Positions 1 to 64,000 of a stretch of 64,000 nt of DNA are shown piece by piece. How positions within the stretch are numbered: position 1 is the first letter of the stretch; each line of letters opens with the position of its first letter. The translations under genes were made by a program, and so were the position numbers. The DNA is from Candidatus Zixiibacteriota bacterium (GTDB lineage: Bacteria > Zixibacteria > MSB-5A5 > GN15 > FEB-12): positions 1-64,000 of the forward strand of contig JAHOYZ010000022.1 in the NCBI GenBank assembly GCA_019038695.1. The letters run 5' to 3'. Under the pieces are notes generated by a model, which saw only the letters and a list, made by a program, of their open reading frames with translations, was not told the DNA's origin and did not search any database.

Positions 1-100
1 TGTGACTGTCGAAATTCAATTCTCGATAAGGCATTAGGTGTCTCCTTTGTGGGTCATTGAAAACTCTAGGATACACCTTTTGTCTTTTACACACTTCTAA

Positions 101-282
101 AGATATTACCTCGAACGCTGTTTCCGGGAAGTCAGACGGCGGTTGAAAGTGATGGGATACTTCCAGAGCTCAAGAAGCTATGATCGTATTATCTACGCCA
201 TCTTCAATTGCTTAACACCAAATGGCAGAAACCTAAAGGAAAGATCAAAACCATCAAACAGTTAATAAAGATAGCTGCATGA
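101..282 (+). pseudogene. IS256/mutator-type transposase C-terminal remnant, frameshifted
   Basis: Reading from 101 gives a stretch with the core LERCFREVRRRLKVMGYFQ followed by SYDRIIYAIFNCL. This resembles the C-terminus of IS256-family DDE transposases (LERxFREVRRRTKVMGxF). After about position 213 the reading frame shifts: NTKWQKPKGKIKTIKQ continues in another frame and ends at a TGA (280-282), so a base has been lost or gained. No start, catalytic DDE residues or terminal repeats are visible, because the left part lies outside the window or is gone. A stop at 98-100 precedes the readable part. This is a dead element fragment lying next to a tRNA gene. Positions 1-100 and 283-390 hold nothing else I recognise. 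Confidence 0.65.
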
Positions 283-390
283 AGAATATGGATGCACTTT
301 TTACACACAACTCTTGACACTGCTGTGGCTTTTGCTGCTCACAACGTCAATTCCCGTGGTTACCGCGAAACGACCTATACCTCTCCCCCA

Positions 391-430
391 CAAAGCAAAA
401 GGGATGATCACACTTGAGTGTGTTCATCCC
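391..430 (-). terminator. Rho-independent terminator of the tRNA-Glu gene
   Basis: Positions 401-430 form a near-perfect hairpin (13-bp arms, one mismatch, loop TTGA). On the minus strand it is followed by a TTTTG/CTTT-rich tail (391-400). It lies 14 nt downstream of the tRNA 3' end. Confidence 0.7.
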
Positions 431-444
431 TTCGCCTTAAACTC

Positions 445-516
445 TAGCGGTACGGGGAATCGAACCCCGGTTTGATGGCTGAGAACCACCCGTCCTAACC
501 CCTGAACGATACCGCC
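445..516 (-). tRNA. tRNA-Glu (anticodon CUC)
   Basis: The minus strand folds as a 72-nt cloverleaf. The acceptor stem is GGCGGTA/TACCGCT with discriminator A. The anticodon stem is GGTGG/CCATC around the 7-nt loop TTCTCAG, giving anticodon CTC. The T arm is CGGGG-TTCGATT-CCCCG. CCA is not encoded. The gene has its own promoter upstream and a hairpin terminator downstream, so it is a single-gene transcription unit decoding GAG. Confidence 0.93.
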
Positions 517-553
517 AAAACTCAATACGCAAAGCTATAAAAGCAACGGGCGG

Positions 554-581
554 AATATAGAGATTCTCGGCCCCTTGTCAA
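554..581 (-). promoter_or_regulatory. Sigma-70 promoter of tRNA-Glu
   Basis: On the minus strand TTGACA (576-581) and TATATT (554-559) are separated by 16 bp. The predicted start is about 30 nt upstream of the mature tRNA 5' end. Confidence 0.7.
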
Positions 582-902
582 TAGAATCAATAGCGTTGTT
601 GTTCAATCAGTTACAGGCAGCACTCTCGTAATGTGAAGGAAACCAACCAATTAGCAGAGTACAGTTTTCGACAATAAGGGATCACTTTTTTTCTTGTCAG
701 CAAGCGTCAACTTGTCGCACTACGCCTGTTTATGTCCACTAAGCTGTTGTCGTTTCTCATAGTTAGGAGTTCTCCGATCATGTGTAGGGGAGATCGGTAG
801 AAAATTACAGGGATTTAAGTCAAACACGCCTTAAAGCCCTTCCTGCTGCGGAACAGGATGAGATTGACATATTGGAGTGGCGCTATCGTCGGTTGTCTTT
901 TG
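582..902. other. Intergenic stretch, no gene recognised
   Basis: About 320 bp between the divergent tRNA promoter and the promoter of the Lon-like gene. Short open frames on both strands have no ribosome-binding site or recognisable sequence. A small imperfect inverted repeat near 773-796 (CTCCGATC...GGAGATCGG) is the only structure seen. Confidence 0.5.
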
Positions 903-932
903 TTGATTGCAATGAATCGTTACAACTATATT
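903..932 (+). promoter_or_regulatory. Promoter of the Lon-like protease gene
   Basis: TTGATT (903-908), 18-bp spacer, TATATT (927-932). The next upstream start codon of the frame (TTG at 931) lies inside this -10 box, so translation must begin downstream. This fits the ATG at 1006. Confidence 0.55.
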
Positions 933-1005
933 GGGAGGAAAAGCAATCGGGCTGCTTTGGCGTGTGACCGAACGGGCGGCCCATGGAATCCGAATGGAGG
1001 AGTGG

Positions 1006-3513
1006 ATGGCGCGCAAAACAACGCCCTCGGCCAAGCAACCACGAGAACTCAAGGCCACCGATCTTGACTACAAGATAGACTTCAAGCCGCGAGGCGTCAA
1101 AACATCCGATGATATCTGTGCCTGTACGGGAGTGATTGGCCAGGAGCGGGCAGTCGCAGCGATGAAAACAGGGCTGGAGATCGACAGTCCGGGGTACAAT
1201 ATGTTCATCGCAGGAGCTGGCGGAACCGGTCGGGTGGCGGCTGTGAAACAGGTTCTTCAAGACGCCAAATCCAAACGGCCGAACCTATCGGATGTGTGCT
1301 ATGTCAACAACTTCAAGAACGACGATTGCCCGATCATTCTGACTTTCAAAGCGGGTGATGGAGTACGTTTTAAAAAGGACATGGCGTATTTGGTAAATTC
1401 CATGCGTAAGGCGGTGCCAAAGATATTCATGTCTGAGGATTACAAAGATCGACAGAATCGTGTCGTGCGAGAGTTTGAGGGGCGCCAGAAGAAACTCATT
1501 CATGGTTTTGAAGAAAGACTTAGCGGAGCCGGATTTGTGATGGTCCAGCTTCAGGCCAGTATGGGGATTCGCAACGAGATTCAACCTTTGATTGATGATG
1601 AACCGGTATCGCTGGAGAAGCTGGAACAATTGGAACGAGACGGGAAATTCTCACTATCCCGGCTCGATGAATTGCGACGTACATGGGACAGTCTCCGCAG
1701 GGAGTTTGATGCTACCACTGTTGAATCAAAAAAGCTGACCAACAAAATGGAAGATGCCCTGGAGAAACTGAGCCTCTCGATAGTATCCCCTTTGGTTTCC
1801 GATAAGATCAGCTTGATCAAGAAACGTTTCCCTGATGAGAAAGTGGTTTCGTATCTCGAGGAGGCGGAGGAAGCAATGTTGAGCGATCTGGATCGCTTCC
1901 GGGAAGCTCAGCCCAGGCGCGGCGAAGAGGAACCACCACCATATCGAAAACGGGAACCATTCGAAGAATTTTCGGTCAACCTCATTCTGGATAATTCATC
2001 GACCGAGACAATCCCGGTCATAATTGAGAAATCCCCATCATACAAAAATTTGTTTGGTTCACTTGAACGCGTGGTCGATCGTTTTGGTTACTGGCGGACA
2101 GATTTCACGCGCATCTTTGCCGGTTCACTCCTCAAGGCCGCGGGCGGATATCTTGTCCTTGATGCGATGGACGTGATGACCGAGCCGGGCGTGTGGATGC
2201 ATCTGAAACGAGCCCTACGCAACCAGGAAATCGAAATCACTGGATTTGATCCGTTCTATATGATGGCCGGTTCTGGTATTAAGCCGGAACCGATCCCGTT
2301 CAATGTCAAAGTGATCCTGATCGGAGAGGCACGAACATATCACTTGCTCTGGCGGCTCGATGATGATTTTAAAAAAATCTTCAAAATCAAGGCCGAGTTT
2401 GATACCAATGTCAAGAGCGACAACAAGCGACTACGAACTCATTATGAATTCGTGCGTCGGATAGTAGAACAAGAGCAACTGCCCACCTTTGATCTGAGCG
2501 GTATGCAGGCTGTGGCCGAGTATGGGATGCGGTTGGCTGGTCGCCGCGGAAAACTAACAACCCGATTCAGTTTGATCGCGGATATTATCCGAGAGAGTTC
2601 CTTTTGTGCTCGGACGCGAAGGGGGCGGCAAGTACAACGCAAAGATGTCTACCGCGCTATGGAGCTGAAGCGGTCGCGCGTTAATCTGGTTGAGGACAAG
2701 ATTCAGGAGATGATCGATACCGACACTCTGATAATCTCATCATCAGGGACAGCCGTCGGTCAGATCAACGGACTGTCAGTATACAGCATGGGCGAGTACT
2801 CTTTTGGACGGCCGACCCGCATCACGGTCAGCACTTCAATGGGTCGAGCGGGTGTTATCAATATTGAGCGTGAATCCGATCTCTCCGGTCCCACACACAA
2901 CAAAGGCGTATTGATTCTCAGCGGCTATCTGCGGGGTATATTTGCTCAGGACAAACCACTGCAAATGACGGCGTCAATTTCATTCGAGCAATCATATGGC
3001 GGCGTTGATGGCGATTCAGCTTCTTCGACTGAGATCTATGCTATAATCTCATCCCTCAGCGGTATTCCACTGAAACAGAGCATTGCAGTAACCGGATCGG
3101 TAAATCAAAAGGGAATTATCCAGCCTATCGGTGGCGTGAACGAAAAGGTCGAGGGGTTCTATGACGTTTGTCGAAGTAGGCGTCTGTCCGGTAACCAGGG
3201 TGTGATGATCCCGTACCAAAATGTTACTGATTTACTATTGCGACCGGATGTCATCGACGCTGTAAAGACAGGCAAGTTCCATATATATCCCGTCAAGACG
3301 ATTAGCGAAGGTATTGAAGTTCTTACCGGCCGAATTGCTGGACGACGACTCAAGAACGGCAAGTTCACTTTGGGATCGGTTTTTGCCGCAGTGGACGAAC
3401 GGCTTCAGGAGATGGCAATTACGTTGCAAAACTTTGGTCGTAAAGATAATGACAACGAAGATAATAAAAGGAAAGGTAGAAAGAACAGTCATTCATCGAG
3501 CAAGAGATGTTAA
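1006..3513 (+). CDS. Lon-like ATP-dependent protease (S16, AAA_32/LonB type)
   Basis: An 835-residue cytoplasmic AAA+ protease of the Lon superfamily that lacks the classical Lon N-terminal substrate domain. A nucleotide-binding motif AGAGGTGR lies near residues 69-76, where the usual Walker A lysine is arginine. A charged, probably coiled-coil insertion (about 150-310) follows, then the rest of the AAA module. The C-terminal protease domain carries the Ser-Lys dyad: Ser671 in VDGDSAS and Lys714 in GGVNEKVEGF, 43 residues apart as in true Lon. ATG 1006 is chosen because GGAGGAG lies just upstream and the -10 box sits at 927-932. The C-terminus is a basic tail rich in Lys, Arg and Ser. A canonical lon is also present at 29840-32251, so this is a second Lon-class enzyme. 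Substrates are unknown. Confidence 0.88.
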   Translation: MARKTTPSAKQPRELKATDLDYKIDFKPRGVKTSDDICACTGVIGQERAVAAMKTGLEIDSPGYNMFIAGAGGTGRVAAVKQVLQDAKSKRPNLSDVCYVNNFKNDDCPIILTFKAGDGVRFKKDMAYLVNSMRKAVPKIFMSEDYKDRQNRVVREFEGRQKKLIHGFEERLSGAGFVMVQLQASMGIRNEIQPLIDDEPVSLEKLEQLERDGKFSLSRLDELRRTWDSLRREFDATTVESKKLTNKMEDALEKLSLSIVSPLVSDKISLIKKRFPDEKVVSYLEEAEEAMLSDLDRFREAQPRRGEEEPPPYRKREPFEEFSVNLILDNSSTETIPVIIEKSPSYKNLFGSLERVVDRFGYWRTDFTRIFAGSLLKAAGGYLVLDAMDVMTEPGVWMHLKRALRNQEIEITGFDPFYMMAGSGIKPEPIPFNVKVILIGEARTYHLLWRLDDDFKKIFKIKAEFDTNVKSDNKRLRTHYEFVRRIVEQEQLPTFDLSGMQAVAEYGMRLAGRRGKLTTRFSLIADIIRESSFCARTRRGRQVQRKDVYRAMELKRSRVNLVEDKIQEMIDTDTLIISSSGTAVGQINGLSVYSMGEYSFGRPTRITVSTSMGRAGVINIERESDLSGPTHNKGVLILSGYLRGIFAQDKPLQMTASISFEQSYGGVDGDSASSTEIYAIISSLSGIPLKQSIAVTGSVNQKGIIQPIGGVNEKVEGFYDVCRSRRLSGNQGVMIPYQNVTDLLLRPDVIDAVKTGKFHIYPVKTISEGIEVLTGRIAGRRLKNGKFTLGSVFAAVDERLQEMAITLQNFGRKDNDNEDNKRKGRKNSHSSSKRC

Positions 3514-3693
3514 CGAATTGTGATTGTTCTATGTGAGGTTCCAAGGTGACGTCGGTGATGGTGTCGCGTTTCTGCTCAATTGATCGTGTGCGATTGATGT
3601 TCTAATTGGAATCCATGTTGCCTTTTTTCTTGACACGTTACAATAAAAGTTCTTTTGTAACTGTTGACCATTAACTCTTAAGGGAGAAGCTAA

Positions 3694-3897
3694 ATGCGCA
3701 AAGCTAAGAAAGCAACCCCCAAGAAGAAGAAGCCAGCTGCCAAGAAGAAAGCTGCACCGAAGAGAAAGGTCAAGGCCAAGAAGAAAGTGGTCAAGGCCAA
3801 GAAGATCCGCTGTGCTGCAAAGACTGCAGCTGGCCGTCGGTGTAAGCGCTTCACTAATGGGAAGAGTAAATTCTGCTCTGCCCATAAGAGAAGGTAG
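3694..3897 (+). CDS. Small histone H1-like basic protein with Cys/His tail
   Basis: A 67-residue, extremely basic protein. Residues 1-38 are built from Lys/Ala/Pro repeats (PKKKKPAAKKKAAPKRK) like the tails of histone H1 and bacterial HctB/AlgP-type proteins, so nucleic-acid binding is likely. The C-terminal part, RCAAKTAAGRRC...FCSAHK, has three Cys and one His in the pattern C-x8-C-x10-C-x2-H, resembling the small Cys/His modules of DUF5763-type proteins and possibly a zinc site. GGGAG lies 8 nt before the ATG, and a strong terminator follows. It is therefore a single-gene unit. Composition is biased but the ORF is well supported by its RBS and terminator. Confidence 0.75.
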   Translation: MRKAKKATPKKKKPAAKKKAAPKRKVKAKKKVVKAKKIRCAAKTAAGRRCKRFTNGKSKFCSAHKRR

Positions 3898-3917
3898 CTT
3901 GGCGACAGTTTGTTCTG

Positions 3918-3956
3918 AAGAACGCGGTCATTGACGACCGCGTTCTTTTTTTGTTT
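3918..3956 (+). terminator. Strong intrinsic terminator
   Basis: Perfect 12-bp stem (AAGAACGCGGTC/GACCGCGTTCTT), 6-nt loop and a run of T (3946-3952). It ends the histone-like transcript. Confidence 0.88.
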
Positions 3957-4040
3957 TATCAACTCTCTGTATAATAAACCATCCCTAACAAGCTCGAAAG
4001 TCAGGTTGCTTGTCAACCTGATCACTACTACACGAGTTGA

Positions 4041-7000
4041 CTAGAAGTCTGCACCAAACGAGAAGTAGTAGGTTGGCTTGTCGGAAACGTTCTGGAAATC
4101 GGTGGACCAGGCCAGGTCATAACGCAGGAGAATGAACCCCATATTGGCTCGCATGCCAAAGCCAAAACCGCTTTTCATATCTACCAGCCGGTTACCATCA
4201 TGGCGGGTGCCAAACTTGAAATTGTTATCGGTCCAGGCGGCACCAAGGTCGGCAAAGATTGCGCCGCCGACATTGGCGATGACCAGCGATAGTGGAAAGC
4301 GCATCACAAAGTATTCGATCATAGGGAACCTGAACTCGAAATTGGCCAGGACGAATCGGTTACCGGCCAATTCGTAGTAGGGCACGCCGCGAAGGGGAGT
4401 GACGACATCGGCGAAGTACAGATTCTCGACATCGTAAACGTTGGCATCAAGTGTCCGATTGCCGATCCAGTTGGTGGTGCCACCGAGAAAATACTGTTTG
4501 GGAGTTCTTCCAAACGAGGCTCCACCGGCCAGACGGAACGCCATTGAGAAGGTTTTGCCAAGATGTCGGTATTTGCGATAATCAAGTTCGACTGATTGGA
4601 AATCGATGTCCCTGGAGTCGAAGAGATTGATCCCGCCCTGGATCGAAAGCTTTGCCCTGCGTCCGTTGAGCGGACCGGTCAAACCCCAGATGATATTGTC
4701 GGTAACATAGGCAAACTCGCCGGTAGTTACTTTGGTGCTGCGATCCTCGCGGTAGTCGTAGCGGTCGTGATATTCTCGATCAATGAAGTATTGCGAAACA
4801 ACAAATTGCAGGCGACTGAAGGTGGAGAATGGACGCCCGGCGAATGCCGTTAGCCCATAGAAGCGATCAGAGAATAGAAAGTCGGTATTGTCGATATAGT
4901 AGTTTTTCGAGTGAAAGAACCCCGCCCCTACATTAGTTCGATGGCGATTGTAGAAATAGAATGCCTGTATATATGACTGATCAATAGTGTTCACGAGATC
5001 GGTGGCAATCTGGATCTGATGATTGCCCAGATAATCGGAAAAAACAAACTGTGTCTGACCGCGAAGACCAAAAAACGTGTCATAAGCGAATCCACCTCCA
5101 ATGTAATCGGGGGTGAATTTCGTTTTGTATTTCCTGATCGTATAGTCACCCGAAGCCAGAGGGGGCGGTACAGAGTCAAACAAAGCCGGTTCAGTCAGGC
5201 CGACAGTAAAACGACCAGTCGTATCGTTGATGTTTATCATCACCGAATCGAGTGGATCAATATCGGCCGGTGCTACGTAAACATATTCACCGTCGTGGAT
5301 ACCGGTTTCAGTTACAGTTGATCCGTCGGCAGTGGTGTCCACCTCGGCAGTCGATGTATCCAAGTTCGAATCGACAAGACTCGAATCATGCTGAGTCCAT
5401 GTAGTAGAATCGGGTGTGTAGGTCTGGTAGTCGTTATCCCAATCAATGGCGTCCTCCGATTGGGATGAAGTATCATTCGTATTGTGACGAGTAACCAGGG
5501 TTTTGTTTCCCCGATGAGGTTTGAGCAGATCATACTTACCCAGTATGAAATCAGTCGGTGACAGAACACCACCTTCACCAGCCGGAATAAGGTCTTTAAG
5601 GATAAAGATATCGAAGGCACCTTGAAAGAACGCACTGAAAGCAATCTGTTTGCTGTCGGGAGACCATGAAAGCGATTTCACTCCGGAGATGATATCAGTC
5701 ACAGCAAATTGTTGGGTGCTGTCGAGTAGGGCTACATAGAGATTGTCAATTCCATTGCGATTGGAAATGTAAGCTACTTTACTACCGTCGGGTGAAACGG
5801 CCGGGGCTTTGTTTTGGCCCGGGCCAACACCAAGTTCGGAAATGGTAAGATCCAGGAGATCTATGCGAAACAAATTATAGTATCCATATTCGAAGTCGCC
5901 GGGCATGAACGCGCCAGAGTCAACATAGAGATGCTTTTCGAGATCAATGGTTGGGCTTTGCTGGTGGGGACGGTCAGAGCAGAATATGAGTTGGTTACCT
6001 TCCGGTAGCCAGGAAGCCTCGACATCATCATATCTATCATTGGTCAGGCGTTTGACCTGGTCAGATTCGAGATCATACAAAAACAAGTCACGTTTGTAGC
6101 CTTCCAGAGCTGAGAAAGCAATTTTCTTACCGTCGGGTGACCAGGCTGGTGAGATGATGTTGTGGTATCCGGTACGTTTTTTATGAGTAACTTTCCCCTG
6201 CGACAAATCATACAGAAAGATGGACTCTTTACCTCCGGACTTGGCCGCAAAAGCTATCTGTCTACCGTCAGGCGACCATGACATACCCGAGACGTAGGAG
6301 TGTAGTGATTCCAGGTCTCCGGAGCGTTGCGCCTCGACCAACCGATCAACCACTTTGCCGTCGGCCGCAGATATTAGAACGATCTCAGTATAGTCGGACT
6401 TGTCGGTGAAGATCGCGATACGATCCCCTTCGGGTGAGAAGGCTGGTTTTTCGTTGAAGTAAGAGCCATCTTTCCTGGCGTGGGTAAGCTGTTTAGAGAT
6501 TTCGTCGGGATCTTTTCGTATGGCTATTTCGGGCCAATAGCGGCGCTTCATTTCCTTGCTGAACTCTTGCCAGAATTTCTCCTCGTCAATACCGATGGTT
6601 TCCTTGAGGGTACGGTTCATGGTCAGGTGTATTTTGCCGTTGCGAAAGATCTCCCCCAGTTTCTCTTCGCCATACTTGTCGGCGATGTATTTAATCATCG
6701 CCTGCCCTTCCTTGTATGCCAGGTAACCTCCAAGCGCCCAGGGTGGAGCCAGGTAGCCATTGACGCAAGCATCCCGCACGACCATGTCGGACCAGTAGTC
6801 CCAGCCGTGACGAGAGGAATACTCCGCATAGCCTTCAGCGAGCCAAAGAGGCATGCTGAAAAACCGCTGACGAGAGATCAACGAAGAGAGGGCATTGCCG
6901 TAGAGCATGTCGAAAGTGACAGCATGGGTCAGTTCATGATGGAGAACGTGTCGAAAATCCTCGTAGGAACCGGAGAAGGGAATGACGATACGGTTCTTGA

Positions 7001-7346
7001 ACATTTCCGTGAAACCGCCGGTTCCCTCGGAAATGAGCGACGAAATGATATTGGTCTGCTGGAAATCATTATGCGAATTGTAGATGAAGACCGGAATCCG
7101 ACGTTGAACAAGATAGTTGAGTTCCCCGGAGATTTCGACATACGATGATTCCATCACAGCGGCCGCAAATTTTGCCGCCGGGTAGGCATCTTCATAGAAA
7201 TGCATATCGAAGTGTCGGGTCTGAAGGTAGCTCCAATCGAATTGTTTGTAGCGAACCTTGTTTTTACCAAACCTTACTTCCTGGGCGGAGAGAAAGCTTG
7301 GGCACACGATGGAAACTATCAATAGAGCCAGGATCGATTTCTTCAT
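4041..7346 (-). CDS. Surface metallopeptidase-like / TolB-propeller / beta-barrel fusion
   Basis: A 1101-residue exported protein. The start is ATG 7346, with AGAGGAT upstream and a clear signal peptide (MKKSILALLIVSIVCPSFLSAQ). Residues about 30-280 contain H137ELTH141, a zincin motif like that of gluzincin or basic-secretory-type peptidases. Residues about 290-610 hold WD40-like PD40/TolB repeats (SPDGRQIAFAA, SPDGKKIAFSA, SPDGSKVAYIS). A low-complexity Ser/Thr/Asp linker (about 620-720) leads to a C-terminal barrel of alternating aromatic strands ending in FSFGADF, like BamA/surface-antigen proteins. The protein is probably anchored in the outer membrane by the barrel, with the peptidase and propeller in the periplasm or outside. 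Similar architectures occur in FCB genomes. Its substrate is not evident. Confidence 0.78.
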   Translation of the reverse strand: MKKSILALLIVSIVCPSFLSAQEVRFGKNKVRYKQFDWSYLQTRHFDMHFYEDAYPAAKFAAAVMESSYVEISGELNYLVQRRIPVFIYNSHNDFQQTNIISSLISEGTGGFTEMFKNRIVIPFSGSYEDFRHVLHHELTHAVTFDMLYGNALSSLISRQRFFSMPLWLAEGYAEYSSRHGWDYWSDMVVRDACVNGYLAPPWALGGYLAYKEGQAMIKYIADKYGEEKLGEIFRNGKIHLTMNRTLKETIGIDEEKFWQEFSKEMKRRYWPEIAIRKDPDEISKQLTHARKDGSYFNEKPAFSPEGDRIAIFTDKSDYTEIVLISAADGKVVDRLVEAQRSGDLESLHSYVSGMSWSPDGRQIAFAAKSGGKESIFLYDLSQGKVTHKKRTGYHNIISPAWSPDGKKIAFSALEGYKRDLFLYDLESDQVKRLTNDRYDDVEASWLPEGNQLIFCSDRPHQQSPTIDLEKHLYVDSGAFMPGDFEYGYYNLFRIDLLDLTISELGVGPGQNKAPAVSPDGSKVAYISNRNGIDNLYVALLDSTQQFAVTDIISGVKSLSWSPDSKQIAFSAFFQGAFDIFILKDLIPAGEGGVLSPTDFILGKYDLLKPHRGNKTLVTRHNTNDTSSQSEDAIDWDNDYQTYTPDSTTWTQHDSSLVDSNLDTSTAEVDTTADGSTVTETGIHDGEYVYVAPADIDPLDSVMININDTTGRFTVGLTEPALFDSVPPPLASGDYTIRKYKTKFTPDYIGGGFAYDTFFGLRGQTQFVFSDYLGNHQIQIATDLVNTIDQSYIQAFYFYNRHRTNVGAGFFHSKNYYIDNTDFLFSDRFYGLTAFAGRPFSTFSRLQFVVSQYFIDREYHDRYDYREDRSTKVTTGEFAYVTDNIIWGLTGPLNGRRAKLSIQGGINLFDSRDIDFQSVELDYRKYRHLGKTFSMAFRLAGGASFGRTPKQYFLGGTTNWIGNRTLDANVYDVENLYFADVVTPLRGVPYYELAGNRFVLANFEFRFPMIEYFVMRFPLSLVIANVGGAIFADLGAAWTDNNFKFGTRHDGNRLVDMKSGFGFGMRANMGFILLRYDLAWSTDFQNVSDKPTYYFSFGADF

Positions 7347-7441
7347 TCCAACAAATCCTCTAAACAATAATACTTCTCATAATGGTCTGCCAGACCATCA
7401 ATTATATCATGCCCCCCGGCCGTAATCTACCGAAGCGTTTA

Positions 7442-8704
7442 CTACGCTCCTATTCTCCTGATATCGGCTCCAAGGGACGACAACTTTTCCTCCAGTCGAT
7501 GATAACCTCGGTCAATATGATACACTCGCAACACCTCCGACTGGCCCCGGGCGGCCAGACAAGCCAGCACGATGCCAGCCCCGGCTCTGATATCAGACGC
7601 CATAACCTCAGCGCCGTGTAATTCTTTAACACCGGTGATGACTGCTTCGTTGCTCGAAATGGCAATTTTTGCGCCTAAGCGCCGCATCTCCATAGTGTGG
7701 GAGAACCGGTCTTCGAAAACGGTCTCCGTTACATGCGATGTTTCTGTGGCGACACAACCGGCAGCCATAATACAGGCCTGAAGATCGGTCGGAAAGCCGG
7801 GGTAGGGAAAGGTCGTAACCGCCACCGGCTTAAGGCGACGCGGAGCTTTCAAAGTCACGCTCTTGGCGGTCTGATCTACCCGGCACCCCATCTCCTGTAA
7901 TTTGTGGAGCACGACCGTCAATGTATCCGATGCGCAGCCGGTGATTTTGATGTTACCACCGGTAATTGCGCCAGCCATGAGATAAGTCCCGGCCACGAGT
8001 CGGTCACCCGATACGGTGTATTCTACCGGCTTCAGGCGTCGCACCGGATCGATGACTATTGTCGGTGTACCGGCTCCATGAATACGCGCCCCGGCCTGGT
8101 TGAGAAAATTGGCGACATCGACCACTTCTGGATCGCAGGCGGCGTTGACAAGCGTAGTCCGTCCTTTGGCCATAACCGCCCCGTAGAGGAGGTTCTCCGT
8201 GCCGGTGTGTGAAGGTCGGTCAAAACAGATGACTCCGCCTTTCAACGGTTTACCTTTGGCCACAACATAGCCGCTGCGTTCGCTTACTTTGGCTCCCAGA
8301 GCGCGAAAGCCGGCCACGTGAAAATTGACCGGACGTGCCCCCAAAACACAACCGCCCGGCAATGAGACGCGAGCTTCGCCAAGACGGGCCAGGATCGGTC
8401 CCAATGCAAGGAAAGAGGCTCGCATCTGCCGCATCAGTTCATACGGAGCCGTATTCTGATTGAGCCCACCGGCTTTGACTGTCATTACGCAACGACGCGC
8501 ATCGTAGGTTACTTTTGCTCCCAGATACTCCATTACTCTGATGGCGGTATGGACGTCCCGCAACGGGGGAACATTCTTGATAACACTCTCGCCCTTGTCG
8601 ATAAGGAGCGCTCCGAAGATAATTGGCAGGGCGGCGTTTTTGGAGCCGTCGATTTTGACCCGACCCTTAAGGCGGTGACCACCGTTGATTACGAATTTGT
8701 CCAT
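7442..8704 (-). CDS. murA: UDP-N-acetylglucosamine 1-carboxyvinyltransferase MurA
   Basis: A 420-residue enzyme that transfers enolpyruvate from PEP to UDP-GlcNAc, the first committed step of peptidoglycan synthesis. The family signatures are present: DGSKNAALPI near residue 20 (catalytic Lys-Asn), the loop GGCVLGARPVNFH with the active-site Cys near 116 (the fosfomycin target), and GDRLVAGTYLMAGAITGG. Length matches the family. A TATAAT-like -10 lies about 50 bp upstream (8753-8758) and a small GC hairpin sits in the leader. It is on the same strand as the propeller/barrel gene 95 bp downstream. Confidence 0.96.
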   Translation of the reverse strand: MDKFVINGGHRLKGRVKIDGSKNAALPIIFGALLIDKGESVIKNVPPLRDVHTAIRVMEYLGAKVTYDARRCVMTVKAGGLNQNTAPYELMRQMRASFLALGPILARLGEARVSLPGGCVLGARPVNFHVAGFRALGAKVSERSGYVVAKGKPLKGGVICFDRPSHTGTENLLYGAVMAKGRTTLVNAACDPEVVDVANFLNQAGARIHGAGTPTIVIDPVRRLKPVEYTVSGDRLVAGTYLMAGAITGGNIKITGCASDTLTVVLHKLQEMGCRVDQTAKSVTLKAPRRLKPVAVTTFPYPGFPTDLQACIMAAGCVATETSHVTETVFEDRFSHTMEMRRLGAKIAISSNEAVITGVKELHGAEVMASDIRAGAGIVLACLAARGQSEVLRVYHIDRGYHRLEEKLSSLGADIRRIGA

Positions 8705-8855
8705 TGCATTCCCGGATGTTTCGGTTCACTTTCGGGCGTCGAGCGCCCGGTTATTATACACTCGCCGGAAGCGGCGGGTCGGTTTCGAATAAGCGTAAGA
8801 TTGGCCAGAGGATAAAGCTTTAACTGGAGAATGAAGATCGGTCGATAGCCCACGG

Positions 8856-9431
8856 TCAGAAAATCGACCCTACATCGCTAAGTTTGGTTACCTCCCCCTC
8901 GCTATCGGTAGCATCAAAGCTCTCACGTACGCGATTGAATAAATCCATCGCCTCACTGTGACAGAAATCAGGATTTGTCCAGGGAAGCCGCATGAACTGC
9001 CCTTGAGAGTGAATCAATTCTATTTGGCCAAACACGCCGTTGCCGAGGTACAGCCGGTGGTTGTATTCCCGGTGTGAGGCCATCACCAATTTGTCGGGAG
9101 TAAGAATGCCAGGGTCGATATTGACCGTACGAAAATGGAAATCACGAACACAATCGGAGAACATCGGCTCGATCTTGTGGCAGTTGGCCTTGATCTCCGG
9201 GAGCGAGTCGACCGGTACTGGTTGCTCGAAAGAGAATATACGACGCTGGAGATTATCCCCCATTTCTTCACGGTATCGATCCTGAGTGCTGCACGGAATT
9301 TCAATCGTCTCACACTCCACACGGGAGAATTTGCGTTCGATCACACGCAACGAGTCAGCCAGCGCATCAAGCGAGGAATAGATAATCGAGACGACCAGCC
9401 GACCGGGTGGAGGTTTCTGTATTCGTGCCAC
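8856..9431 (-). CDS. DUF4416 family protein
   Basis: A 191-residue protein starting at GTG. The central block (LTPDKLVMASHREYNHRLYL followed by GNGVFGQIELIHSQGQFM and LPWTNPDFC) matches what I know of the DUF4416 family, found in diverse anaerobic and deep-branching bacteria. The function is unknown. There is no signal peptide or membrane segment, so it is cytoplasmic. It lies upstream of murA and downstream of the TPR gene on the same strand, with gaps of 151 and 72 bp. Confidence 0.75.
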   Translation of the reverse strand: MARIQKPPPGRLVVSIIYSSLDALADSLRVIERKFSRVECETIEIPCSTQDRYREEMGDNLQRRIFSFEQPVPVDSLPEIKANCHKIEPMFSDCVRDFHFRTVNIDPGILTPDKLVMASHREYNHRLYLGNGVFGQIELIHSQGQFMRLPWTNPDFCHSEAMDLFNRVRESFDATDSEGEVTKLSDVGSIF

Positions 9432-9503
9432 AGCCTAAGGCTGTCTCTTGGGAAACTCAAAATCAACAAAAACTGGGGGGATGATGCCGGCGCGCGACTC
9501 GGT

Positions 9504-11243
9504 TCACTCGTCGCTGTCGAAGTCGGTCTCGTCGATGGCCTTCTTTAGGACATTGTAATAATCGCTCTTCATTTCACGGAGAATCTGTAGTTCCGAACGG
9601 GCAGCGGCCTCGTCTTTCATTTCGGCGTGAGTTAATCCCTTTGAGCACCGAGCCTGAGGGAAGTAAGGATCCAACATGAGAGCCTTGGAACTGGCGTTCA
9701 ACGCAAGTTGCCATAGTTTCTGTTTGCGGTACGCTGCTGCGAGGTTACAATGAGCTTCCTTGTAGTCCGGCTTGATTTCAGTCGCCTGCCAGTACGCCTC
9801 TGAGGCCTTGGCATGTTGCTTGAGTCCAGTATATGCACGACCCAGCGAGAAGTAGATATCCGCTGATTCGGTTTCTAGCAAATCAAGGCCTTGCTGATAG
9901 AATGTCACCGACTCCTCAAACTGCTCCAATCCGAGAAAGGACTCAGCTTTGATGAGAATCCCAGTGACATCGGCGGAATCGATGGCCAGAACTACTTCGG
10001 CCGCGGCGATGGCTGCCTCGAAATCGCTCTTGTACCAGTAAGCCAGGGCGATCACTCTTTCAGTCCCAGGCACCTCAGGATCTATTTTTCTCGCAAGACC
10101 ACATTGCTCGATGACTCCGTCGGCTAATTGCGGCGACACGATATGAAATGCACGGACAACCAGGGCTTCGGCCGAGCCGGGGTCGAAAACGGCGGCCAAT
10201 TGGGCGCTGGCCGATTTGCTAAATCTACTCCACGAGTTTGATAGATGGGACAATTTGGCCGAGGCGAGATGGGCTTTGGCGAAGTCCTGGTCGTAGCGGA
10301 GGGCGTTCTCATAGGCTGCGTTGGCTAGGGCGGGGCTCTGAAAGATTTCATCGCAAGTGCCCTTATAGAACCAGCCCGGACCGAATGAAGGCTCAGCCAG
10401 TGCTAGTTCATTGAACAGTCGACGAGCGATGTCCAATCTCCCTTCCCAGAGGTGATTGAGTCCGAGCACATACAACGAATCAGATCGTTTGGACAATAGG
10501 TCTACATTCTTCTTCTTCCAGTCGTCTATCAGGTCGCTCTCTCTGGAGCCGATGTGGAAGTTGTAATTTACCCGCGCCCGATGAAGCACAGTCAACTGAC
10601 CCGCCGGAATAACATAGGCTACGTCCGCTCCTGGCAGAGCCTGTCGACCTCTCCAGCCAATCAGTTTTCCCCGTCCTGAGAGGACGAGCTGCAATTCATC
10701 ACTAGGGGGCGCACTCGTAGCTACAAAAAAGAGACGCCCAAAACCGGGTATTCGACGATCGTCCGTTACAATTCCTTCCCAGCACGACCAGGAAGTATCG
10801 GCAGACAATTGAACCAGAAGAACCGTATCGGTTATCTCAGGAATCGCAGTTTCCAGACCGCTGAACTTCTTCTTCTTGGAAGGAACACATATACGAGCAA
10901 GATTGTGATCCTCGCTGTCACTATGTATACCCTTGTTCTTGTATTTTTTGCCGGACATGCTCTTGATGTTTATCTTGGAGCACCCCAGTAGGAGATCGCG
11001 TCGTACTACAGGATGAGGGACAGTATCAACTACAAACCCCAGCGTGTAAACAGTCCCTATTTTCTTATCCTTGAGTTCTACCCGATAGACAGACTTCTCC
11101 AACCCCTCTATCAACCGGGCACAGATGTCACCGTCGTCGTCCACCGTCTCATAGCCCAGTGCTGTTACCGCGAGTATCAAGAGACATATCAAAGTTGGGA
11201 ACAATAGTGTTCTTCGAGGGAGGGTCGAGTTCAGATTAGTCAT
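9504..11243 (-). CDS. Exported TPR-repeat protein with protease-like N-terminal domain
   Basis: A 579-residue protein with an N-terminal membrane/signal segment (LLFPTLICLLILAVTALG). Residues about 35-230 look like a degenerate trypsin/HtrA-like beta domain (VYRVELKDKKIGTVYTLGFV then GLETAIPEI). No His-Asp-Ser triad is recognisable, so it is probably not an active protease. From about 265 to the end there are tandem TPR units (NHLWEGRLDIARRLFNELAL, IYFSLGRAYTGLKQHAKASE, EAHCNLAAAYRKQKLWQLAL). A role as a periplasmic scaffold or protein-interaction module is inferred. No clear operon partner. Confidence 0.65.
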   Translation of the reverse strand: MTNLNSTLPRRTLLFPTLICLLILAVTALGYETVDDDGDICARLIEGLEKSVYRVELKDKKIGTVYTLGFVVDTVPHPVVRRDLLLGCSKINIKSMSGKKYKNKGIHSDSEDHNLARICVPSKKKKFSGLETAIPEITDTVLLVQLSADTSWSCWEGIVTDDRRIPGFGRLFFVATSAPPSDELQLVLSGRGKLIGWRGRQALPGADVAYVIPAGQLTVLHRARVNYNFHIGSRESDLIDDWKKKNVDLLSKRSDSLYVLGLNHLWEGRLDIARRLFNELALAEPSFGPGWFYKGTCDEIFQSPALANAAYENALRYDQDFAKAHLASAKLSHLSNSWSRFSKSASAQLAAVFDPGSAEALVVRAFHIVSPQLADGVIEQCGLARKIDPEVPGTERVIALAYWYKSDFEAAIAAAEVVLAIDSADVTGILIKAESFLGLEQFEESVTFYQQGLDLLETESADIYFSLGRAYTGLKQHAKASEAYWQATEIKPDYKEAHCNLAAAYRKQKLWQLALNASSKALMLDPYFPQARCSKGLTHAEMKDEAAARSELQILREMKSDYYNVLKKAIDETDFDSDE

Positions 11244-11362
11244 GGTCTATATGCCATTCCTCTCGCAGGCGTTGCTGTAATTGAAACTATGGTCAATATA
11301 GACAGCGTTGGTTGAGATGGCAAGGAACGTGGACATGTTATCGATTACACGTCGCGTGTCAG

Positions 11363-11566
11363 CTACTTCTCAGCCTTGATCTTCTGGAGGGCGTCGATGA
11401 CTTCGTCGAGCTGGTCGCGGCGGAAGGTCACGCCTTTTTTGGTCGGGAGCCATTCGTCCTCTTTGGACTGAAAGTAAATCCTGAGTGACACCAACTCGTG
11501 GCCTTTGAACTCACTACCCTCGATGAAAATTCGTTCTGTCGGTGTTCTTTCCAATTCGTAGCGCAT
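11363..11566 (-). CDS. PC4/YdbC-like ssDNA-binding protein
   Basis: A 67-residue protein of the transcriptional coactivator p15/PC4 family. It has the order of beta strands then a C-terminal helix: ERIFIEGSEFKGHELVSLRI, then DEWLPTKKGVTFRRDQLDEV. Bacterial members such as YdbC bind single-stranded DNA as dimers. GGAGG lies 7 nt upstream of the ATG. The gene stands alone, with 119 bp to the next upstream gene. Confidence 0.85.
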   Translation of the reverse strand: MRYELERTPTERIFIEGSEFKGHELVSLRIYFQSKEDEWLPTKKGVTFRRDQLDEVIDALQKIKAEK

Positions 11567-11663
11567 GATAAAACCTCCATAATGTAATCATTGTTGTCGT
11601 CATCATTATCAAGCTCGATGTCTCCGGCTTCGTGTAACTACAGTGCGCCTGCCGATACATGAT

Positions 11664-11688
11664 GGCGGAACCGCAAAAGGATTCCGCC
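11664..11688. repeat. Intergenic palindrome (GGCGGAA...TTCCGCC family)
   Basis: Arms GGCGGAA (11664-11670) and TTCCGCC (11682-11688). It lies just 3' of the metallopeptidase gene and resembles copies at 26068-26092 and 61671-61694. Confidence 0.6.
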
Positions 11689-11694
11689 CTACTA

Positions 11695-13821
11695 CTACTC
11701 AGCTAAAGCCTCAAGTGCTTCCGCTGCTGCTTTCAACATCGGCTCGGTTGTGATCGGATTTCCTACCGCCATTTGCATCCACATATCAGGTGTCAGCGAT
11801 CCCTGGGTGCACATACGCTCCATCTCGGTCGCAAGGTCCTTGTCCTTCAAATACTCCTCGATCTGGAATTCTATAACTGATCCTATTGGGTAATCCGGTA
11901 AATACAGACCAGAGCTGATCATGTGCGAGTAGACAGCCAGCAACTCGATATCCTTGATACCAAATACAGGCGCGAAATACTCATTCCAGACATCTTTGGC
12001 AATCTGGATAATTGCTTCTTTCAGCTCTATCGGAGTGGCCTGTGGATTGGCGTACATCCAGCGCCACACGCGCATATCAACAAGCGACACACCGCTGATC
12101 TCATAGGCCCCCCAGACATCATCCAGAACTTTCAACTGCTGCGCGTCTGGATTATCGTTTTCGATACCCAGTAGCCACAGATCACGCGACTGGAATACAA
12201 ACGCAAACGCCTCCGTGAAGGCTGTGTTAGGCACGCCTCGTAGCTGGGTGTGATCGATACGGCATGTCGAAAACACTTGTTCAACATTATGCCCAAACTC
12301 GTGCATCGCGATATTGTAACCCTTGTAGTCCATTCCTGTCGGTGTCACGCGTGTGCGAAGCCGAGCTTTGCCGTTCTTATCGGGTGGACCAGCAGCGTGA
12401 CCAATACCGCGTGAGGGATCAATGTCAATATGGTCATCCAGGAATTGCGCCGTCGCCTTGTCGAACCCTAGATTCTGAAGGATATTCGGTATGTCAGTCT
12501 CGAACGCCTCAACGGTTGGGTATTTCTCGCGGACAATCTGGTCAAGCTCATCCTGGCCAATAGCGGATCGCGCCTTGAAACCATCGTACCAAATATCGAA
12601 CGGGCGCAAATCACGGCTGAGTCGCTTTTTTATCAACTTACCGATTTGAGGCATTACGTTCGAACCAAGGATTGATGTCAAAAGTTGCTCGACTTCTGTT
12701 TCTTTCATTTCCCGATTGCGTTCGAACCGTCGGTCAATCATCGTCGGCAGTTTGGGATTATAGGGATCAACAAGTTGCTGAGCTTTGAAGATATTCAATA
12801 GATGCTGATAACGCGTGTTTGGCTCAGGGTTGTTGGTAAGGTTGTCTGCTGCACCGTCGGGCTTCCAACCTTCGCGTGGGTCACCATCAACGATCGAAGA
12901 AATAAAAACTTCGCCCGTCGATGGTTTCCAATCAACGGCCGGATTATTTATCACGGCTTCCGGAATGTCCTGGCGGATGATATGATTCATAACATTATAA
13001 ATCATTTCCTGGCGCACAAGGCCGTCATCTTCTCCATACTGTGCCTTGAGTTCATCGCGTAGGTTCCAATGTGTAACCAGCTTCTGACCTTCGGGGAAAA
13101 GACGCTCACCGTCTGGCGTGAGTAGATGATGCATCCAAATATTGTACTGACTGATGTAGTTACTGGCGGCTAGATAAGCCTCGCTGATTTTCTGAGAGGC
13201 TTCCGGTGGAACACGTGATGAAAAACTTTCGGCCAGTCTAGCCTCAGCCCATTGCTGACGAGTCCATGTCGGTCCCAATTCCTGGATTTCGGAGAGCGAA
13301 TACTGAGGGTAGTTAAGCAACACGATAAAGGCAATCTTGTTGTTGAACATGTCCTCGCTCAGATGTGTATACGGAGAATATCGAGCCAGTTCGTAGTCGA
13401 TAGGAAGCAATGGTCCGGTTTCGATATCGAGATTCCAGGAAAGATCGCGTCGTATTCTGCCCATATGACCATAGATTGACGCCAACGCGCTTTCCAGTCG
13501 ATCCGTGGTTTTCTGGCGTTGGTCTTCATCAGCGATGAAATTGCGTTCGCAGAACGTGGCAAACCCATCGGCATTACCATCCTCTTCACGCCACAGATGT
13601 GCGGTTTGCCTTACTCCTCGTTCTAAACGAACCAGATCGACCTCGGTGTGTATAGCTTTCAACTTATTAATTGCAGTTGTGATCTGAGTCTCATTGATGT
13701 AATCAGTTGCGGCCATCGCGACTCCCATCCCCATAATCACCAGCAGAGTGGCTATCACTATAAAGATAAAGGGACACCATGTATTCTGGTCTATTCCCAC
13801 CACAGCAATCCGTTTCTTCAT
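11695..13821 (-). CDS. Exported HEFGH zinc metallopeptidase
   Basis: A 708-residue protein. The second of two ATGs (13821) is preferred because AGGAGG lies 5 nt upstream of it. A strong N-terminal hydrophobic segment (FIFIVIATLLVIMGMGVAMA) indicates export or membrane anchoring. H507EFGH511 is a zincin zinc-binding site, and a downstream NTAFTEAFAFVFQ supplies a likely third ligand Glu. This helix pair resembles M3-type gluzincins, but the rest of the protein is divergent, so the family assignment is tentative. Substrate and target are unknown. It lies 48 bp downstream of a sodium/solute symporter gene on the same strand, which hints at peptide degradation coupled to uptake (inference). Confidence 0.7.
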   Translation of the reverse strand: MKKRIAVVGIDQNTWCPFIFIVIATLLVIMGMGVAMAATDYINETQITTAINKLKAIHTEVDLVRLERGVRQTAHLWREEDGNADGFATFCERNFIADEDQRQKTTDRLESALASIYGHMGRIRRDLSWNLDIETGPLLPIDYELARYSPYTHLSEDMFNNKIAFIVLLNYPQYSLSEIQELGPTWTRQQWAEARLAESFSSRVPPEASQKISEAYLAASNYISQYNIWMHHLLTPDGERLFPEGQKLVTHWNLRDELKAQYGEDDGLVRQEMIYNVMNHIIRQDIPEAVINNPAVDWKPSTGEVFISSIVDGDPREGWKPDGAADNLTNNPEPNTRYQHLLNIFKAQQLVDPYNPKLPTMIDRRFERNREMKETEVEQLLTSILGSNVMPQIGKLIKKRLSRDLRPFDIWYDGFKARSAIGQDELDQIVREKYPTVEAFETDIPNILQNLGFDKATAQFLDDHIDIDPSRGIGHAAGPPDKNGKARLRTRVTPTGMDYKGYNIAMHEFGHNVEQVFSTCRIDHTQLRGVPNTAFTEAFAFVFQSRDLWLLGIENDNPDAQQLKVLDDVWGAYEISGVSLVDMRVWRWMYANPQATPIELKEAIIQIAKDVWNEYFAPVFGIKDIELLAVYSHMISSGLYLPDYPIGSVIEFQIEEYLKDKDLATEMERMCTQGSLTPDMWMQMAVGNPITTEPMLKAAAEALEALAE

Positions 13822-13869
13822 CATATCCTCCTGGAGGAAGGTCTTTTCCGGTTATTAACACGAAGAACA

Positions 13870-15285
13870 TTATTTGCAATATCCTGTTTTATCAGTGGTC
13901 GGGAAAAACGGCAGCCATTTTCCTTCGTCCGGTTTGGGCGAAAGCAAGCTGACCACAACCAAGCCAGCCAAAGACAGCGCGAGTGCCGGGTAGACTGTCG
14001 GAATATCCCACGGTGAGCCCATCACTTCCCACACAATGGTAACAACCATACCGGCGGCAATTGATGTAACGCCGCCAGCGGCTGTGGCTCGTTTCCAGAA
14101 AAACGCTGCCATCACAGCAGGAGTGATTCCGACCCCATACATTGTGTACGCATAGATGGCCATCTCCAGTATTCGTTCAAAGAAGCGAACCTGGGCAAAA
14201 GCGAAAATTCCAAGTATGACAACCACAATGCGAGAGTATAACACCATCCGTTTCTGTGGCAGATTGGGATTAATGAACCGTTGATAGATATCCCGCATGA
14301 TATTGATTGACGGCACCAGCAGGAATGAATCGGCTGTAGATACAATCACAGCTACAATTGCCGCCAGGCACAAACATCCGGCTATGGCAGGCAGGCCGTG
14401 ACGCACCAAATGAAGTATGATCATTTCGGATTCGATATCTGTATATAATGCACTCCCGATCACAGCCAGAACAATTATCAGAGTCTCGATAACAATTGTT
14501 CCGATAATCCAGCCGGTCACAGCCCGTTTGGCAGTGCCGGTATCTTTGGCGGAGAAGAAACGCTGGTACATACCCGACTCGCCAAGTAACAACAACATTG
14601 CGGGAAGAGAATAGCCAAACGCCTGCAACAATGTGAGTTCACCAAGTGGTTGTAAATGTGTCTCGGGCAATCTGGCTGCGATTTCGCTCCAGCCGCCAGC
14701 CTCGCCGAGAAGATAAGGAAAAGCAATCAGCAGTCCCACGCTCATGATGATACCGTTGACAACATCGGTGTATGCTACCGAAATCAGTCCCGCCAGAACG
14801 GTATACCCGATAACAAAGGCGGCGGTTATTATCATACCCTGGTCGACAGAGATGCCGGTAACCAGATTGAGAACCATACCACCGGCGCGGAACTGATAAC
14901 TGACAATGGCAGTGTAGGCTACGATAGTCACAATTGTCCCCAGTACACGTGCCCATTTATTGTAGCGTAGTTCAAGTAAGTCGGGAACAGTATACTGAGC
15001 CAGTCCACGAGCTCTTCCGGCAATGAAGTATAGGACCAACAGGGCGACCCATACTCCGACACTGAACCACAGAGCCGGCAAGCCCCGATCATACGCCAGT
15101 CCTGCCCCCGCGATGATCGATCCCGATCCGATCCAGGTTGCAAGCAGTGTTCCAACCAACACCTTGGCGGACAGTCGTCGCCCGGCGACCATAAAATCAT
15201 CCTGCGTTTTGACCTGCTTGCTTCGAAATGATCCCACACCGATTAAGACAGCCAGGTAGGCAATGATAACCCAGAAGTAGAGCAT
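13870..15285 (-). CDS. Sodium:solute symporter (SSS family)
   Basis: A 471-residue polytopic inner-membrane transporter with about 12-13 hydrophobic segments. Family features include the DDFMVAGRRLSAKVLVGTLL region, the following ATWIGSGSIIAGAGLAYDRG motif in TM2, and AIVAVIVSTADSFLLVPS in the later sodium-site region. These fit the SSF/PutP-PanF fold (sodium-driven uptake of amino acids, sugars or vitamins). The substrate cannot be read from sequence. The next gene, on the same strand, encodes the exported metallopeptidase. Confidence 0.88.
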   Translation of the reverse strand: MLYFWVIIAYLAVLIGVGSFRSKQVKTQDDFMVAGRRLSAKVLVGTLLATWIGSGSIIAGAGLAYDRGLPALWFSVGVWVALLVLYFIAGRARGLAQYTVPDLLELRYNKWARVLGTIVTIVAYTAIVSYQFRAGGMVLNLVTGISVDQGMIITAAFVIGYTVLAGLISVAYTDVVNGIIMSVGLLIAFPYLLGEAGGWSEIAARLPETHLQPLGELTLLQAFGYSLPAMLLLLGESGMYQRFFSAKDTGTAKRAVTGWIIGTIVIETLIIVLAVIGSALYTDIESEMIILHLVRHGLPAIAGCLCLAAIVAVIVSTADSFLLVPSINIMRDIYQRFINPNLPQKRMVLYSRIVVVILGIFAFAQVRFFERILEMAIYAYTMYGVGITPAVMAAFFWKRATAAGGVTSIAAGMVVTIVWEVMGSPWDIPTVYPALALSLAGLVVVSLLSPKPDEGKWLPFFPTTDKTGYCK

Positions 15286-15418
15286 CGTATAATGTGAGTC
15301 ATTGACCTCCTTTTGTCAATCGCTATGGTGGGTAGAAGATGACGTTTAATCTGGTCGTCAATCGCCGGGTCTGGTTTATTGTTTGGATGATCATTTATCA
15401 GAAATGGAAAGGTACGCT

Positions 15419-17623
15419 ATGAAAACCGTTCTTTGTCTCGCATTATTTATTACGCTCATTTCTTCTGCAGTTACAGCCCAGACAGATTCGGATATTCTTG
15501 GTCGCATTCTGAATGAGGTGGGGTTCACCCGAGCAGATTTAGGTTATCAGCCGAAGGGTTATTGGAACAGGTTCCCCCTGGACGCTCCGCATCGCTTGAC
15601 CTCGTTTGACGATCTTTTCGCCGAACCATTCAAACTGTACGACTATGCTATTGTGATGGGGAATGTCGTGGAGTTGTATCTTGATCCGGCCTATGCTGAC
15701 AGTGTTGATGACGGTCTGTACAAGATGGTTTACAATCTGGGTGTGGATCGCAAGCTGGGTGGATTCCGGTCGTATTCGGCCAACCTTGTTCCTGCCCCGG
15801 ATGGGCCAACGCCGTTGGTAACTGCAGTCGAGCGTCTTTATACTTTGGCAGGTCGTCAGGTCGAATACTATACTTTTGGCAGCCGTGTCGAATCACCTGA
15901 CATAGAACAGGAGATAAGAGATAAGACGAAGTCTTTACCGGACACGGTCAAGACCATCCTGGCGGAACTGATTGTCAACCTGGCCGACGCGATAAGATGG
16001 CGCAATCTTGCTTTCCGTAACTGTGATCGCGATGATATGGAAAAGGCGTTCACTATCCGCGACCTCGCCGAAACCCAGGGGGACGGCATGGTGTATTATC
16101 CGGAGCTTGACGATATCGCCGCCACAATTGACCTGCCATCTTTGCATTATGCCGCACTCAAAGTTGCTGCCGCCGCCGAAAAAGCAGAACGCGCCCTCCT
16201 GCCACTGGCGAAGGACATCCCGCATGATTTTGATATGGTGTTGGAAACGCCTTTTGGCAGTATTGTTATTCTCTCGGCAAGCTACAGAACCGAATCGGTC
16301 CCGCCACCCAAATCACAGGCAAGCCTGAGAGCGTCAATTCCCGGTTGGTACGAATATGACGCGACCAATACGCTACTTGTGATTGATTTCGGACGTAACT
16401 CTATCTGGCAAGGTACCGGAGGTACAGTCTCTTCTCTCTTGAACCCGGTTTCGGTTTTGATCGACCTCGGTGGTGATGATTACTATGGTTACCAACGCAA
16501 CAGCTACCCCCCAAATGCCGGAGTGGGTTTGCTCGGTGTGGGGCTGGTCATTGATTCGGAAGGTGATGACCACTACGCTGGTTCTGTGTATGCCCAGGGA
16601 GCTGGTCTTTTTGGGGTGGGCGTTCTTCTGGATCGAGCTGGAAACGATAACTATCGGGCCGATATGTCCGCGCAGGGATGTGGTTACTTTGGCATCGGGC
16701 TATGTCTCGACGGTACCGGCAAAGACGATTACTATCTCTATGCCGATGGCCAGGGAATGGGTGGCGTCGGGGGCGGAATCGGCGTTTGTGCCTCGTTTGA
16801 TGGTGACGACAAATATACCGTCGAGCCATTCTCAGAAGTCTACAATCGCGGCGACTACCACAGCGGGTACAAAATCAACATTAACACTGCCCAGGGAGCC
16901 GGGTTCGGGCGTCGTGGCGACGGTTCCGATGGTCACGCCTGGGCGGGTGGTCTCGGAGCAATTATCGATATTCACGGCAATGACCACTATTATAGCGGTA
17001 ATTGGACACTGGGGGTTGGCTACTGGTTTGGCACCGGCATGGTGCTTGACCGCAACGGCAATGACAAGTATGAATCATGCTATTTCACCCAGGGCTCAGG
17101 GGCGCATTTCTGCAATGGCATCCTCCTTGATGAGGACGGTGATGATACCCACGAGCTGTTTGAGACAGCCGGAGCAGCTCTTGGGTTCGGCTGGGACTAC
17201 ACCAACGCTTTTCTTATCAACAAGGGGGGCAATGACAGCTACCGGGCGAAGATGATCTCTATGGGTTTGGCGCAGATTCGATCTAATGCTTTCCTGATCG
17301 ATATTGGTGGTGATGATAGCTACTCTCTGGGTGAAAACACACCTGGACTTGGTGAAGGAACCTTCCGCAAAGGTTATGACAAGCCGGGCCGACTCACTCC
17401 GTACTATAGTTATGCCAAATCGTTCGGCGGTTTCATCGACATCGGCGGTACGGACACCTATCAAGTGTTTACCGATTCTTCACAGGGAGATCATCCCCAG
17501 GCCAGAAACGGAGCCGTTTGGCTCCAACCTGCACGCGATGATTCGCTGTATGGGTACGACAACTATGGAGTCGGGATCGATATCGAAGAGGGCACAATAC
17601 CGGAGTTTTTCAAGTGGGAATGA
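15419..17623 (+). CDS. Secreted protein with about 11 GDD-type tandem repeats
   Basis: A 734-residue exported protein. ATG 15419 is chosen for its upstream GGAAAGG and the signal peptide (MKTVLCLALFITLISSAVTA). Residues about 20-330 are a mostly helical, unrecognised domain. From about 345 to 690 run some 11 repeats of 25-35 residues with the pattern D-x-x-G-[DN]-D-x-Y, then an aromatic or Gln-rich stretch, Gly-x-Gly, and a hydrophobic strand. Examples are DSEGDDHYAGSVYAQGAG, DRAGNDNYRADMSAQGCG and DIGGTDTYQVF. Such periodicity suggests a beta-solenoid with Asp/Gly turns that could bind calcium, but it is not the RTX nonapeptide. No catalytic site or sorting domain was found. A surface or periplasmic structural role is inferred. 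Confidence 0.72.
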   Translation: MKTVLCLALFITLISSAVTAQTDSDILGRILNEVGFTRADLGYQPKGYWNRFPLDAPHRLTSFDDLFAEPFKLYDYAIVMGNVVELYLDPAYADSVDDGLYKMVYNLGVDRKLGGFRSYSANLVPAPDGPTPLVTAVERLYTLAGRQVEYYTFGSRVESPDIEQEIRDKTKSLPDTVKTILAELIVNLADAIRWRNLAFRNCDRDDMEKAFTIRDLAETQGDGMVYYPELDDIAATIDLPSLHYAALKVAAAAEKAERALLPLAKDIPHDFDMVLETPFGSIVILSASYRTESVPPPKSQASLRASIPGWYEYDATNTLLVIDFGRNSIWQGTGGTVSSLLNPVSVLIDLGGDDYYGYQRNSYPPNAGVGLLGVGLVIDSEGDDHYAGSVYAQGAGLFGVGVLLDRAGNDNYRADMSAQGCGYFGIGLCLDGTGKDDYYLYADGQGMGGVGGGIGVCASFDGDDKYTVEPFSEVYNRGDYHSGYKININTAQGAGFGRRGDGSDGHAWAGGLGAIIDIHGNDHYYSGNWTLGVGYWFGTGMVLDRNGNDKYESCYFTQGSGAHFCNGILLDEDGDDTHELFETAGAALGFGWDYTNAFLINKGGNDSYRAKMISMGLAQIRSNAFLIDIGGDDSYSLGENTPGLGEGTFRKGYDKPGRLTPYYSYAKSFGGFIDIGGTDTYQVFTDSSQGDHPQARNGAVWLQPARDDSLYGYDNYGVGIDIEEGTIPEFFKWE

Positions 17624-17666
17624 GTATGCCATCGCGTGCCATCATCTCCTTCTCTCCTGAAATCTC

Positions 17667-17694
17667 TTGACTTGATAGGCCGAGGGAATAAATT
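17667..17694 (+). promoter_or_regulatory. Promoter of methyltransferase gene, leaderless spacing
   Basis: TTGACT (17667-17672), 16-bp spacer, TAAATT (17689-17694). Only six bases separate the -10 from the ATG at 17701, so transcription should start at or next to the start codon. Confidence 0.55.
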
Positions 17695-17700
17695 AGTAAG

Positions 17701-18306
17701 ATGTCACAGAGTAAGCATCAAGAATTCTTTGACCAACTAGCTGCGGAATGGGATCTTATGTTCACCGCTATTGATCTGGAATTCCTTTCTCACATTGTAG
17801 ATGGTCTTTCGGTTGAGGAGGGAATGGATATCCTTGATCTCGGGTGCAGCACCGGAATCCTTTTTGATATGCTCCGACGGAAAACAGGGAAATCCGGTTC
17901 TGTAACCGGGGTTGACTTCTCGTTTGAGATGGCCCGGAAAGCGCACCGCAATTTTCCTTTTCCAAATGTGAATGTCGTTGGCGCCGATGCACACAATCTC
18001 CCGTTTGCCGATTCTACCTTTGACATGGCGGTAGCCTTTTCGGCCTTTCCACATTTTGCCGACCAGCGAAGGACTCTTGAGGAAACCCACCGGGTGCTAA
18101 AAAACAATAGTCACTTTTGCATAATACACTTGGCTTCATCCAAGGAAATCTCGGAAGCGCATCATCGCAAAGGTGGGGTTCTCGAAAACGATGATTTCCC
18201 TCCGGCCGATAAACTGCGCGAGATGTTCCACAACAGCCAGTTTACTAACGTGACCATCGAAGATCACCCCGGCTTGTTCTTCGTCTGCTCTACTAATCTC
18301 AAGTAG
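17701..18306 (+). CDS. SAM-dependent methyltransferase (class I)
   Basis: A 201-residue cytoplasmic protein with the Rossmann SAM-binding motif I DILDLGCSTGILFDML (about 39-54). An acidic motif II follows (VTGVDFSFEMARKA), then ADAHNLPFADSTFDMAVAF and the post-motif LEETHRVLKNNSHF, typical of Methyltransf_11. The acceptor substrate is unknown. The ECF transporter S-component starts 7 bp after its stop, so the two are co-transcribed. No Shine-Dalgarno is visible, and the promoter spacing suggests a leaderless message. Confidence 0.85.
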   Translation: MSQSKHQEFFDQLAAEWDLMFTAIDLEFLSHIVDGLSVEEGMDILDLGCSTGILFDMLRRKTGKSGSVTGVDFSFEMARKAHRNFPFPNVNVVGADAHNLPFADSTFDMAVAFSAFPHFADQRRTLEETHRVLKNNSHFCIIHLASSKEISEAHHRKGGVLENDDFPPADKLREMFHNSQFTNVTIEDHPGLFFVCSTNLK

Positions 18307-18313
18307 TCGGATT

Positions 18314-18838
18314 ATGGCACCTGTCGCACGTACCCGGATCATTTCCCATAGCGCTCTGTTCCTGGCCATAGCTGTTCTTTTACCGGTAGGGTTTCACACC
18401 TTTGGTTTGGCCGGACGAATATTTCTCCCGATGCACATTCCCGTTTTACTGGCAGGATTTCTGGCCGGACCGTGGAGCGGTCTCGTGGTGGGACTGTTGG
18501 CCCCAACCCTGTCGTATCTGTTAACCGGTATGCCACCAACCTACGCCGTGCCATTGATGTCTATGGAACTGGCGATCTACGGTTTCGTGGCCGGGATTAC
18601 CTATAATCGTCTCCGACTCAACATCTATATTGCACTCATCTTAGCCATGCTTCTGGGTAGGCTGATGTTTGCGGTTGGCCTTATCGGGTTGGGACTATTC
18701 ATGGAGCTGCCGTATACTGCCGCCCAGTTCATCGCCGGTGGCGGTGCACTCTGGTCCGGTCTACCGGGAATAATGATACAGCTGGTTCTGGTTCCTGTCG
18801 TTGTGGCAGCAGTCAACCGCGGTCGGCATTCTGAGTAG
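18314..18838 (+). CDS. ECF transporter S component
   Basis: A 174-residue membrane protein with about six hydrophobic helices. The blocks GRIFLPMHIPVLLAGFLAGP and GLVVGLLAPTLSYLLTGMPP are typical of ECF-type substrate-binding (S) subunits, which partner with a shared EcfAA'T energising module encoded elsewhere. Substrates are usually vitamins or nucleobase-related compounds. The co-transcribed methyltransferase and the convergent birA-nadC pair suggest a cofactor precursor, but the ligand cannot be assigned. It is convergent with birA, with 11 bp between the stops. Confidence 0.8.
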   Translation: MAPVARTRIISHSALFLAIAVLLPVGFHTFGLAGRIFLPMHIPVLLAGFLAGPWSGLVVGLLAPTLSYLLTGMPPTYAVPLMSMELAIYGFVAGITYNRLRLNIYIALILAMLLGRLMFAVGLIGLGLFMELPYTAAQFIAGGGALWSGLPGIMIQLVLVPVVVAAVNRGRHSE

Positions 18839-18849
18839 ACTCCCCGGGG

Positions 18850-19842
18850 TCAGTGATTTGTTACCGTAACTTCCCCGCATGTGATTGCCATCGTCTCGCC
18901 ATCCTTCTCAACCAGAAGAGCCCCATCGGGACCAATACCAACCGCTTTCCCCTCAATAGTGCGGTTGCCGGATACAAGCGTCACCTGCCGACCATTGAGA
19001 TACGAATAACGGCGCAATCGGTCAATACAGCCGGTAAGCCCATCTGTGCAGAAAGATTCGTATTCTGTTTCAAACTTCTGGAGAAATGTTCGCACCAACT
19101 CGATCCGGTTGATTTCCCTACCGCAGGCAATAGACACTGAAGTAGCCAGATGACTAATCTCAGTGGGGAAATCTGAGTCGGTCTGGTTAATGTTGATTCC
19201 CATTCCAACCACAAGATGGTGAATGTTATCCGATTCGGCGGACAGTTCGGTCAGGATACCGGCAACTTTTTTACCGTTGATATAGACATCGTTGGGCCAT
19301 TTAATCTGTACCGCGCCGGGACAATATGATTGCAGGCATTCGATCAGTGCCAACCCGGTCAGAAGCGAAACACCGGGGGCCCGGTCGGGCGTGAATGGAG
19401 GGCGCAGGAGGATAGACAGGTAAGCTCCCGATGACGGTGCCGAATACCAGTGGCGCCCCAGTCGTCCGCGCCCTTTGGTCTGTTCCTCGGCGATAATCAC
19501 GGTGCCATTGTCGGCTCCTTCGTTTGCCCGTTCAGCTGCCAAGTCGTTGGTTGAGCCAACCCGGCGATAGGCCAGAATGCGATTCCCGATGGAATTGGTG
19601 TTCAACCCATAACTGATTTCCGTCTCAGTTAGAACGTCAGGGATGGCCATAAGACAGGCATCGGTGGTAGTTATATTAAACTCATAACCCCATTCCCCTA
19701 ACCGCGCCAATCCCCCATTGATTTCCAACAAAGAGACCATACACTTGGCTGCCAATTCGCCCAGAGGTACTATGCTACCCTGCGGCTCACGCAGGAGGAG
19801 AAGAATATCTTCTGCGAGTTTGTCCACCGCTGTCTGGTTCAT
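18850..19842 (-). CDS. birA: Biotin--[acetyl-CoA-carboxylase] ligase BirA
   Basis: A 330-residue bifunctional-type BirA. An N-terminal winged-helix domain (about 1-75) is followed by the biotin protein ligase catalytic domain with the biotinyl-AMP loop GRGRLGRHW, then KWPNDVYINGKKVAGIL with the catalytic lysine. A C-terminal SH3-like domain follows (GNRTIEGKAVGIGPDGALL). It activates biotin with ATP and attaches it to carboxylase carrier proteins; the HTH suggests it can also repress transcription. Its ATG lies 7 bp after the nadC stop, so nadC-birA form an operon. Confidence 0.95.
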   Translation of the reverse strand: MNQTAVDKLAEDILLLLREPQGSIVPLGELAAKCMVSLLEINGGLARLGEWGYEFNITTTDACLMAIPDVLTETEISYGLNTNSIGNRILAYRRVGSTNDLAAERANEGADNGTVIIAEEQTKGRGRLGRHWYSAPSSGAYLSILLRPPFTPDRAPGVSLLTGLALIECLQSYCPGAVQIKWPNDVYINGKKVAGILTELSAESDNIHHLVVGMGININQTDSDFPTEISHLATSVSIACGREINRIELVRTFLQKFETEYESFCTDGLTGCIDRLRRYSYLNGRQVTLVSGNRTIEGKAVGIGPDGALLVEKDGETMAITCGEVTVTNH

Positions 19843-19849
19843 ACAATGG

Positions 19850-20731
19850 TTACTCTACCATCCGCATACTCAGGTCAACGGCCGGTGCAGAGTGCGTCAG
19901 GGTACCAATGGAAACATAGTCCACGCCGGTGGCGGCGATCTCGGCCACGTTGTCGAGTGTGATGTTACCCGACGCCTCCAGAGAGATGTCCTTGTCGAGA
20001 GTTCTTGCTCTTTTCACCATTGCTCGAAGCTGGTCGGGAGTCTGGTTATCCAGTAGTAATCGCTTTACGCTGACAGCGATCGCTTCTTCCAGCTGAGCCG
20101 TCGATGATACTTCGACTTCAATTTCAACTTGTTGTCCGTCTCGGCCGAAACGAACGCCGAAATCCGGCGCAGCCAGAAATTCACGCGTGCGGACGACAGC
20201 TTTTTCAATGGAGCCAGCGGCAGTAATATGGTTGTCTTTGATTAGAACCATATCGTACAAGCCGTGTCGATGGTTGGTTCCTCCGCCATGGGCTACAGCT
20301 TCTTTTTCAAGAAACCTCCACCCCGGAGTTGTCTTGCGTGTGTCAAGAATCCGGCACTCCGTGCCACTAACAGCTTCTACGAATCGAGCCGTCAAAGTAG
20401 CCACACCGCTGAGATGTGCTAGAAAATTGAGTGCCACCCGTTCCGATACCAGCAATGTCTGATTGAAACCGTCGATTTCAATGATGGTATCCCCGACTTT
20501 GAACGAATCGCCATCATTAATAAGCGGGCGTACTTTGTTGGCCGAGTCTACCGCCTCAAAAGCAAGCAACGCCGGTTTCAACCCGGACAGAACCCCTGTC
20601 GATTTGGCAATTATAACTGCTTTGGTTTGTTCTGGAACGAGACACGCCTGGGAAGTAATATCACCGGGTCCAATATCTTCCACAAGAGCGGCTCTGACCA
20701 GATTTCGTACTGATTGACCGAAATCTATCAT
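19850..20731 (-). CDS. nadC: Nicotinate-nucleotide pyrophosphorylase (carboxylating) NadC
   Basis: A 293-residue quinolinate phosphoribosyltransferase converting quinolinate and PRPP to nicotinate mononucleotide in de novo NAD synthesis. Signatures are VEDIGPGDITSQACL at the N-terminus, TRKTTPGWRFLEKEAVAHGG (substrate-binding Arg/Lys), HRHGLYDMVLIKDNH, and LEASGNITLDNVAEIAATGV. It is first in an operon with birA and divergent from the KARI-like gene, with only about 70 bp between the start codons. Confidence 0.96.
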   Translation of the reverse strand: MIDFGQSVRNLVRAALVEDIGPGDITSQACLVPEQTKAVIIAKSTGVLSGLKPALLAFEAVDSANKVRPLINDGDSFKVGDTIIEIDGFNQTLLVSERVALNFLAHLSGVATLTARFVEAVSGTECRILDTRKTTPGWRFLEKEAVAHGGGTNHRHGLYDMVLIKDNHITAAGSIEKAVVRTREFLAAPDFGVRFGRDGQQVEIEVEVSSTAQLEEAIAVSVKRLLLDNQTPDQLRAMVKRARTLDKDISLEASGNITLDNVAEIAATGVDYVSIGTLTHSAPAVDLSMRMVE

Positions 20732-20766
20732 AGAATTAAGACAATGAAGTTCGTGTCATTTGTCAA

Positions 20767-20795
20767 TTGGCAATGCACTGGTCAACAGCTATATT
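20767..20795 (+). promoter_or_regulatory. Promoter of KARI-like gene, leaderless spacing
   Basis: TTGGCA (20767-20772), 17-bp spacer, TATATT (20790-20795). The ATG at 20802 follows after six bases, and no Shine-Dalgarno fits between. The reverse strand here carries TTGACA (20761-20766), probably the -35 of divergent nadC. Confidence 0.6.
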
Positions 20796-20801
20796 TGTGA
20801 C

Positions 20802-21752
20802 ATGAACAAGACACAACCTGATCAGAATTGCATGATTGCCGTTATCGGTTATGGTTCCCAGGGTCGTGCGGCTGTGCTCAATTTCCAGGATTCCGGCTAC
20901 GAAGTAGTAGTTGGCCTGAGAAAAGATTCTTCTTCAATCGCTGCCGCAATGAAGGACGGAGTCTCTACTGTGGCGACGATTGCTGAGGCCGTCAAAACGT
21001 CGGACATTGTCTGTTTTGCTTTCCCGGACCATCTCCATGAGCCGGTTTTCGCAACAGATATCGGGCCGAATCTGAAAAAGAACTCAACCTTGCTATTTCT
21101 ACACGGTCTGTCGGTTCACTTTGGCTTGGTATCGCCTCCGGAGGACGCTGATGTCATCCTGGTGGCACCGCATGCTCCCGGAGCAACAGTACGCGAGAAT
21201 TATCTCGGCGAGCGATCTGTCTCAGCTTTCTATGGCGTGGATCAGGACATTAGCGGCAAGGCGGAACAGAATGCGATTGACCTGGCTCTGGCGCTCGGTA
21301 TCAAGAAGAAACTGCTGGTAAAAACCACGTTTGAGCATGAGGCGGTCGGTGATCTGTTTGGTGAGCAGGCGGTTCTCTGTGGTGGATTGGCCTCACTGGT
21401 CAAGAATGGATTTGACGTACTGGTCGCAAATGGCATCCCGGCTGAGAATGCTTATCTCGAAGTAGCCCACCAACTTGACCTTATTGTTGATCTGGTCAAG
21501 ACCGACGGTATTGAGGGTATGTTGCAGCGTATTTCTGTGGCTGCCCGGTTTGGATCGCTTCAGGCGGGACCAAAAATAATAGATCAAGGCACTCGTGCCC
21601 GGATGCAGTCCGTCTATGATCGTATCCGCACCGGTCGATTTGCCGACAGCCTCAGGAAACTGACGCCGGAAAAGATCGCCGAACTTGATCACGCTTGTGC
21701 TGAAATGTCCGACCCTCGGCTGGAGAATGTGATCCGCAAGTACTCGCGGTGA
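20802..21752 (+). CDS. Ketol-acid reductoisomerase-like protein with altered active site
   Basis: A 316-residue class I KARI homologue. The N-terminal NAD(P) domain is well preserved (AVIGYGSQGRAAVLNFQDSG, VVVGLRKDSSS), as is the HGLSVHFG histidine loop. The metal-binding Asp and first Glu of D184LFGE188 are kept, as is Glu220 in AYLE. Two positions differ from canonical IlvC: the PKxPGH loop is PHAPGAT, so the catalytic Lys is His124, and the second C-terminal Glu of the FEx3HE motif is Gln224. IlvC reduces and isomerises acetolactate with two Mg ions; these changes should disturb that chemistry, so it may act on another substrate (inference). No ilvBN, ilvD or leuA is nearby. Confidence 0.8.
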   Translation: MNKTQPDQNCMIAVIGYGSQGRAAVLNFQDSGYEVVVGLRKDSSSIAAAMKDGVSTVATIAEAVKTSDIVCFAFPDHLHEPVFATDIGPNLKKNSTLLFLHGLSVHFGLVSPPEDADVILVAPHAPGATVRENYLGERSVSAFYGVDQDISGKAEQNAIDLALALGIKKKLLVKTTFEHEAVGDLFGEQAVLCGGLASLVKNGFDVLVANGIPAENAYLEVAHQLDLIVDLVKTDGIEGMLQRISVAARFGSLQAGPKIIDQGTRARMQSVYDRIRTGRFADSLRKLTPEKIAELDHACAEMSDPRLENVIRKYSR

Positions 21753-21786
21753 TGGCAAACCGACTATTTCAAGTCCATCAAACAAG

Positions 21787-21815
21787 TTGACGGCTGTTTC
21801 CAGTCGTCTTAGATT
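21787..21815 (+). promoter_or_regulatory. Promoter of HEAT-cyclophilin operon, near-leaderless
   Basis: TTGACG (21787-21792), 17-bp spacer, TAGATT (21810-21815). The ATG at 21824 lies eight bases after the -10 with no Shine-Dalgarno. Confidence 0.5.
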
Positions 21816-21823
21816 TCCATTAT

Positions 21824-23821
21824 ATGAAAAAAGCAATTAAGAAAATCCGCCTGGCGGCGTTAGTGTTAATACTGGTCCTTGCTGGCCTTTACGTCATAAT
21901 GGTTCTCCAGCCGGCTACTCTCAACGATAAGCTCGCCACGATAATCCACCTTGAGGATCGACGGGAACTCTCAGGTCGACTAAAACAGTACCTCAAAGAT
22001 GACAACCCGCAGGTCAGGACTCGTGCCACACTGGCTGTTGGTCGCATTGGCGGTTCACAAGCTGGCGGACTGTTGATGGAGATGCTTTCTGATTCGGTCT
22101 GGAATGTCGCCTCAACTGCAGCCTTTGCATCGGGTCTGACCGGGGACAAGAGCCTAGCTCTTTCGCTTCTGGATTTGGCCTACGAAGCTCCTGCGGCTAT
22201 TACTGTTAAGGCGGTCGAAGCAGCCGGTCGGCTGGCCGACAGCAGCATGACCGAAGAGATTTCACTCCTATTGACCTTTCTGGACCACGCCTCGCCTGAT
22301 GTCCGGGAAGCTACCCTCATGGCCCTCTTTCGCGCCAATGCCAGAAACACAATCTCACATATTGTCCAGTTTCTGGAAAGTGAACCTGACGATATTGTCC
22401 GCCAGGCTGGTTTGTATATGTTGGCTCGGATGGGTGCACCTGAAGCATTGGACCTTTTTGTTCACTATTTGGGTGATCCCGATCCGTATCTGCGCACTCT
22501 GGCCGTTCGGGGTCTGGACCGGTCCAGGTTACCGGAAGCCGACCAGTACATCAATATCGCTCTCAATGATGCAGATCATTATGTTGTCGCCCAGGCCATT
22601 GGAGCCATCGCATCCGGTCAGAAAAAGGCTTCGGCGTCCAATCTTGGTCGGAAACTCAATACCGAGTCTGATGAGAAACTAATAGTGGCTCTGATTGATG
22701 CTCTCCGCCGCTTGCATGATACAGCTGGAGTGGGAATCGCCACTACGCGTGCAGCTCAGCTTCGACGGCCCAATATCACGACGGCTACGGTCAACTATGC
22801 CGCAACGGTACTCGAGGAACGTGCCTATAATTATGTCGATTCTCTGATGCGGGAAGATGATCCCACGCTCCGGTCCGCGTGTGCCTCGGCACTGGAAGCC
22901 ATTGGCACGGACAACGTGATTCCACGGTTGGCTATACTCTTCGGAGATGAGGATCCGACTGTGAGAGCGAACGCCTTTGATGCTCTGACACGAGTCGATA
23001 GCGCCAATATCAGTTTCTATATCGATCAGGCGCTTAACGACCTTGACTATGTTATAAATAGTCTGGCGGTTGACCAGATAGCACAACACCAGCGAGCCGG
23101 TTATTTGCCCATCTTACACACCCTTATGTCACGTGGGTTTGTGATTGATGTCGATCTTCGGCGCGCACTGGTGGATGCTATGCGGTCCTTCGTTGATAAG
23201 GAATCTCGTGATTCCGTCGCGCTGGACATCGTACGAATGGGGTTGACCGACCCAGATTTTGTGGTACGTCGAGAAGCCGACGAAATACAACAGACTCTTC
23301 CCGAGGACTTGCAACAACCTGTGTCACTTATCGCCCAGACCCGAATCAGTCGCGACAAGATTAAGAGCGCCCTGAGCAAGTACGAAATAAACCCCTATGC
23401 CATGATTGTCACTTCCAGTGGTGAAGTCGAGATGGAGTTGTACTTCGATGCGGCTCCGCTGACTGTCCTGAATTTCATCGACCTCGCCCAAAGCGGATTC
23501 TACGATAATCTGCTTTTTCACCGTGTCATCCCCGGCTTCGTGGCCCAGGGCGGCGACCCGCGCGGCGATGGCTGGGGCGGTTCTGATTATTATATCCGCT
23601 GTGAATACTCCGATGAACCATACCTCCGAGGCACCGTTGGTATTGCCACTTCCGGCAAAGATACCGGCGGGTCTCAGTTCTTCTTCACAACCCTGGCGCA
23701 ACCCCATCTTGAGGGACGATATACTGTTTTTGGACAGGTATTATATGGGATGGATGTTATTGACGACCTGGTAGTGGGTGATACTATAAAGACCATCCGC
23801 ATTGAGAAGGGATCAAAATGA
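21824..23821 (+). CDS. Membrane-anchored HEAT-repeat / cyclophilin fusion
   Basis: A 665-residue protein. An N-terminal signal anchor (LAALVLILVLAGLYVIMVL) places the rest in the periplasm. Residues about 50-490 contain many HEAT/PBS-lyase-like helical repeats (DNPQVRTRATLAVGRIGG, DPTLRSACASALEAIGTD, DPTVRANAFDALTRVDS). Residues about 515-660 form a cyclophilin-type peptidyl-prolyl isomerase with FHRVIPGFVAQGGD, GTVGIATSGKDTGGSQFFFT and GRYTVFGQV, so the catalytic Arg and the Phe/Gln pocket are conserved. The HEAT part probably binds client proteins for the isomerase. Its stop overlaps the next start (ATGA), so it is translationally coupled to the LolA-like gene. Confidence 0.85.
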   Translation: MKKAIKKIRLAALVLILVLAGLYVIMVLQPATLNDKLATIIHLEDRRELSGRLKQYLKDDNPQVRTRATLAVGRIGGSQAGGLLMEMLSDSVWNVASTAAFASGLTGDKSLALSLLDLAYEAPAAITVKAVEAAGRLADSSMTEEISLLLTFLDHASPDVREATLMALFRANARNTISHIVQFLESEPDDIVRQAGLYMLARMGAPEALDLFVHYLGDPDPYLRTLAVRGLDRSRLPEADQYINIALNDADHYVVAQAIGAIASGQKKASASNLGRKLNTESDEKLIVALIDALRRLHDTAGVGIATTRAAQLRRPNITTATVNYAATVLEERAYNYVDSLMREDDPTLRSACASALEAIGTDNVIPRLAILFGDEDPTVRANAFDALTRVDSANISFYIDQALNDLDYVINSLAVDQIAQHQRAGYLPILHTLMSRGFVIDVDLRRALVDAMRSFVDKESRDSVALDIVRMGLTDPDFVVRREADEIQQTLPEDLQQPVSLIAQTRISRDKIKSALSKYEINPYAMIVTSSGEVEMELYFDAAPLTVLNFIDLAQSGFYDNLLFHRVIPGFVAQGGDPRGDGWGGSDYYIRCEYSDEPYLRGTVGIATSGKDTGGSQFFFTTLAQPHLEGRYTVFGQVLYGMDVIDDLVVGDTIKTIRIEKGSK

Positions 23822-24633
23822 AGGTTGTGTTGTATCTCGGAATATGGGTTGCGTTGCTTTGGCTGTCCCCCACCGGAGCGGCTCAGCAACGGACGGACGG
23901 AATCGACCCCGAAGCCCTTATCGAACAAATCGTACACGTCGAGGAGGGACAGCGAGAGCAAGTTAGGGACATTGTGTTCGATGTCGAATTGCTCAGTGGC
24001 AAACATGACAAGAACAAGGGTTTCCAGGAAGAATCCCGCTTTGTAATGAAAGTCTTCTTGAAATTCCAGACCGACACCACCTGGTTCCACCAGGAGTTTT
24101 TGGAGTTTTACGATAAGGGAAAGTTGCAATCACCGAAAAAGTGTGCCGAGAAAGCCAAAGAAAAGATCGAAAAGGACCACAAGCGCAAGGCAAGAAACGT
24201 CTCTCACCCGATGCTTCTCCCATTCTACCCCGAATCGAGAGAGTTTTACGATATCAAGTACGAAGGGGTGACGGAAGATAAGATTGACGGCTATGTCTGC
24301 CACCATTTTACTGTCCATTCAAAGCTCGAAGAAGACAATTATATCCACGGCGATTTCTTCTTTGAGGCCGAAGATTTTCACCTGGTCCGAGCCGATTTCC
24401 GTCCGGCCAAATTGACCAGAAGTATGATGTTCAAACTCAAGACGCTGAATATGTCGATCAGGTATGCACCCACCGATGAGGGTTTCTGGCTGCCGCGTCA
24501 GTTTGATATTCAGGGTAAGGGAAAGGCGGCCTTTCTGTTCGGTGTCAACTTCGCCGCCATCCAGTATTTCCGCAATCCCCGGATAAATACGAACCTGTCA
24601 GACGAGATATTTGAGGCAAATGAAGATGAATGA
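23818..24633 (+). CDS. Exported protein, possibly LolA-like outer-membrane lipoprotein sorting fold
   Basis: A 271-residue protein with a signal peptide ([20 protein letters not shown]). The rest is rich in beta strands and charged residues ([40 protein letters not shown]), resembling the half-barrel of LolA/outer-membrane lipoprotein-sorting proteins. The assignment is weak. The start overlaps the stop of the HEAT-cyclophilin gene (ATGA), and the next gene overlaps its end, so all three are one operon. A role in envelope biogenesis with the periplasmic chaperone is inferred. Confidence 0.6.
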
Positions 24634-25123
24634 TCATGTATTCAGAACTCACATTGTGAAAGTCGACATTCCCGAGGATATGAATGTTGTCTTTGGTATG
24701 TCGCATTTCATCAAAACGGTGGAAGACCTCTACGAAACGTTGGTTGAATCATCGCCCTCGCTTAAGTTTGGCATCGCTTTCTGTGAAGCCTCAGCCAAAC
24801 GATTGATCCGCACCGACGGTAACAACGATGAGTTGATCAAGCGGGCTTCAGAGGCGGCGTTTGATGTCGCCTGCGGGCATACGTTTTTTGTGTTTCTCAA
24901 AGACGGCTTTCCGGTCAATGTCCTGGGGCGGATCAAGAATGTCAGCGAAGTGGTCCGGGTATTCTGCGCCACAGCTAACCCGCTGGAAGTGATCGTGGCC
25001 GAGACTGAGCAGGGTCGGGGTGTTATAGCAGTTGTGGACGGCCAGGCGCCGCTGGGTATCGAGACCGACGAAGACAAAAAGGAACGCATTGCCTTCCTCC
25101 GCACGATTGGGTACAAGCGGTGA
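24620..25123 (+). CDS. Adenosine-specific kinase (DUF355 family)
   Basis: A 167-residue protein matching the PF04008 adenosine-specific kinase family known mainly from archaea and thermophiles. Recognisable blocks are [57 protein letters not shown] and [20 protein letters not shown]. It is expected to phosphorylate adenosine or bind related nucleosides in the cytoplasm. ATG 24620 is chosen for the upstream GAGG; ATG 24626 is an alternative. It overlaps the preceding gene by 14 nt. Its presence in an envelope operon may be incidental. Confidence 0.85.
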
Positions 25124-25232
25124 TGTGATTTCGTCACCCAACCAGGCGATGTCTGTGAGCGGAGTCGAAGGGTGGAATAACGAGGACAATGGTCGTCTAA
25201 AAAGAGATGGCGTGAATGCTTAGGAAACAACT

Positions 25233-26051
25233 ATGATCTCTAATATAGACAAGTACAGAGAAGATCTAGAGCATCTGGCTAGAGAAGGCGACACGCTTCA
25301 TCTTGCAATGATTAAACAGTTTGGCCAAGATACGCATGACAAGACGTTTCGGCGTTTGTCAAAAGACAACGAAAAGGCAGCACAAATCCTGGACTCTCTC
25401 CCATCCTTCAGAGAAGGATACCAGACTTGGTATTCGGAAGCACTCGTCTTATTAAGACAACTACTTCCACTAAGAGTTCAAGACTTCACGAGGCTCTATG
25501 AGAAACCGAAGACCAAACGAAAAGAAATCACTGCCGAAAACTACAGCATAGAAGACGCCTTGCAGGGGCTAACGGTTACACGAGGTGAGTATAATCCACA
25601 GACAATCGTAGGGCCTGATTCTGCTATACCTAGCTTTTTCCAGCAAGTGAATATCGTTAAGTCAGTGCAAAAGAGGTTTGAGAGTTCCCTCTTCGACATA
25701 AAGCAACTCGTGCAGGCCGACCTCTTCGATTCTGAGCTTGAAGTTGCCAAGGAACTGAACAAGAAAGGATTTGTTCGGGCCGCTGGTGCTGTTGCAGGTG
25801 TTGTGTTGGAAGGCCACCTTGTTCAAGTGTGTGAAAAACACGAATTAAAGGTGAAGAAAAACCACACCATAGGTGCGTTGATACTCTTGTTGCATGAGAA
25901 TGAGGTCATAGATACTCCGTTATGGAGGAAGTTGCAGTATTTGGCGGATCTGAGAAATCTATGCGACCACAAGAAAAAGACCGAACCTAAAACTGAAGAC
26001 ATTGAGCAACTGATCGCAGGTGTATCAGCAATCATCAAGACGCTGTTTTGA
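25233..26051 (+). CDS. HEPN-domain protein (putative Rx4H RNase), orphan
   Basis: A 272-residue cytoplasmic protein with no signal or membrane segment. The C-terminal about 110 residues are helical and look like a HEPN/DUF4145-type domain: VRAAGAVAGVVLEGHLVQVC, then HTIGALILLL, and finally R241NLCDH246, which fits the Rx4-6H motif of HEPN ribonucleases. The N-terminal half is helical and unrecognised. HEPN proteins are often toxins or defence nucleases, but no MNT nucleotidyltransferase or other antitoxin lies next to it. AGGA precedes the ATG. The gene is somewhat more AT-rich than its neighbours, which may mean recent acquisition. Confidence 0.65.
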   Translation: MISNIDKYREDLEHLAREGDTLHLAMIKQFGQDTHDKTFRRLSKDNEKAAQILDSLPSFREGYQTWYSEALVLLRQLLPLRVQDFTRLYEKPKTKRKEITAENYSIEDALQGLTVTRGEYNPQTIVGPDSAIPSFFQQVNIVKSVQKRFESSLFDIKQLVQADLFDSELEVAKELNKKGFVRAAGAVAGVVLEGHLVQVCEKHELKVKKNHTIGALILLLHENEVIDTPLWRKLQYLADLRNLCDHKKKTEPKTEDIEQLIAGVSAIIKTLF

Positions 26052-26067
26052 CATACCAGAAGTGATT

Positions 26068-26092
26068 CGCGGAACCGCTAAAGGGTTCCGCG
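26068..26092. repeat. Intergenic palindrome between convergent genes
   Basis: Perfect 9-bp arms CGCGGAACC/GGTTCCGCG with loop GCTAAAG. It closely resembles the copy at 11664-11688, lies between two converging stop codons, and may also serve as a bidirectional terminator. Confidence 0.65.
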
Positions 26093-26962
26093 CTACGACA
26101 CCGGGGGTTTCTTAATCCGCTCCAGCTTCTCCAGCAACTCCGTTGCCTCGCGTTTAGACAAACCTTGTCTGACTATGTCATCAATCGAAGGTACCTCAGA
26201 GGTAAGTAAAGGACGCAATGCGTCCAGTTCCGGGCCGGAAAAACAGGCGGCGTTCAGACGATAATCAACAAACGCCTCGTACGCCATCGGGCATACCGTC
26301 TTGACCATATCGGCCATCACATTGGCATAAACCCTGATTTCCTGCTGGGCGTGGCTATCCATCCGCAGACTGAGGAAATGAAACAAATTATGCAGATCAA
26401 TTTTCCAGTACCATTCGGTATATAATGACAACGGCAGATTGATCCGGGCCAGTTCACGCGCCAGTCCGCCATCGACAAACTCACTATAATGTGCAAAGGC
26501 GTCACTCTGCGACTTCTTGAGCACTTCCAGTAATCGATGTTTCAGTTCGTCGGGAACTTCCTCCGGCGACCGTCCCTGTTTGTTGACCGTTGATTGGAAG
26601 CGGATATCTTCCGGTTGGGGCAGGTAGAACTCTTCCTTCATCACCGAATATCGCCCGGAGTATTCATTGACATTGGCGGTGCGATGACGAATCCACTGGC
26701 GGGCAACAAAGATAGGCAGCTTGACGTGAAACTTAAACTCCACCATCTCAAACGGGCTGGTATGACGATGTCGCATGAGGTACCGGATAAGCCCGCGATC
26801 TTCCGAGATTTTTTTAGTGCCAGCCCCGTAGCTGACTCGCGCCGCCTGCACTATAGCGCTGTCATCCCCCATGTAATCAATCAGACGAATAAACCCGTGA
26901 TTGAGGACTTTGAATTCTTTGTCCAGCAGTACGTCGGCTTCTTTTTTCACGGCACGCGCCAT
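26093..26962 (-). CDS. thyX: Flavin-dependent thymidylate synthase ThyX
   Basis: A 289-residue enzyme making dTMP from dUMP with methylenetetrahydrofolate, FAD and NADPH. The diagnostic RHRx7S signature is present as RHRTANVNEYSGRYS (about 92-106). Other family blocks are RHTSPFEMVEFKFHVKLPIF and LHNLFHFLSLRMDSHAQQEI (the His/Arg dUMP-binding region). No classical thyA is seen in this window. The N-terminus (MARAVKKEADVLLDKEFKVL) and length are normal. Confidence 0.96.
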   Translation of the reverse strand: MARAVKKEADVLLDKEFKVLNHGFIRLIDYMGDDSAIVQAARVSYGAGTKKISEDRGLIRYLMRHRHTSPFEMVEFKFHVKLPIFVARQWIRHRTANVNEYSGRYSVMKEEFYLPQPEDIRFQSTVNKQGRSPEEVPDELKHRLLEVLKKSQSDAFAHYSEFVDGGLARELARINLPLSLYTEWYWKIDLHNLFHFLSLRMDSHAQQEIRVYANVMADMVKTVCPMAYEAFVDYRLNAACFSGPELDALRPLLTSEVPSIDDIVRQGLSKREATELLEKLERIKKPPVS

Positions 26963-27002
26963 AACTCTCCCTCAGTGAAATCAACAGAACATACAACGGA
27001 CA

Positions 27003-27034
27003 GAAAAACAAGGCAACGGGGGAACCCGTTGCCT
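27003..27034 (-). terminator. Terminator downstream of ybjQ-like gene
   Basis: Perfect 10-bp stem AGGCAACGGG/CCCGTTGCCT (27011-27034) with a 4-nt loop. On the minus strand it is followed by TTGTTTTTC. Confidence 0.82.
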
Positions 27035-27044
27035 GTTCAATATC

Positions 27045-27374
27045 TTACAGCCCTTCCACAGTCACGGCTGTACCACTGGCAGTGACCATCAGCATATTGC
27101 CGCTTCCGGAACCGATCGTCTCGTAGTCGAGGTCAACCCCGATTACGGCATTGGCTCCGTGATGCTGAGCCATCTGACACATCTCGGCAATAGCCATTTC
27201 TTTGGCAGTGCGGAGTTCCTTTTCGTAAGTACCGCTTCGGCCGCCGACGATATCGGTGATACTGGCGAAAATATCCTTGAATATGTTCGCGCCAAGAATA
27301 GCCTCGCCAGTGACCAGACCGTAATACTTCGTAATGTTCTTACCGTCAATATTGGGTGTTGTCGTAACCAGCAT
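27045..27374 (-). CDS. YbjQ/UPF0145 family protein
   Basis: A 109-residue protein of the YbjQ (heavy-metal-binding-like) family, which forms pentameric beta/alpha rings of uncertain function. Diagnostic blocks are [40 protein letters not shown] and [15 protein letters not shown]. It has its own terminator. The function is not established. Confidence 0.9.
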
Positions 27375-27461
27375 TTGTTGTCCTTTCAGATAGTATCCTT
27401 ACCAACAGGCGTCTTACTTAAGATACTACCAACATAGCAAACAATTCATTGCGAGATAGCC

Positions 27462-27884
27462 CTATGGCTTTGTAGCGCTGACCAACTCCACATCAAAATT
27501 GAGCGTTGCGTTCGGAGGGATAACACCACCCGCTCCGCGTTCGCCATAGGCAAGGTCCGGCGGAATAATTAGTTCTCGCTTGCCGCCCACTTTCATACCC
27601 GTGAGGCCTTCGTCCCAACCGGGAATAACCCGACCGGTGCCGAGTGCAAACTTGATAGGTTGACCGGTGGCGCTACTATCAAAATAAGTACCCCGAGCGT
27701 TGGCTTCGTACAAGTAACCAGCATAGTTAACTTCAACTGTCATACCGGCCTCGGCTACTTCTCCGGATCCCTTTTCATGATCAATGTATTTCAGTCCAGA
27801 GTCGGTTGTCACCCATCCATCACTGCAAGACTGTGCCATAATCAAAGCTCCAATTGCAAGTGCAAAAATCAATAGTTTCTTCAT
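27462..27884 (-). CDS. FKBP-type peptidyl-prolyl isomerase, exported
   Basis: A 140-residue protein. ATG 27884 ([20 protein letters not shown]) is chosen because GGAGAG lies 8 nt upstream. The hydrophobic leader ends in AQSC, a possible though imperfect lipobox, so the protein is periplasmic and maybe lipid-anchored. The FKBP domain is complete: [60 protein letters not shown] and LNFDVELV. It catalyses proline isomerisation during folding of exported proteins. It follows purA by 20 bp on the same strand. Confidence 0.92.
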
Positions 27885-27904
27885 TGCCATCTCTCCTGTT
27901 TGTA

Positions 27905-29182
27905 TCAATCAATCATTATGGTGTCTTCACGTCGAGGGCCAGTCGAAACCAGCTTGATAGTCACTCCCAGATCATCAGCCACGAACTTCAGATAGTCCTG
28001 GGCGTTTTTTCCGAGATCACTAAACGAGGTCAGGGCTGTGGATTTCTCACTCCAGCCCGGTAGAGTTTTGAAGATTGGTTTGACATGGCTCAACTCGGCC
28101 AGATCAAGAGGTACTTCGTGGAGCGTATCACCGTTGAGGGTGTAGTCGGTGCAGACCTTGATTTCGTCCATGTGGTCGAGTACGTCGAGTTTGGTAACGG
28201 CTATGGAATCCACGCCGTTGACCCGAACTGCATGTCGTAATGCGACCAGATCAAGCCAGCCACAACGACGGGGCCGTCCGGTGGTAGCGCCGTACTCGTC
28301 GCCCCATTTGCGTAGTTTCTCACCGGTGTCATCAATCAGTTCGGTGGGAAAAGGTCCGGCTCCCACACGGGTTGTGTAAGCTTTGATAACTCCGACGACC
28401 TCATCAATAACTCTTGGTCCGACGCCCAGTCCCGTCAATGCGGCACCGGCGGTAGTGTTCGATGAAGTCGCAAAAGGGTAGGTTCCAAGATCGACATCAA
28501 GCATCGTTCCCTGAGCGCCTTCAAACAGGATTGTTTTTCCTTCGCGATGGGCGTCGAAAAGAGCCTTCGATACGTCCGTCACTAATGGACGGAACAATTC
28601 GGCCATAGCAATCAGGCGTTCATACGTTTTATCGAGATCGGCGCGTTCATCGTCGGAACCGGTCAGATACTTAGCTTTCACCTTCCGTTGATAGTCCAGG
28701 CGTTTGCGTAAACGGTCGGGTGCAAAGAGGTCAACCACCCGGATGCCATACCGGGCAACTTTATCGACATAGGTCGGACCGATACCGCGCATGGTAGTGC
28801 CAATACTGGTAGTTCCGCGTTGTTTCTCCTGAACTGCGTCAATCAGCTTATGATAGGGCAGCACCAGATTGGTCGCCGGTGAAATCCATAGCCGCCCCTT
28901 GTAGTCGATGCCCTGTTCGGTAAGGAAATCAAGCTCCTCGGAGAAGCTCTCCGGATCGAGAACTACACTGTTGCCAATGAAGCACATCTTGCCGGGATGA
29001 ATAATACCGGAGGGGATCAGGTGTAGCACATATTTCTTGTCCCCGACGACAATCGTATGTCCGGCGTTGGCACCACCCTGGAAACGGGCAATGATATCGC
29101 AATTGGCCGCCAGCAGATCGACAATCTTTCCCTTGCCCTCGTCACCCCACTGACAGCCCAGCACAATCGTGTTATTACTCAT
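27905..29182 (-). CDS. purA: Adenylosuccinate synthetase PurA
   Basis: A 425-residue enzyme joining IMP and aspartate using GTP, the first step from IMP to AMP. The P-loop [17 protein letters not shown] is at the N-terminus, followed by [44 protein letters not shown] and GPFPTEL. Length is typical. The engB stop lies 5 bp upstream, so engB-purA (and probably the FKBP gene) are co-transcribed. Confidence 0.97.
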
Positions 29183-29187
29183 TTTTT

Positions 29188-29802
29188 CTATGATCTCCGA
29201 CCTTTAGTGTGTTCGTTGATCAGATCGCGTACCGACCCCAGCAGTTCTTTCTTACCAACCCCTGTAACCGAAGAGCACCCGATGGCGGGTACCCGCAGAT
29301 CTCTTTCTACCTGCAGAACTTTACGTTTGGCCTTGTCGCGATTAAGCTTGTCTGTTTTAGTTACTGCGACCATTACCGGTACGCCTGCCTTCGCCAGCCA
29401 TTCCAAGAGCTGATCGTCTTCCGGGGTGATGTCGCGACGACAATCCAGAAGAAGCACCAACCCTACGAGATTTTCCGAGTGCTGCAGATAGGTCTCAATC
29501 AAGGTTCCCCAGTCGCGGCGCATGGCTTTTGAAACCTTGGCATAACCGTAGCCCGGCAGATCGACAAGGTAGTATTGGTTATTAATGAGAAAAAAGTTCA
29601 GCGATCTTGTTTTGCCCGGGGTGTTTGACACTTTGGCCATTTTCTTACTCCCCACCAACCGATTGAGAAGCGATGACTTTCCGACGTTGGACCGACCGGC
29701 AAAAGCCACCTGTGGCCGTTGATCCCGCGGCAACTGCGCGAGATCAAAAAAGGACCCAACAAAGGAGCAGGTCGATATTTTAGTGGCCGATACTTTGGTC
29801 AT
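29188..29802 (-). CDS. engB: Ribosome-biogenesis GTPase EngB (YsxC/YihA)
   Basis: A 204-residue TRAFAC GTPase needed for late assembly of the 50S subunit. G1 is AGRSNVGKSSLLN, G3 is DLPGYGYA, G4 is VTKTDK, and the KVSNTPGKTRSLNFF switch region is conserved. It starts at ATG 29802, 37 bp after the lon stop, and precedes purA in the same direction. Confidence 0.96.
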   Translation of the reverse strand: MTKVSATKISTCSFVGSFFDLAQLPRDQRPQVAFAGRSNVGKSSLLNRLVGSKKMAKVSNTPGKTRSLNFFLINNQYYLVDLPGYGYAKVSKAMRRDWGTLIETYLQHSENLVGLVLLLDCRRDITPEDDQLLEWLAKAGVPVMVAVTKTDKLNRDKAKRKVLQVERDLRVPAIGCSSVTGVGKKELLGSVRDLINEHTKGRRS

Positions 29803-29839
29803 AACTGGTGCACGGTCATATCCTGACGTTTAATCCAAA

Positions 29840-32251
29840 TCATTGTCGTAGCGACTGTCCCAAGGTAGAGTTGTTGCGGGTCCTTGATCGCACAAAAGGT
29901 GAACGCGTCATCATGATCCGAAGCGCGTCGTTAATCGTCTTCGCATAGTGGAGATCCAAACCGGCGCGTAGTTCTTTGGGTAGTTCAGTTATATCATTGC
30001 GGTTTTTCTCAGGGAGTACAATTTTGACTATACCGAGCCTTTTGGCCGCGAGCAATTTCTCATTTAGTCCGCCCACCGCCAGCACATCGCCGGTCAGAGT
30101 CAGTTCGCCGGTCATAGCCACATCGGTCCGAACAGGAATATCGGTCAACGATGAAACAATTGCCGTCAGGAGCGTGATCCCAGCCGAAGGCCCATCTTTG
30201 GGCACTGCTCCTTCGGGAATGTGAATATGCAGGTCTATTTTGTCAAAGAAATCCTCGCGCAGACCGAACTTCGCGGCATGATTGCGTACATACGACATAG
30301 CAGCTGTGGCTGATTCCTGCATGACGTCGCCAAGCGACCCGGTCAGAGTTAGATTGCCCTTGCCAGTCATCGGAACCACCTCGACCGGTAACACCTCGCC
30401 GCCCATTTCGGTCCAAGCCAGTCCAACGGCGTAGCCGGCTGTGGGATGGGATTTGATATCGGTACCGACATATTTTGCCACTCCCAATAACTTGCGTACC
30501 TTACTCACGGTGACGGTCACACGGCGTATTTTCTTGCCTTCGGCGATCTCGACCGCAACTTTTCGAAGAATACTACCCATCTTGCGTTCCAGCTCACGAA
30601 CCCCCGCCTCACGGGTGTAATGTCGAATGATCTCATAGATGGCGTCATCCTTGAAAACCACGGCCACTTTGGCCAGTCCGATTTCTTTCACCAGCTTGGG
30701 CAACAGGTAATCGGTAGCAATAGATGCTTTCTCGAAATCAAGATACCCCGGCAGGTGAATAATTTCCATGCGATCATGTAAAGCCGCTGGAACCGACGCG
30801 ACACTGTTGGCAGTCGTTATGAATAGAATACTCGAAAGATCGTAATCGACTTCGAGGTAGTTGTCCGAAAAAGTATTGTTCTGCTCAGGATCGAGCACTT
30901 CCAGCAGAGCCGAAGAAGGATCACCTCGGAAATCTGAGCCGATCTTGTCAATCTCATCGAGCAGGAAAACCGGATTGGTTGATCCAGCCCGTTTGATTCC
31001 CTGGATTATCCGGCCTGGCATAGCACCAATATAGGTGCGACGATGGCCCCTGATTTCGGCTTCGTCATGCACTCCGCCCAGAGACATGCGGACAAACTTA
31101 CGATCCAAAGCTCGAGCCACGGAGCGACCCACCGAAGTCTTGCCAACCCCCGGAGGTCCGACCAGACACAAAATTGGCCCCTTCACTTTCCCGGCCAGCC
31201 GGATCACAGCCAAATGCTCAAGAATGCGCTTCTTTGGTTTTTCCAGACCAAAGTGGTCACCATCAAGAATCGATCTAACTTCGGTGAAATCGAGTCGATC
31301 CTCCGTCATTGTTTTCCATGGCAGATCAAGCAACCATTCAAGATATGATCGGACTACCCCGGACTCAGCCGAGTATGGGTGCATCTTGGATAGTTTGCGC
31401 AATTCCTCTTCAGCTCTGGCCACCACTGGTTCCGGATATTCGCCGGTTTCCAGTTTCGCGTAGAGATCATCGACATCAGCGGCCGGTTCCTCGAACTGAC
31501 CCAACTCGTCCTTTATGGCTTTCATCTGCTGTTGCAGATAGAATTCCCGCTGGGAACGCGACATGGACTCCCGCACAGTGCCGTCAATTTTCTGCTCAAT
31601 CTTGAGAATCTCAATTTCTTCCCTGAGAATTTCCGCTAACAACAGGAGACGCTTTTCAATCCCGAGCGCTTCCAGAAGCTTCTGCTTGTTTTCATTTTTC
31701 TGGAGGATGTGCGCTCCAATTGTGTCCGCTTGCAGATCATAATCCGACTGGGAGGTCAACGTCACCAGAATCTCATCCGGGATACGGCGATTGAGACGAA
31801 CATAATCAGTGAACATCTCCAGGACCGTTCGCGACAGGGCTTCCATCTCACGCGCCCGAGGTATCTTTTCCTGACTATGGACGATCACATCAGCCGACAG
31901 GAAATCGTCGCCGGGACGCCACTCATCCACCGAAGCCCGCACCAAACCCTCCACCAGCACTTTCAGTGTGCCGTTGGGCATTTTCATCACCTGCAGCACG
32001 CGAGCTACTACACCCACGTCAAAGAGGTCTTCGGGGACAGGTTGATCGATCCCGGCCGAACGCTGGGCCACCAGCAACACAAGCTTGCTTCCATCCACCG
32101 CCGAGCGCAGGGCGTGCATCGTACCCTCGCGACCTATCAGCAGGGGATATATCATATGTGGAAATACGACTACATCGCGCAGGGGAATAACCCCTAGCGG
32201 CGACTCGATAGTAATCTCTTCTGCGTTGTACTCAATTCTATGTGTAGACAC
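29840..32251 (-). CDS. lon: ATP-dependent protease La (Lon)
   Basis: An 803-residue classical Lon: N-terminal substrate-binding LON domain (PLRDVVVFPHMIYPLLIGR), coiled coil, then an AAA+ module with Walker A GPPGVGKTSVGRSVA and Walker B FLLDEIDKIG. The protease domain carries Ser689 (KDGPSAGITLL) and Lys732 (GGLNEKLLAAKRLG). It degrades misfolded and regulatory proteins in the cytoplasm. The start is GTG 32251 with GGAGAG 8 nt upstream, and a TTGACA (32277-32282, minus strand) is a possible -35. It is divergent from pepF. Confidence 0.97.
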   Translation of the reverse strand: MSTHRIEYNAEEITIESPLGVIPLRDVVVFPHMIYPLLIGREGTMHALRSAVDGSKLVLLVAQRSAGIDQPVPEDLFDVGVVARVLQVMKMPNGTLKVLVEGLVRASVDEWRPGDDFLSADVIVHSQEKIPRAREMEALSRTVLEMFTDYVRLNRRIPDEILVTLTSQSDYDLQADTIGAHILQKNENKQKLLEALGIEKRLLLLAEILREEIEILKIEQKIDGTVRESMSRSQREFYLQQQMKAIKDELGQFEEPAADVDDLYAKLETGEYPEPVVARAEEELRKLSKMHPYSAESGVVRSYLEWLLDLPWKTMTEDRLDFTEVRSILDGDHFGLEKPKKRILEHLAVIRLAGKVKGPILCLVGPPGVGKTSVGRSVARALDRKFVRMSLGGVHDEAEIRGHRRTYIGAMPGRIIQGIKRAGSTNPVFLLDEIDKIGSDFRGDPSSALLEVLDPEQNNTFSDNYLEVDYDLSSILFITTANSVASVPAALHDRMEIIHLPGYLDFEKASIATDYLLPKLVKEIGLAKVAVVFKDDAIYEIIRHYTREAGVRELERKMGSILRKVAVEIAEGKKIRRVTVTVSKVRKLLGVAKYVGTDIKSHPTAGYAVGLAWTEMGGEVLPVEVVPMTGKGNLTLTGSLGDVMQESATAAMSYVRNHAAKFGLREDFFDKIDLHIHIPEGAVPKDGPSAGITLLTAIVSSLTDIPVRTDVAMTGELTLTGDVLAVGGLNEKLLAAKRLGIVKIVLPEKNRNDITELPKELRAGLDLHYAKTINDALRIMMTRSPFVRSRTRNNSTLGQSLRQ

Positions 32252-32486
32252 GAATCTGACTCTCCAATTATCAACTTGTCAACGTTTCAGCCAAACGGCA
32301 CAAGATAGGCAATTCCGGACGATTGGTCCACATGTTTTTACAGTTCTGCGTACCTTCGACCGAAAAGACTGTAATAATGTGAGATTGCCTCAAAGAGACC
32401 GGTTCAGGCGGCCCCCTTGCGCTTCTGCTGTTTCTGCCCCATATTGGGCTACGAAAAAATAACTGCGAGCAGCAAAGAGGAATAAC

Positions 32487-34301
32487 ATGACTACCGCCAC
32501 AGAAACTACAGCCAAAGCTGTCCCCACCCGCGATGATATTGATGACAACCACAAATGGAACCTGACCGATCTTTTCCCTTCCGACGATGCCTGGGAAGAA
32601 GGTGTCAATCAGGCCGAGAAGATAATCGAACAGGCCAAAAAGTTCTCCGGCCAGTTGGCAACGGCGAAAACACTCTACGAATGTCTCGAAAGCCGGACCG
32701 AACTCAACCTCCTGACTTCCAGACTGTACCAGTATGCTCGCCTAAACCAGGACCTCAATAACCGTGTCTCCAAATATCAAGCGACTTCCGATCGGGCAGC
32801 GGCGCTGTCATCACGAGCAGGAACCGCGTTTGCCTTTGTTGAACCGGAGTTACTCCAACTTGATGAAGCCAAGCTGCTTGAGATGGAAGCATGCTTCCCA
32901 AAAACTGGTGTCTATGATTTCTACCTCAAGGAACTGATCCGCTCCAGCAAACACGTCCGCAGTGAAGAAGTCGAAGAACTACTCGCTATGTCCGCCACCG
33001 TGGCTCGCGGGCCGGAGACGATTTTCACGATGCTCGACGATGCAGATCTCACCTACCCCACCATCAAGGACGAAGAAGGGCAGGACTTGCCCCTGACCAA
33101 ACAACGCGTTGCGAAATGTCTGGAGTCGAGCGACCCCCGCGTCAGAAAAGATGCGCATTGCGCCTTTTATTCAGTTTACAAGGAGCATCTTAATACTCTG
33201 GGCGCTTCGCTTAGTGCAACCATCACCAAAGACCTATTCTATTCTAAGGCGCGACGTTTCGATGATTGCCTCTCTGCGGCCTTGTTCGGTAACAATATCC
33301 CGACCTCTGTCTACAATTCCCTGCTGGACTCGACTGAAGCCAACCTGACCGGTCTGAATAAATACACCAGCGTACGCAAACGCATCCTTGGTTTGGACGA
33401 GATCCACACCTACGATATGATGTGTCCCCTGTTTCCCGATCGCGACTACGAAGTGCCGTATGACAGCGCCATCAAGGAGATTCTCGAAGCGGTGAAACCG
33501 CTTGGAGAGGATTATGTTAAAGTTCTTAGCCGTGCTTTTGATTCGCGCTGGGTTGATGTTTTTGAAACCGAGAGCAAAGGAAGCGGCGCTTACAATTGGG
33601 GCAGCTATGGTGTACATCCGTTTGTCCTGATGAACTACAACGACACTATCGACAACATGTTCACTCTCGCCCACGAAATGGGCCATTCCCTGCACAGCTA
33701 TCTGTCCTGCAAGACTCAGCCGTTTGCCAAGTCGCAATATTCGATATTTGTCGCCGAAGTCGCCTCAACGCTCAACGAAGGATTGGTGCTTCAGCACCTG
33801 TTGAAAAAAGCAGCTGACGACCGCGACCGGCTCTACCTGCTCAATCGCTACCTTGACAACACCTGGGGAACGTTCTTTAACCAGGTCATGTACGGCCGAT
33901 TCGAATTGAAGATTCATCAGGAAATCGAAGGCGGTGGGGCATTGTCGCCGGACATGATGAGCACATTGTGGAAAGAGCTGACCCGGAAATACTATGGACC
34001 GGACATGACTATCGATGAGTTCTCTCCACTCAAATGGAGCCGTATCCCACATTTCTATCTGAACTTCTATGTTTTCCAATACGCCACTTCATACGCCGCT
34101 TCACAAGCCATTCTAAACAAAGTGACTTCTGGCGAAGATGGCATCATCGACCGCTATTTGGAATTGCTGTCATCGGGCGGCAATGATTACCCAATAGAGC
34201 AGCTGAAGAAGTGTGGCGTTGATATGTCGACCCCGGCCCCGGTCGATGCTACGCTCAAATACTTCGCGCAGCAGGTAGATGAACTGGATAAATTGGGGTA
34301 A
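32487..34301 (+). CDS. pepF: Oligoendopeptidase F (M3B)
   Basis: A 604-residue cytoplasmic zinc peptidase hydrolysing oligopeptides. The zinc site is H396EMGH400 (LAHEMGHSLHSYLS), with the third ligand Glu in FVAEVASTLNE. The C-terminal IPHFYLNFYVFQYATSYAAS is a PepF hallmark. GAGG lies 8 nt before the ATG. It probably recycles peptides produced by Lon and other proteases; the lon gene is divergent from it. Confidence 0.96.
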   Translation: MTTATETTAKAVPTRDDIDDNHKWNLTDLFPSDDAWEEGVNQAEKIIEQAKKFSGQLATAKTLYECLESRTELNLLTSRLYQYARLNQDLNNRVSKYQATSDRAAALSSRAGTAFAFVEPELLQLDEAKLLEMEACFPKTGVYDFYLKELIRSSKHVRSEEVEELLAMSATVARGPETIFTMLDDADLTYPTIKDEEGQDLPLTKQRVAKCLESSDPRVRKDAHCAFYSVYKEHLNTLGASLSATITKDLFYSKARRFDDCLSAALFGNNIPTSVYNSLLDSTEANLTGLNKYTSVRKRILGLDEIHTYDMMCPLFPDRDYEVPYDSAIKEILEAVKPLGEDYVKVLSRAFDSRWVDVFETESKGSGAYNWGSYGVHPFVLMNYNDTIDNMFTLAHEMGHSLHSYLSCKTQPFAKSQYSIFVAEVASTLNEGLVLQHLLKKAADDRDRLYLLNRYLDNTWGTFFNQVMYGRFELKIHQEIEGGGALSPDMMSTLWKELTRKYYGPDMTIDEFSPLKWSRIPHFYLNFYVFQYATSYAASQAILNKVTSGEDGIIDRYLELLSSGGNDYPIEQLKKCGVDMSTPAPVDATLKYFAQQVDELDKLG

Positions 34302-34342
34302 GGGGGCGGCACAGTGCCGTAGTTATTACCGGACTGCCTACG

Positions 34343-35314
34343 CTACTTCACCGTCTTTTTTGGGCTGAAATACTTGCGTGTCAGGTTCTTAAGGCGTAGC
34401 TCGAGTTCCGGGGAGGGTGATTCTACCACTTCGCGGTGGATTTCCTCCCCAATACCCATGAAACTATTGAGAAGCTCCGGATCGAAGTGCGAACCGGATT
34501 CGTCTCGCATGGTCTTCATTGCCCGATCCAGTGAAAGGGCTGGCTTGTAGGGACGCTCAGAAGTTAATGCATCAAACACGTCCACGACCGCAAACAGCCT
34601 CGCGTTGAGGGGAATCTTATCCCCGGCCAGACCGGCCACGTAGCCGCTGCCATCCCATTTTTCGTGATGATACAGTATAACATCACGCGCATCATCCAAC
34701 CAGTGCGCCCCCCGGACAATATATGCCCCCCGTTCTACATGGCTATCCATGATGTGGCGCTCGTCAGAGGCCAGTTTCCCGGGTTTGATCATAATCGCAT
34801 CCGGGATGCCTATCTTTCCTACATCGTGAAGAAACGACCCTTTCATTAGTGACCTGATTTGCTCGTTCTCCAGACCGTGGGCTTCCGCCAACAGCACGGC
34901 GGCAATTGTAACGCGAAAGTTATGATCGTTTGTGCCGGTGTCACGCTCCGCAATCGCACTTCCCAATGCCCCGATCATGTCCATATGAGAAAACAGCAGA
35001 TCGCGGCGAAAAGCATGCATCAGGCCATCAATGATTTTGTCAAAATCCATCGGAGTACCGGGTTGCCCCGCCTCGCGGACCGTTATTGACTCTGCAGGTG
35101 AATCCCCATTATCACACTCCCCGGTACACACATCAGCTACCTGTTCCTGCAATTCAGAAAGCAAAATATGCACTACTTCCTGGCAATAAGCATCAAAACT
35201 CAAACCCGGCGGTTTGAGGCTGCACATTCTCACCATTTCATCGGCAACGATTTGTTTCACCTGCGAGTTGGACAGTCGCAGGGCGATGAGTCTGCGAATA
35301 GTAGCATCAAGCAC
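34343..35314 (-). CDS. HD-GYP-like phosphohydrolase domain protein
   Basis: A 323-residue protein starting at GTG. The N-terminal about 110 residues are helical and unrecognised. The C-terminal HD domain has FLHDVGKIGIPDAIMIKPGK, then HHEKWDGSGYVAGLAGDKIP, then ARLFAVVDVFDALTSERPYK, the order of HD-GYP c-di-GMP phosphodiesterases. The metal-binding HD and HH residues are present, but the GYP signature reads GYV, so activity on c-di-GMP is plausible, not assured. No receiver or membrane domain is present. It converges on pepF. Confidence 0.85.
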   Translation of the reverse strand: MLDATIRRLIALRLSNSQVKQIVADEMVRMCSLKPPGLSFDAYCQEVVHILLSELQEQVADVCTGECDNGDSPAESITVREAGQPGTPMDFDKIIDGLMHAFRRDLLFSHMDMIGALGSAIAERDTGTNDHNFRVTIAAVLLAEAHGLENEQIRSLMKGSFLHDVGKIGIPDAIMIKPGKLASDERHIMDSHVERGAYIVRGAHWLDDARDVILYHHEKWDGSGYVAGLAGDKIPLNARLFAVVDVFDALTSERPYKPALSLDRAMKTMRDESGSHFDPELLNSFMGIGEEIHREVVESPSPELELRLKNLTRKYFSPKKTVK

Positions 35315-35550
35315 AACAGGCTCCTCCCGGCTTCCGGCTGGCGGTGGAACACCTGGGTTGGAGTGGTTCCGACCGTTAGCCTTTTCCCAGATATATTATA
35401 CACTCAGATCAACCGGGACGCGAATGGATTTTTCGACACGCAGATACGTGTCGTCAGAGTAGCTCTGGCCTAAAGTGGGCCAATAACGCATTGGCTTAAT
35501 AAGTCTTTATAAAATATAGACTAAAGAAGAACTCTCGTCTGCCGCATCGC

Positions 35551-36882
35551 TCATAACAACCCGGTAAGCTTGTCGGTAGCACTGAAGGGTTTTACCCGGC
35601 CTATTTTTTGAGATGATAGTAGGCCCAATTGTTCGAGTTCTTCAAGGTCTTTTCTGGCTGTTACTCTGGAAACGTCGTAGATCTGAGAGTGAGTCCTAAT
35701 GGAGGTAGTTGCCTCGGGATTCTTGTGGAAGAATCGAATCAACTGCACCTGACGGTCGTTCACTGTAAACCTTTTTCTGATCGTAGTCAGCATTTTGCGA
35801 TTTTCAGCCCCTTGCCTCCTCACATGGCGTTCAAACTGCCTCCTTGCCTGTGAGATCTTCCTAAGGTTGTAATCAATGAAATAGGTCAGGTCGTTGTCGT
35901 CCTGTTCGGAATACACATATGCGTCACGGTACTGAACCGGGGATGCCTTTATCACTTTGGAGACAGGCAAATACGAGAATGCCCAATAGTCTTTTCTCAG
36001 CAGATACCAATAGAAAATCGTTCTTGCCAGTCTTCCGTTTCCATCGACAAATGGGTGGAGAAACCCAAGCCAGAAATGTAGTATGATCGCTTTTATCACT
36101 GGATGAATGAACTGTTGTGGTGTTAGGTCGCTGTTGGCAAACTGTACAAACTTTTCCATTTCCCGCCTAATGAATTTCTCCTTCGGTGGGATATGATAAA
36201 TCATCCCCGTCAAGCTGTTCGAGATCACAATGCCATCTGCATTCTTGCGGTAACGCCCACCATTCTGTGCCTCTTCCGTGCTTTTCAAGAGGGCGGCATG
36301 CATCTGGAGCAATAGGTCCTCGCTCAATTCCTGATTTTTGATGCCTTCCTCAATGTCGCGCATAACACAGTAGTTATTCAGGATCATTTGTTCGGATTCA
36401 TTCTTCGGCTCTCGCTGCTCAAGAAGCATCCTCTTGGCGACACGGCGAGTGGTGTTGGCTCCTTCAAGCTGCGATGATGCAATGGCCTCCTCCATGATTC
36501 CGCGCGCTATGAATCGCTGTCGCTGGGATTGGTCATCAACCTTCACGGATGCTAAGAATCCCCCAAGCCCCAAGTCCGCCTCATGGAGGAAGTAGTCAAA
36601 CCCGGGAACCTTCTGCCAAGTGAAGTAAACACCCTTCTCATCCCTCACGGGCGTGCGTACTCTACTCGGCGAAAGCCTACGCGCCGTCTTTACTAGCGCC
36701 CAAAACTCCTCCGGTGTTACTCCATCTGGTAAAGGCTTGAAACGAACTTTGTCCCAATGAAGGTATTTGGGCTGGCTCGTGGATTCAATCCAATTGTAGG
36801 CTTCTGGAAAACGCCTCAGCAATCTTGCAGAGGTTTCCACAAGGTTATCAATTTCAGGCTTTGGAAGCTTGAAGAAGTCCAT
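35551..36882 (-). CDS. Fic-domain AMPylase, class II, with C-terminal winged helix
   Basis: A 443-residue protein. The Fic core H276PFVDGNGRLAR287 carries the catalytic His and the phosphate-binding loop of enzymes that transfer AMP to Ser/Thr/Tyr hydroxyls. Residues S136SQLEG141 match the inhibitory-helix motif (S/T-x3-E-G/N) located before the Fic core, as in class II proteins that keep themselves inactive. The C-terminal about 80 residues (HSQIYDVSRVTARKDLEELE) form a winged-helix DNA-binding region, so it may autoregulate. No separate antitoxin lies next to it. Upstream lies an unusual set of inverted and direct repeats over its promoter. The target protein is unknown. Confidence 0.92.
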   Translation of the reverse strand: MDFFKLPKPEIDNLVETSARLLRRFPEAYNWIESTSQPKYLHWDKVRFKPLPDGVTPEEFWALVKTARRLSPSRVRTPVRDEKGVYFTWQKVPGFDYFLHEADLGLGGFLASVKVDDQSQRQRFIARGIMEEAIASSQLEGANTTRRVAKRMLLEQREPKNESEQMILNNYCVMRDIEEGIKNQELSEDLLLQMHAALLKSTEEAQNGGRYRKNADGIVISNSLTGMIYHIPPKEKFIRREMEKFVQFANSDLTPQQFIHPVIKAIILHFWLGFLHPFVDGNGRLARTIFYWYLLRKDYWAFSYLPVSKVIKASPVQYRDAYVYSEQDDNDLTYFIDYNLRKISQARRQFERHVRRQGAENRKMLTTIRKRFTVNDRQVQLIRFFHKNPEATTSIRTHSQIYDVSRVTARKDLEELEQLGLLSSQKIGRVKPFSATDKLTGLL

Positions 36883-36937
36883 GTGTGATTTCCTGTCTGT
36901 CGATAGCTCTCTAGAAATTTCTTCGGCTAAGGAATTT

Positions 36938-36966
36938 AATATACTTATTCCATGTCAATATGTAAA
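36938..36966 (-). promoter_or_regulatory. Predicted fic promoter overlapped by operator
   Basis: On the minus strand TTTACA (36961-36966), 17-bp spacer, TATATT (36938-36943). The -35 lies within the left arm of the inverted repeat at 36960-36987, so a bound regulator would block it. Confidence 0.5.
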
Positions 36967-36987
36967 GTGTTATCATATACTTTACAT
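36960..36987. promoter_or_regulatory. Operator-like inverted repeat ATGTAAAGT-10-ACTTTACAT
   Basis: Perfect 9-bp arms at 36960-36968 and 36979-36987 with a 10-bp AT-rich spacer. It covers the fic -35. Confidence 0.6.
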
Positions 36988-37036
36988 GTTGTATATATAT
37001 TCGGCCTCGTACTGAATTCCCTGAATTGCAGTGTAT

Positions 37037-37075
37037 ATGTAAACTGTTTACATAAACTTTACATATACTTTATAT
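37037..37075. promoter_or_regulatory. Second operator cluster: palindrome plus 11-bp-phased TTTACAT repeats
   Basis: ATGTAAACTGTTTACAT (37037-37053) is a perfect palindrome around a central T. TTTACAT recurs at 37047 and 37058, and as TTTATAT at 37069, each 11 bp apart and so on one face of the helix. The half-site is the same as in the operator 50 bp nearer to fic. The remainder of 36988-37261 holds no gene or other site I recognise. Confidence 0.55.
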
Positions 37076-37261
37076 GTTTTCTTCACCCCAAACCTATTGT
37101 TTTATCATAAGTAACGAGAATCATAACATGACTTCCTACTAACATGCTCCATCACAACGAATTACGAAGTGAAATTTTCGTTCTCCATAGCCCGTCCATG
37201 CCTGGACCACTCCGCGATCTTCCGGTAAGCCTGTGTATCGCAGTATATTGCAAGATTGGGG

Positions 37262-37290
37262 TTGACTTTGTTGGTTGTTTCTCGTATCTT
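37262..37290 (+). promoter_or_regulatory. Promoter of the GH35-like gene
   Basis: TTGACT (37262-37267), 17-bp spacer, TATCTT (37285-37290). The predicted leader is about 55 nt. Confidence 0.5.
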
Positions 37291-37350
37291 GTCAGTTCAT
37301 TGAGATAGAATGAAATGATAGACTTAAGCTATTGATACATAAGGCGTTAT

Positions 37351-39534
37351 ATGTTAGGTGTAATTGGCGATCGGTTCTCTATTGGCAAGGAAACCCACGC
37401 TCCGTTTTCAGCGGAGCTCCACTACTTCAGGATTGATAAGCGCTACTGGTCGATATGTTTCGAGCGTATCAAGAGAGCGGGTTTCAAAATCATAGCTACT
37501 GCTGTACCGTGGAATGTTCATCAGGATGAGGCTAAGCATTTTGATTTTGCTGGTCTTACCGACCCGAAGAAGGATCTTATTGTCTTTTTGGAGCTTGCCC
37601 GCGAGTTCGGTTTCAAAGTTATTCTCAGGCCGGGACCGTGGGTAGCTGGCCAGCTTCCTTATGGCGGTTTGCCTAAGTTTCTGTTTAACGATCTGAAGAT
37701 ATTTGCCCGAGATGCGGCCGGTCAGGAAACGGCCCTGGAGTCAAGTTACAATGTCGAGGCCGGCTATTTGCCGAGCTATCTGCATCGCAACTTCCAGTTC
37801 CATCTCAAGAGTTTTTTCAAGACCTTCATTGAAATTACCAAAAACTATGTTCATCCTCGTGGTCCGGTGTTCATGGTGGAACTGGACTACGAGACATCTT
37901 TTGGCCGCCTGCTTGATCCGGCTAGTGCCGACTACAATCCGGATGTACTGGCAGAGTATTACCCGGAATTTCTCGAAGACAGGTACGGGGATATCAAGAA
38001 ACTCAACGCTGTGTACAAAGAGAAAAACACTCGATTTGACACCGTAGAACCTCCCCGTAAATTCACCAGGCTGGAGATCAAACATTACCCCAAAATTCTG
38101 GATTGGTTCCGGTACCGAGAGTATATGCTGCGTACTTATCTTCAGATGCTGGAGGATATGTTTACCGCCTATACGGTGGAGCCTCTCGTATTTCGATCAC
38201 TGTATTTTCGTGAGGGTGACTTGCTGCCGTCCTTTAATCTGATCCCGGATGACATGGCTCCATTTCTGAGTGCCAGTACTTTCCCGAAAGGGACCTACTT
38301 CGATCTGGCTATGAAGGGTCGATTCTTAAGGGCTGAGTATGGTTTTGCGTTTGCATCGTCCTTTACATCAGGCGCAGCTGCTTCTGACCCGGAGCGCGAG
38401 GAAGAACTTGCTCCGATCAGAAACAATGTGCGACGTTTCTATTTTGCGGCGACTATGGCGGCCGGCTTTAAAGGCATTAACCACTACATGTTTGTGGATC
38501 GAGATCACTGGTATGGTTCTCCGCTGCATAGCGACGGTACCGTGTCTCCGGGATATGAAATAGCAAGTCGCTTCAATACGGCTATCTCCGATGTAGGCCT
38601 TGAGGAAATGGACCATAACTTCGAAATCGCGGTGGTCGGAAACCGTCTGTACTCATGGCTCAATCTTACGCCCGACGAGAAGACTTTCCCTTATATACAT
38701 CGCTTGTTGGATGAATCCTCAACCGGCTTCTGTCGCGACCTGATGAGACTCAAAATGAACTTCGGTGTACGCGAAAACAGGGACTGGGCATCGATGGCAA
38801 AATACCGGCTCCTGTTTGTCCCTTCAGCCGAGGTGATGTCGGCCAAAGATCAGGAAGCTATTGTGGAGTTGGTAAAGGGCGGCCAGAGTGTAATCCTGTG
38901 TGGCTTGATGCCAAAGTATGATGAAAACTTCAAGGATTGTCAAATCCTGGCCAAGTGTTTCCGACTCAGGACGACCCTTGACTGTCGTATTGCTCCTATC
39001 GAATACAAGACGGAATCTTTCCCGACCCATGTATACGGCTCCATTCGTTCGACCGACCAGACCAAAACCCGCAAGTTGGTGATGTCGGGTAATAAGTTGG
39101 TTGGGGCGTGTTGTTCACGTTACAAAGGGAATATGTATTTCTTCAGTTTTGACATCTCCTCCGGAGGCAATCATCGGAAACTGGCCTTTGTGGAATCGAT
39201 TCTGGAGACCGAGAAGATCAAATCGGCTTTGTATTGCAGCGACCCGTCGGTTGATATTTCCTTCCAGATGGGAACCAAAAAAGGTCTGCTGTCGATAGTA
39301 ACTCCGCCCCCCGGCGAGCTGTCAGGCGGATTTGAAGCACCGCAGAAGGAGATTATCATCCGGGCTGATCTCAAAGCACTTGGCATGAAAGCTCCGCGTC
39401 TGAGGCTGATTGATCTGTTCTCCGATCCGGAGGAACCAAATGTGATCCGCACGACACCAAAAGAGCTGGCCGATGGCCTGGCTATGAATGTATCTGTGCC
39501 CGACGGGATGGTTTTTCTCGTGAAGAGGTACTAA
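37351..39534 (+). CDS. Glycoside hydrolase family 35-like enzyme (beta-galactosidase fold)
   Basis: A 727-residue protein whose N-terminal half aligns by eye with GH35 TIM barrels: SAELHYFRIDKRYWSICFER, ATAVPWNVHQDE, VILRPGPWVAGQLPYGGLPK. The usual QIENEYG acid/base motif reads VELDYETSFG: the Glu seems kept but the preceding Asn is Tyr. A candidate nucleophile region is near LRAEYGFAF. No signal peptide is visible, so it is probably cytoplasmic. The C-terminal part holds a beta-galactosidase trimerisation-like domain (MSAKDQEAIVELVKGGQSVI). It likely hydrolyses a beta-linked galactoside or related sugar; the substrate is unassigned. The ggt gene follows after 18 bp. Confidence 0.78.
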   Translation: MLGVIGDRFSIGKETHAPFSAELHYFRIDKRYWSICFERIKRAGFKIIATAVPWNVHQDEAKHFDFAGLTDPKKDLIVFLELAREFGFKVILRPGPWVAGQLPYGGLPKFLFNDLKIFARDAAGQETALESSYNVEAGYLPSYLHRNFQFHLKSFFKTFIEITKNYVHPRGPVFMVELDYETSFGRLLDPASADYNPDVLAEYYPEFLEDRYGDIKKLNAVYKEKNTRFDTVEPPRKFTRLEIKHYPKILDWFRYREYMLRTYLQMLEDMFTAYTVEPLVFRSLYFREGDLLPSFNLIPDDMAPFLSASTFPKGTYFDLAMKGRFLRAEYGFAFASSFTSGAAASDPEREEELAPIRNNVRRFYFAATMAAGFKGINHYMFVDRDHWYGSPLHSDGTVSPGYEIASRFNTAISDVGLEEMDHNFEIAVVGNRLYSWLNLTPDEKTFPYIHRLLDESSTGFCRDLMRLKMNFGVRENRDWASMAKYRLLFVPSAEVMSAKDQEAIVELVKGGQSVILCGLMPKYDENFKDCQILAKCFRLRTTLDCRIAPIEYKTESFPTHVYGSIRSTDQTKTRKLVMSGNKLVGACCSRYKGNMYFFSFDISSGGNHRKLAFVESILETEKIKSALYCSDPSVDISFQMGTKKGLLSIVTPPPGELSGGFEAPQKEIIIRADLKALGMKAPRLRLIDLFSDPEEPNVIRTTPKELADGLAMNVSVPDGMVFLVKRY

Positions 39535-39552
39535 CCCGGATTACACTGAAGC

Positions 39553-41298
39553 ATGAACAAGAAGCTCAATTCAAACCAGCGCTGTAATGTCCTGATGGCG
39601 CTGGTTTTTCTATTGGTTATCAGCCTGATCAGTTGCAATGGGTTGATTGTCTCGCATTACTACGAACATGGTGTGCTGGCAACGGCATCGCCCATAGCAA
39701 CTGGGGTTGGCACTGAGGTATTTCGCGAAGGGGGTAATGCTTTTGATGTAGCGGTGGCGGTGGGTTTTGCTCTGGCCGTCACGCATCCGGAGGCGGGCAA
39801 CATCGGGGGCGGCGGTTTTGCGATAATCCGATTGGGAGAATCTAATCAGGTACTGGCATTGGATTTCAGGGAGACAGCGCCGGGGGAAGCATCCGAGGAG
39901 ATGTATCTTGATGATTCCGGTGCGGTATTACAGAAATCTTATCTTGATGACTCCGGCGAAGTAAAACGAAACCTGTCTACGACGGGAGCTTTGGCTTGCG
40001 GCGTACCCGGAACAGTAGCCGGTCTGCATGAACTCTGGGAACAGCACGGATCACTGCCTTGGAAATACTTAGTCGGTTTTGCAACCTCGCTGGCCGATTC
40101 AGGATTCGTAGTCGATGAATACCTGGCCGAATCATTGACTGAATACCGACAGTCGTTGTCCCTTTTTGAAGAAACTGCATCTTTGTTTTATCCGTCCGGC
40201 TTGAACGTTAAGTCGGGGCAAAAACTGGTGCAAAAGGATCTGGCCGGTACCCTGTCGTTGATAGCGATGCAAGGAAGGGACGGCTTCTACCGTGGCCAGG
40301 TGGCCGACACAATAGTGGCATGCATGCAACGACATGGCGGCCTCATTACCGCCAAAGACCTGGAATCCTACCAACCAATCTGGCGTACCCCTATCCACTT
40401 CAAGTTTGACTCTCTGGAAGTGTACTCAATGCCGCCCCCCAGTTCCGGGGGAATCGTTCTGGGTCAGATTCTTAAGCTGCTGGAACCATATGATCTGGCT
40501 CCGTACACACCTCAATCAACTGAGTTTGTACACCTGTTCTGTGAGATGTCACGTCTCGCCTTTGCGGATCGTTCGGAACATCTGGGTGATCCGGACTACT
40601 ACCACGTTCCTGTTGGTTTGCTGGACAGCGCCTACCTGAAGCGGCGACGCAGTACCGTGAAAACAAACCATGCCGGGTCATCTGAATCGACTGGACCCGG
40701 ATCCCCCCGAACTGAATCGGAGCAAACCACACACTATTCCATCTGCGACGCTCAGGGAAATATGGTAGCGATCACGTATACCTTGAACTCCTCCTATGGA
40801 AGTAAGTTGGTTGTGGGCGGTGCAGGCTTTCTGCTCAATAACGAAATGGACGATTTCTCCGTGAAGCCCGGAGTTCCCAATCTCTATGGGTTGGTGGGCG
40901 GAGAAGCCAACAAGATCGAGCCAGGGAAACGGATGTTATCGTCCATGACCCCCACCCTGATTCTTCAGAATGATCGTCCCTTTGCTGTTCTGGGATCACC
41001 GGGCGGCTCGAAAATTATCACGACCGTGGCTCAAGCCATCGTCAACTTCACACGCTTCGACCTCAGCTTGAAAGAAACCGTCAGCGCTCCCAGGTTTCAC
41101 CATCAGTGGTTGCCCGATAAGGTCTATCTAGAGGAAGGCTCTTTTGACATCAATTTGCTGCAGGGTCTCATCCGATATGGCCACAACATCAAGGAACGCA
41201 GCCACTATGGCGATCTTCAGGCTGTTTACATCACTCCGGACGGATTGATGACGGCTGCTTCAGACCCGCGCAAAAGAGGTAGCTCCGGCGGATTTTAA
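39553..41298 (+). CDS. ggt: Gamma-glutamyltransferase (glutathione hydrolase), lipoprotein-like
   Basis: A 581-residue proenzyme. The N-terminus has a hydrophobic leader ending in LISC (about 24-27), a plausible lipobox, so it is exported and lipid-anchored. The large-subunit region contains GNAFDVAVAVGFALAVTHPE and NIGGGGFAIIRL. The autocleavage site precedes the nucleophile Thr of TTHYSICDAQGN, followed by NNEMDDFSVKPG and the oxyanion loop LGSPGGSKIITTVAQ. It cleaves gamma-glutamyl bonds in the periplasm for glutathione or amino-acid salvage. It is likely co-transcribed with the GH35-like gene. Confidence 0.95.
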   Translation: MNKKLNSNQRCNVLMALVFLLVISLISCNGLIVSHYYEHGVLATASPIATGVGTEVFREGGNAFDVAVAVGFALAVTHPEAGNIGGGGFAIIRLGESNQVLALDFRETAPGEASEEMYLDDSGAVLQKSYLDDSGEVKRNLSTTGALACGVPGTVAGLHELWEQHGSLPWKYLVGFATSLADSGFVVDEYLAESLTEYRQSLSLFEETASLFYPSGLNVKSGQKLVQKDLAGTLSLIAMQGRDGFYRGQVADTIVACMQRHGGLITAKDLESYQPIWRTPIHFKFDSLEVYSMPPPSSGGIVLGQILKLLEPYDLAPYTPQSTEFVHLFCEMSRLAFADRSEHLGDPDYYHVPVGLLDSAYLKRRRSTVKTNHAGSSESTGPGSPRTESEQTTHYSICDAQGNMVAITYTLNSSYGSKLVVGGAGFLLNNEMDDFSVKPGVPNLYGLVGGEANKIEPGKRMLSSMTPTLILQNDRPFAVLGSPGGSKIITTVAQAIVNFTRFDLSLKETVSAPRFHHQWLPDKVYLEEGSFDINLLQGLIRYGHNIKERSHYGDLQAVYITPDGLMTAASDPRKRGSSGGF

Positions 41299-41501
41299 CT
41301 AGGTTGTTACGGCATTTCTGTCGCACCATTCTCCCAATGACAATTGTTGTAGGGCTGCACACAATTGCCGAATAGGCATCGATTTGCATACTGATCCTGC
41401 AGTTTTGATGCAACTAGTGTGATCTCGCCTGCTTTAGTTATTGCTGAGCTTACTTGCTATATTGTTTCTATACTGGCAGTTAGCTACTTCTTAGAAAAAG
41501 G

Positions 41502-41577
41502 GGAGGCAATACCTCCGACGGCATGGGCTTTGCAAAAAGAGCCGGTGCAGATAGATCGGCCTGCCTGAGAGTGGGCA
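41502..41577 (+). ncRNA. Candidate structured 5' leader (three stacked hairpins)
   Basis: Just before the ribosome-binding site of the surface-protein gene the strand can form GGAGG-CAATA-CCTCC (41502-41516), then GCA..GGCT/AGCC..TGC (41521-41548) with an A-rich loop, then TGCCT/GGGCA (41562-41577). The compact order suggests a cis-regulatory RNA. It does not match the c-di-GMP-I, TPP or fluoride consensus that I know. It could be incidental structure. Confidence 0.35.
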
Positions 41578-41596
41578 CTTGAAAAGGAGAAGAAGT

Positions 41597-42490
41597 ATGT
41601 CTACTGATAACGAAAGGAAGGTTCGGATGAAGACCAAAGCTTTGCTGCTTTCTGTGGCGCTGATCCTGGTCGTTACCGGAGCCTCCAGCTCGGTTTGGGC
41701 CTATTCGGGTGTGATTTCAATTGATACAGTTGAGGCTGAGGCTGGTGACCATATCGCGGTCCCTATCCGTTTGAGCAATAATGATGAACCGATTTCGGCG
41801 GTGAGAATACCATTACAAGTAGTTGGGCCCGGGTTGTTATTTGACTCGGTTTCCATCGTAGGTTCGATACTGCCGTCCGATTTCTTTGCCTGGGTGAATC
41901 CGGAGAGCGGTCCGAGTGACAGTGCATTTATTACGCTCATCCCCAATCTATTGGGCACGCCTTCCGTCTTAACTGCCACAGAAGGATTGCTTGCAACTTT
42001 GTGGGTTTCGGTCGCCGTGACAGCTCCAGGCGGCTTAATAGGCATCGATTCCTTTCAAATTATCGACTCATTCTGGCACGACAATGGTTACTGGGTACCG
42101 AGGAATGAGCAAATCCTGGCCTCTGACACATCCGGTATGATCACCTACTTCCCGGACTTCATCGAGGGCGGAGTGATTGTCAAGAGCTCTACGGCCATCT
42201 ATGACGACAAGGACAACAATCTTCCGGGTAGCTTCTGTCTCGCCCAGAACTATCCCAACCCGTTCAACCCGGTAACGACTATTGAATTCTCTATTCCGAG
42301 GTCCAGTCGAGTTCGCCTGGAAGTGTTCAATATCCTCGGTCAGAACGTGGTTACGCTGGTGGATGAGCACTGTTCCGCGGGAGCCTATACCACCGAATTC
42401 GATGCCTCCAACCGACCCAGCGGAATATATTTCTACCGCCTGACCCATAACGAGGGTACCGAAACAAGGAAAATGACGCTAGTGAAATAA
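41597..42490 (+). CDS. Secreted cohesin-like protein with T9SS-type C-terminal sorting domain
   Basis: A 297-residue exported protein. ATG 41597 is chosen for GGAG 7 nt upstream. The signal peptide is KTKALLLSVALILVVTGASS. Residues about 35-190 form a cohesin-like beta sandwich (ISIDTVEAEAGDHIAVPIRL, then GLLATLWVSVAVTAPGGLIG). The last about 85 residues are a sorting/FlgD-like Ig domain with QNYPNPFNPVTTIEFSIP, VFNILGQNVVTLVD and the terminal GTETRKMTLVK, which in FCB bacteria directs export and attachment by the type IX system. The presence of T9SS in this organism is inferred. A strong terminator follows. Confidence 0.82.
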   Translation: MSTDNERKVRMKTKALLLSVALILVVTGASSSVWAYSGVISIDTVEAEAGDHIAVPIRLSNNDEPISAVRIPLQVVGPGLLFDSVSIVGSILPSDFFAWVNPESGPSDSAFITLIPNLLGTPSVLTATEGLLATLWVSVAVTAPGGLIGIDSFQIIDSFWHDNGYWVPRNEQILASDTSGMITYFPDFIEGGVIVKSSTAIYDDKDNNLPGSFCLAQNYPNPFNPVTTIEFSIPRSSRVRLEVFNILGQNVVTLVDEHCSAGAYTTEFDASNRPSGIYFYRLTHNEGTETRKMTLVK

Positions 42491-42517
42491 CAATTTCGGT
42501 CAAACTGCCGATTATTA

Positions 42518-42553
42518 CAGGGATAGCGGAATAATCCGCTGTCCCTGTTTTAT
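42518..42553 (+). terminator. Intrinsic terminator after the sorted surface protein
   Basis: 12-bp stem CAGGGATAGCGG/CCGCTGTCCCTG with one G-U pair and loop AATAAT, followed by TTTTATT. It separates this gene from the kinase gene. Confidence 0.82.
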
Positions 42554-42567
42554 TAGGGCAAATCGAA

Positions 42568-44289
42568 ATGACCGAGGCCACAAAAGAGAAAAACCCAGCA
42601 GCGAAGCCTAAGAAGCAGATCAAGATCGGCAGCTATGTTGTCACCGGCAAGGTTGGCCAGGGTGGTATAGCTGAAATTTACAAAGCTCGCCAGGAATCTC
42701 TGGACCGGGATGTAGCTATCAAGATTCTCTCCACCAAGCTGACCAATGACCCGGATATCGTCATGCGCTTTGAGCGTGAGTCTTTGGTTGTGGCTCGGCT
42801 GAATCATCCCAATATTGTCCACGTCATCGACAAGGGCAAGGCGGGCAATCGGTACTACTTCGTCATGGATTATATCGACGGCACCTCATTGCGGGAGGTG
42901 ATCGACTCAGATAAGATTCCGCTTGCGACCAAACTGGATATGATGATTCAGGTCTGCAAAGCGCTCGACTACGCTCACAAGAACGGCGTCATTCATCGCG
43001 ACATCAAGCCGGCTAATATCCTCATTGACCGGCAGGGCAATGCGCTGGTGGCGGACTTTGGCATTGCTCAGATTGTAGGTGTGCCGGAAGGAGAGATGAC
43101 AGCCTCTGATGTTGTTATGGGGACATTCTCATACATGTCGCCCGAGCAGAAAATCAGTTCGGCCAATGTTGATCAGACCACCGACATTTACGCCATGGGT
43201 ATCATGCTCTATGAAATCCTCTGCGGTAAGAAGCCTTTGGGACATTTCAAGATGCCGTCCGAAATTGTAAAGGGCGCCGACAGCCGGTTCGACGATATCG
43301 TTCTGAAATGTCTGGCGCAGGAGTCCAAGGATCGTTTCCAAGCAGCGGTAGAGCTGAAAGATGCTTTGCTTGAGATCACCGGTGGCGGATCACAAAGCGG
43401 AGATACCTGTAGTCTATCGGTATCCGGGACTGAATCGTTCCTTGGCAAATGTCGCTATCTGGACACTATCCGCGAAACCAGCTTCGGTTCGACTATCCTT
43501 GTGGAAAATCAGGTAACAAAAAAGCTGTATGTTATCAAGAAACACTCCAAGGGTGAGATGGGGCGCAAGGAAGCCAAACTGCTCAGTTCGATGAAGCACA
43601 AGAATATCATCAATATCTTTGGGGCCGGTGGCGACAAAAAGACTACGGTGGTAATCTCGGCCTATGCTCAGGGTGGATCGCTGGCCGATCGCATGGTTCG
43701 CTGTTATGATTGGGAGGCTGCCTTCAAGATCATCCTTGAAGTTGCGATCGGTCTTGATTTTGCCCACAAGAATAACATCATGCACGGTAACCTGCGTCCA
43801 TCCAACATTCTCTTCGACGCTGATGAAGTTGTTAAGCTGTCCGACTTTGGATTGCCGATTCATTACGGTGGTCCCCGAAAGAAAAACTGGTACAGCCCGC
43901 CGGAAAGAAAGATCTCCCGCCAGGGGGATATTTTCGGATTAGGCGTGATTCTTCATCAACTGATCATCGGTCACAATCCGAACTACGATAGTGGCAACAA
44001 CCTGATACTGGACGAGTTGCGTAACAAAATGCAAGAAGAGCTGGTGCAGATGATCAGCAAAATGCTGGCCATTCGTGTGTCTCGACGCTATCAGACCACA
44101 CAGGAGTTCCTGCTTGACTGGGATGATTTCGAGCGACAACTTCAAGAAAAGGCCGCCAAACGTAAGACACGCCCTGTAATGGTTGCACCGCAGGTAAGGA
44201 AAGTACCCGTTTGGGCCGTGGTTCTGGTAGGGTTGGGGGTTCTGATAGTAATTCTATCCGCCTTATACTTCAGCGGCAATTTCGGGTAG
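42568..44289 (+). CDS. Membrane Ser/Thr protein kinase with tandem pseudokinase domain
   Basis: A 573-residue protein. Kinase domain 1 (about 21-270) is complete: GQGGIAEIYKARQ glycine loop, Lys52 in AIKIL, H143RDIKPAN, D163FG and YMSPEQ. Domain 2 (about 290-530) keeps a kinase fold (YVIKKHSK, DFG at 426-428, YSPPERK), but its catalytic loop is H406GNLRPSN, with Asn replacing the catalytic Asp, and the glycine loop is degenerate. It is therefore a pseudokinase. A C-terminal membrane helix (VWAVVLVGLGVLIVILSALY) leaves only a few residues outside the cytoplasm. The second domain probably regulates the first. No phosphatase or FHA gene is adjacent. A terminator just upstream isolates it from the preceding gene. 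Confidence 0.9.
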   Translation: MTEATKEKNPAAKPKKQIKIGSYVVTGKVGQGGIAEIYKARQESLDRDVAIKILSTKLTNDPDIVMRFERESLVVARLNHPNIVHVIDKGKAGNRYYFVMDYIDGTSLREVIDSDKIPLATKLDMMIQVCKALDYAHKNGVIHRDIKPANILIDRQGNALVADFGIAQIVGVPEGEMTASDVVMGTFSYMSPEQKISSANVDQTTDIYAMGIMLYEILCGKKPLGHFKMPSEIVKGADSRFDDIVLKCLAQESKDRFQAAVELKDALLEITGGGSQSGDTCSLSVSGTESFLGKCRYLDTIRETSFGSTILVENQVTKKLYVIKKHSKGEMGRKEAKLLSSMKHKNIINIFGAGGDKKTTVVISAYAQGGSLADRMVRCYDWEAAFKIILEVAIGLDFAHKNNIMHGNLRPSNILFDADEVVKLSDFGLPIHYGGPRKKNWYSPPERKISRQGDIFGLGVILHQLIIGHNPNYDSGNNLILDELRNKMQEELVQMISKMLAIRVSRRYQTTQEFLLDWDDFERQLQEKAAKRKTRPVMVAPQVRKVPVWAVVLVGLGVLIVILSALYFSGNFG

Positions 44290-44398
44290 CACTCCGGCTC
44301 AGGTTGTCTCTTAACTTGTAATATCCCACTTGCGATCTTATTATCTTCCATAGTTCGGTAGTGTCGTTTCACGTTTTGTTCGTTTGAAAAGGTATTAT

Positions 44399-46435
44399 GT
44401 GTCGGTGAACTCACAAACCAAACGTCAACTAACTATTTGCTTTGTGCTGTACTATGCTGTCCTGGCTGGACTGACGACGGCAGCTTTCGTGATTGGCCGC
44501 TACTGGTGGGGGCTGTCAGTTTTTGCTTATGTAGATGGAATTGTTCGCTTTGTCATTCTGGCTTTGGCGGCTGTCATACCAATCGGACTCGCGCTGAAAT
44601 ATAAAAAAGAATCCCAACTAGAGTCAGGAATAAGTCGAAGTTCTACCAAGGTGATCCTGGGTACGGCTATCACAGTACTGGCCGCTGGTGGTCTGTTCTG
44701 GCTGTTTCGGGCGCAGGCGTTCTACCTTGGTGATGGCTACACTCTGCTATCGACGCTGGCTTCGGACAATCCTTTCATCAAGTACCGCGAGATAGGTGAG
44801 TCAATGGCCCACCTGTGGTTAAAGCAAACACTCGGATCCGGAGAGCAAGCCGCTCTGCTGAGTTTTCAGATCATCAGTATTGCGACGGGTGTTATCTCGA
44901 TAGTCGCTCTGATAATCGCTTCTGTAAGACTTTTTGAGACGACCAGACAGCGTCTGCTGTTCGTACTGGGCGTATCTACCGGTGGGCACATGCTGTTATT
45001 TTTCGGATATGTCGAGAACTACTCCCTCCTTGTGTCGGCCACACTGATCTACGGCCTGGTCGGACTTCTGGGTGCGACCGGGAAAATAAGCCGCTGGTGG
45101 GCGGTAGTGCCATTGCTCGTTGCTATCCTCATGCACGTTCTGGCCGTGGTCCTTGTACCGAGTGGGCTGTATCTATTACTGGGACCAACGATTATTGGGC
45201 ACACTCTTTCCCGAATGACCCGACTATCGAAAACCGCTCTGGCTATAATTGTCTTTGCCGTTTCGGCAACAGTCTTTCTGTACTTGTACAACACTACTCT
45301 CTTTTTCCAGTTGGCGTTTGTCCCGTTAATGGCTAATCGATTCACCATTGATGGCTACACGCTGTTCTCATTAATACATTTGTCCGATGTCGGTAATCTG
45401 GTCTTTGTTCTCGCACCAGCCCTGGTGGTGATTCTGCCAGCCCTTTGGGTCAGGCGAAAAGTTGAAGCATCTTCAAAGCGGGCAGTATGGTTTCTACTAC
45501 TTATGGTTCTGGGTGGTCTGGGGGCAGCATTTATGTTTGATCCAAAATTGGGTATGCCACGTGACTGGGATTTATTCTCGTTTGCTGGTGTGCCGATAGC
45601 ATTGCTGCTGTTCTACATGGCTCTCGCGGTCAGAACGAAGCGACCGTACATGGTTGCCATAGCCAGTTTGGCTGTCGTTCTGAACTTGCTTGTACTTGTA
45701 CCGCGCGTCATCACACAGACAAACCGACCACAGGCAGTGGAACAATTCCGACAGTACATATACTGGGATCATCAGCGCAATCAAAACGCATTGGGCTTAT
45801 TGGTAGAGTATCATCAGGATACTGGTGATTCTGACCGTGCTGTAGAGGAATCCCAGCAGTGGCACAACGCTTTCCCCGCATGGGGCATTAATCACCATGG
45901 GCTTCAACTGGCTAATGTTGGACAGTACGACGCTGCGATTATGGAGTACCGCCGTGTTATTCAACTCAACCCGGTTTTTCCAGTGGCCTATGGTAACATC
46001 GGTGCAGCCTTGCTGGAATTGAAGAAGTATGACAGCGCCCTGGCTTACCTGGAGATTGCTCGAGGGATGAATCCCTACAATCCGCGCGTGGCATACAATT
46101 ACGGTTCTGCTCTCTTTTTCCTGCAGAACTATGACGTAGCTGAGGCAGCCTGGCTAGAAGCTTTGACCATTGATTCAACTATTCGGGGGGCTTGGCTCGG
46201 TCTGGCTCAGCTATCGAAGACCCAGGGCAGGCGCAACAAGTATTTCGAATATCTTTCCCAAGCAGTGTCCTACGGTGATGCACCCGTCGCACCATTGAAA
46301 GAACTGGGGCTTTTCTATCTACAACAGGGCGACTACCATCGCGCCTCGGAGCTGTTCGATGAAGCCCTGAAAAAGGGATTAAACGTCAACTTCATGGACA
46401 GCCTTCGGCTGCGGTTCCCACAACTGAGACGATGA
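44399..46435 (+). CDS. Polytopic membrane protein with C-terminal TPR repeats
   Basis: A 678-residue protein if GTG 44399 is used (AAAAGG lies 6 nt upstream); an in-frame TTG at 44384 is the alternative. Residues about 1-450 contain some 11 hydrophobic segments arranged like a GT-C glycosyltransferase (YLGDGYTLLSTLASD between early helices), but the catalytic acidic motif is not certain. Residues about 490-670 are TPR units (GQYDAAIMEYRRVIQLNPVF, KYDSALAYLEIARGMNPYNP, GDYHRASELFDEALKKGLN). A role in surface-sugar transfer or assembly is possible; function is otherwise unknown. Confidence 0.65.
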   Translation: MSVNSQTKRQLTICFVLYYAVLAGLTTAAFVIGRYWWGLSVFAYVDGIVRFVILALAAVIPIGLALKYKKESQLESGISRSSTKVILGTAITVLAAGGLFWLFRAQAFYLGDGYTLLSTLASDNPFIKYREIGESMAHLWLKQTLGSGEQAALLSFQIISIATGVISIVALIIASVRLFETTRQRLLFVLGVSTGGHMLLFFGYVENYSLLVSATLIYGLVGLLGATGKISRWWAVVPLLVAILMHVLAVVLVPSGLYLLLGPTIIGHTLSRMTRLSKTALAIIVFAVSATVFLYLYNTTLFFQLAFVPLMANRFTIDGYTLFSLIHLSDVGNLVFVLAPALVVILPALWVRRKVEASSKRAVWFLLLMVLGGLGAAFMFDPKLGMPRDWDLFSFAGVPIALLLFYMALAVRTKRPYMVAIASLAVVLNLLVLVPRVITQTNRPQAVEQFRQYIYWDHQRNQNALGLLVEYHQDTGDSDRAVEESQQWHNAFPAWGINHHGLQLANVGQYDAAIMEYRRVIQLNPVFPVAYGNIGAALLELKKYDSALAYLEIARGMNPYNPRVAYNYGSALFFLQNYDVAEAAWLEALTIDSTIRGAWLGLAQLSKTQGRRNKYFEYLSQAVSYGDAPVAPLKELGLFYLQQGDYHRASELFDEALKKGLNVNFMDSLRLRFPQLRR

Positions 46436-46545
46436 ATCTGGAGTATAGCAGAAAATGGTGTAATGAAATGGCGGCTGACAAAAATGTCTGCCGCCTTCGC
46501 GAGGGAATTTGATGCAAAGAAAGGGTGGCCTGTCACCTATAGTAG

Positions 46546-46601
46546 GTCAGGACCTTTACGGTCCTGACAATTCCAGCAGGAATGTAGGGCTCCTGCCCTA
46601 C
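46546..46601. repeat. Two intergenic palindromes between convergent genes
   Basis: GTCAGGACC/GGTCCTGAC (46546-46568, 5-nt loop) and GTAGGGC/GCCCTAC (46584-46601, 4-nt loop), between converging stops. They may act as terminators or belong to a dispersed extragenic repeat class. Confidence 0.6.
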
Positions 46602-46605
46602 GGGA

Positions 46606-47511
46606 CTATAGCATCCTGAAGACGAATCCTATCGCCAGCGTTTCTTTCCAACGCCCCTTTTTCTCGACCTGTTTGTCCCACAAAAATTGCGTGTACAGAT
46701 TTACTGTGATGATCTTCGTGATAGAAGCGCTTACGATGTTCTCCAGGCTGACATCGACTGCTTTCCAGTCGTCTTCCTCCGGTAAACCTTTCACCTCGTC
46801 CTTTTTCGAATACGTCACCGCCTTATAGAGTGTCAGCTTACCGGTGTATTTCAGGTTGTCACCGAATGTCAACTCGGCATCGGTGACGGATTCTAAACCG
46901 CCGTCTGTGGTAGAAATCGTCTCGGTTTCGTAGTCAACCAGATCGATGAACTGCTTGGTGAAAATCTCACGAACTGCCAGGCCGAGACGGCTGGTGATAA
47001 AGTCCTTGTCCTTCTTATAGAACATGTGAGCCAGACCGACCGACTCGGTCAATTTGAGAGGGCTCAGCCAGCGTTTGTGATTCTCGACTGAGCCATCGAA
47101 AAACTGTGATTCGATACGGAAAGCCACATAGGGATCGACAAACCATCCTAGCGTGAATCGTCCAACATTTTCCCAATCAATCAGATCGGTCGATTTTTGG
47201 GGTTTCTTCCATGGCTTGCCTTCCGCGTCGATATTCTGGGTCAAGGTTTGTCCGAAGGACAGTTTGAGCGAAGATTTGAAATCAAACTTCGGAGAGAACT
47301 GCCTTTGGGCGGTTCCATTGAGATTGGCCGCCCAGTTCACAGACCCGGCTTCACCACCCGTCCATGAATCAGAGTAAGACGTTTGAGTCGTTGTAAAATC
47401 GATGATCAACGAATTCTGCCAACCGGTCTCTACCTGGTCCTGGGACCAGGTAAAAGTGGTTGTCAACATCATGGCCAGGATCAGGTTTATGATTATACGG
47501 GAAGATTTCAT
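46606..47511 (-). CDS. DUF3078-family outer-membrane beta-barrel protein
   Basis: A 301-residue exported protein. ATG 47511 starts a clean signal peptide (MKSSRIIINLILAMMLTTTF, ending at TWSQ) and has GGAG upstream. The mature part is a series of alternating aromatic/polar strands (SDSWTGGEAGSVNWAANLNG, NVGRFTLGWFVDPYVAFRIE, ITVNLYTQFLWDKQVEKKGR, then ETLAIGFVFRML) typical of DUF3078 proteins of Bacteroidetes and relatives, which resemble small outer-membrane barrels. The function is unknown. It starts 16 bp after the mscS stop, so the two may be co-transcribed. Confidence 0.78.
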   Translation of the reverse strand: MKSSRIIINLILAMMLTTTFTWSQDQVETGWQNSLIIDFTTTQTSYSDSWTGGEAGSVNWAANLNGTAQRQFSPKFDFKSSLKLSFGQTLTQNIDAEGKPWKKPQKSTDLIDWENVGRFTLGWFVDPYVAFRIESQFFDGSVENHKRWLSPLKLTESVGLAHMFYKKDKDFITSRLGLAVREIFTKQFIDLVDYETETISTTDGGLESVTDAELTFGDNLKYTGKLTLYKAVTYSKKDEVKGLPEEDDWKAVDVSLENIVSASITKIITVNLYTQFLWDKQVEKKGRWKETLAIGFVFRML

Positions 47512-47527
47512 GGTCGTCGAACTCCTT

Positions 47528-48340
47528 CTAACTTGTAGCCTGAAACATGTGAACATCCTGCTGCGGGTACGGAATCGAAATCCCTTCAGCATCAAAGGTC
47601 AATTTCACTTTCTCAGTCAAATCCCAGAGCACAACCCAATAGTCTGCGGTCTTGACCCATGGGCGAACAACAAAATTGACCGAACTGTCGGCCAGTTCCG
47701 AAACTGCGACTACCGGTGCCGGGTCCTTGAGAATGCGATCATCCTCTATCATCAAGCGTTCGAGAATTCCCTTGGCCTTTTTCAGGTCGTCATCGTAGCC
47801 AATACCGAACACCAGATCAATACGGCGGGTTTCCTTGGCGGAGTAATTGACAATGTTGCCGCCGGTGATATTACTGTTGGGTATTATAACTCTCTTATTG
47901 TCGCCCGTTCTCATGATAGTACTGAAAATGCCAATAGCCTCGACTACACCCGTCGAACCTCCGGCCTCAACAAAGTCACCGTTCTTAAAGGGACGGAAGA
48001 TAATCAGCATAACGCCAGAGGCAAAATTGGACAGCGATCCCTGCAGGGCTAAACCGATGGCCAAGCCAGCGGCACCTATGATGGCAATGAACGAAGTCGT
48101 TTGCACGCCGAGTTGGTTCAAGGACGCCAGCAGGACAAACACCATCAAGCCAATTCGAGTCATGGCAACTACAAATGAAATCAGGGTATCATCAACATTA
48201 GCCTTCTTCATTAGACGTCGCACAATACCGGTGATAATACCGACAACGATGCGACCTATAATCAGAATCGCAAGAGCGCCGATAATCATGGGGCCGTACG
48301 CAACAGCCCACTCTACGATTTTGTCACCTAAGTTCTCCAC
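47528..48340 (-). CDS. mscS: Small-conductance mechanosensitive channel MscS
   Basis: A 270-residue inner-membrane channel releasing solutes on osmotic downshock. It has three N-terminal helices, with the Gly/Ala-rich pore helix TM3 AAGLAIGLALQGSLSNFA, then the beta domain (DFVEAGGSTGVVEAIGIFST, VIIPNSNITGGNIVNYSAKE) and the C-terminal alpha/beta part. The start is GTG 48340 with GGAGG 5 nt upstream. Length matches the minimal MscS class. The DUF3078 gene follows closely. Confidence 0.94.
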   Translation of the reverse strand: MENLGDKIVEWAVAYGPMIIGALAILIIGRIVVGIITGIVRRLMKKANVDDTLISFVVAMTRIGLMVFVLLASLNQLGVQTTSFIAIIGAAGLAIGLALQGSLSNFASGVMLIIFRPFKNGDFVEAGGSTGVVEAIGIFSTIMRTGDNKRVIIPNSNITGGNIVNYSAKETRRIDLVFGIGYDDDLKKAKGILERLMIEDDRILKDPAPVVAVSELADSSVNFVVRPWVKTADYWVVLWDLTEKVKLTFDAEGISIPYPQQDVHMFQATS

Positions 48341-48424
48341 GTTATCCTCCTTGATGTGACTACGCCTACGCAGTCAAGTAGTTGTTCGATATCGATAATC
48401 TGTTATAAACCTAATAAGAAACTT

Positions 48425-49246
48425 CTAAAAGGACTCGTCTTCCGACGGATAACTGCCGTCGGTAACATCTTTGATGTACTGACTGATTGCGTCCAGGATA
48501 GTCGGTGTTAAGTTCGCATACTCGCGCAGGAACTTGGGATGAAATCCCTCGGGGCGAAACCCCAGCATATCATTGGTAACTAACACCTGCCCGTCGCAGT
48601 TTGTTCCTGCCCCGATACCGATAGTAGCGGTGGTATTGAGCGCGGCGGTTATGTCGCCGGCGATGTCAGCTTCGAGTAGCTCCAATACGATCGAAAAACA
48701 GCCCGCCTCCTGCAATGCCAGGGCGGACTCCATGAGATACGATCGAGATTTTTTACCTCGTCCCTGCACTTTTGGACCACCAAAGCGATTAATCGATTGG
48801 GGCGTAAGACCAATATGCCCCATGACCGGGATACCACATTCGATTACCCGTTTGATGGTCGGAGTCATCTCTATACCGCCCTCCATCTTCACAGCCTCGG
48901 CGCCGGCCTCTTTGAGAAAGCGACCGGCATTGAGAATAGCTGTCTCCTCTGACGGTTGAAACGACAGGAATGGCATATCGGCGATTATCAATGCTCTGTT
49001 TGTTCCTCTGGCGACGGCAGCGGTGTGAGCCACCATAATGTCCATCGTTATAGGCAAAGTGGAATCCCAACCATGCACAACATTACTGGCCGAATCGCCA
49101 ACCAGAATAGAGTCGATCCCGGCTTTGTCCAGCAGAGAGGCCATGAAAGCATCGTAGGCAGTAAGGACAGTAATCTTATGTCCTTTTGATTTCTTGCGGA
49201 GAAAAGTACCGACCGTGTGTTTTTTCCTGTCAGTTGTGTGCGACAT
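48425..49246 (-). CDS. panB: 3-methyl-2-oxobutanoate hydroxymethyltransferase PanB
   Basis: A 273-residue enzyme making ketopantoate from alpha-ketoisovalerate and methylene-tetrahydrofolate, the first step of pantothenate/CoA synthesis. Family blocks are ITVLTAYDAFMASLLDKAGI, ILVGDSASNVVHGWDSTLPI, VKMEGG, PVMGHIGLTPQSINRFGG and IGIGAGTNCDGQVLVTNDML. It is last in a run of six closely packed genes (7 bp after the kinase gene). It uses folate, which fits its position next to folK and folB. Confidence 0.96.
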   Translation of the reverse strand: MSHTTDRKKHTVGTFLRKKSKGHKITVLTAYDAFMASLLDKAGIDSILVGDSASNVVHGWDSTLPITMDIMVAHTAAVARGTNRALIIADMPFLSFQPSEETAILNAGRFLKEAGAEAVKMEGGIEMTPTIKRVIECGIPVMGHIGLTPQSINRFGGPKVQGRGKKSRSYLMESALALQEAGCFSIVLELLEADIAGDITAALNTTATIGIGAGTNCDGQVLVTNDMLGFRPEGFHPKFLREYANLTPTILDAISQYIKDVTDGSYPSEDESF

Positions 49247-49252
49247 AATTAA

Positions 49253-49912
49253 TCAGATTGCAGCCAAATCACCGGCTGGCGAGTAGTATTTCTTGCCAGC
49301 CACCGGTTTGCCGATCTGCTCCACAAGGTCATCAAAGTGACCGGGCGTATTTACGAAATCAATGTTATCAGTTCGAACCACCAGTAACGGTGTTTCCTGG
49401 TAGTCAAAAAAGAAATAGTCATAGGCTTTGTTGAGACTGTCGATATAGTCGGTGTCAATGGATCGTTCAAAGGGAAAGTTGCGTTTGCGTATTCTCCGCA
49501 GTAGCATTGGCGTCGAAGCTTGCAAATAAATCACCAGGTCCGGTTTGGGAATATCCCCGGCCAAAACCGGTGCAATGCGGTTGTACAATGCCAACTCACG
49601 GTCGGAGAGATTCACCGAAGCAAATATGGAATCACGAGCATAGAGATAGTCGGCTACAATCCGTCGGGCAAAAAGATCACGGGTCTGCAACTGTTGCTGT
49701 TGCTGAAAACGGGACAACAGAAAAAATAGCTGGCAAGAGAATCCGTAGCGTTTGCGATTCCTGTAGAAATCAACCAGGAACGGATTACCGAAGACCTCGT
49801 CGTTCATCTGTTCGGCACCGAGAGACTTGGTCAGCATTTCGGCAAAGGACGTTTTGCCAACGCCGATTACGCCCTCGACGGCGATATAGTTGGGTTCAAA
49901 TTTGTCGTGCAA
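49253..49912 (-). CDS. Deoxynucleoside kinase (dAK/dGK family)
   Basis: A 219-residue P-loop kinase phosphorylating deoxynucleosides for salvage. The P-loop is EGVIGVGKTSFAEML, followed by the ADYLYARDSIFASVNLSD region (the DRS-like motif reads ARDS) and RRIRKRNFPFERSIDTDYID (lid and substrate Arg). The TTG start (49912) is supported by AAGGA 5 nt upstream. It overlaps the end of folK by 17 bp. Deoxyadenosine or deoxyguanosine is the likely substrate by family. Confidence 0.88.
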   Translation of the reverse strand: MHDKFEPNYIAVEGVIGVGKTSFAEMLTKSLGAEQMNDEVFGNPFLVDFYRNRKRYGFSCQLFFLLSRFQQQQQLQTRDLFARRIVADYLYARDSIFASVNLSDRELALYNRIAPVLAGDIPKPDLVIYLQASTPMLLRRIRKRNFPFERSIDTDYIDSLNKAYDYFFFDYQETPLLVVRTDNIDFVNTPGHFDDLVEQIGKPVAGKKYYSPAGDLAAI

Positions 49913-50405
49913 CTTGATCCTTGTACAGTATTATCTCCTCGCGACCTTCTTCGCTGAGGAATTCCGCCACCGGTCGTTTGGTCACCGGGTGCACCAATTC
50001 AGGGTCAATCTCAAGCAACGGAACCATTGCAAACGGACGATTCAGCAATTCTCGATGGGGGACTGACAGCGTGTCGGTCTCAATGATTTCATCGCCAAAG
50101 AGAAGAATATCCAGATCCATTGGTCTCGGTTCTTTCTTTCCTTTACCGATCCGACCAAGGTTTTTTTCAATCAGTTCAAGCACGTTCAGCAGTTCACTCG
50201 AGAGATATTGGTAGTCTACCTTGACCACCTGGTTCATAAAGGATGGATTCTCACCCTGCATACCCTGGGCCTCTGAAACGTAGATGCCGGACTGGGCAAT
50301 TACTTCCAGGCCGGGGACAGCTTCGAGCTTCGTCACCGCCGCCGTAAGGTTCTTATAGCGATCACCGAGATTGGAACCAATAAGGATATATACTGTCGTC
50401 GTCAT
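49896..50405 (-). CDS. folK: 2-amino-4-hydroxy-6-hydroxymethyldihydropteridine pyrophosphokinase FolK
   Basis: A 169-residue enzyme transferring pyrophosphate from ATP to the pterin precursor in folate synthesis. Motifs are YILIGSNLGDRYKNL at the N-terminus, EKNLGRIGKGKKEPRPMDLD and the following ILLFGDEIIETD (Mg-binding Asp pair), and HRELLNRPFAMVPLLEIDP. Its start lies 8 bp after the folB stop, so the two consecutive pathway enzymes are in pathway order. Confidence 0.96.
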   Translation of the reverse strand: MTTTVYILIGSNLGDRYKNLTAAVTKLEAVPGLEVIAQSGIYVSEAQGMQGENPSFMNQVVKVDYQYLSSELLNVLELIEKNLGRIGKGKKEPRPMDLDILLFGDEIIETDTLSVPHRELLNRPFAMVPLLEIDPELVHPVTKRPVAEFLSEEGREEIILYKDQVARQI

Positions 50406-50413
50406 GCCAACTC

Positions 50414-50812
50414 CTAATCTTGCTCTTGGTTGTTTATCAACTTGGACACATCCGACTGATAACGTGTGATTTCGGCCTCCACATACTTGATTTCACCGGC
50501 AATAGGCGGTGTCATCTTGCGGACTCTTAATGTTACTCTGTAAACGGGAAAGGTGTCAAGCACTTTGGTGGCTAAGCTCGTTGCCAATCTTTCCAGGAGT
50601 GCGAAAGCAGAGCCTTCGACCGTGTTCTTAATCAACGCATAGACTTCTGAATAGTCGATGGTATCAACCAACTCATCGGTCTGTCCCGGCTCGGAAAGAT
50701 CAACTTCTAATTCGCAGTCAACTTCGTAGCGGCGTCCTGTCTCTTTCTCGGCAGCAGTGACACCATGGTAGCCATAGAATGACATGCCTGCGATGCGAAT
50801 AATATCCTTCAC
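50414..50812 (-). CDS. folB: Dihydroneopterin aldolase FolB
   Basis: A 132-residue enzyme cleaving dihydroneopterin to the FolK substrate. Blocks are GMSFYGYHGVTAAEKETGRR, LVDTIDYSEVYALIKNTVEG, ALLERLATSLATKVLDTFPV and RVRKMTPPIAGEIKYVEAEI. GTG 50812 overlaps the stop of the aminotransferase-like gene as GTGA, so translation is coupled to it. Confidence 0.95.
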   Translation of the reverse strand: MKDIIRIAGMSFYGYHGVTAAEKETGRRYEVDCELEVDLSEPGQTDELVDTIDYSEVYALIKNTVEGSAFALLERLATSLATKVLDTFPVYRVTLRVRKMTPPIAGEIKYVEAEITRYQSDVSKLINNQEQD

Positions 50813-51990
50813 TTTTTCCGGTCCCGTCTAAGGAGGTGCTGTTTCCGTCGGACACGTTCCTGCGCCAGACGGTAGTCATCAATCGGCGCTGTGGTTGAGA
50901 AACGAAGGAATCCTTCTCCGGCATTCCCGAACGCAATGCCAGGTACAGTCTGGATGCGGAATCGTCGAAACAGTTGGGCCGCCGCCGATGATGATTGACG
51001 GCGACGTTTTATTTGCGCCCACACAAACGGCACTGTCTCGAACCCTGCCTTATCCAATCCCAACGATCCCAGCAGCGAAACCACCTCCGCATTGGCTACG
51101 GTCAAGTTGTTGCGGAGCTGGAGCAAGTCCTCGGAGGGGAACTTGCGCACCGCGGCCAGGGCCATATCGACACAGTATTTCGGAATGCTCAGGGGCAGTA
51201 ACTTACGCGACTGCTCCAAACCAGCGATCATTTCTCGATTTCCGACTGCAAAGCCAAGCGGGATCGCCGGCAACCCAAACGTGTAGGCGAACGAACCGAC
51301 TTCCACACCGACTTTTTTCCCTCCGCGAACAGCCAACAGCGAGGTCGGCTTACGCCCGGAGAGGGTAGAGTAAGCGGTATCGTTGACGATGGCAAGATTC
51401 TCGCGGGAGGCAATCCAGATCAGGTCGGATAGTTCCTTTTCGGTTAGCTCGGCTCCGGTCGGATTATGGGGTGTATTGAGAAACAGTAGCCTTGCCACGC
51501 GTCCCAGTCTGGAATTGATTCGATCAAAATCAGGGAGCCAGTGATTACGAGCACTGATGCCATAGTGTACCGGTTGTCCTCCGCACGCTGTCGCCAATCG
51601 TCGATAGGTCGGTAAACCGAGTTCTGGTACAAAAACGATATCTCCATGATCGACAAAGGCAAGCGCGAGCTGCCACAACAGCCCGGATATTCCCGGTCCC
51701 AGAATAATCTCACGGCTCGGGTTCAGACGAACACCATGATAAGTGGAGTACCAGCCGGCCAGAGCCTCTCGCAGATCATTCAATGATGATTCGTCAGCGG
51801 GTCGGAGGTCATCTGCTGAAAGTGAAGAGGTTGTTTCGAACGGTACAGGCCATTGAAATGTGGCCAGATCAAGAGTACTTGTTTTTTTAATTCTGATCGA
51901 ACGCGCCAATCCCGGTATGAACGACAGCAGATCGGGCGGCAATTGATGAAGGCGATCAGCTTTGTCCACCAGAACTTTTTTGACCGGCAT
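50809..51990 (-). CDS. Aminotransferase-fold protein lacking the PLP lysine
   Basis: A 393-residue protein of PLP fold type I, class I/II aminotransferase family. ATG 51990 is preferred (AAGGA 7 nt upstream). Conserved features include LGPGISGLLWQLALAF, LNTPHNPTGAELTEKELS (Asn/PLP region), NDTAYSTLSG (the PLP-contacting Asp/Tyr loop) and a C-terminal FLRFSTT with the substrate Arg. The segment that should read SxSKxxxxxGxRxGF is SFAYTFGLPAIPLGF: the Schiff-base Lys is Tyr236 and the phosphate-binding Arg is Pro244. Without the lysine, normal transamination should fail. It is coupled to folB by a GTGA overlap and lies 17 bp after the aldolase gene. A role as a regulator, scaffold or unusual PLP-binding protein is possible; function is unknown. 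Confidence 0.82.
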   Translation of the reverse strand: MPVKKVLVDKADRLHQLPPDLLSFIPGLARSIRIKKTSTLDLATFQWPVPFETTSSLSADDLRPADESSLNDLREALAGWYSTYHGVRLNPSREIILGPGISGLLWQLALAFVDHGDIVFVPELGLPTYRRLATACGGQPVHYGISARNHWLPDFDRINSRLGRVARLLFLNTPHNPTGAELTEKELSDLIWIASRENLAIVNDTAYSTLSGRKPTSLLAVRGGKKVGVEVGSFAYTFGLPAIPLGFAVGNREMIAGLEQSRKLLPLSIPKYCVDMALAAVRKFPSEDLLQLRNNLTVANAEVVSLLGSLGLDKAGFETVPFVWAQIKRRRQSSSAAAQLFRRFRIQTVPGIAFGNAGEGFLRFSTTAPIDDYRLAQERVRRKQHLLRRDRKK

Positions 51991-52007
51991 CGCCAAATCC
52001 TTCCGCG

Positions 52008-52667
52008 CTACTGCTTCTCGTCCCAGGCCTGGTCGAGCTTATCGCGCATCTTCTCCAACCTCTGAAAATCATCCGATGGAATACTATCAAGATTGCCCAG
52101 CTGACGCGCCAGATGTACTACCCGGGCATAATGCTCCACGACTTCGTGTCGATGATAAGCCTCGTTCAACGAGTGGCCCACCGTTAATAGACCATGATTA
52201 CGCAAGACAAAGGCGTTATTGCTTTCGATGAACGGCTCAAGAGACTTGGGAACGGCATCGGTGCCGGGAGGGGCATAATCGGTCAGGGGCATCCCTCCTA
52301 TCGAAACGACCACCTCTGGCAGAACGTCTTCGGCCAAATGGATACCTGCCACCGCGAAGGCAGTCACATAGGGCGGATGAGAGTGCACACAAGCCTGCAC
52401 GTCGGGTCGATTGCGATAGACAAAGGTGTGCATGAGGTACTCGCTTGAGGCTGTGCGGGAGCCTTGCAGGTGTTTACCGTTCTGATCGACAATAACCAGA
52501 TCGTCGGGATTTAGATTTCCTTTAGCCAGACCGGACGGTGTAATCATAATCCGGTCATCATCGAGACGCACTGAGATGTTGCCATCCGTACCCGCTATCA
52601 TCCCGCGTTCATAGAGTCGGCGTCCAAGGAGCACCAACTCCTTCCTGATTGTAAACGGTGAAGCCAT
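52008..52667 (-). CDS. Class II aldolase/adducin family protein
   Basis: A 219-residue zinc aldolase related to L-fuculose-1-phosphate aldolase and L-ribulose-5-phosphate 4-epimerase. The zinc ligands are in VHSHPPYVTAFA and the HRHEVVEHYARV helix. GTDGNISVRLDD and VLRNHGLLTVG are further family marks. ATG 52667 is used. It leads a six-gene run to panB. The substrate is uncertain; in this setting a role in supplying a pterin or pantothenate-pathway aldehyde is only a guess. Confidence 0.85.
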   Translation of the reverse strand: MASPFTIRKELVLLGRRLYERGMIAGTDGNISVRLDDDRIMITPSGLAKGNLNPDDLVIVDQNGKHLQGSRTASSEYLMHTFVYRNRPDVQACVHSHPPYVTAFAVAGIHLAEDVLPEVVVSIGGMPLTDYAPPGTDAVPKSLEPFIESNNAFVLRNHGLLTVGHSLNEAYHRHEVVEHYARVVHLARQLGNLDSIPSDDFQRLEKMRDKLDQAWDEKQ

Positions 52668-52803
52668 AATTAGCCGCAAGGTAGGGGGTCATCGAGCGAT
52701 TGTCAACAACGACGCTGATTTCATGGCAACTGTTGAAACTAGAGCACTTGCTTGAAGAGATTAAAATATACTAGAGTTGCATATTCTGCGAAGCCTTGTA
52801 CCG

Positions 52804-54711
52804 TTAATAGGTCCGCACGTGCCCGACACTGTACAACCCATCACCTCCGTTTCCCTTGATCACTAGTCCATCATAGCCTATTGATGTCGTAAGTGTGTCA
52901 ATAGCAGCATGCCTTATAGACAAACCTCTCTTAGGTATCCACTTTGGTGGTATACGAGTTATGGATAGCGGAATTGTGTCTCGATAGAAAGTCACTTCAT
53001 ATTCATCATTGCAGTCAGCACTCAACTCGATTCTCTCAGCGTACTGGGGCTGAGAATAGGTAACACGCAAGCCAGTGACGGGTAGAACAACACAACCCTT
53101 TGAATTCCATACAGTACCTTCTTCCTTGGGCAAGGAAAGCTGGCTATACGAAATAGTCACCGAAGGTCGGGAAAGATACCTCCCTAGAAGATGGTCATAA
53201 CCTCCCAGGTTGAACCGGAAGATTTCCCCCAGTCGGTTACCTCCGAGGAGATCACCGGAGATGATTTCAGACAAGACATCGTAGTATTTAGCGAGGTCAG
53301 GATCATCTATTCTATTTGGCCCACCTGGTACAGTCTGCAGATACCCAGCAGGAATAAGGCGTGTGAAGTGTCCGATGCGCCATCGTTTGGGAAGGTGCGA
53401 TGGTAATCGTGACAGTAGTGCATCAGACAATGCATGCTTGTCCACGATTCGCGCATCGGGTCCTGCAAAATACCCCATTAGGCCAACGCCAGCCCGATAG
53501 ATTACAGTGTCTCCGGCCTGACGAGCTGTAAGACCATCACCTGCCCACGGATGGTTTGGAGTCAGTGAGTCCGTGCATTGGAGAAGCAGGCCAGTCTTCT
53601 GATAATAACCAGCACGCTCATCGCTGATGCCATTATCCCAGAATCTGGCCTCCGGGCCCTGTCCATAGTCCATGCCATGATAGAGAGGACACCCTGTAGA
53701 CAGAGTTCCAAACACAAGTGTAAAAACGGCTGTTATAAATTTCCACTTGTTGGACGGGGACCAATCGATCCGCGACAACAGAACAATTCCAACTAGGAAT
53801 GGTACTGCGAGAAGGCGCCCCGACATGAAATCGCCGCCAACGCGAGCTATATACAGGATGTAAAGGAACACTCCAAAGGACAATGCGACCCACTTCATTC
53901 TGCGTGACGCAAGGCCCACAATAATTCCAGTGGCCAGAATAAACGCTGTATAGGGTTACCATAAGGCGAGATTGACTAGATAGGTTATTCCTTGTTCCCA
54001 CAATAGGGAACCTTCAATACCCGTATTTAGCTTGGCGAAAGCGGTGTTGGGGAACAGAAAACCGTAGTAGAACAACGAAAAGAGCTCCCAAACGACCAAT
54101 GGCAGGAATCCCATCAGCCCTGCCATAAATCGCCTGGGTGTCGATCCCTGGACCAGCAGGTAGCACAACGGCGGCAAATAAATGAGAGCATGATCGAGTC
54201 GTGTGAGCATCGCCAGTGATGCTAACAGGCAGAGACCCAGGAAGGCGCGATCGTTATGCTTGTCGCGGAAGTAGACGACCATGAACGATACAAGAAGCAG
54301 GTAGGAAAGTGGATTCTCAAGTCCCGAGGTAGAAAAATCCGTGAATGCCTTTGAGAGGGTAACTGCCAACACCAACATAACCCCAGACACCCAGGATCGT
54401 GCCACCTTCAGAGCAGCAAAAGCGATAGAGGCGAGCGAAAGAACGATGGAAAGAATTATCGTAGTGTAGAAGGCCTCTCGCGTAAACAGGTATGCAAATG
54501 ACAACAGAAACATCCACAGAGGATGAGTATATGCCTGGACTCGCTCCCCCACGTTCCATGTAAGGCCGTGCCCATTGATGAAATTGTCGACTGTTCTCAG
54601 CGTTATGTACGCATCGTCGCACATCCACGCAGTGCGGAGCTGGACTGCAATCAGAATCAACAGCGCCGTAATAATAATGGCGGACAGGACCTTTTGACTA
54701 TAGCATAACAT
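52804..54711 (-). pseudogene. GT-C glycosyltransferase (AftB-like) interrupted by in-frame TAA
   Basis: One continuous frame of about 636 codons read from ATG 54711 is interrupted by a single TAA at 53956-53958. The upstream part has DDAYITLRTVDNFINGHGL (the acidic GT-C motif after TM1) and QAYTHPLWMFLL, with several membrane helices. After the stop the same frame continues as PYTAFILATGIIVGL with more helices and a C-terminal soluble domain. This organisation resembles actinobacterial AftB-type and related arabinofuranosyl/polyprenyl-sugar transferases. Because the frame is intact on both sides, the stop is a recent nonsense mutation or a sequencing error. The product would normally transfer sugars outside the inner membrane. 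Confidence 0.72.
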
Positions 54712-54930
54712 CTTTCCATTCTATTGTAGGATGTGTAGTCAGAATTGTCAACGTCCGCGTTGGTTCATCGACGGATCGCTCGGGAGTACAATAATCTTGA
54801 CTGACGCCATCGTTGATGCTATGATGCGACTTGCCTATAGTGGAATTGGTGGTTTCCGAGGACAATCGCAGAGCGTTCTCGGACTGTGTTAGGATGACTT
54901 AACTCTAACCCTTGTATACTGAGGGAAGCT

Positions 54931-56424
54931 GTGACCAAAAACACCATCATTGGCCGGCTGGAGAGTCTTTCGACAACAGTCGTTGTGGTAGCAGCAGTAT
55001 CCTTCATCGGCTATTTCCTCGTGCTGGCCATCATGCGTGCTCAGTATCCATTCGAACTGGAATGGATGGAGGGCAGTATGGTTGATCACATCGTCCGCAT
55101 TCTCCATGGACAGGCTCTGTACTGCAAACCGTCGCTTGAATTTGTGCCCCTTAGATATGCACCCCTGTACTATTATTTAGGAGCGGTGATTTCGTCTGTG
55201 ATGGGGATTGGATTCCTTCCCTTGAGACTGATCTCGATTATCAGTGCTCTGGGTTGCTTTACACTGATCTACATGATCGTTAAACGAGAAACAGGTTCAT
55301 GGAAACCGGCTCTTGTTGCGGCTGGCTTTTTCGCAGCCACGTATCCAGTTACAGGTTCGTTTATGGATATTGCCCGAGTGGACTCGCTATCATTGTGCCT
55401 TACGCTTGGGGGAATCTATGTCTTCCGCCACACGGTTACGGTACGACAAAGTCTTCTGGCCGGACTTCTGTTTGCGCTGGCATTTCTGGCCAAACAGTCG
55501 GCTCTGCCGATTGCCGCCGCCGTACTTCTGAGTGGTCTAGTAAGAGACTGGCGTCACGTTCTTTGGACCGGTAGCACGCTTGCTATAATTCTCATCTTGA
55601 GTACGGTCGTTCTCAATATTGCCTATGATGGCTGGTATTCGCTCTACGTGTTTGATCTGGGCAGTGAAATTATCTTCAAAGAGAATCCCTTCATATTGTT
55701 GCTGAAGTTAGGGTACCAACTCTTCAAACCGTTCGGTATCGCTATGCTTTTTTCTCTATGGTACCTGTTCAACCGCCTCCATCACGACTTTCGATCAACA
55801 GGGATTTTCTTCTTTCTTATGGCAGGTGGAATGATCTGCGCCACATATCTATCGCGGATTCAACCTCACGGTTGGATTAATACTTTCATGCCAGCTGCGG
55901 CGGCGTTTGCGATTCTGCTCGGTCTGGCGGTTGACAGGCTCCTGACTATTGTTAAGGATAAATACGGTCAACACACTGTGTGGCACTATGTCCCCTTCTT
56001 GCTGATCCTTCAGTTCGGCATACTTACTTACGATCCTCGACCACATCTGCCAACCGCAGAGGATGAGGCTGCCGGATGGGAGCTAATTGCAATGATAGAG
56101 TCAATCGATGGCGAAGTATTCCTTCCCTTTCATGGTCATCTTGCATCTATAGCCGGGAAGGGCAGGTATCTTCATTCCCACTCGATTCTAGATTTCACTG
56201 GACCTGAAGGAGAACGATTAAGGCAGGCACTCGATCAGGAAATCAAGGAAGCAATCAGCAAAAAACAGTTCGAGACCATCATCCTTGACCGCTACTGGTA
56301 TATGGAAGAAATTGCGCGTCATTACCGAATAGTTGGACCTGTCTTTAACAAACCGGATGTCTTCTTACCGGTGACAGGATGTAAAGTGAGACCAAGTGCC
56401 GTATATGTCATTCGCCAGGACTAA
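54931..56424 (+). CDS. GT-C family membrane glycosyltransferase
   Basis: A 497-residue polytopic protein starting at GTG with GAGGGA upstream. About 10-11 helices. The first extracytoplasmic loop FELEWMEGSMVDHIVRILHG carries the acidic (E/D-containing) catalytic-type motif of polyprenyl-phosphate-sugar glycosyltransferases, and RYAPLYYYLGAV follows before TM2. The C-terminal soluble part is short (ESIDGEVFLPFHGHLASIAG). It runs opposite to its neighbours but lies inside the glycan locus. Donor and acceptor are unknown. Confidence 0.72.
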   Translation: MTKNTIIGRLESLSTTVVVVAAVSFIGYFLVLAIMRAQYPFELEWMEGSMVDHIVRILHGQALYCKPSLEFVPLRYAPLYYYLGAVISSVMGIGFLPLRLISIISALGCFTLIYMIVKRETGSWKPALVAAGFFAATYPVTGSFMDIARVDSLSLCLTLGGIYVFRHTVTVRQSLLAGLLFALAFLAKQSALPIAAAVLLSGLVRDWRHVLWTGSTLAIILILSTVVLNIAYDGWYSLYVFDLGSEIIFKENPFILLLKLGYQLFKPFGIAMLFSLWYLFNRLHHDFRSTGIFFFLMAGGMICATYLSRIQPHGWINTFMPAAAAFAILLGLAVDRLLTIVKDKYGQHTVWHYVPFLLILQFGILTYDPRPHLPTAEDEAAGWELIAMIESIDGEVFLPFHGHLASIAGKGRYLHSHSILDFTGPEGERLRQALDQEIKEAISKKQFETIILDRYWYMEEIARHYRIVGPVFNKPDVFLPVTGCKVRPSAVYVIRQD

Positions 56425-56456
56425 TCGTGAAGTCGTCCAGCTTTACAACTATAAAG

Positions 56457-57413
56457 TTACTTCTTGTTGGTCAGGAACCACTCCACTGTCCGGCGTAAAC
56501 CCTCCTCAAGCCCGATCTGCGGTTGCCAGCGAAGACGAGTGCGGATTCGCTCTATGTTCAGTACGCGACGTCTGATATTATCAATGTCACGACGATCAAT
56601 GTGTTCCGGAGTGACATCCTTGCCCATCAGCCGGGCCAGGATCGTAACTAAGTCGGCTATCCGTGTTTCCGTGCCTGATCCCAAATTGAAAACCATACCT
56701 TCGCTCTTAGGCGATAACAACGCGGTCAGAGTCGCATCGACGGCATCATCCACGTATGTGAAATCGCGCGTTTGCTCACCATCACCGTGCAGTTTTGGCG
56801 GTTTGCCAATATCGATGGCTTCGATGAATTTGGAGATAACGCCGCAATATGGGTTGCTCGGGTTCTGCTTGGGACCATAGACATTGGAATAACGCACCGA
56901 TGATACAGGCGTTTCATAGGTCTCGTAGAAGGCATGACAGTAGTTCTCCCCAGCCAGCTTGGAAACAGAATACGGCGAAAAAGTATGCGTGCGCTCATCT
57001 TCAGTAATCGGGATCATCCGCGGATTACCGTACACCGAAGCCGATGACGTATACACTATACGCTCCACTCCAAATTCCCGCGCAGCCAACAAGACGTTTA
57101 ACGTCCCGCCAATATTCACGGCATAGTCGCTACGCGGATTCTTCGTGGATACGATGATATTCCGTGCCGCCATGTGAGCTACATAGTCGCTTTCCTTGAC
57201 CAGCCGGAACACTAAGGTCTCATCGGTTACGGAACCTTCGACAAACTCAAAATCTACTCCTGAGTCGATATTATCAAGCGAGCCGGTGAACAGATCATCC
57301 AGGACAGTAACGATGCCACCGCATCGCACTACTCGTTCAACCAGATTAGAGCCAACGAAACCAGCTCCACCAGTTACGAGAACTCTCTTACCGGAAAAAT
57401 CAAGATCGGTCAT
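56457..57413 (-). CDS. NAD-dependent sugar epimerase/dehydratase (extended SDR)
   Basis: A 318-residue enzyme of the UDP-glucose 4-epimerase-like family. Features are the NAD-binding VLVTGGAGFVGSNLVERV, the acidic loop TVLDDLFTG, catalytic SSASVYG and YSVSKLAGENY (Tyr-x3-Lys), and NVYGPKQNP and HGDGEQTRDFTYVDDAVDA at the substrate end. It converts a nucleotide-sugar for the surrounding glycosyltransferases; specificity is not readable. ATG 57413 is chosen for GGAG 8 nt upstream and lies 4 bp past the end of the GT2 gene. Confidence 0.9.
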   Translation of the reverse strand: MTDLDFSGKRVLVTGGAGFVGSNLVERVVRCGGIVTVLDDLFTGSLDNIDSGVDFEFVEGSVTDETLVFRLVKESDYVAHMAARNIIVSTKNPRSDYAVNIGGTLNVLLAAREFGVERIVYTSSASVYGNPRMIPITEDERTHTFSPYSVSKLAGENYCHAFYETYETPVSSVRYSNVYGPKQNPSNPYCGVISKFIEAIDIGKPPKLHGDGEQTRDFTYVDDAVDATLTALLSPKSEGMVFNLGSGTETRIADLVTILARLMGKDVTPEHIDRRDIDNIRRRVLNIERIRTRLRWQPQIGLEEGLRRTVEWFLTNKK

Positions 57414-57417
57414 AAGC

Positions 57418-58143
57418 TTATCTCCGCAGCCCAAGTCTCAGGAATACAAGCGGTCGCGCCAAACGCCACCAATCCCGAAACGGCCTCATTTTCGAGTACT
57501 GTTTCGTTTCACCTCTATAATACACTGTCACAGGTGCTTCGACAACTCTCACCTCGGATGATTTCACGGCCCGCCACAGAAGGTATGGCTCGAGCTCGTA
57601 GGTATTGAGCCAATCCTGATCAAGATTGATAGCATCGTTATCGAGAATAGACAGGAAGAACGCTCGGAAGCCATTGGTACCATCGGTGATCCGGTGTCCC
57701 GTGAACACCGTGAACACCAACGAATACAATCGTGTCGTGATCTCCCGGAAAAGAGGTGCATTGACAGTTTTACCCTCTTTGAGCCGCCGCGATCCCTGCA
57801 CAAAGTCTGCTTCTCCGTTTCTAAGAGGAGCAAGAACGGCGGGCAGTTCCGTCGCTTCATGCTGGTCATCACCGGACATTATAACCGCAATATCAAATCC
57901 ATTTTCTCGTCCGTAGGTCAGCCCGGTTCTGATACCTGCCCCAACGCCCTGATTCACCTCGTGGCGTATCACCGTTGCTCCTGCCTCGGAAGCTTCCTGC
58001 TGAGTATTATCCGTTGAACAATCGTCAACAACGACAATACGATCCACTTCGTTGGTCGCCGTCACTTTGGTGACGACTTTGCCTACCTTCCCCTGTTCAT
58101 TGTATGCGGGGAGGATGCAAAGGATTTGAGGAGCACGGTTCAT
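57418..58143 (-). CDS. Glycosyltransferase family 2 (polyprenyl-phosphate sugar synthase-like)
   Basis: A 241-residue GT2 enzyme resembling dolichol-phosphate mannose synthases. Motifs are CILPAYNEQGKVGKVV, VVDDCSTDNT, the DxD-like GDDQHE and FVQGSRRLKEG. It has no C-terminal membrane helices, like the soluble DPM1/Ppm1 type. It would charge polyprenyl phosphate with a sugar that the GT-C enzymes use outside the membrane. ATG 58143 (AAGGCG upstream) is preferred over GTG 58158. Confidence 0.85.
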   Translation of the reverse strand: MNRAPQILCILPAYNEQGKVGKVVTKVTATNEVDRIVVVDDCSTDNTQQEASEAGATVIRHEVNQGVGAGIRTGLTYGRENGFDIAVIMSGDDQHEATELPAVLAPLRNGEADFVQGSRRLKEGKTVNAPLFREITTRLYSLVFTVFTGHRITDGTNGFRAFFLSILDNDAINLDQDWLNTYELEPYLLWRAVKSSEVRVVEAPVTVYYRGETKQYSKMRPFRDWWRLARPLVFLRLGLRR

Positions 58144-58218
58144 ATTGATCGCCTTCACATTTGTTTGCTCGTCACCTGCGCTATTGATAGCTCAGTTAGT
58201 TTAATGCAAATCTCCTCG

Positions 58219-60552
58219 TTACAACCCGAGGGGCGAGGAAGGAACAACAAGCCCTTCGGATCTGAAGGTTGTCTTAAGTCTGCCATCCTTGTTGAACATG
58301 CCAACATGCAGGGTGTAAGCCCCCGGTTCCAAGGAAATATCCCGCTGGCAAAACAAATATTCGCCTATTATCGCCTGGCTAGTGGATCTGGCCGGATGAA
58401 TGTCCAGGTTTATCATCTCCGACATGGCTTTGCTGTTCGATCCATCTTGATTGGTCTCAGAAAAAGCATGCACGAAACAGTTGTAGTCCTTTGCCAATCG
58501 CTTGCCGATACGGAGAGCTACGAGGAGTTGCTGCCGGCCGGATTCCTCGCTCGGCAATATCTTCAATGCAGCCAGTTCAATATCCTCACCAAACTCGCAA
58601 ATTGGTCGTAATTCGATCCAAGTCTCAAGGTTCTGTCTGACTTCGTCCAAAAACGGAAGTAACGAATCACTCTTATTACTGTCAAGGAAACCTATGGCCA
58701 ACTGCAACCTGTTGAACTCCGAACTGGTGGCAATGAAGGATGATGTGTCGTACTCTTGGACAAATATCTCAATTACCGAACCGGCGGGAGCATGAACGGC
58801 AAACATACCCTTGTCATGTTTTCGCTCAAAATAGCGAGATTGTACCGTCGTAGTATAAGGAAACTCTATGCGTAGCTTTATATTCTCGCCGGGAAAATAC
58901 AATGGATACATATCATAATAAGTAACTTGATTGGAATCATCGGCCGGAAAGAAGAAGTAATCTATCCGGTCAAAGCGGTTTTGTTTTAGCAATAGTGCTA
59001 CTTGCTCCTCACTATCAATAGTACTGAGGTACTTTAGAAATGCAATTCTCTGGTCGTACTGAGCTGAAGCATGAGCTGTAGCGCCGTTGGGACAGACAAA
59101 AAGGTAATAGGGAAGGTATACTGCTTCCACATATCTATTCGTGAGAAAGACGCTACCTTTGTAGTCCACCGATCTAAAAACATCCAACTCGTGTTCCCGC
59201 ACAAAGTCATTTATTCCCCACTGGTAGTTTCTGTCCCCCCGGATCTCCGAGTGCCCGTTTCCTATGTACAATAGGGCCAGGACTCCAACAGCTATCAGAA
59301 TCTTGCCGAACGAAGGTATGCGGCGGTTGATCAGGCGAACTAGAAACACCAAGCCGTATCCCGAAGGCACAGCAAGGAATACCGACATGAGACCAGTGAG
59401 TTTTCTGGTTTGTATTGATAACCCATTAAGATTGCAAATGCGCTCCACCAGATAGAGGGACAGTATTCCAAGCAACAATAGAATCATCCCAGCGGCTGCC
59501 CTGTTGCAATTCCTGGCGCCGAGATAACCAAGCCCAATCAAGTTGATCAGCGAACCCAGGGACGCGGCAAAATATGGATTCGAAAAGCTTATATAACTAA
59601 AACTGAACCATCTGTTCTGCATTGAAACTGCGCCGTGTTGGATGATGCTGACGAGTAGTGGTAGCCAATAGACAGCTGAGAACACAGCCACAATTACCGC
59701 CACAGCCAGCATATGGCCTAACCCTGGTGACTGGAACGAGGCTTTCCCTCTTGTTAGTAGGATAACCAGCGGGCGAATAATAACGGCCATGATCCCGATG
59801 AAGAACCAGTAGTAGAAGGTCATGAAAATCAACGCACCCGATAAACCGGCGGCAGCATACCAGAGTCTGTCCTTGTTCCTGACTCGCTTCACGTCTTCCA
59901 CGAAATAGAGCCACCATGGAATAAAGAACGAGGCCGCGATGTATTCATAGTACACGAAATCGAAGTAGAGATCCTTCATGAATATCGTCAGCACCACCAC
60001 TACAAGTGCAACCAGACTATTGGCCACTCGTTTCCAACAAATGAACAGGGCTGCCGGCCACAGTGCGTAGATGACGAAGTAGCCGTACTTGATCGTTTTG
60101 TATCCTTCGAAATCAAATAGCCAGGCTAGTTTGCCAGAGACATAAAACCAGAGCGGCGGATAGAAGGATGGAAGGTCCTTGAAATACCAATCTTGGAAGA
60201 TAGAGGAAAAATCACGAAACTTGGTCACAAGGGCAAGCCTATTGCCATTGTCACCCCACTGCCCGCCGTACCCGAAGTCAGTTCCCTTGTACAACAAAGC
60301 GTACGTTACCACGAAGTAGACAGACAAAGTTCCAATCCAGGACCAGAGCTTCCAGTTGCGACTAATATCAGAATAGCCTAATAATACAACGGATGCAATT
60401 GAGAGCATCAGCCATATTTTAGCCATCACCAGGTCACGCGATTTTTCTATGGAATCATGGTCATAGTACCCGCCACCACAGTCGATGAAATATGCACCGA
60501 CCACCAGATAGGCAACCAAAAGGACGGCAATTGGGATGTGCCTTGCTGTCAT
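58219..60552 (-). CDS. Large GT-C transferase (AftA-like N-terminal region)
   Basis: A 777-residue protein from ATG 60552; an in-frame TTG at 60591 is the alternative. About 12 membrane helices occupy residues 1-420. Between the first helices lie WGDNGNRLALVTKF and LPSFYPPLWFYVSGK, which resemble the conserved loops of AftA-type galactan arabinofuranosyltransferases of actinobacteria. The C-terminal about 300 residues are soluble and beta-rich, as in such enzymes. It is probably the priming or chain-extending transferase of an envelope polysaccharide made with the neighbouring GT2 and GT-C proteins. The AftA assignment is by eye and moderate; a YfhO-like or other GT-C identity is possible. 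Confidence 0.65.
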   Translation of the reverse strand: MTARHIPIAVLLVAYLVVGAYFIDCGGGYYDHDSIEKSRDLVMAKIWLMLSIASVVLLGYSDISRNWKLWSWIGTLSVYFVVTYALLYKGTDFGYGGQWGDNGNRLALVTKFRDFSSIFQDWYFKDLPSFYPPLWFYVSGKLAWLFDFEGYKTIKYGYFVIYALWPAALFICWKRVANSLVALVVVVLTIFMKDLYFDFVYYEYIAASFFIPWWLYFVEDVKRVRNKDRLWYAAAGLSGALIFMTFYYWFFIGIMAVIIRPLVILLTRGKASFQSPGLGHMLAVAVIVAVFSAVYWLPLLVSIIQHGAVSMQNRWFSFSYISFSNPYFAASLGSLINLIGLGYLGARNCNRAAAGMILLLLGILSLYLVERICNLNGLSIQTRKLTGLMSVFLAVPSGYGLVFLVRLINRRIPSFGKILIAVGVLALLYIGNGHSEIRGDRNYQWGINDFVREHELDVFRSVDYKGSVFLTNRYVEAVYLPYYLFVCPNGATAHASAQYDQRIAFLKYLSTIDSEEQVALLLKQNRFDRIDYFFFPADDSNQVTYYDMYPLYFPGENIKLRIEFPYTTTVQSRYFERKHDKGMFAVHAPAGSVIEIFVQEYDTSSFIATSSEFNRLQLAIGFLDSNKSDSLLPFLDEVRQNLETWIELRPICEFGEDIELAALKILPSEESGRQQLLVALRIGKRLAKDYNCFVHAFSETNQDGSNSKAMSEMINLDIHPARSTSQAIIGEYLFCQRDISLEPGAYTLHVGMFNKDGRLKTTFRSEGLVVPSSPLGL

Positions 60553-60706
60553 AAAATCTGCCCGGTTCACTTGATCCACCAGTCTGTCCAAAATGGTCGT
60601 CGTTGCAACTCTCGTCTCCCTCCGCCTTCTTTCATCAAAGGTATGATTTAGATTCCGAAGAGCAACATCTATTTGTGATCAGATCGAATACTCCCCCCCA
60701 ACGACA

Positions 60707-60732
60707 AAGCCGCCCCCGAAAAGGGGCGGCTT
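60707..60732 (-). terminator. Terminator downstream of rpoD
   Basis: 10-bp GC-rich stem AAGCCGCCCC/GGGGCGGCTT with a 6-nt loop, 29 nt after the sigma-factor stop. The minus-strand T-tail is weak. Confidence 0.7.
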
Positions 60733-60760
60733 ATTGTCCAGGGCCGATTGTGGTGGTCGG

Positions 60761-61615
60761 CTAATTCAGGTAGGCCCGCAACGAACGGCTGCGGGAAGCG
60801 TGACGCAGACGGCGAATCGCCTTCTCCTTGATCTGGCGCACGCGCTCGCGAGTCAGCGAGAAACGAGCCCCTATCTCCTCCAGCGTCAACGCCTTTTCGT
60901 AGCTCAGCCCGAAGTAGAGGTTGATCACCTCAGCTTCACGGACTGTCAGCGAATCAAGCGCTTTGTCAATCTCCAGCCGCAGCGAATCTTTCAACAGCGA
61001 TTCGTCCGGCGGTGGTTGAAACTCGTCCTCCAGAACATCGATCAGAGAGTTGTCCTCAGACACCGAAAAAGGCGCATCAAGTGACAGATGCGAATTTGAA
61101 ATCTTTAGTGTGTCGGTAACTTCTCCTTCGGTCAGTTCCAGTTCTCGGGCGATCTCTTCCGGCGACGGCACTCGTCCTAGCCCCTGCTCGAGCCGGCTGG
61201 AAATCTTCCCGATCTTGTGTAACGTCCCTACCCGGTTTAGTGGCAGCCGGACAATACGACTCTGCTCGGCAAGAGCCTGCAAAATCGCCTGCCTGATCCA
61301 CCAGACCGCGTAGGAAATGAATTTGAATCCACGGGTCTCATCAAACCTCTTGGCTGCCTTGATCAGGCCGATATTGCCTTCATTGATCAAGTCCGCCAGA
61401 GAAAGACCCTGATTCTGGTACTGTTTGGCCACCGAAACAACGAAGCGAAGATTGGCTTTGGTAAGTGCTTCCAGGGCTTTTTGATCGCCCTGCTTTATCT
61501 TTCGCGCCAACTTCACCTCTTGCGCGGCGTTGATCAGAGGTGTTTCCCCTATCTCGCGGAGATACAGATCCAAAGACCGATCTTCATCGCGATACTTTAG
61601 GGATTGTTTAGCCAC
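60761..61615 (-). CDS. rpoD: RNA polymerase sigma factor, RpoD type (short, no region 1.1)
   Basis: A 284-residue sigma-70 with region 1.2 ([15 protein letters not shown]), region 2 ([40 protein letters not shown]), region 3 ([20 protein letters not shown]) and region 4 with the HTH ([20 protein letters not shown]). Region 1.1 is absent and the size matches the housekeeping sigma of Bacteroidetes and relatives, so this is probably the primary sigma factor, and FCB membership is supported. Start GTG 61615. Promoters in this window with TTGACA/TATATT fit this class. Confidence 0.93.
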
Positions 61616-61670
61616 TGTTTACGACTATTCCTTCCTATAGAAGTTAGCTGTAAACCGCTAACGGGTTACT

Positions 61671-61694
61671 TTCCGCCATAACTGCACGGCGGAA
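61671..61694. repeat. Intergenic palindrome TTCCGCC-10-GGCGGAA
   Basis: Perfect 7-bp arms between rpoD and htrA, sharing the GGCGGAA core with the palindromes at 11664-11688 and 26068-26092. Confidence 0.55.
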
Positions 61695-61702
61695 TATCTT
61701 TA

Positions 61703-63196
61703 TCATGGTCGCAGCACCTTACGAGCAATCGTCCCATCCGGCTCCTGAACTATCAAGGGAACTCGACGGGATGCTCGACTCAGCTGCCGAGCGACCTGTT
61801 CTACATCTTCAATTGATTCTACCACTACATCATTAATCTGCATGATGATCGTACCGCGTGCGATCGATGATCGATCGGCAGGGCTCCCGGACATCACGCG
61901 ACGAACAAAAACTCCGGGAATATGTTTGAATTGCAAGGCATCGGATATCTCTTCCGTAAAGGTCAGTAGCTCCATACCCTGCCACTGATAAACCTCAAAA
62001 TCATCAGGCTCTGAGTTTCGAGGATTCGAGGCCAAAAAAGCATCCCGATCACTAATGGAAGCCACCACGCTTTCTCTTATACCCTCACGGATCAACTCGA
62101 TTCGTACCTTATCGCCATCCTTGACCGTTGATACAAATACCGAAAGCTGCGCGGCATCGTTGACCTCCTGGCCATCAAAAGCAGTAATGATATCACCGTT
62201 CGTGATACCCGCTTGCTCGGCCGGTGATCCGGCAAAAACGGAGTCGATAATCACTCCGCGGACTGCATCAAGTCCCTGTCGCTTGGCCTCTCGTTCGGTA
62301 ACGTTGCCCAGGTAAATACCCAGCCAACCTCTATGAGCTCGACCGGTCGCAATTAGATCAGGTACAATTGATCGGGCCAGATTAATGGGAATGGCAAAAC
62401 CGATCCCAACTGAACCACCCGTAGGCGACGAAATAGCCGCGTTTACACCGATAGCCTCTCCAGCTAAGTTGAGTAGCGGTCCTCCGGAATTACCCGGGTT
62501 GATGGAAGCATCGGTCTGGATATAATACTGATAGTAGGGCGTGTCATGACCAAAATTGAGCTGACTTCGACCGACCGCCGATATCACGCCAACCGTAACA
62601 GTACGATCAAGTCCCTGCTGCGGGAAAGGATTACCGATTGCTATCGACCAGTCGCCTACCTTCAGATTGTCCGAGTTGCCAAAAGGAATAAAAGTGATAT
62701 CTTCTTCCGGCTCGACTTTGAGAACCGCCAGATCGGTCTGCGGATCCGCTCCCACCAAAGTGGCGTCATAATGAAAACCGGTCGCTGTCCGTACCGACAT
62801 TTTGACTGCACCCTCAACTACATGGTTGTTGGTCAAAATGTATCCGTCCTCACGAAAGAAAAACCCGGATCCGGATGATGTTGAAAATCCGGACTGACGA
62901 AGCCACCAAGGCTTGTTCTCCTCTCTGGATCGGGCCGAAATATTGACGACTGCATTCTGGACACGCTCCACAACCCCAACAAAAGGGGACTCGATCACTC
63001 CATCGTTATCTACCAGAGGATAGGTGCCGGTCTGGGCTATATTGCTGTAGCTCTGAGCACGAGACGGAATAGATAAGTCTAGAGCCGATGAAATCACCAG
63101 CCCAACAACGGTTCCGATCACAATTAGCGAAACCACGGCAGACCACTTACGCCCCTTATTGACTGACGATTTTGTCAAATGACCAGACCTACTCAA
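61703..63196 (-). CDS. HtrA/DegP-family periplasmic serine protease with two PDZ domains
   Basis: A 497-residue protein with an N-terminal membrane anchor (WSAVVSLIVIGTVVGLVISS). The trypsin-like domain has the triad His in ILTNNHVV, Asp in QTDLAVLKV and Ser in INPGNSGGPLL. Two PDZ domains follow (GWLGIYLGNVTEREAKRQGL; then GVFVRRVMSGSPADRSSIAR). It degrades or refolds damaged envelope proteins. Start TTG 63196 (GGAGG 10 nt upstream) is chosen because the longer frame from 63250 would begin inside the promoter at 63228-63255. Confidence 0.93.
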   Translation of the reverse strand: MSRSGHLTKSSVNKGRKWSAVVSLIVIGTVVGLVISSALDLSIPSRAQSYSNIAQTGTYPLVDNDGVIESPFVGVVERVQNAVVNISARSREENKPWWLRQSGFSTSSGSGFFFREDGYILTNNHVVEGAVKMSVRTATGFHYDATLVGADPQTDLAVLKVEPEEDITFIPFGNSDNLKVGDWSIAIGNPFPQQGLDRTVTVGVISAVGRSQLNFGHDTPYYQYYIQTDASINPGNSGGPLLNLAGEAIGVNAAISSPTGGSVGIGFAIPINLARSIVPDLIATGRAHRGWLGIYLGNVTEREAKRQGLDAVRGVIIDSVFAGSPAEQAGITNGDIITAFDGQEVNDAAQLSVFVSTVKDGDKVRIELIREGIRESVVASISDRDAFLASNPRNSEPDDFEVYQWQGMELLTFTEEISDALQFKHIPGVFVRRVMSGSPADRSSIARGTIIMQINDVVVESIEDVEQVARQLSRASRRVPLIVQEPDGTIARKVLRP

Positions 63197-63227
63197 TTGC
63201 CACAATCCTCCGCATACACAGCCTCGT

Positions 63228-63255
63228 AATATACAAAACTTCTCATTCAAGTCAA
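63228..63255 (-). promoter_or_regulatory. Promoter of htrA-like gene
   Basis: On the minus strand TTGACT (63250-63255), 16-bp spacer, TATATT (63228-63233). It decides the start codon by excluding the upstream TTG at 63250. Confidence 0.65.
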
Positions 63256-63411
63256 GCTTAGATTAGAGAAATATTCACATCCTGTTCCATATATATTTAA
63301 CGCACGAAAGAGTCCAAATGATTCAAGAAAAATGCCCGGTTTACTCATGATCGCTGAAATTTCAAATCTGGTCCGATTTAGCTCAGGCACAAAACGAGCC
63401 GCAAATTGTCC

Positions 63412-63439
63412 TTGACGAATGGAACATATCGCTTATATT
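63412..63439 (+). promoter_or_regulatory. Promoter of rpmH-rnpA
   Basis: TTGACG (63412-63417), 16-bp spacer, TATATT (63434-63439). The predicted leader before rpmH is about 35 nt. Confidence 0.65.
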
Positions 63440-63479
63440 TGCAAGCTTAACTTTATTAAATGGATTATTGGATTTACAG

Positions 63480-63632
63480 ATGAAACGTACTTTTCAGCCA
63501 TCTAACAGAAAGAAACTTAACGACCATGGATTCCGGGCGCGTATGGCTACACCGGGTGGTCGCAGAGTATTGGCTCGTCGTCGTGCCAGAGGAAGAAATA
63601 GACTCGTCGTCAAGGTTGGTCGCAAGAAATAA
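63480..63632 (+). CDS. rpmH: 50S ribosomal protein L34
   Basis: A 50-residue, highly basic protein with the canonical start [20 protein letters not shown] followed by [19 protein letters not shown]. It lies under its own promoter and directly before rnpA, the usual bacterial order near the replication origin region. No DnaA boxes were found in the 228 bp upstream. Confidence 0.97.
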
Positions 63633-63966
63633 GCTTCCCCGTCGCGAAAGTCTCAAACACCGACGTGACATTCAGAAGCTATTGCGACTGGGTAGACGTG
63701 TTTCCACACCAGGATTCCGCTTGTTTTGGGAGCCTTCGGAGACTTTTGCCTACGCCTTGATCGTGTCTCGAAAGCATGGGAACTCCGTACACCGCAACCA
63801 GCTTAAGCGATATTTCAGGGAGGCTATCCGGCTCAATAAGGGACTGTTGGCAAACCCGGTCCGGATTCTGGTATTGCCCTCGCTCAGTGCTGGTGCAACT
63901 GGAGCAGTTGCCATAAATGCCGAAATATCACGTACATTCAAGCGGCTCGGACATGTCAAGAGATAG
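63616..63966 (+). CDS. rnpA: Ribonuclease P protein component
   Basis: Protein subunit of RNase P, which helps the RNA subunit trim tRNA 5' ends. The family block [20 protein letters not shown] and the RNR-like signature [18 protein letters not shown] are clear. No ATG lies just upstream: the frame stays open back to an ATG at 63526 inside rpmH, with TTG 63616 the nearest plausible start (116 residues). Either way rnpA overlaps rpmH by 17 to 107 bp, so translation is probably coupled to rpmH. The exact start is uncertain. Confidence 0.9.
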
Positions 63967-64000
63967 ATTGTCGCCTATAGCCTGGTTGCTTCTGGCGATT
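63953..64000 (+). CDS. yidD: YidD-like membrane-insertion factor, N-terminal fragment
   Basis: An ATG at 63953 overlaps the rnpA end by 14 bp and opens a frame ([16 protein letters not shown]) that runs off the window. The position directly after rnpA and the amphipathic N-terminus fit YidD, which acts with YidC in inner-membrane protein insertion. Only 16 codons are visible, so the call rests mainly on gene order. Confidence 0.5.
   Translation, partial: MSRDRLSPIAWLLLAI

Follow-up and report, generated by a model that had tools for sequence, protein, structure and literature searches.

A lysine-less aminotransferase homologue, probably descended from DapL, in a folB-folK-panB operon of Zixiibacteriota

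Gene content of the locus

The window analysed here is the whole stretch of 64,000 nucleotides at the start of contig JAHOYZ010000022.1 of a Zixiibacteriota bacterium. It harbors a block of six genes on the minus strand, the second of which encodes an aminotransferase homologue, referred to as AT in the following.

52008..52679, minus strand: class II aldolase/adducin-type protein, first gene of the conserved block (Pfam)
50809..51990, minus strand: AT, Lys-less aminotransferase homologue of a degenerate DapL lineage, 393 aa (profile matches, residue comparison, AlphaFold2 mean pLDDT 91.5)
50809..50812, minus strand: GTGA overlap of AT stop and folB start (-4 spacing in 40/52 loci of the family)
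50414..50812, minus strand: folB, dihydroneopterin aldolase, start GTG at 50812 (Pfam and NCBIfam)
49896..50405, minus strand: folK, HPPK (Pfam and NCBIfam)
49253..49912, minus strand: deoxynucleoside kinase, dNK (Pfam)
48425..49246, minus strand: panB, ketopantoate hydroxymethyltransferase (Pfam and NCBIfam)

A gene for an MscS-type mechanosensitive channel is located directly 3' of panB (window positions 47528-48340, minus strand).

The AT frame runs uninterrupted from the ATG at 51990 to the TGA at 50809-50811. The first-pass annotation had described an intact frame coupled to folB, which is in line with the four bases (GTGA) shared by the AT stop and the folB start. Besides the 40 loci of the source family with a 4-base overlap, seven of the 52 overlap by 1 base, some genomes contributing two loci to this count. 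AT is assigned to the class I/II aminotransferase fold by its match to Pfam Aminotran_1_2 (PF00155; E 1.5e-33, 116.9 bits versus a gathering score of 19.7) and by its predicted structure, a complete aminotransferase fold, for which Foldseek retrieved BacF and DapC/DapL structures as nearest folds (TM about 0.8).

The order aldolase II - AT - folB - folK - dNK - panB recurs in about 18 families across the phylum. The aldolase II gene was not found in families f7 and f12 or in parts of f9 and f14, and dNK is inserted between AT and folB in f13 and f18. At one locus of family f6 (L049, genome G081), AT and folB are about 4.7 kb apart, so that the operon is split there. With dNK and panB, the operon also holds unrelated functions, which speaks against deducing a role of AT from this context.

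Residues of the PLP site

The positions that distinguish AT from DapL, or that it has kept, are given below. The numbers Asn194, Asp222, Arg386, Tyr70* and Arg266 refer to what we take to be the equivalent residues of aspartate aminotransferase, which has this fold.

51799..51801, minus strand: codon 64, Pro at the site of the Tyr70*-type Tyr of DapL (Tyr in 100% of 31 DapL, Pro in 72% of the family)
51679..51693, minus strand: codons 100-104, GISGL at the phosphate-loop site (GSKEG in DapL; comparison with DapL)
51463..51465, minus strand: codon 176, Asn of NPTG (Asn194 equivalent), kept (45/46 in the family)
51379..51381, minus strand: codon 204, Asp (Asp222 equivalent), kept (46/46 in the family)
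51283..51285, minus strand: codon 236, TAC, Tyr at the Schiff-base Lys site (plus strand reads gta; Tyr in 45/46 of the family)
51259..51261, minus strand: codon 244, Pro at the phosphate-binding Arg site (42/46 in the family)
51001..51003, minus strand: codon 330, Arg fixed only in the Lys-less clade (43/44 in the family, 30/35 in other families, variable in DapL)
50902..50904, minus strand: codon 363, Arg (Arg386 equivalent, carboxylate site), kept (100% in 79 Lys-less proteins, where read)

The segment containing Tyr236 reads SFAYTFGLPAIPLGF in AT, its counterpart in DapL SLSKTYNMTGWRIGF. The two substitutions proposed earlier, the Schiff-base Lys replaced by Tyr236 and the phosphate-binding Arg by Pro244, were confirmed at the codon level. 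When 44 family proteins were compared with 31 Lys-bearing DapL, Lys at site 236 and Arg at site 244 were each present in 100% of the latter, while the family has Tyr and Pro. The losses extend further than previously described, namely to the Tyr70*-type Tyr (Tyr64, mostly Pro in the family), the phosphate loop (GxI[ST] in the family) and the ring-stacking Tyr126 (96% in DapL; Leu, Val or Ile in the family). Ser235 is gone from nearly half of the 44 family proteins. AT is thus devoid of the catalytic Lys with which DapL forms the PLP aldimine, and of the PLP phosphate ligands of DapL (the Arg266-type Arg, the GSKEG loop and Tyr70*). No substitute invariant Lys was found in the family alignment, where no Lys exceeds 91% at any position; the best conserved ones, at positions 4, 5 and 10, were rejected as replacements since they are N-terminal and interchange with Arg. 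The loss of aminotransferase chemistry in AT is strongly supported by these sequence comparisons.

Other parts of the pocket were retained. Asn176 of NPTG, Asp204, Tyr207 and the C-terminal Arg363 are all present, as the first-pass annotation had stated, and the Asp and carboxylate Arg expected of a catalytic aminotransferase are invariant in the family (Asp204 in 46 of 46 proteins), Arg363 being present in every protein where it was read. Since these four residues hold the PLP ring and the substrate carboxylate, PMP or an amino acid could still be bound. In three Lys-less proteins of family f7 (L065, L070 and L071), the PLP ring Asp is replaced by Arg. Newly fixed in the source family are Trp47, Tyr143, His175, Asn203, Gly239-Leu-Pro, Pro321 and Arg330, of which Arg330, His175, Tyr143 and Pro321 are conserved in other Lys-less families as well and not in DapL. 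Furthermore, 78 of 99 Lys-less proteins carry a basic motif at the N-terminus, [KR][KR]xxx[DES][KRA][AST], as opposed to none of 95 other aminotransferase homologues.

Distribution and conservation of the Lys-less proteins

A match to AT was obtained in 97 of the 98 related genomes searched, in a few of which the best match was only a distant Lys-bearing aminotransferase. Within the source family, site 236 is Tyr in 45 of 46 proteins and Phe in the remaining one. Homologues with Lys and Arg at both sites, which had been named in advance as the sign of a recent mutation or an error, were not found in sister genomes of this family. A sequencing error or recent mutation was rejected on the basis of the 45 Tyr-bearing proteins. 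Orthologues occur throughout the source phylum and are almost all Lys-less; in its other families, site 236 is occupied by Phe, Tyr, Leu, Thr, His, Val, Ala, Pro, Asp or Met, or is deleted. Outside the phylum, all matches listed in a scan of genome contigs carry the Lys.

These distributions bear on the idea that AT is still an enzyme which binds PMP or PLP non-covalently and catalyses a Lys-independent step, as the His-type sugar dehydratases (ColD, E1) do. The invariant or nearly invariant Asn176, Asp204, Tyr207 and Arg363 would suit such an enzyme, as would the His at the Lys site in families f12 and f19. However, every phosphate ligand and the ring-stacking Tyr are gone, the Asp204 position is Arg in f7, and site 236 is so varied, or even deleted, in sister families that no common chemistry can depend on this one residue. 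A cofactor-using enzyme is therefore considered improbable.

In a tree calculated with a quick method, which contains some long branches and from which L186-L215 were left out, 66 sampled operon-linked proteins formed a single branch (SH-aLRT 100, length 0.55). The first split in the Lys-less clade is L116, which has Met at the Lys site but has not lost the phosphate Arg, the Tyr70*-type Tyr or the ring-stacking Tyr126. As judged from the sequences, the Lys, phosphate and ring-stacking residues went in one old loss at the base of the phylum. In one of the operon-linked proteins (L193), site 236 is Lys, combined with Asp in place of the phosphate Arg and a degenerate loop; this protein counts against the explanation preferred below, and its Lys is either a late retention or a reversion. 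Within a single genus, site 236 is Lys in L193 (genome G110) and Thr in L189 (genome G111), the phosphate Arg being gone from both.

AT might also be a slowly decaying relic, retained only because of its place in the operon and its translational coupling. Its divergence is faster than that of most operon neighbours (57-71% identity versus 62-89%), and some lineages have lost it. This is in contrast to its intact state in the majority of about 130 genomes from many families, to the new residues fixed in the clade, and to the substitution rates: in the family comparisons dS was saturated, so that a dN/dS ratio was mostly not computable, while dN was about 0.2-0.38, which indicates purifying selection. 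Mere decay is distinctly improbable. Since the Lys-less gene was kept in the same operon in about 18 families and has fixed residues of its own, a new function is likely.

Descent from DapL

The best NCBIfam model for AT is LL-diaminopimelate aminotransferase (TIGR03540), which it matches with 193.2 bits, far below the cut-off of 593.25; an authentic DapL from Nitrospirota (L101), used as a control, scored 655.5 bits and passed. The score falls from 655 bits in L101 via 430 in L116 and 337 in L061 to 193 in AT, a series that fits a progressive departure from DapL. A Lys-bearing dapL is immediately followed by folK in 15 loci, which belong to Nitrospirota, Desulfobacterota, Omnitrophota and others. 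As the Lys-bearing gene of other phyla directly precedes folK, the ancestor was probably the dapL of a dapL-folK operon, which is probably the older arrangement, with the Lys-less gene as its descendant. The tree places the Lys-less clade beside DapL groups with no strongly supported sister, and the best profile and the folK synteny point to DapL.

Could AT still produce LL-DAP by an unusual mechanism? The genomes of the source family have DapF, while Ddh, a DapD domain, and DapE or DapL above cut-off were not found in them, which speaks for such a role. AT is a poor candidate for it. The Lys and all phosphate ligands are missing, DapF persists in three genomes from which AT was deleted (G077, G094 and G095), the basal families f6, f11, f16 and f17 have an additional Lys-bearing DapL-like gene elsewhere in the genome, and the source genome encodes other Lys-bearing class I/II aminotransferases. 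We consider continued DapL activity highly improbable. One of the latter enzymes is encoded adjoining dapF and is a candidate LL-DAP-forming enzyme, because the canonical DapL, DapD, DapE and Ddh were not found. In the source genome (G000:C9, L182:6405-8547), dapF is located in a trp operon. The Lys-bearing aminotransferase encoded beside it is similar to the aminotransferase domain found in regulators of the MocR/PdxR type. A frame of about 782 aa that includes a Lys-bearing aminotransferase, apparently a fusion, was observed at L184:3452-5791 (G081) and in many genomes, and is conserved across the phylum. A replacement of PabC by AT was rejected, as class IV aminotransferases were found in 30 of 31 genomes, usually two per genome (PabC and IlvE counted together).

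Natural deletions and the role of AT

Several genomes have lost AT. In genus g44 (G071, G077), aldolase II is directly followed by folB and AT is cleanly absent. The order in G095 is aldolase II - dNK - folB - folK - panB, while G094 has folB - folK - panB only; G004 and G080 are devoid of both AT and folB. Altogether, at least three lineages deleted AT and yet keep folB and folK, as well as panB where the stretch reaches it. Since folB, folK and panB persist without it, AT is no obligate scaffold and is not needed in an absolute sense.

The first-pass annotation had suggested a new function, for example as a regulator or scaffold for the folate and pantothenate enzymes. The new function itself still appears likely for a kept, coupled and altered protein, whereas a scaffold needed by these enzymes does not agree with the deletions. 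An obligate structural subunit for FolB, FolK or PanB, comparable to LCB1, would explain the conserved operon order and the 4-base folB overlap; it is unlikely in view of the persistence of folB and folK in G071, G077, G094 and G095, the dNK gene between AT and folB in f13 and f18, and the distance of about 4.7 kb in G081.

The explanation we prefer, with a probability of roughly 60%, is that AT is a retired DapL, a pseudo-aminotransferase with an accessory, non-catalytic role in the folB-folK-dNK-panB operon. A DapL descendant would have stayed in the old dapL-folK operon after the PLP chemistry was lost at the base of the phylum, and would then have been kept in its accessory role. PLP is presumably not used by AT any more. 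The former cofactor pocket, in which the carboxylate Arg, the Asn and the Asp are kept and the phosphate cup is gone, may bind another small ligand or have a structural role. AT might modulate or sense the pathway without being essential to it; it would most likely do so by binding to one of the operon enzymes, for instance FolB or the aldolase. From the operon context we infer an accessory role, probably that of a ligand-sensing or modulating partner; a regulatory or optional partner role is possible. Only tentatively, AT can be seen as an allosteric regulator, a member of a phylum-wide family in which the vacated PLP pocket was remodelled into a sensor for a metabolite of the folate or pantothenate pathway that tunes FolB or a neighbour.

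The annotation 'aminotransferase' or 'DapL' for AT in these genomes is wrong, and annotators should be cautious here. The locus documents how a class I/II aminotransferase lost its PLP chemistry long ago and phylum-wide, and the parental dapL-folK context can still be recognized. Given this context, the intermediate L116 and the natural deletions, the birth of a pseudoenzyme can be traced stepwise.

Comparison with known systems

A paper describing the Lys-less AT family was not found in a limited search of the open-access literature. The closest known folds, BacF and other class I/II aminotransferase structures (6l1n, 2dou and 2x5d; TM about 0.8), are those of active PLP enzymes with Lys, unlike AT. 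DapL (TIGR03540 / PRK09276) resembles AT in its fold, full length and best profile match, and in Nitrospirota and others its gene is likewise placed immediately before folK. AT differs from it in its score (193 bits versus the cut-off of 593) and in lacking the Lys, the phosphate Arg, the GSKEG loop and the ring-stacking Tyr. The closest functional precedent is the LCB1/SPTLC1 subunit of serine palmitoyltransferase, which is devoid of the Lys (PMC3794620) and, like AT, is a fold-type-I PLP protein that was kept after its Lys was lost. LCB1, however, acts together with a Lys-bearing paralogue in the same reaction, whereas the AT operon encodes no such paralogue and AT is connected with its neighbours by operon linkage. 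Fold-type-I pseudoenzymes are thus already known as a kind, and AT would be a variant of that kind.
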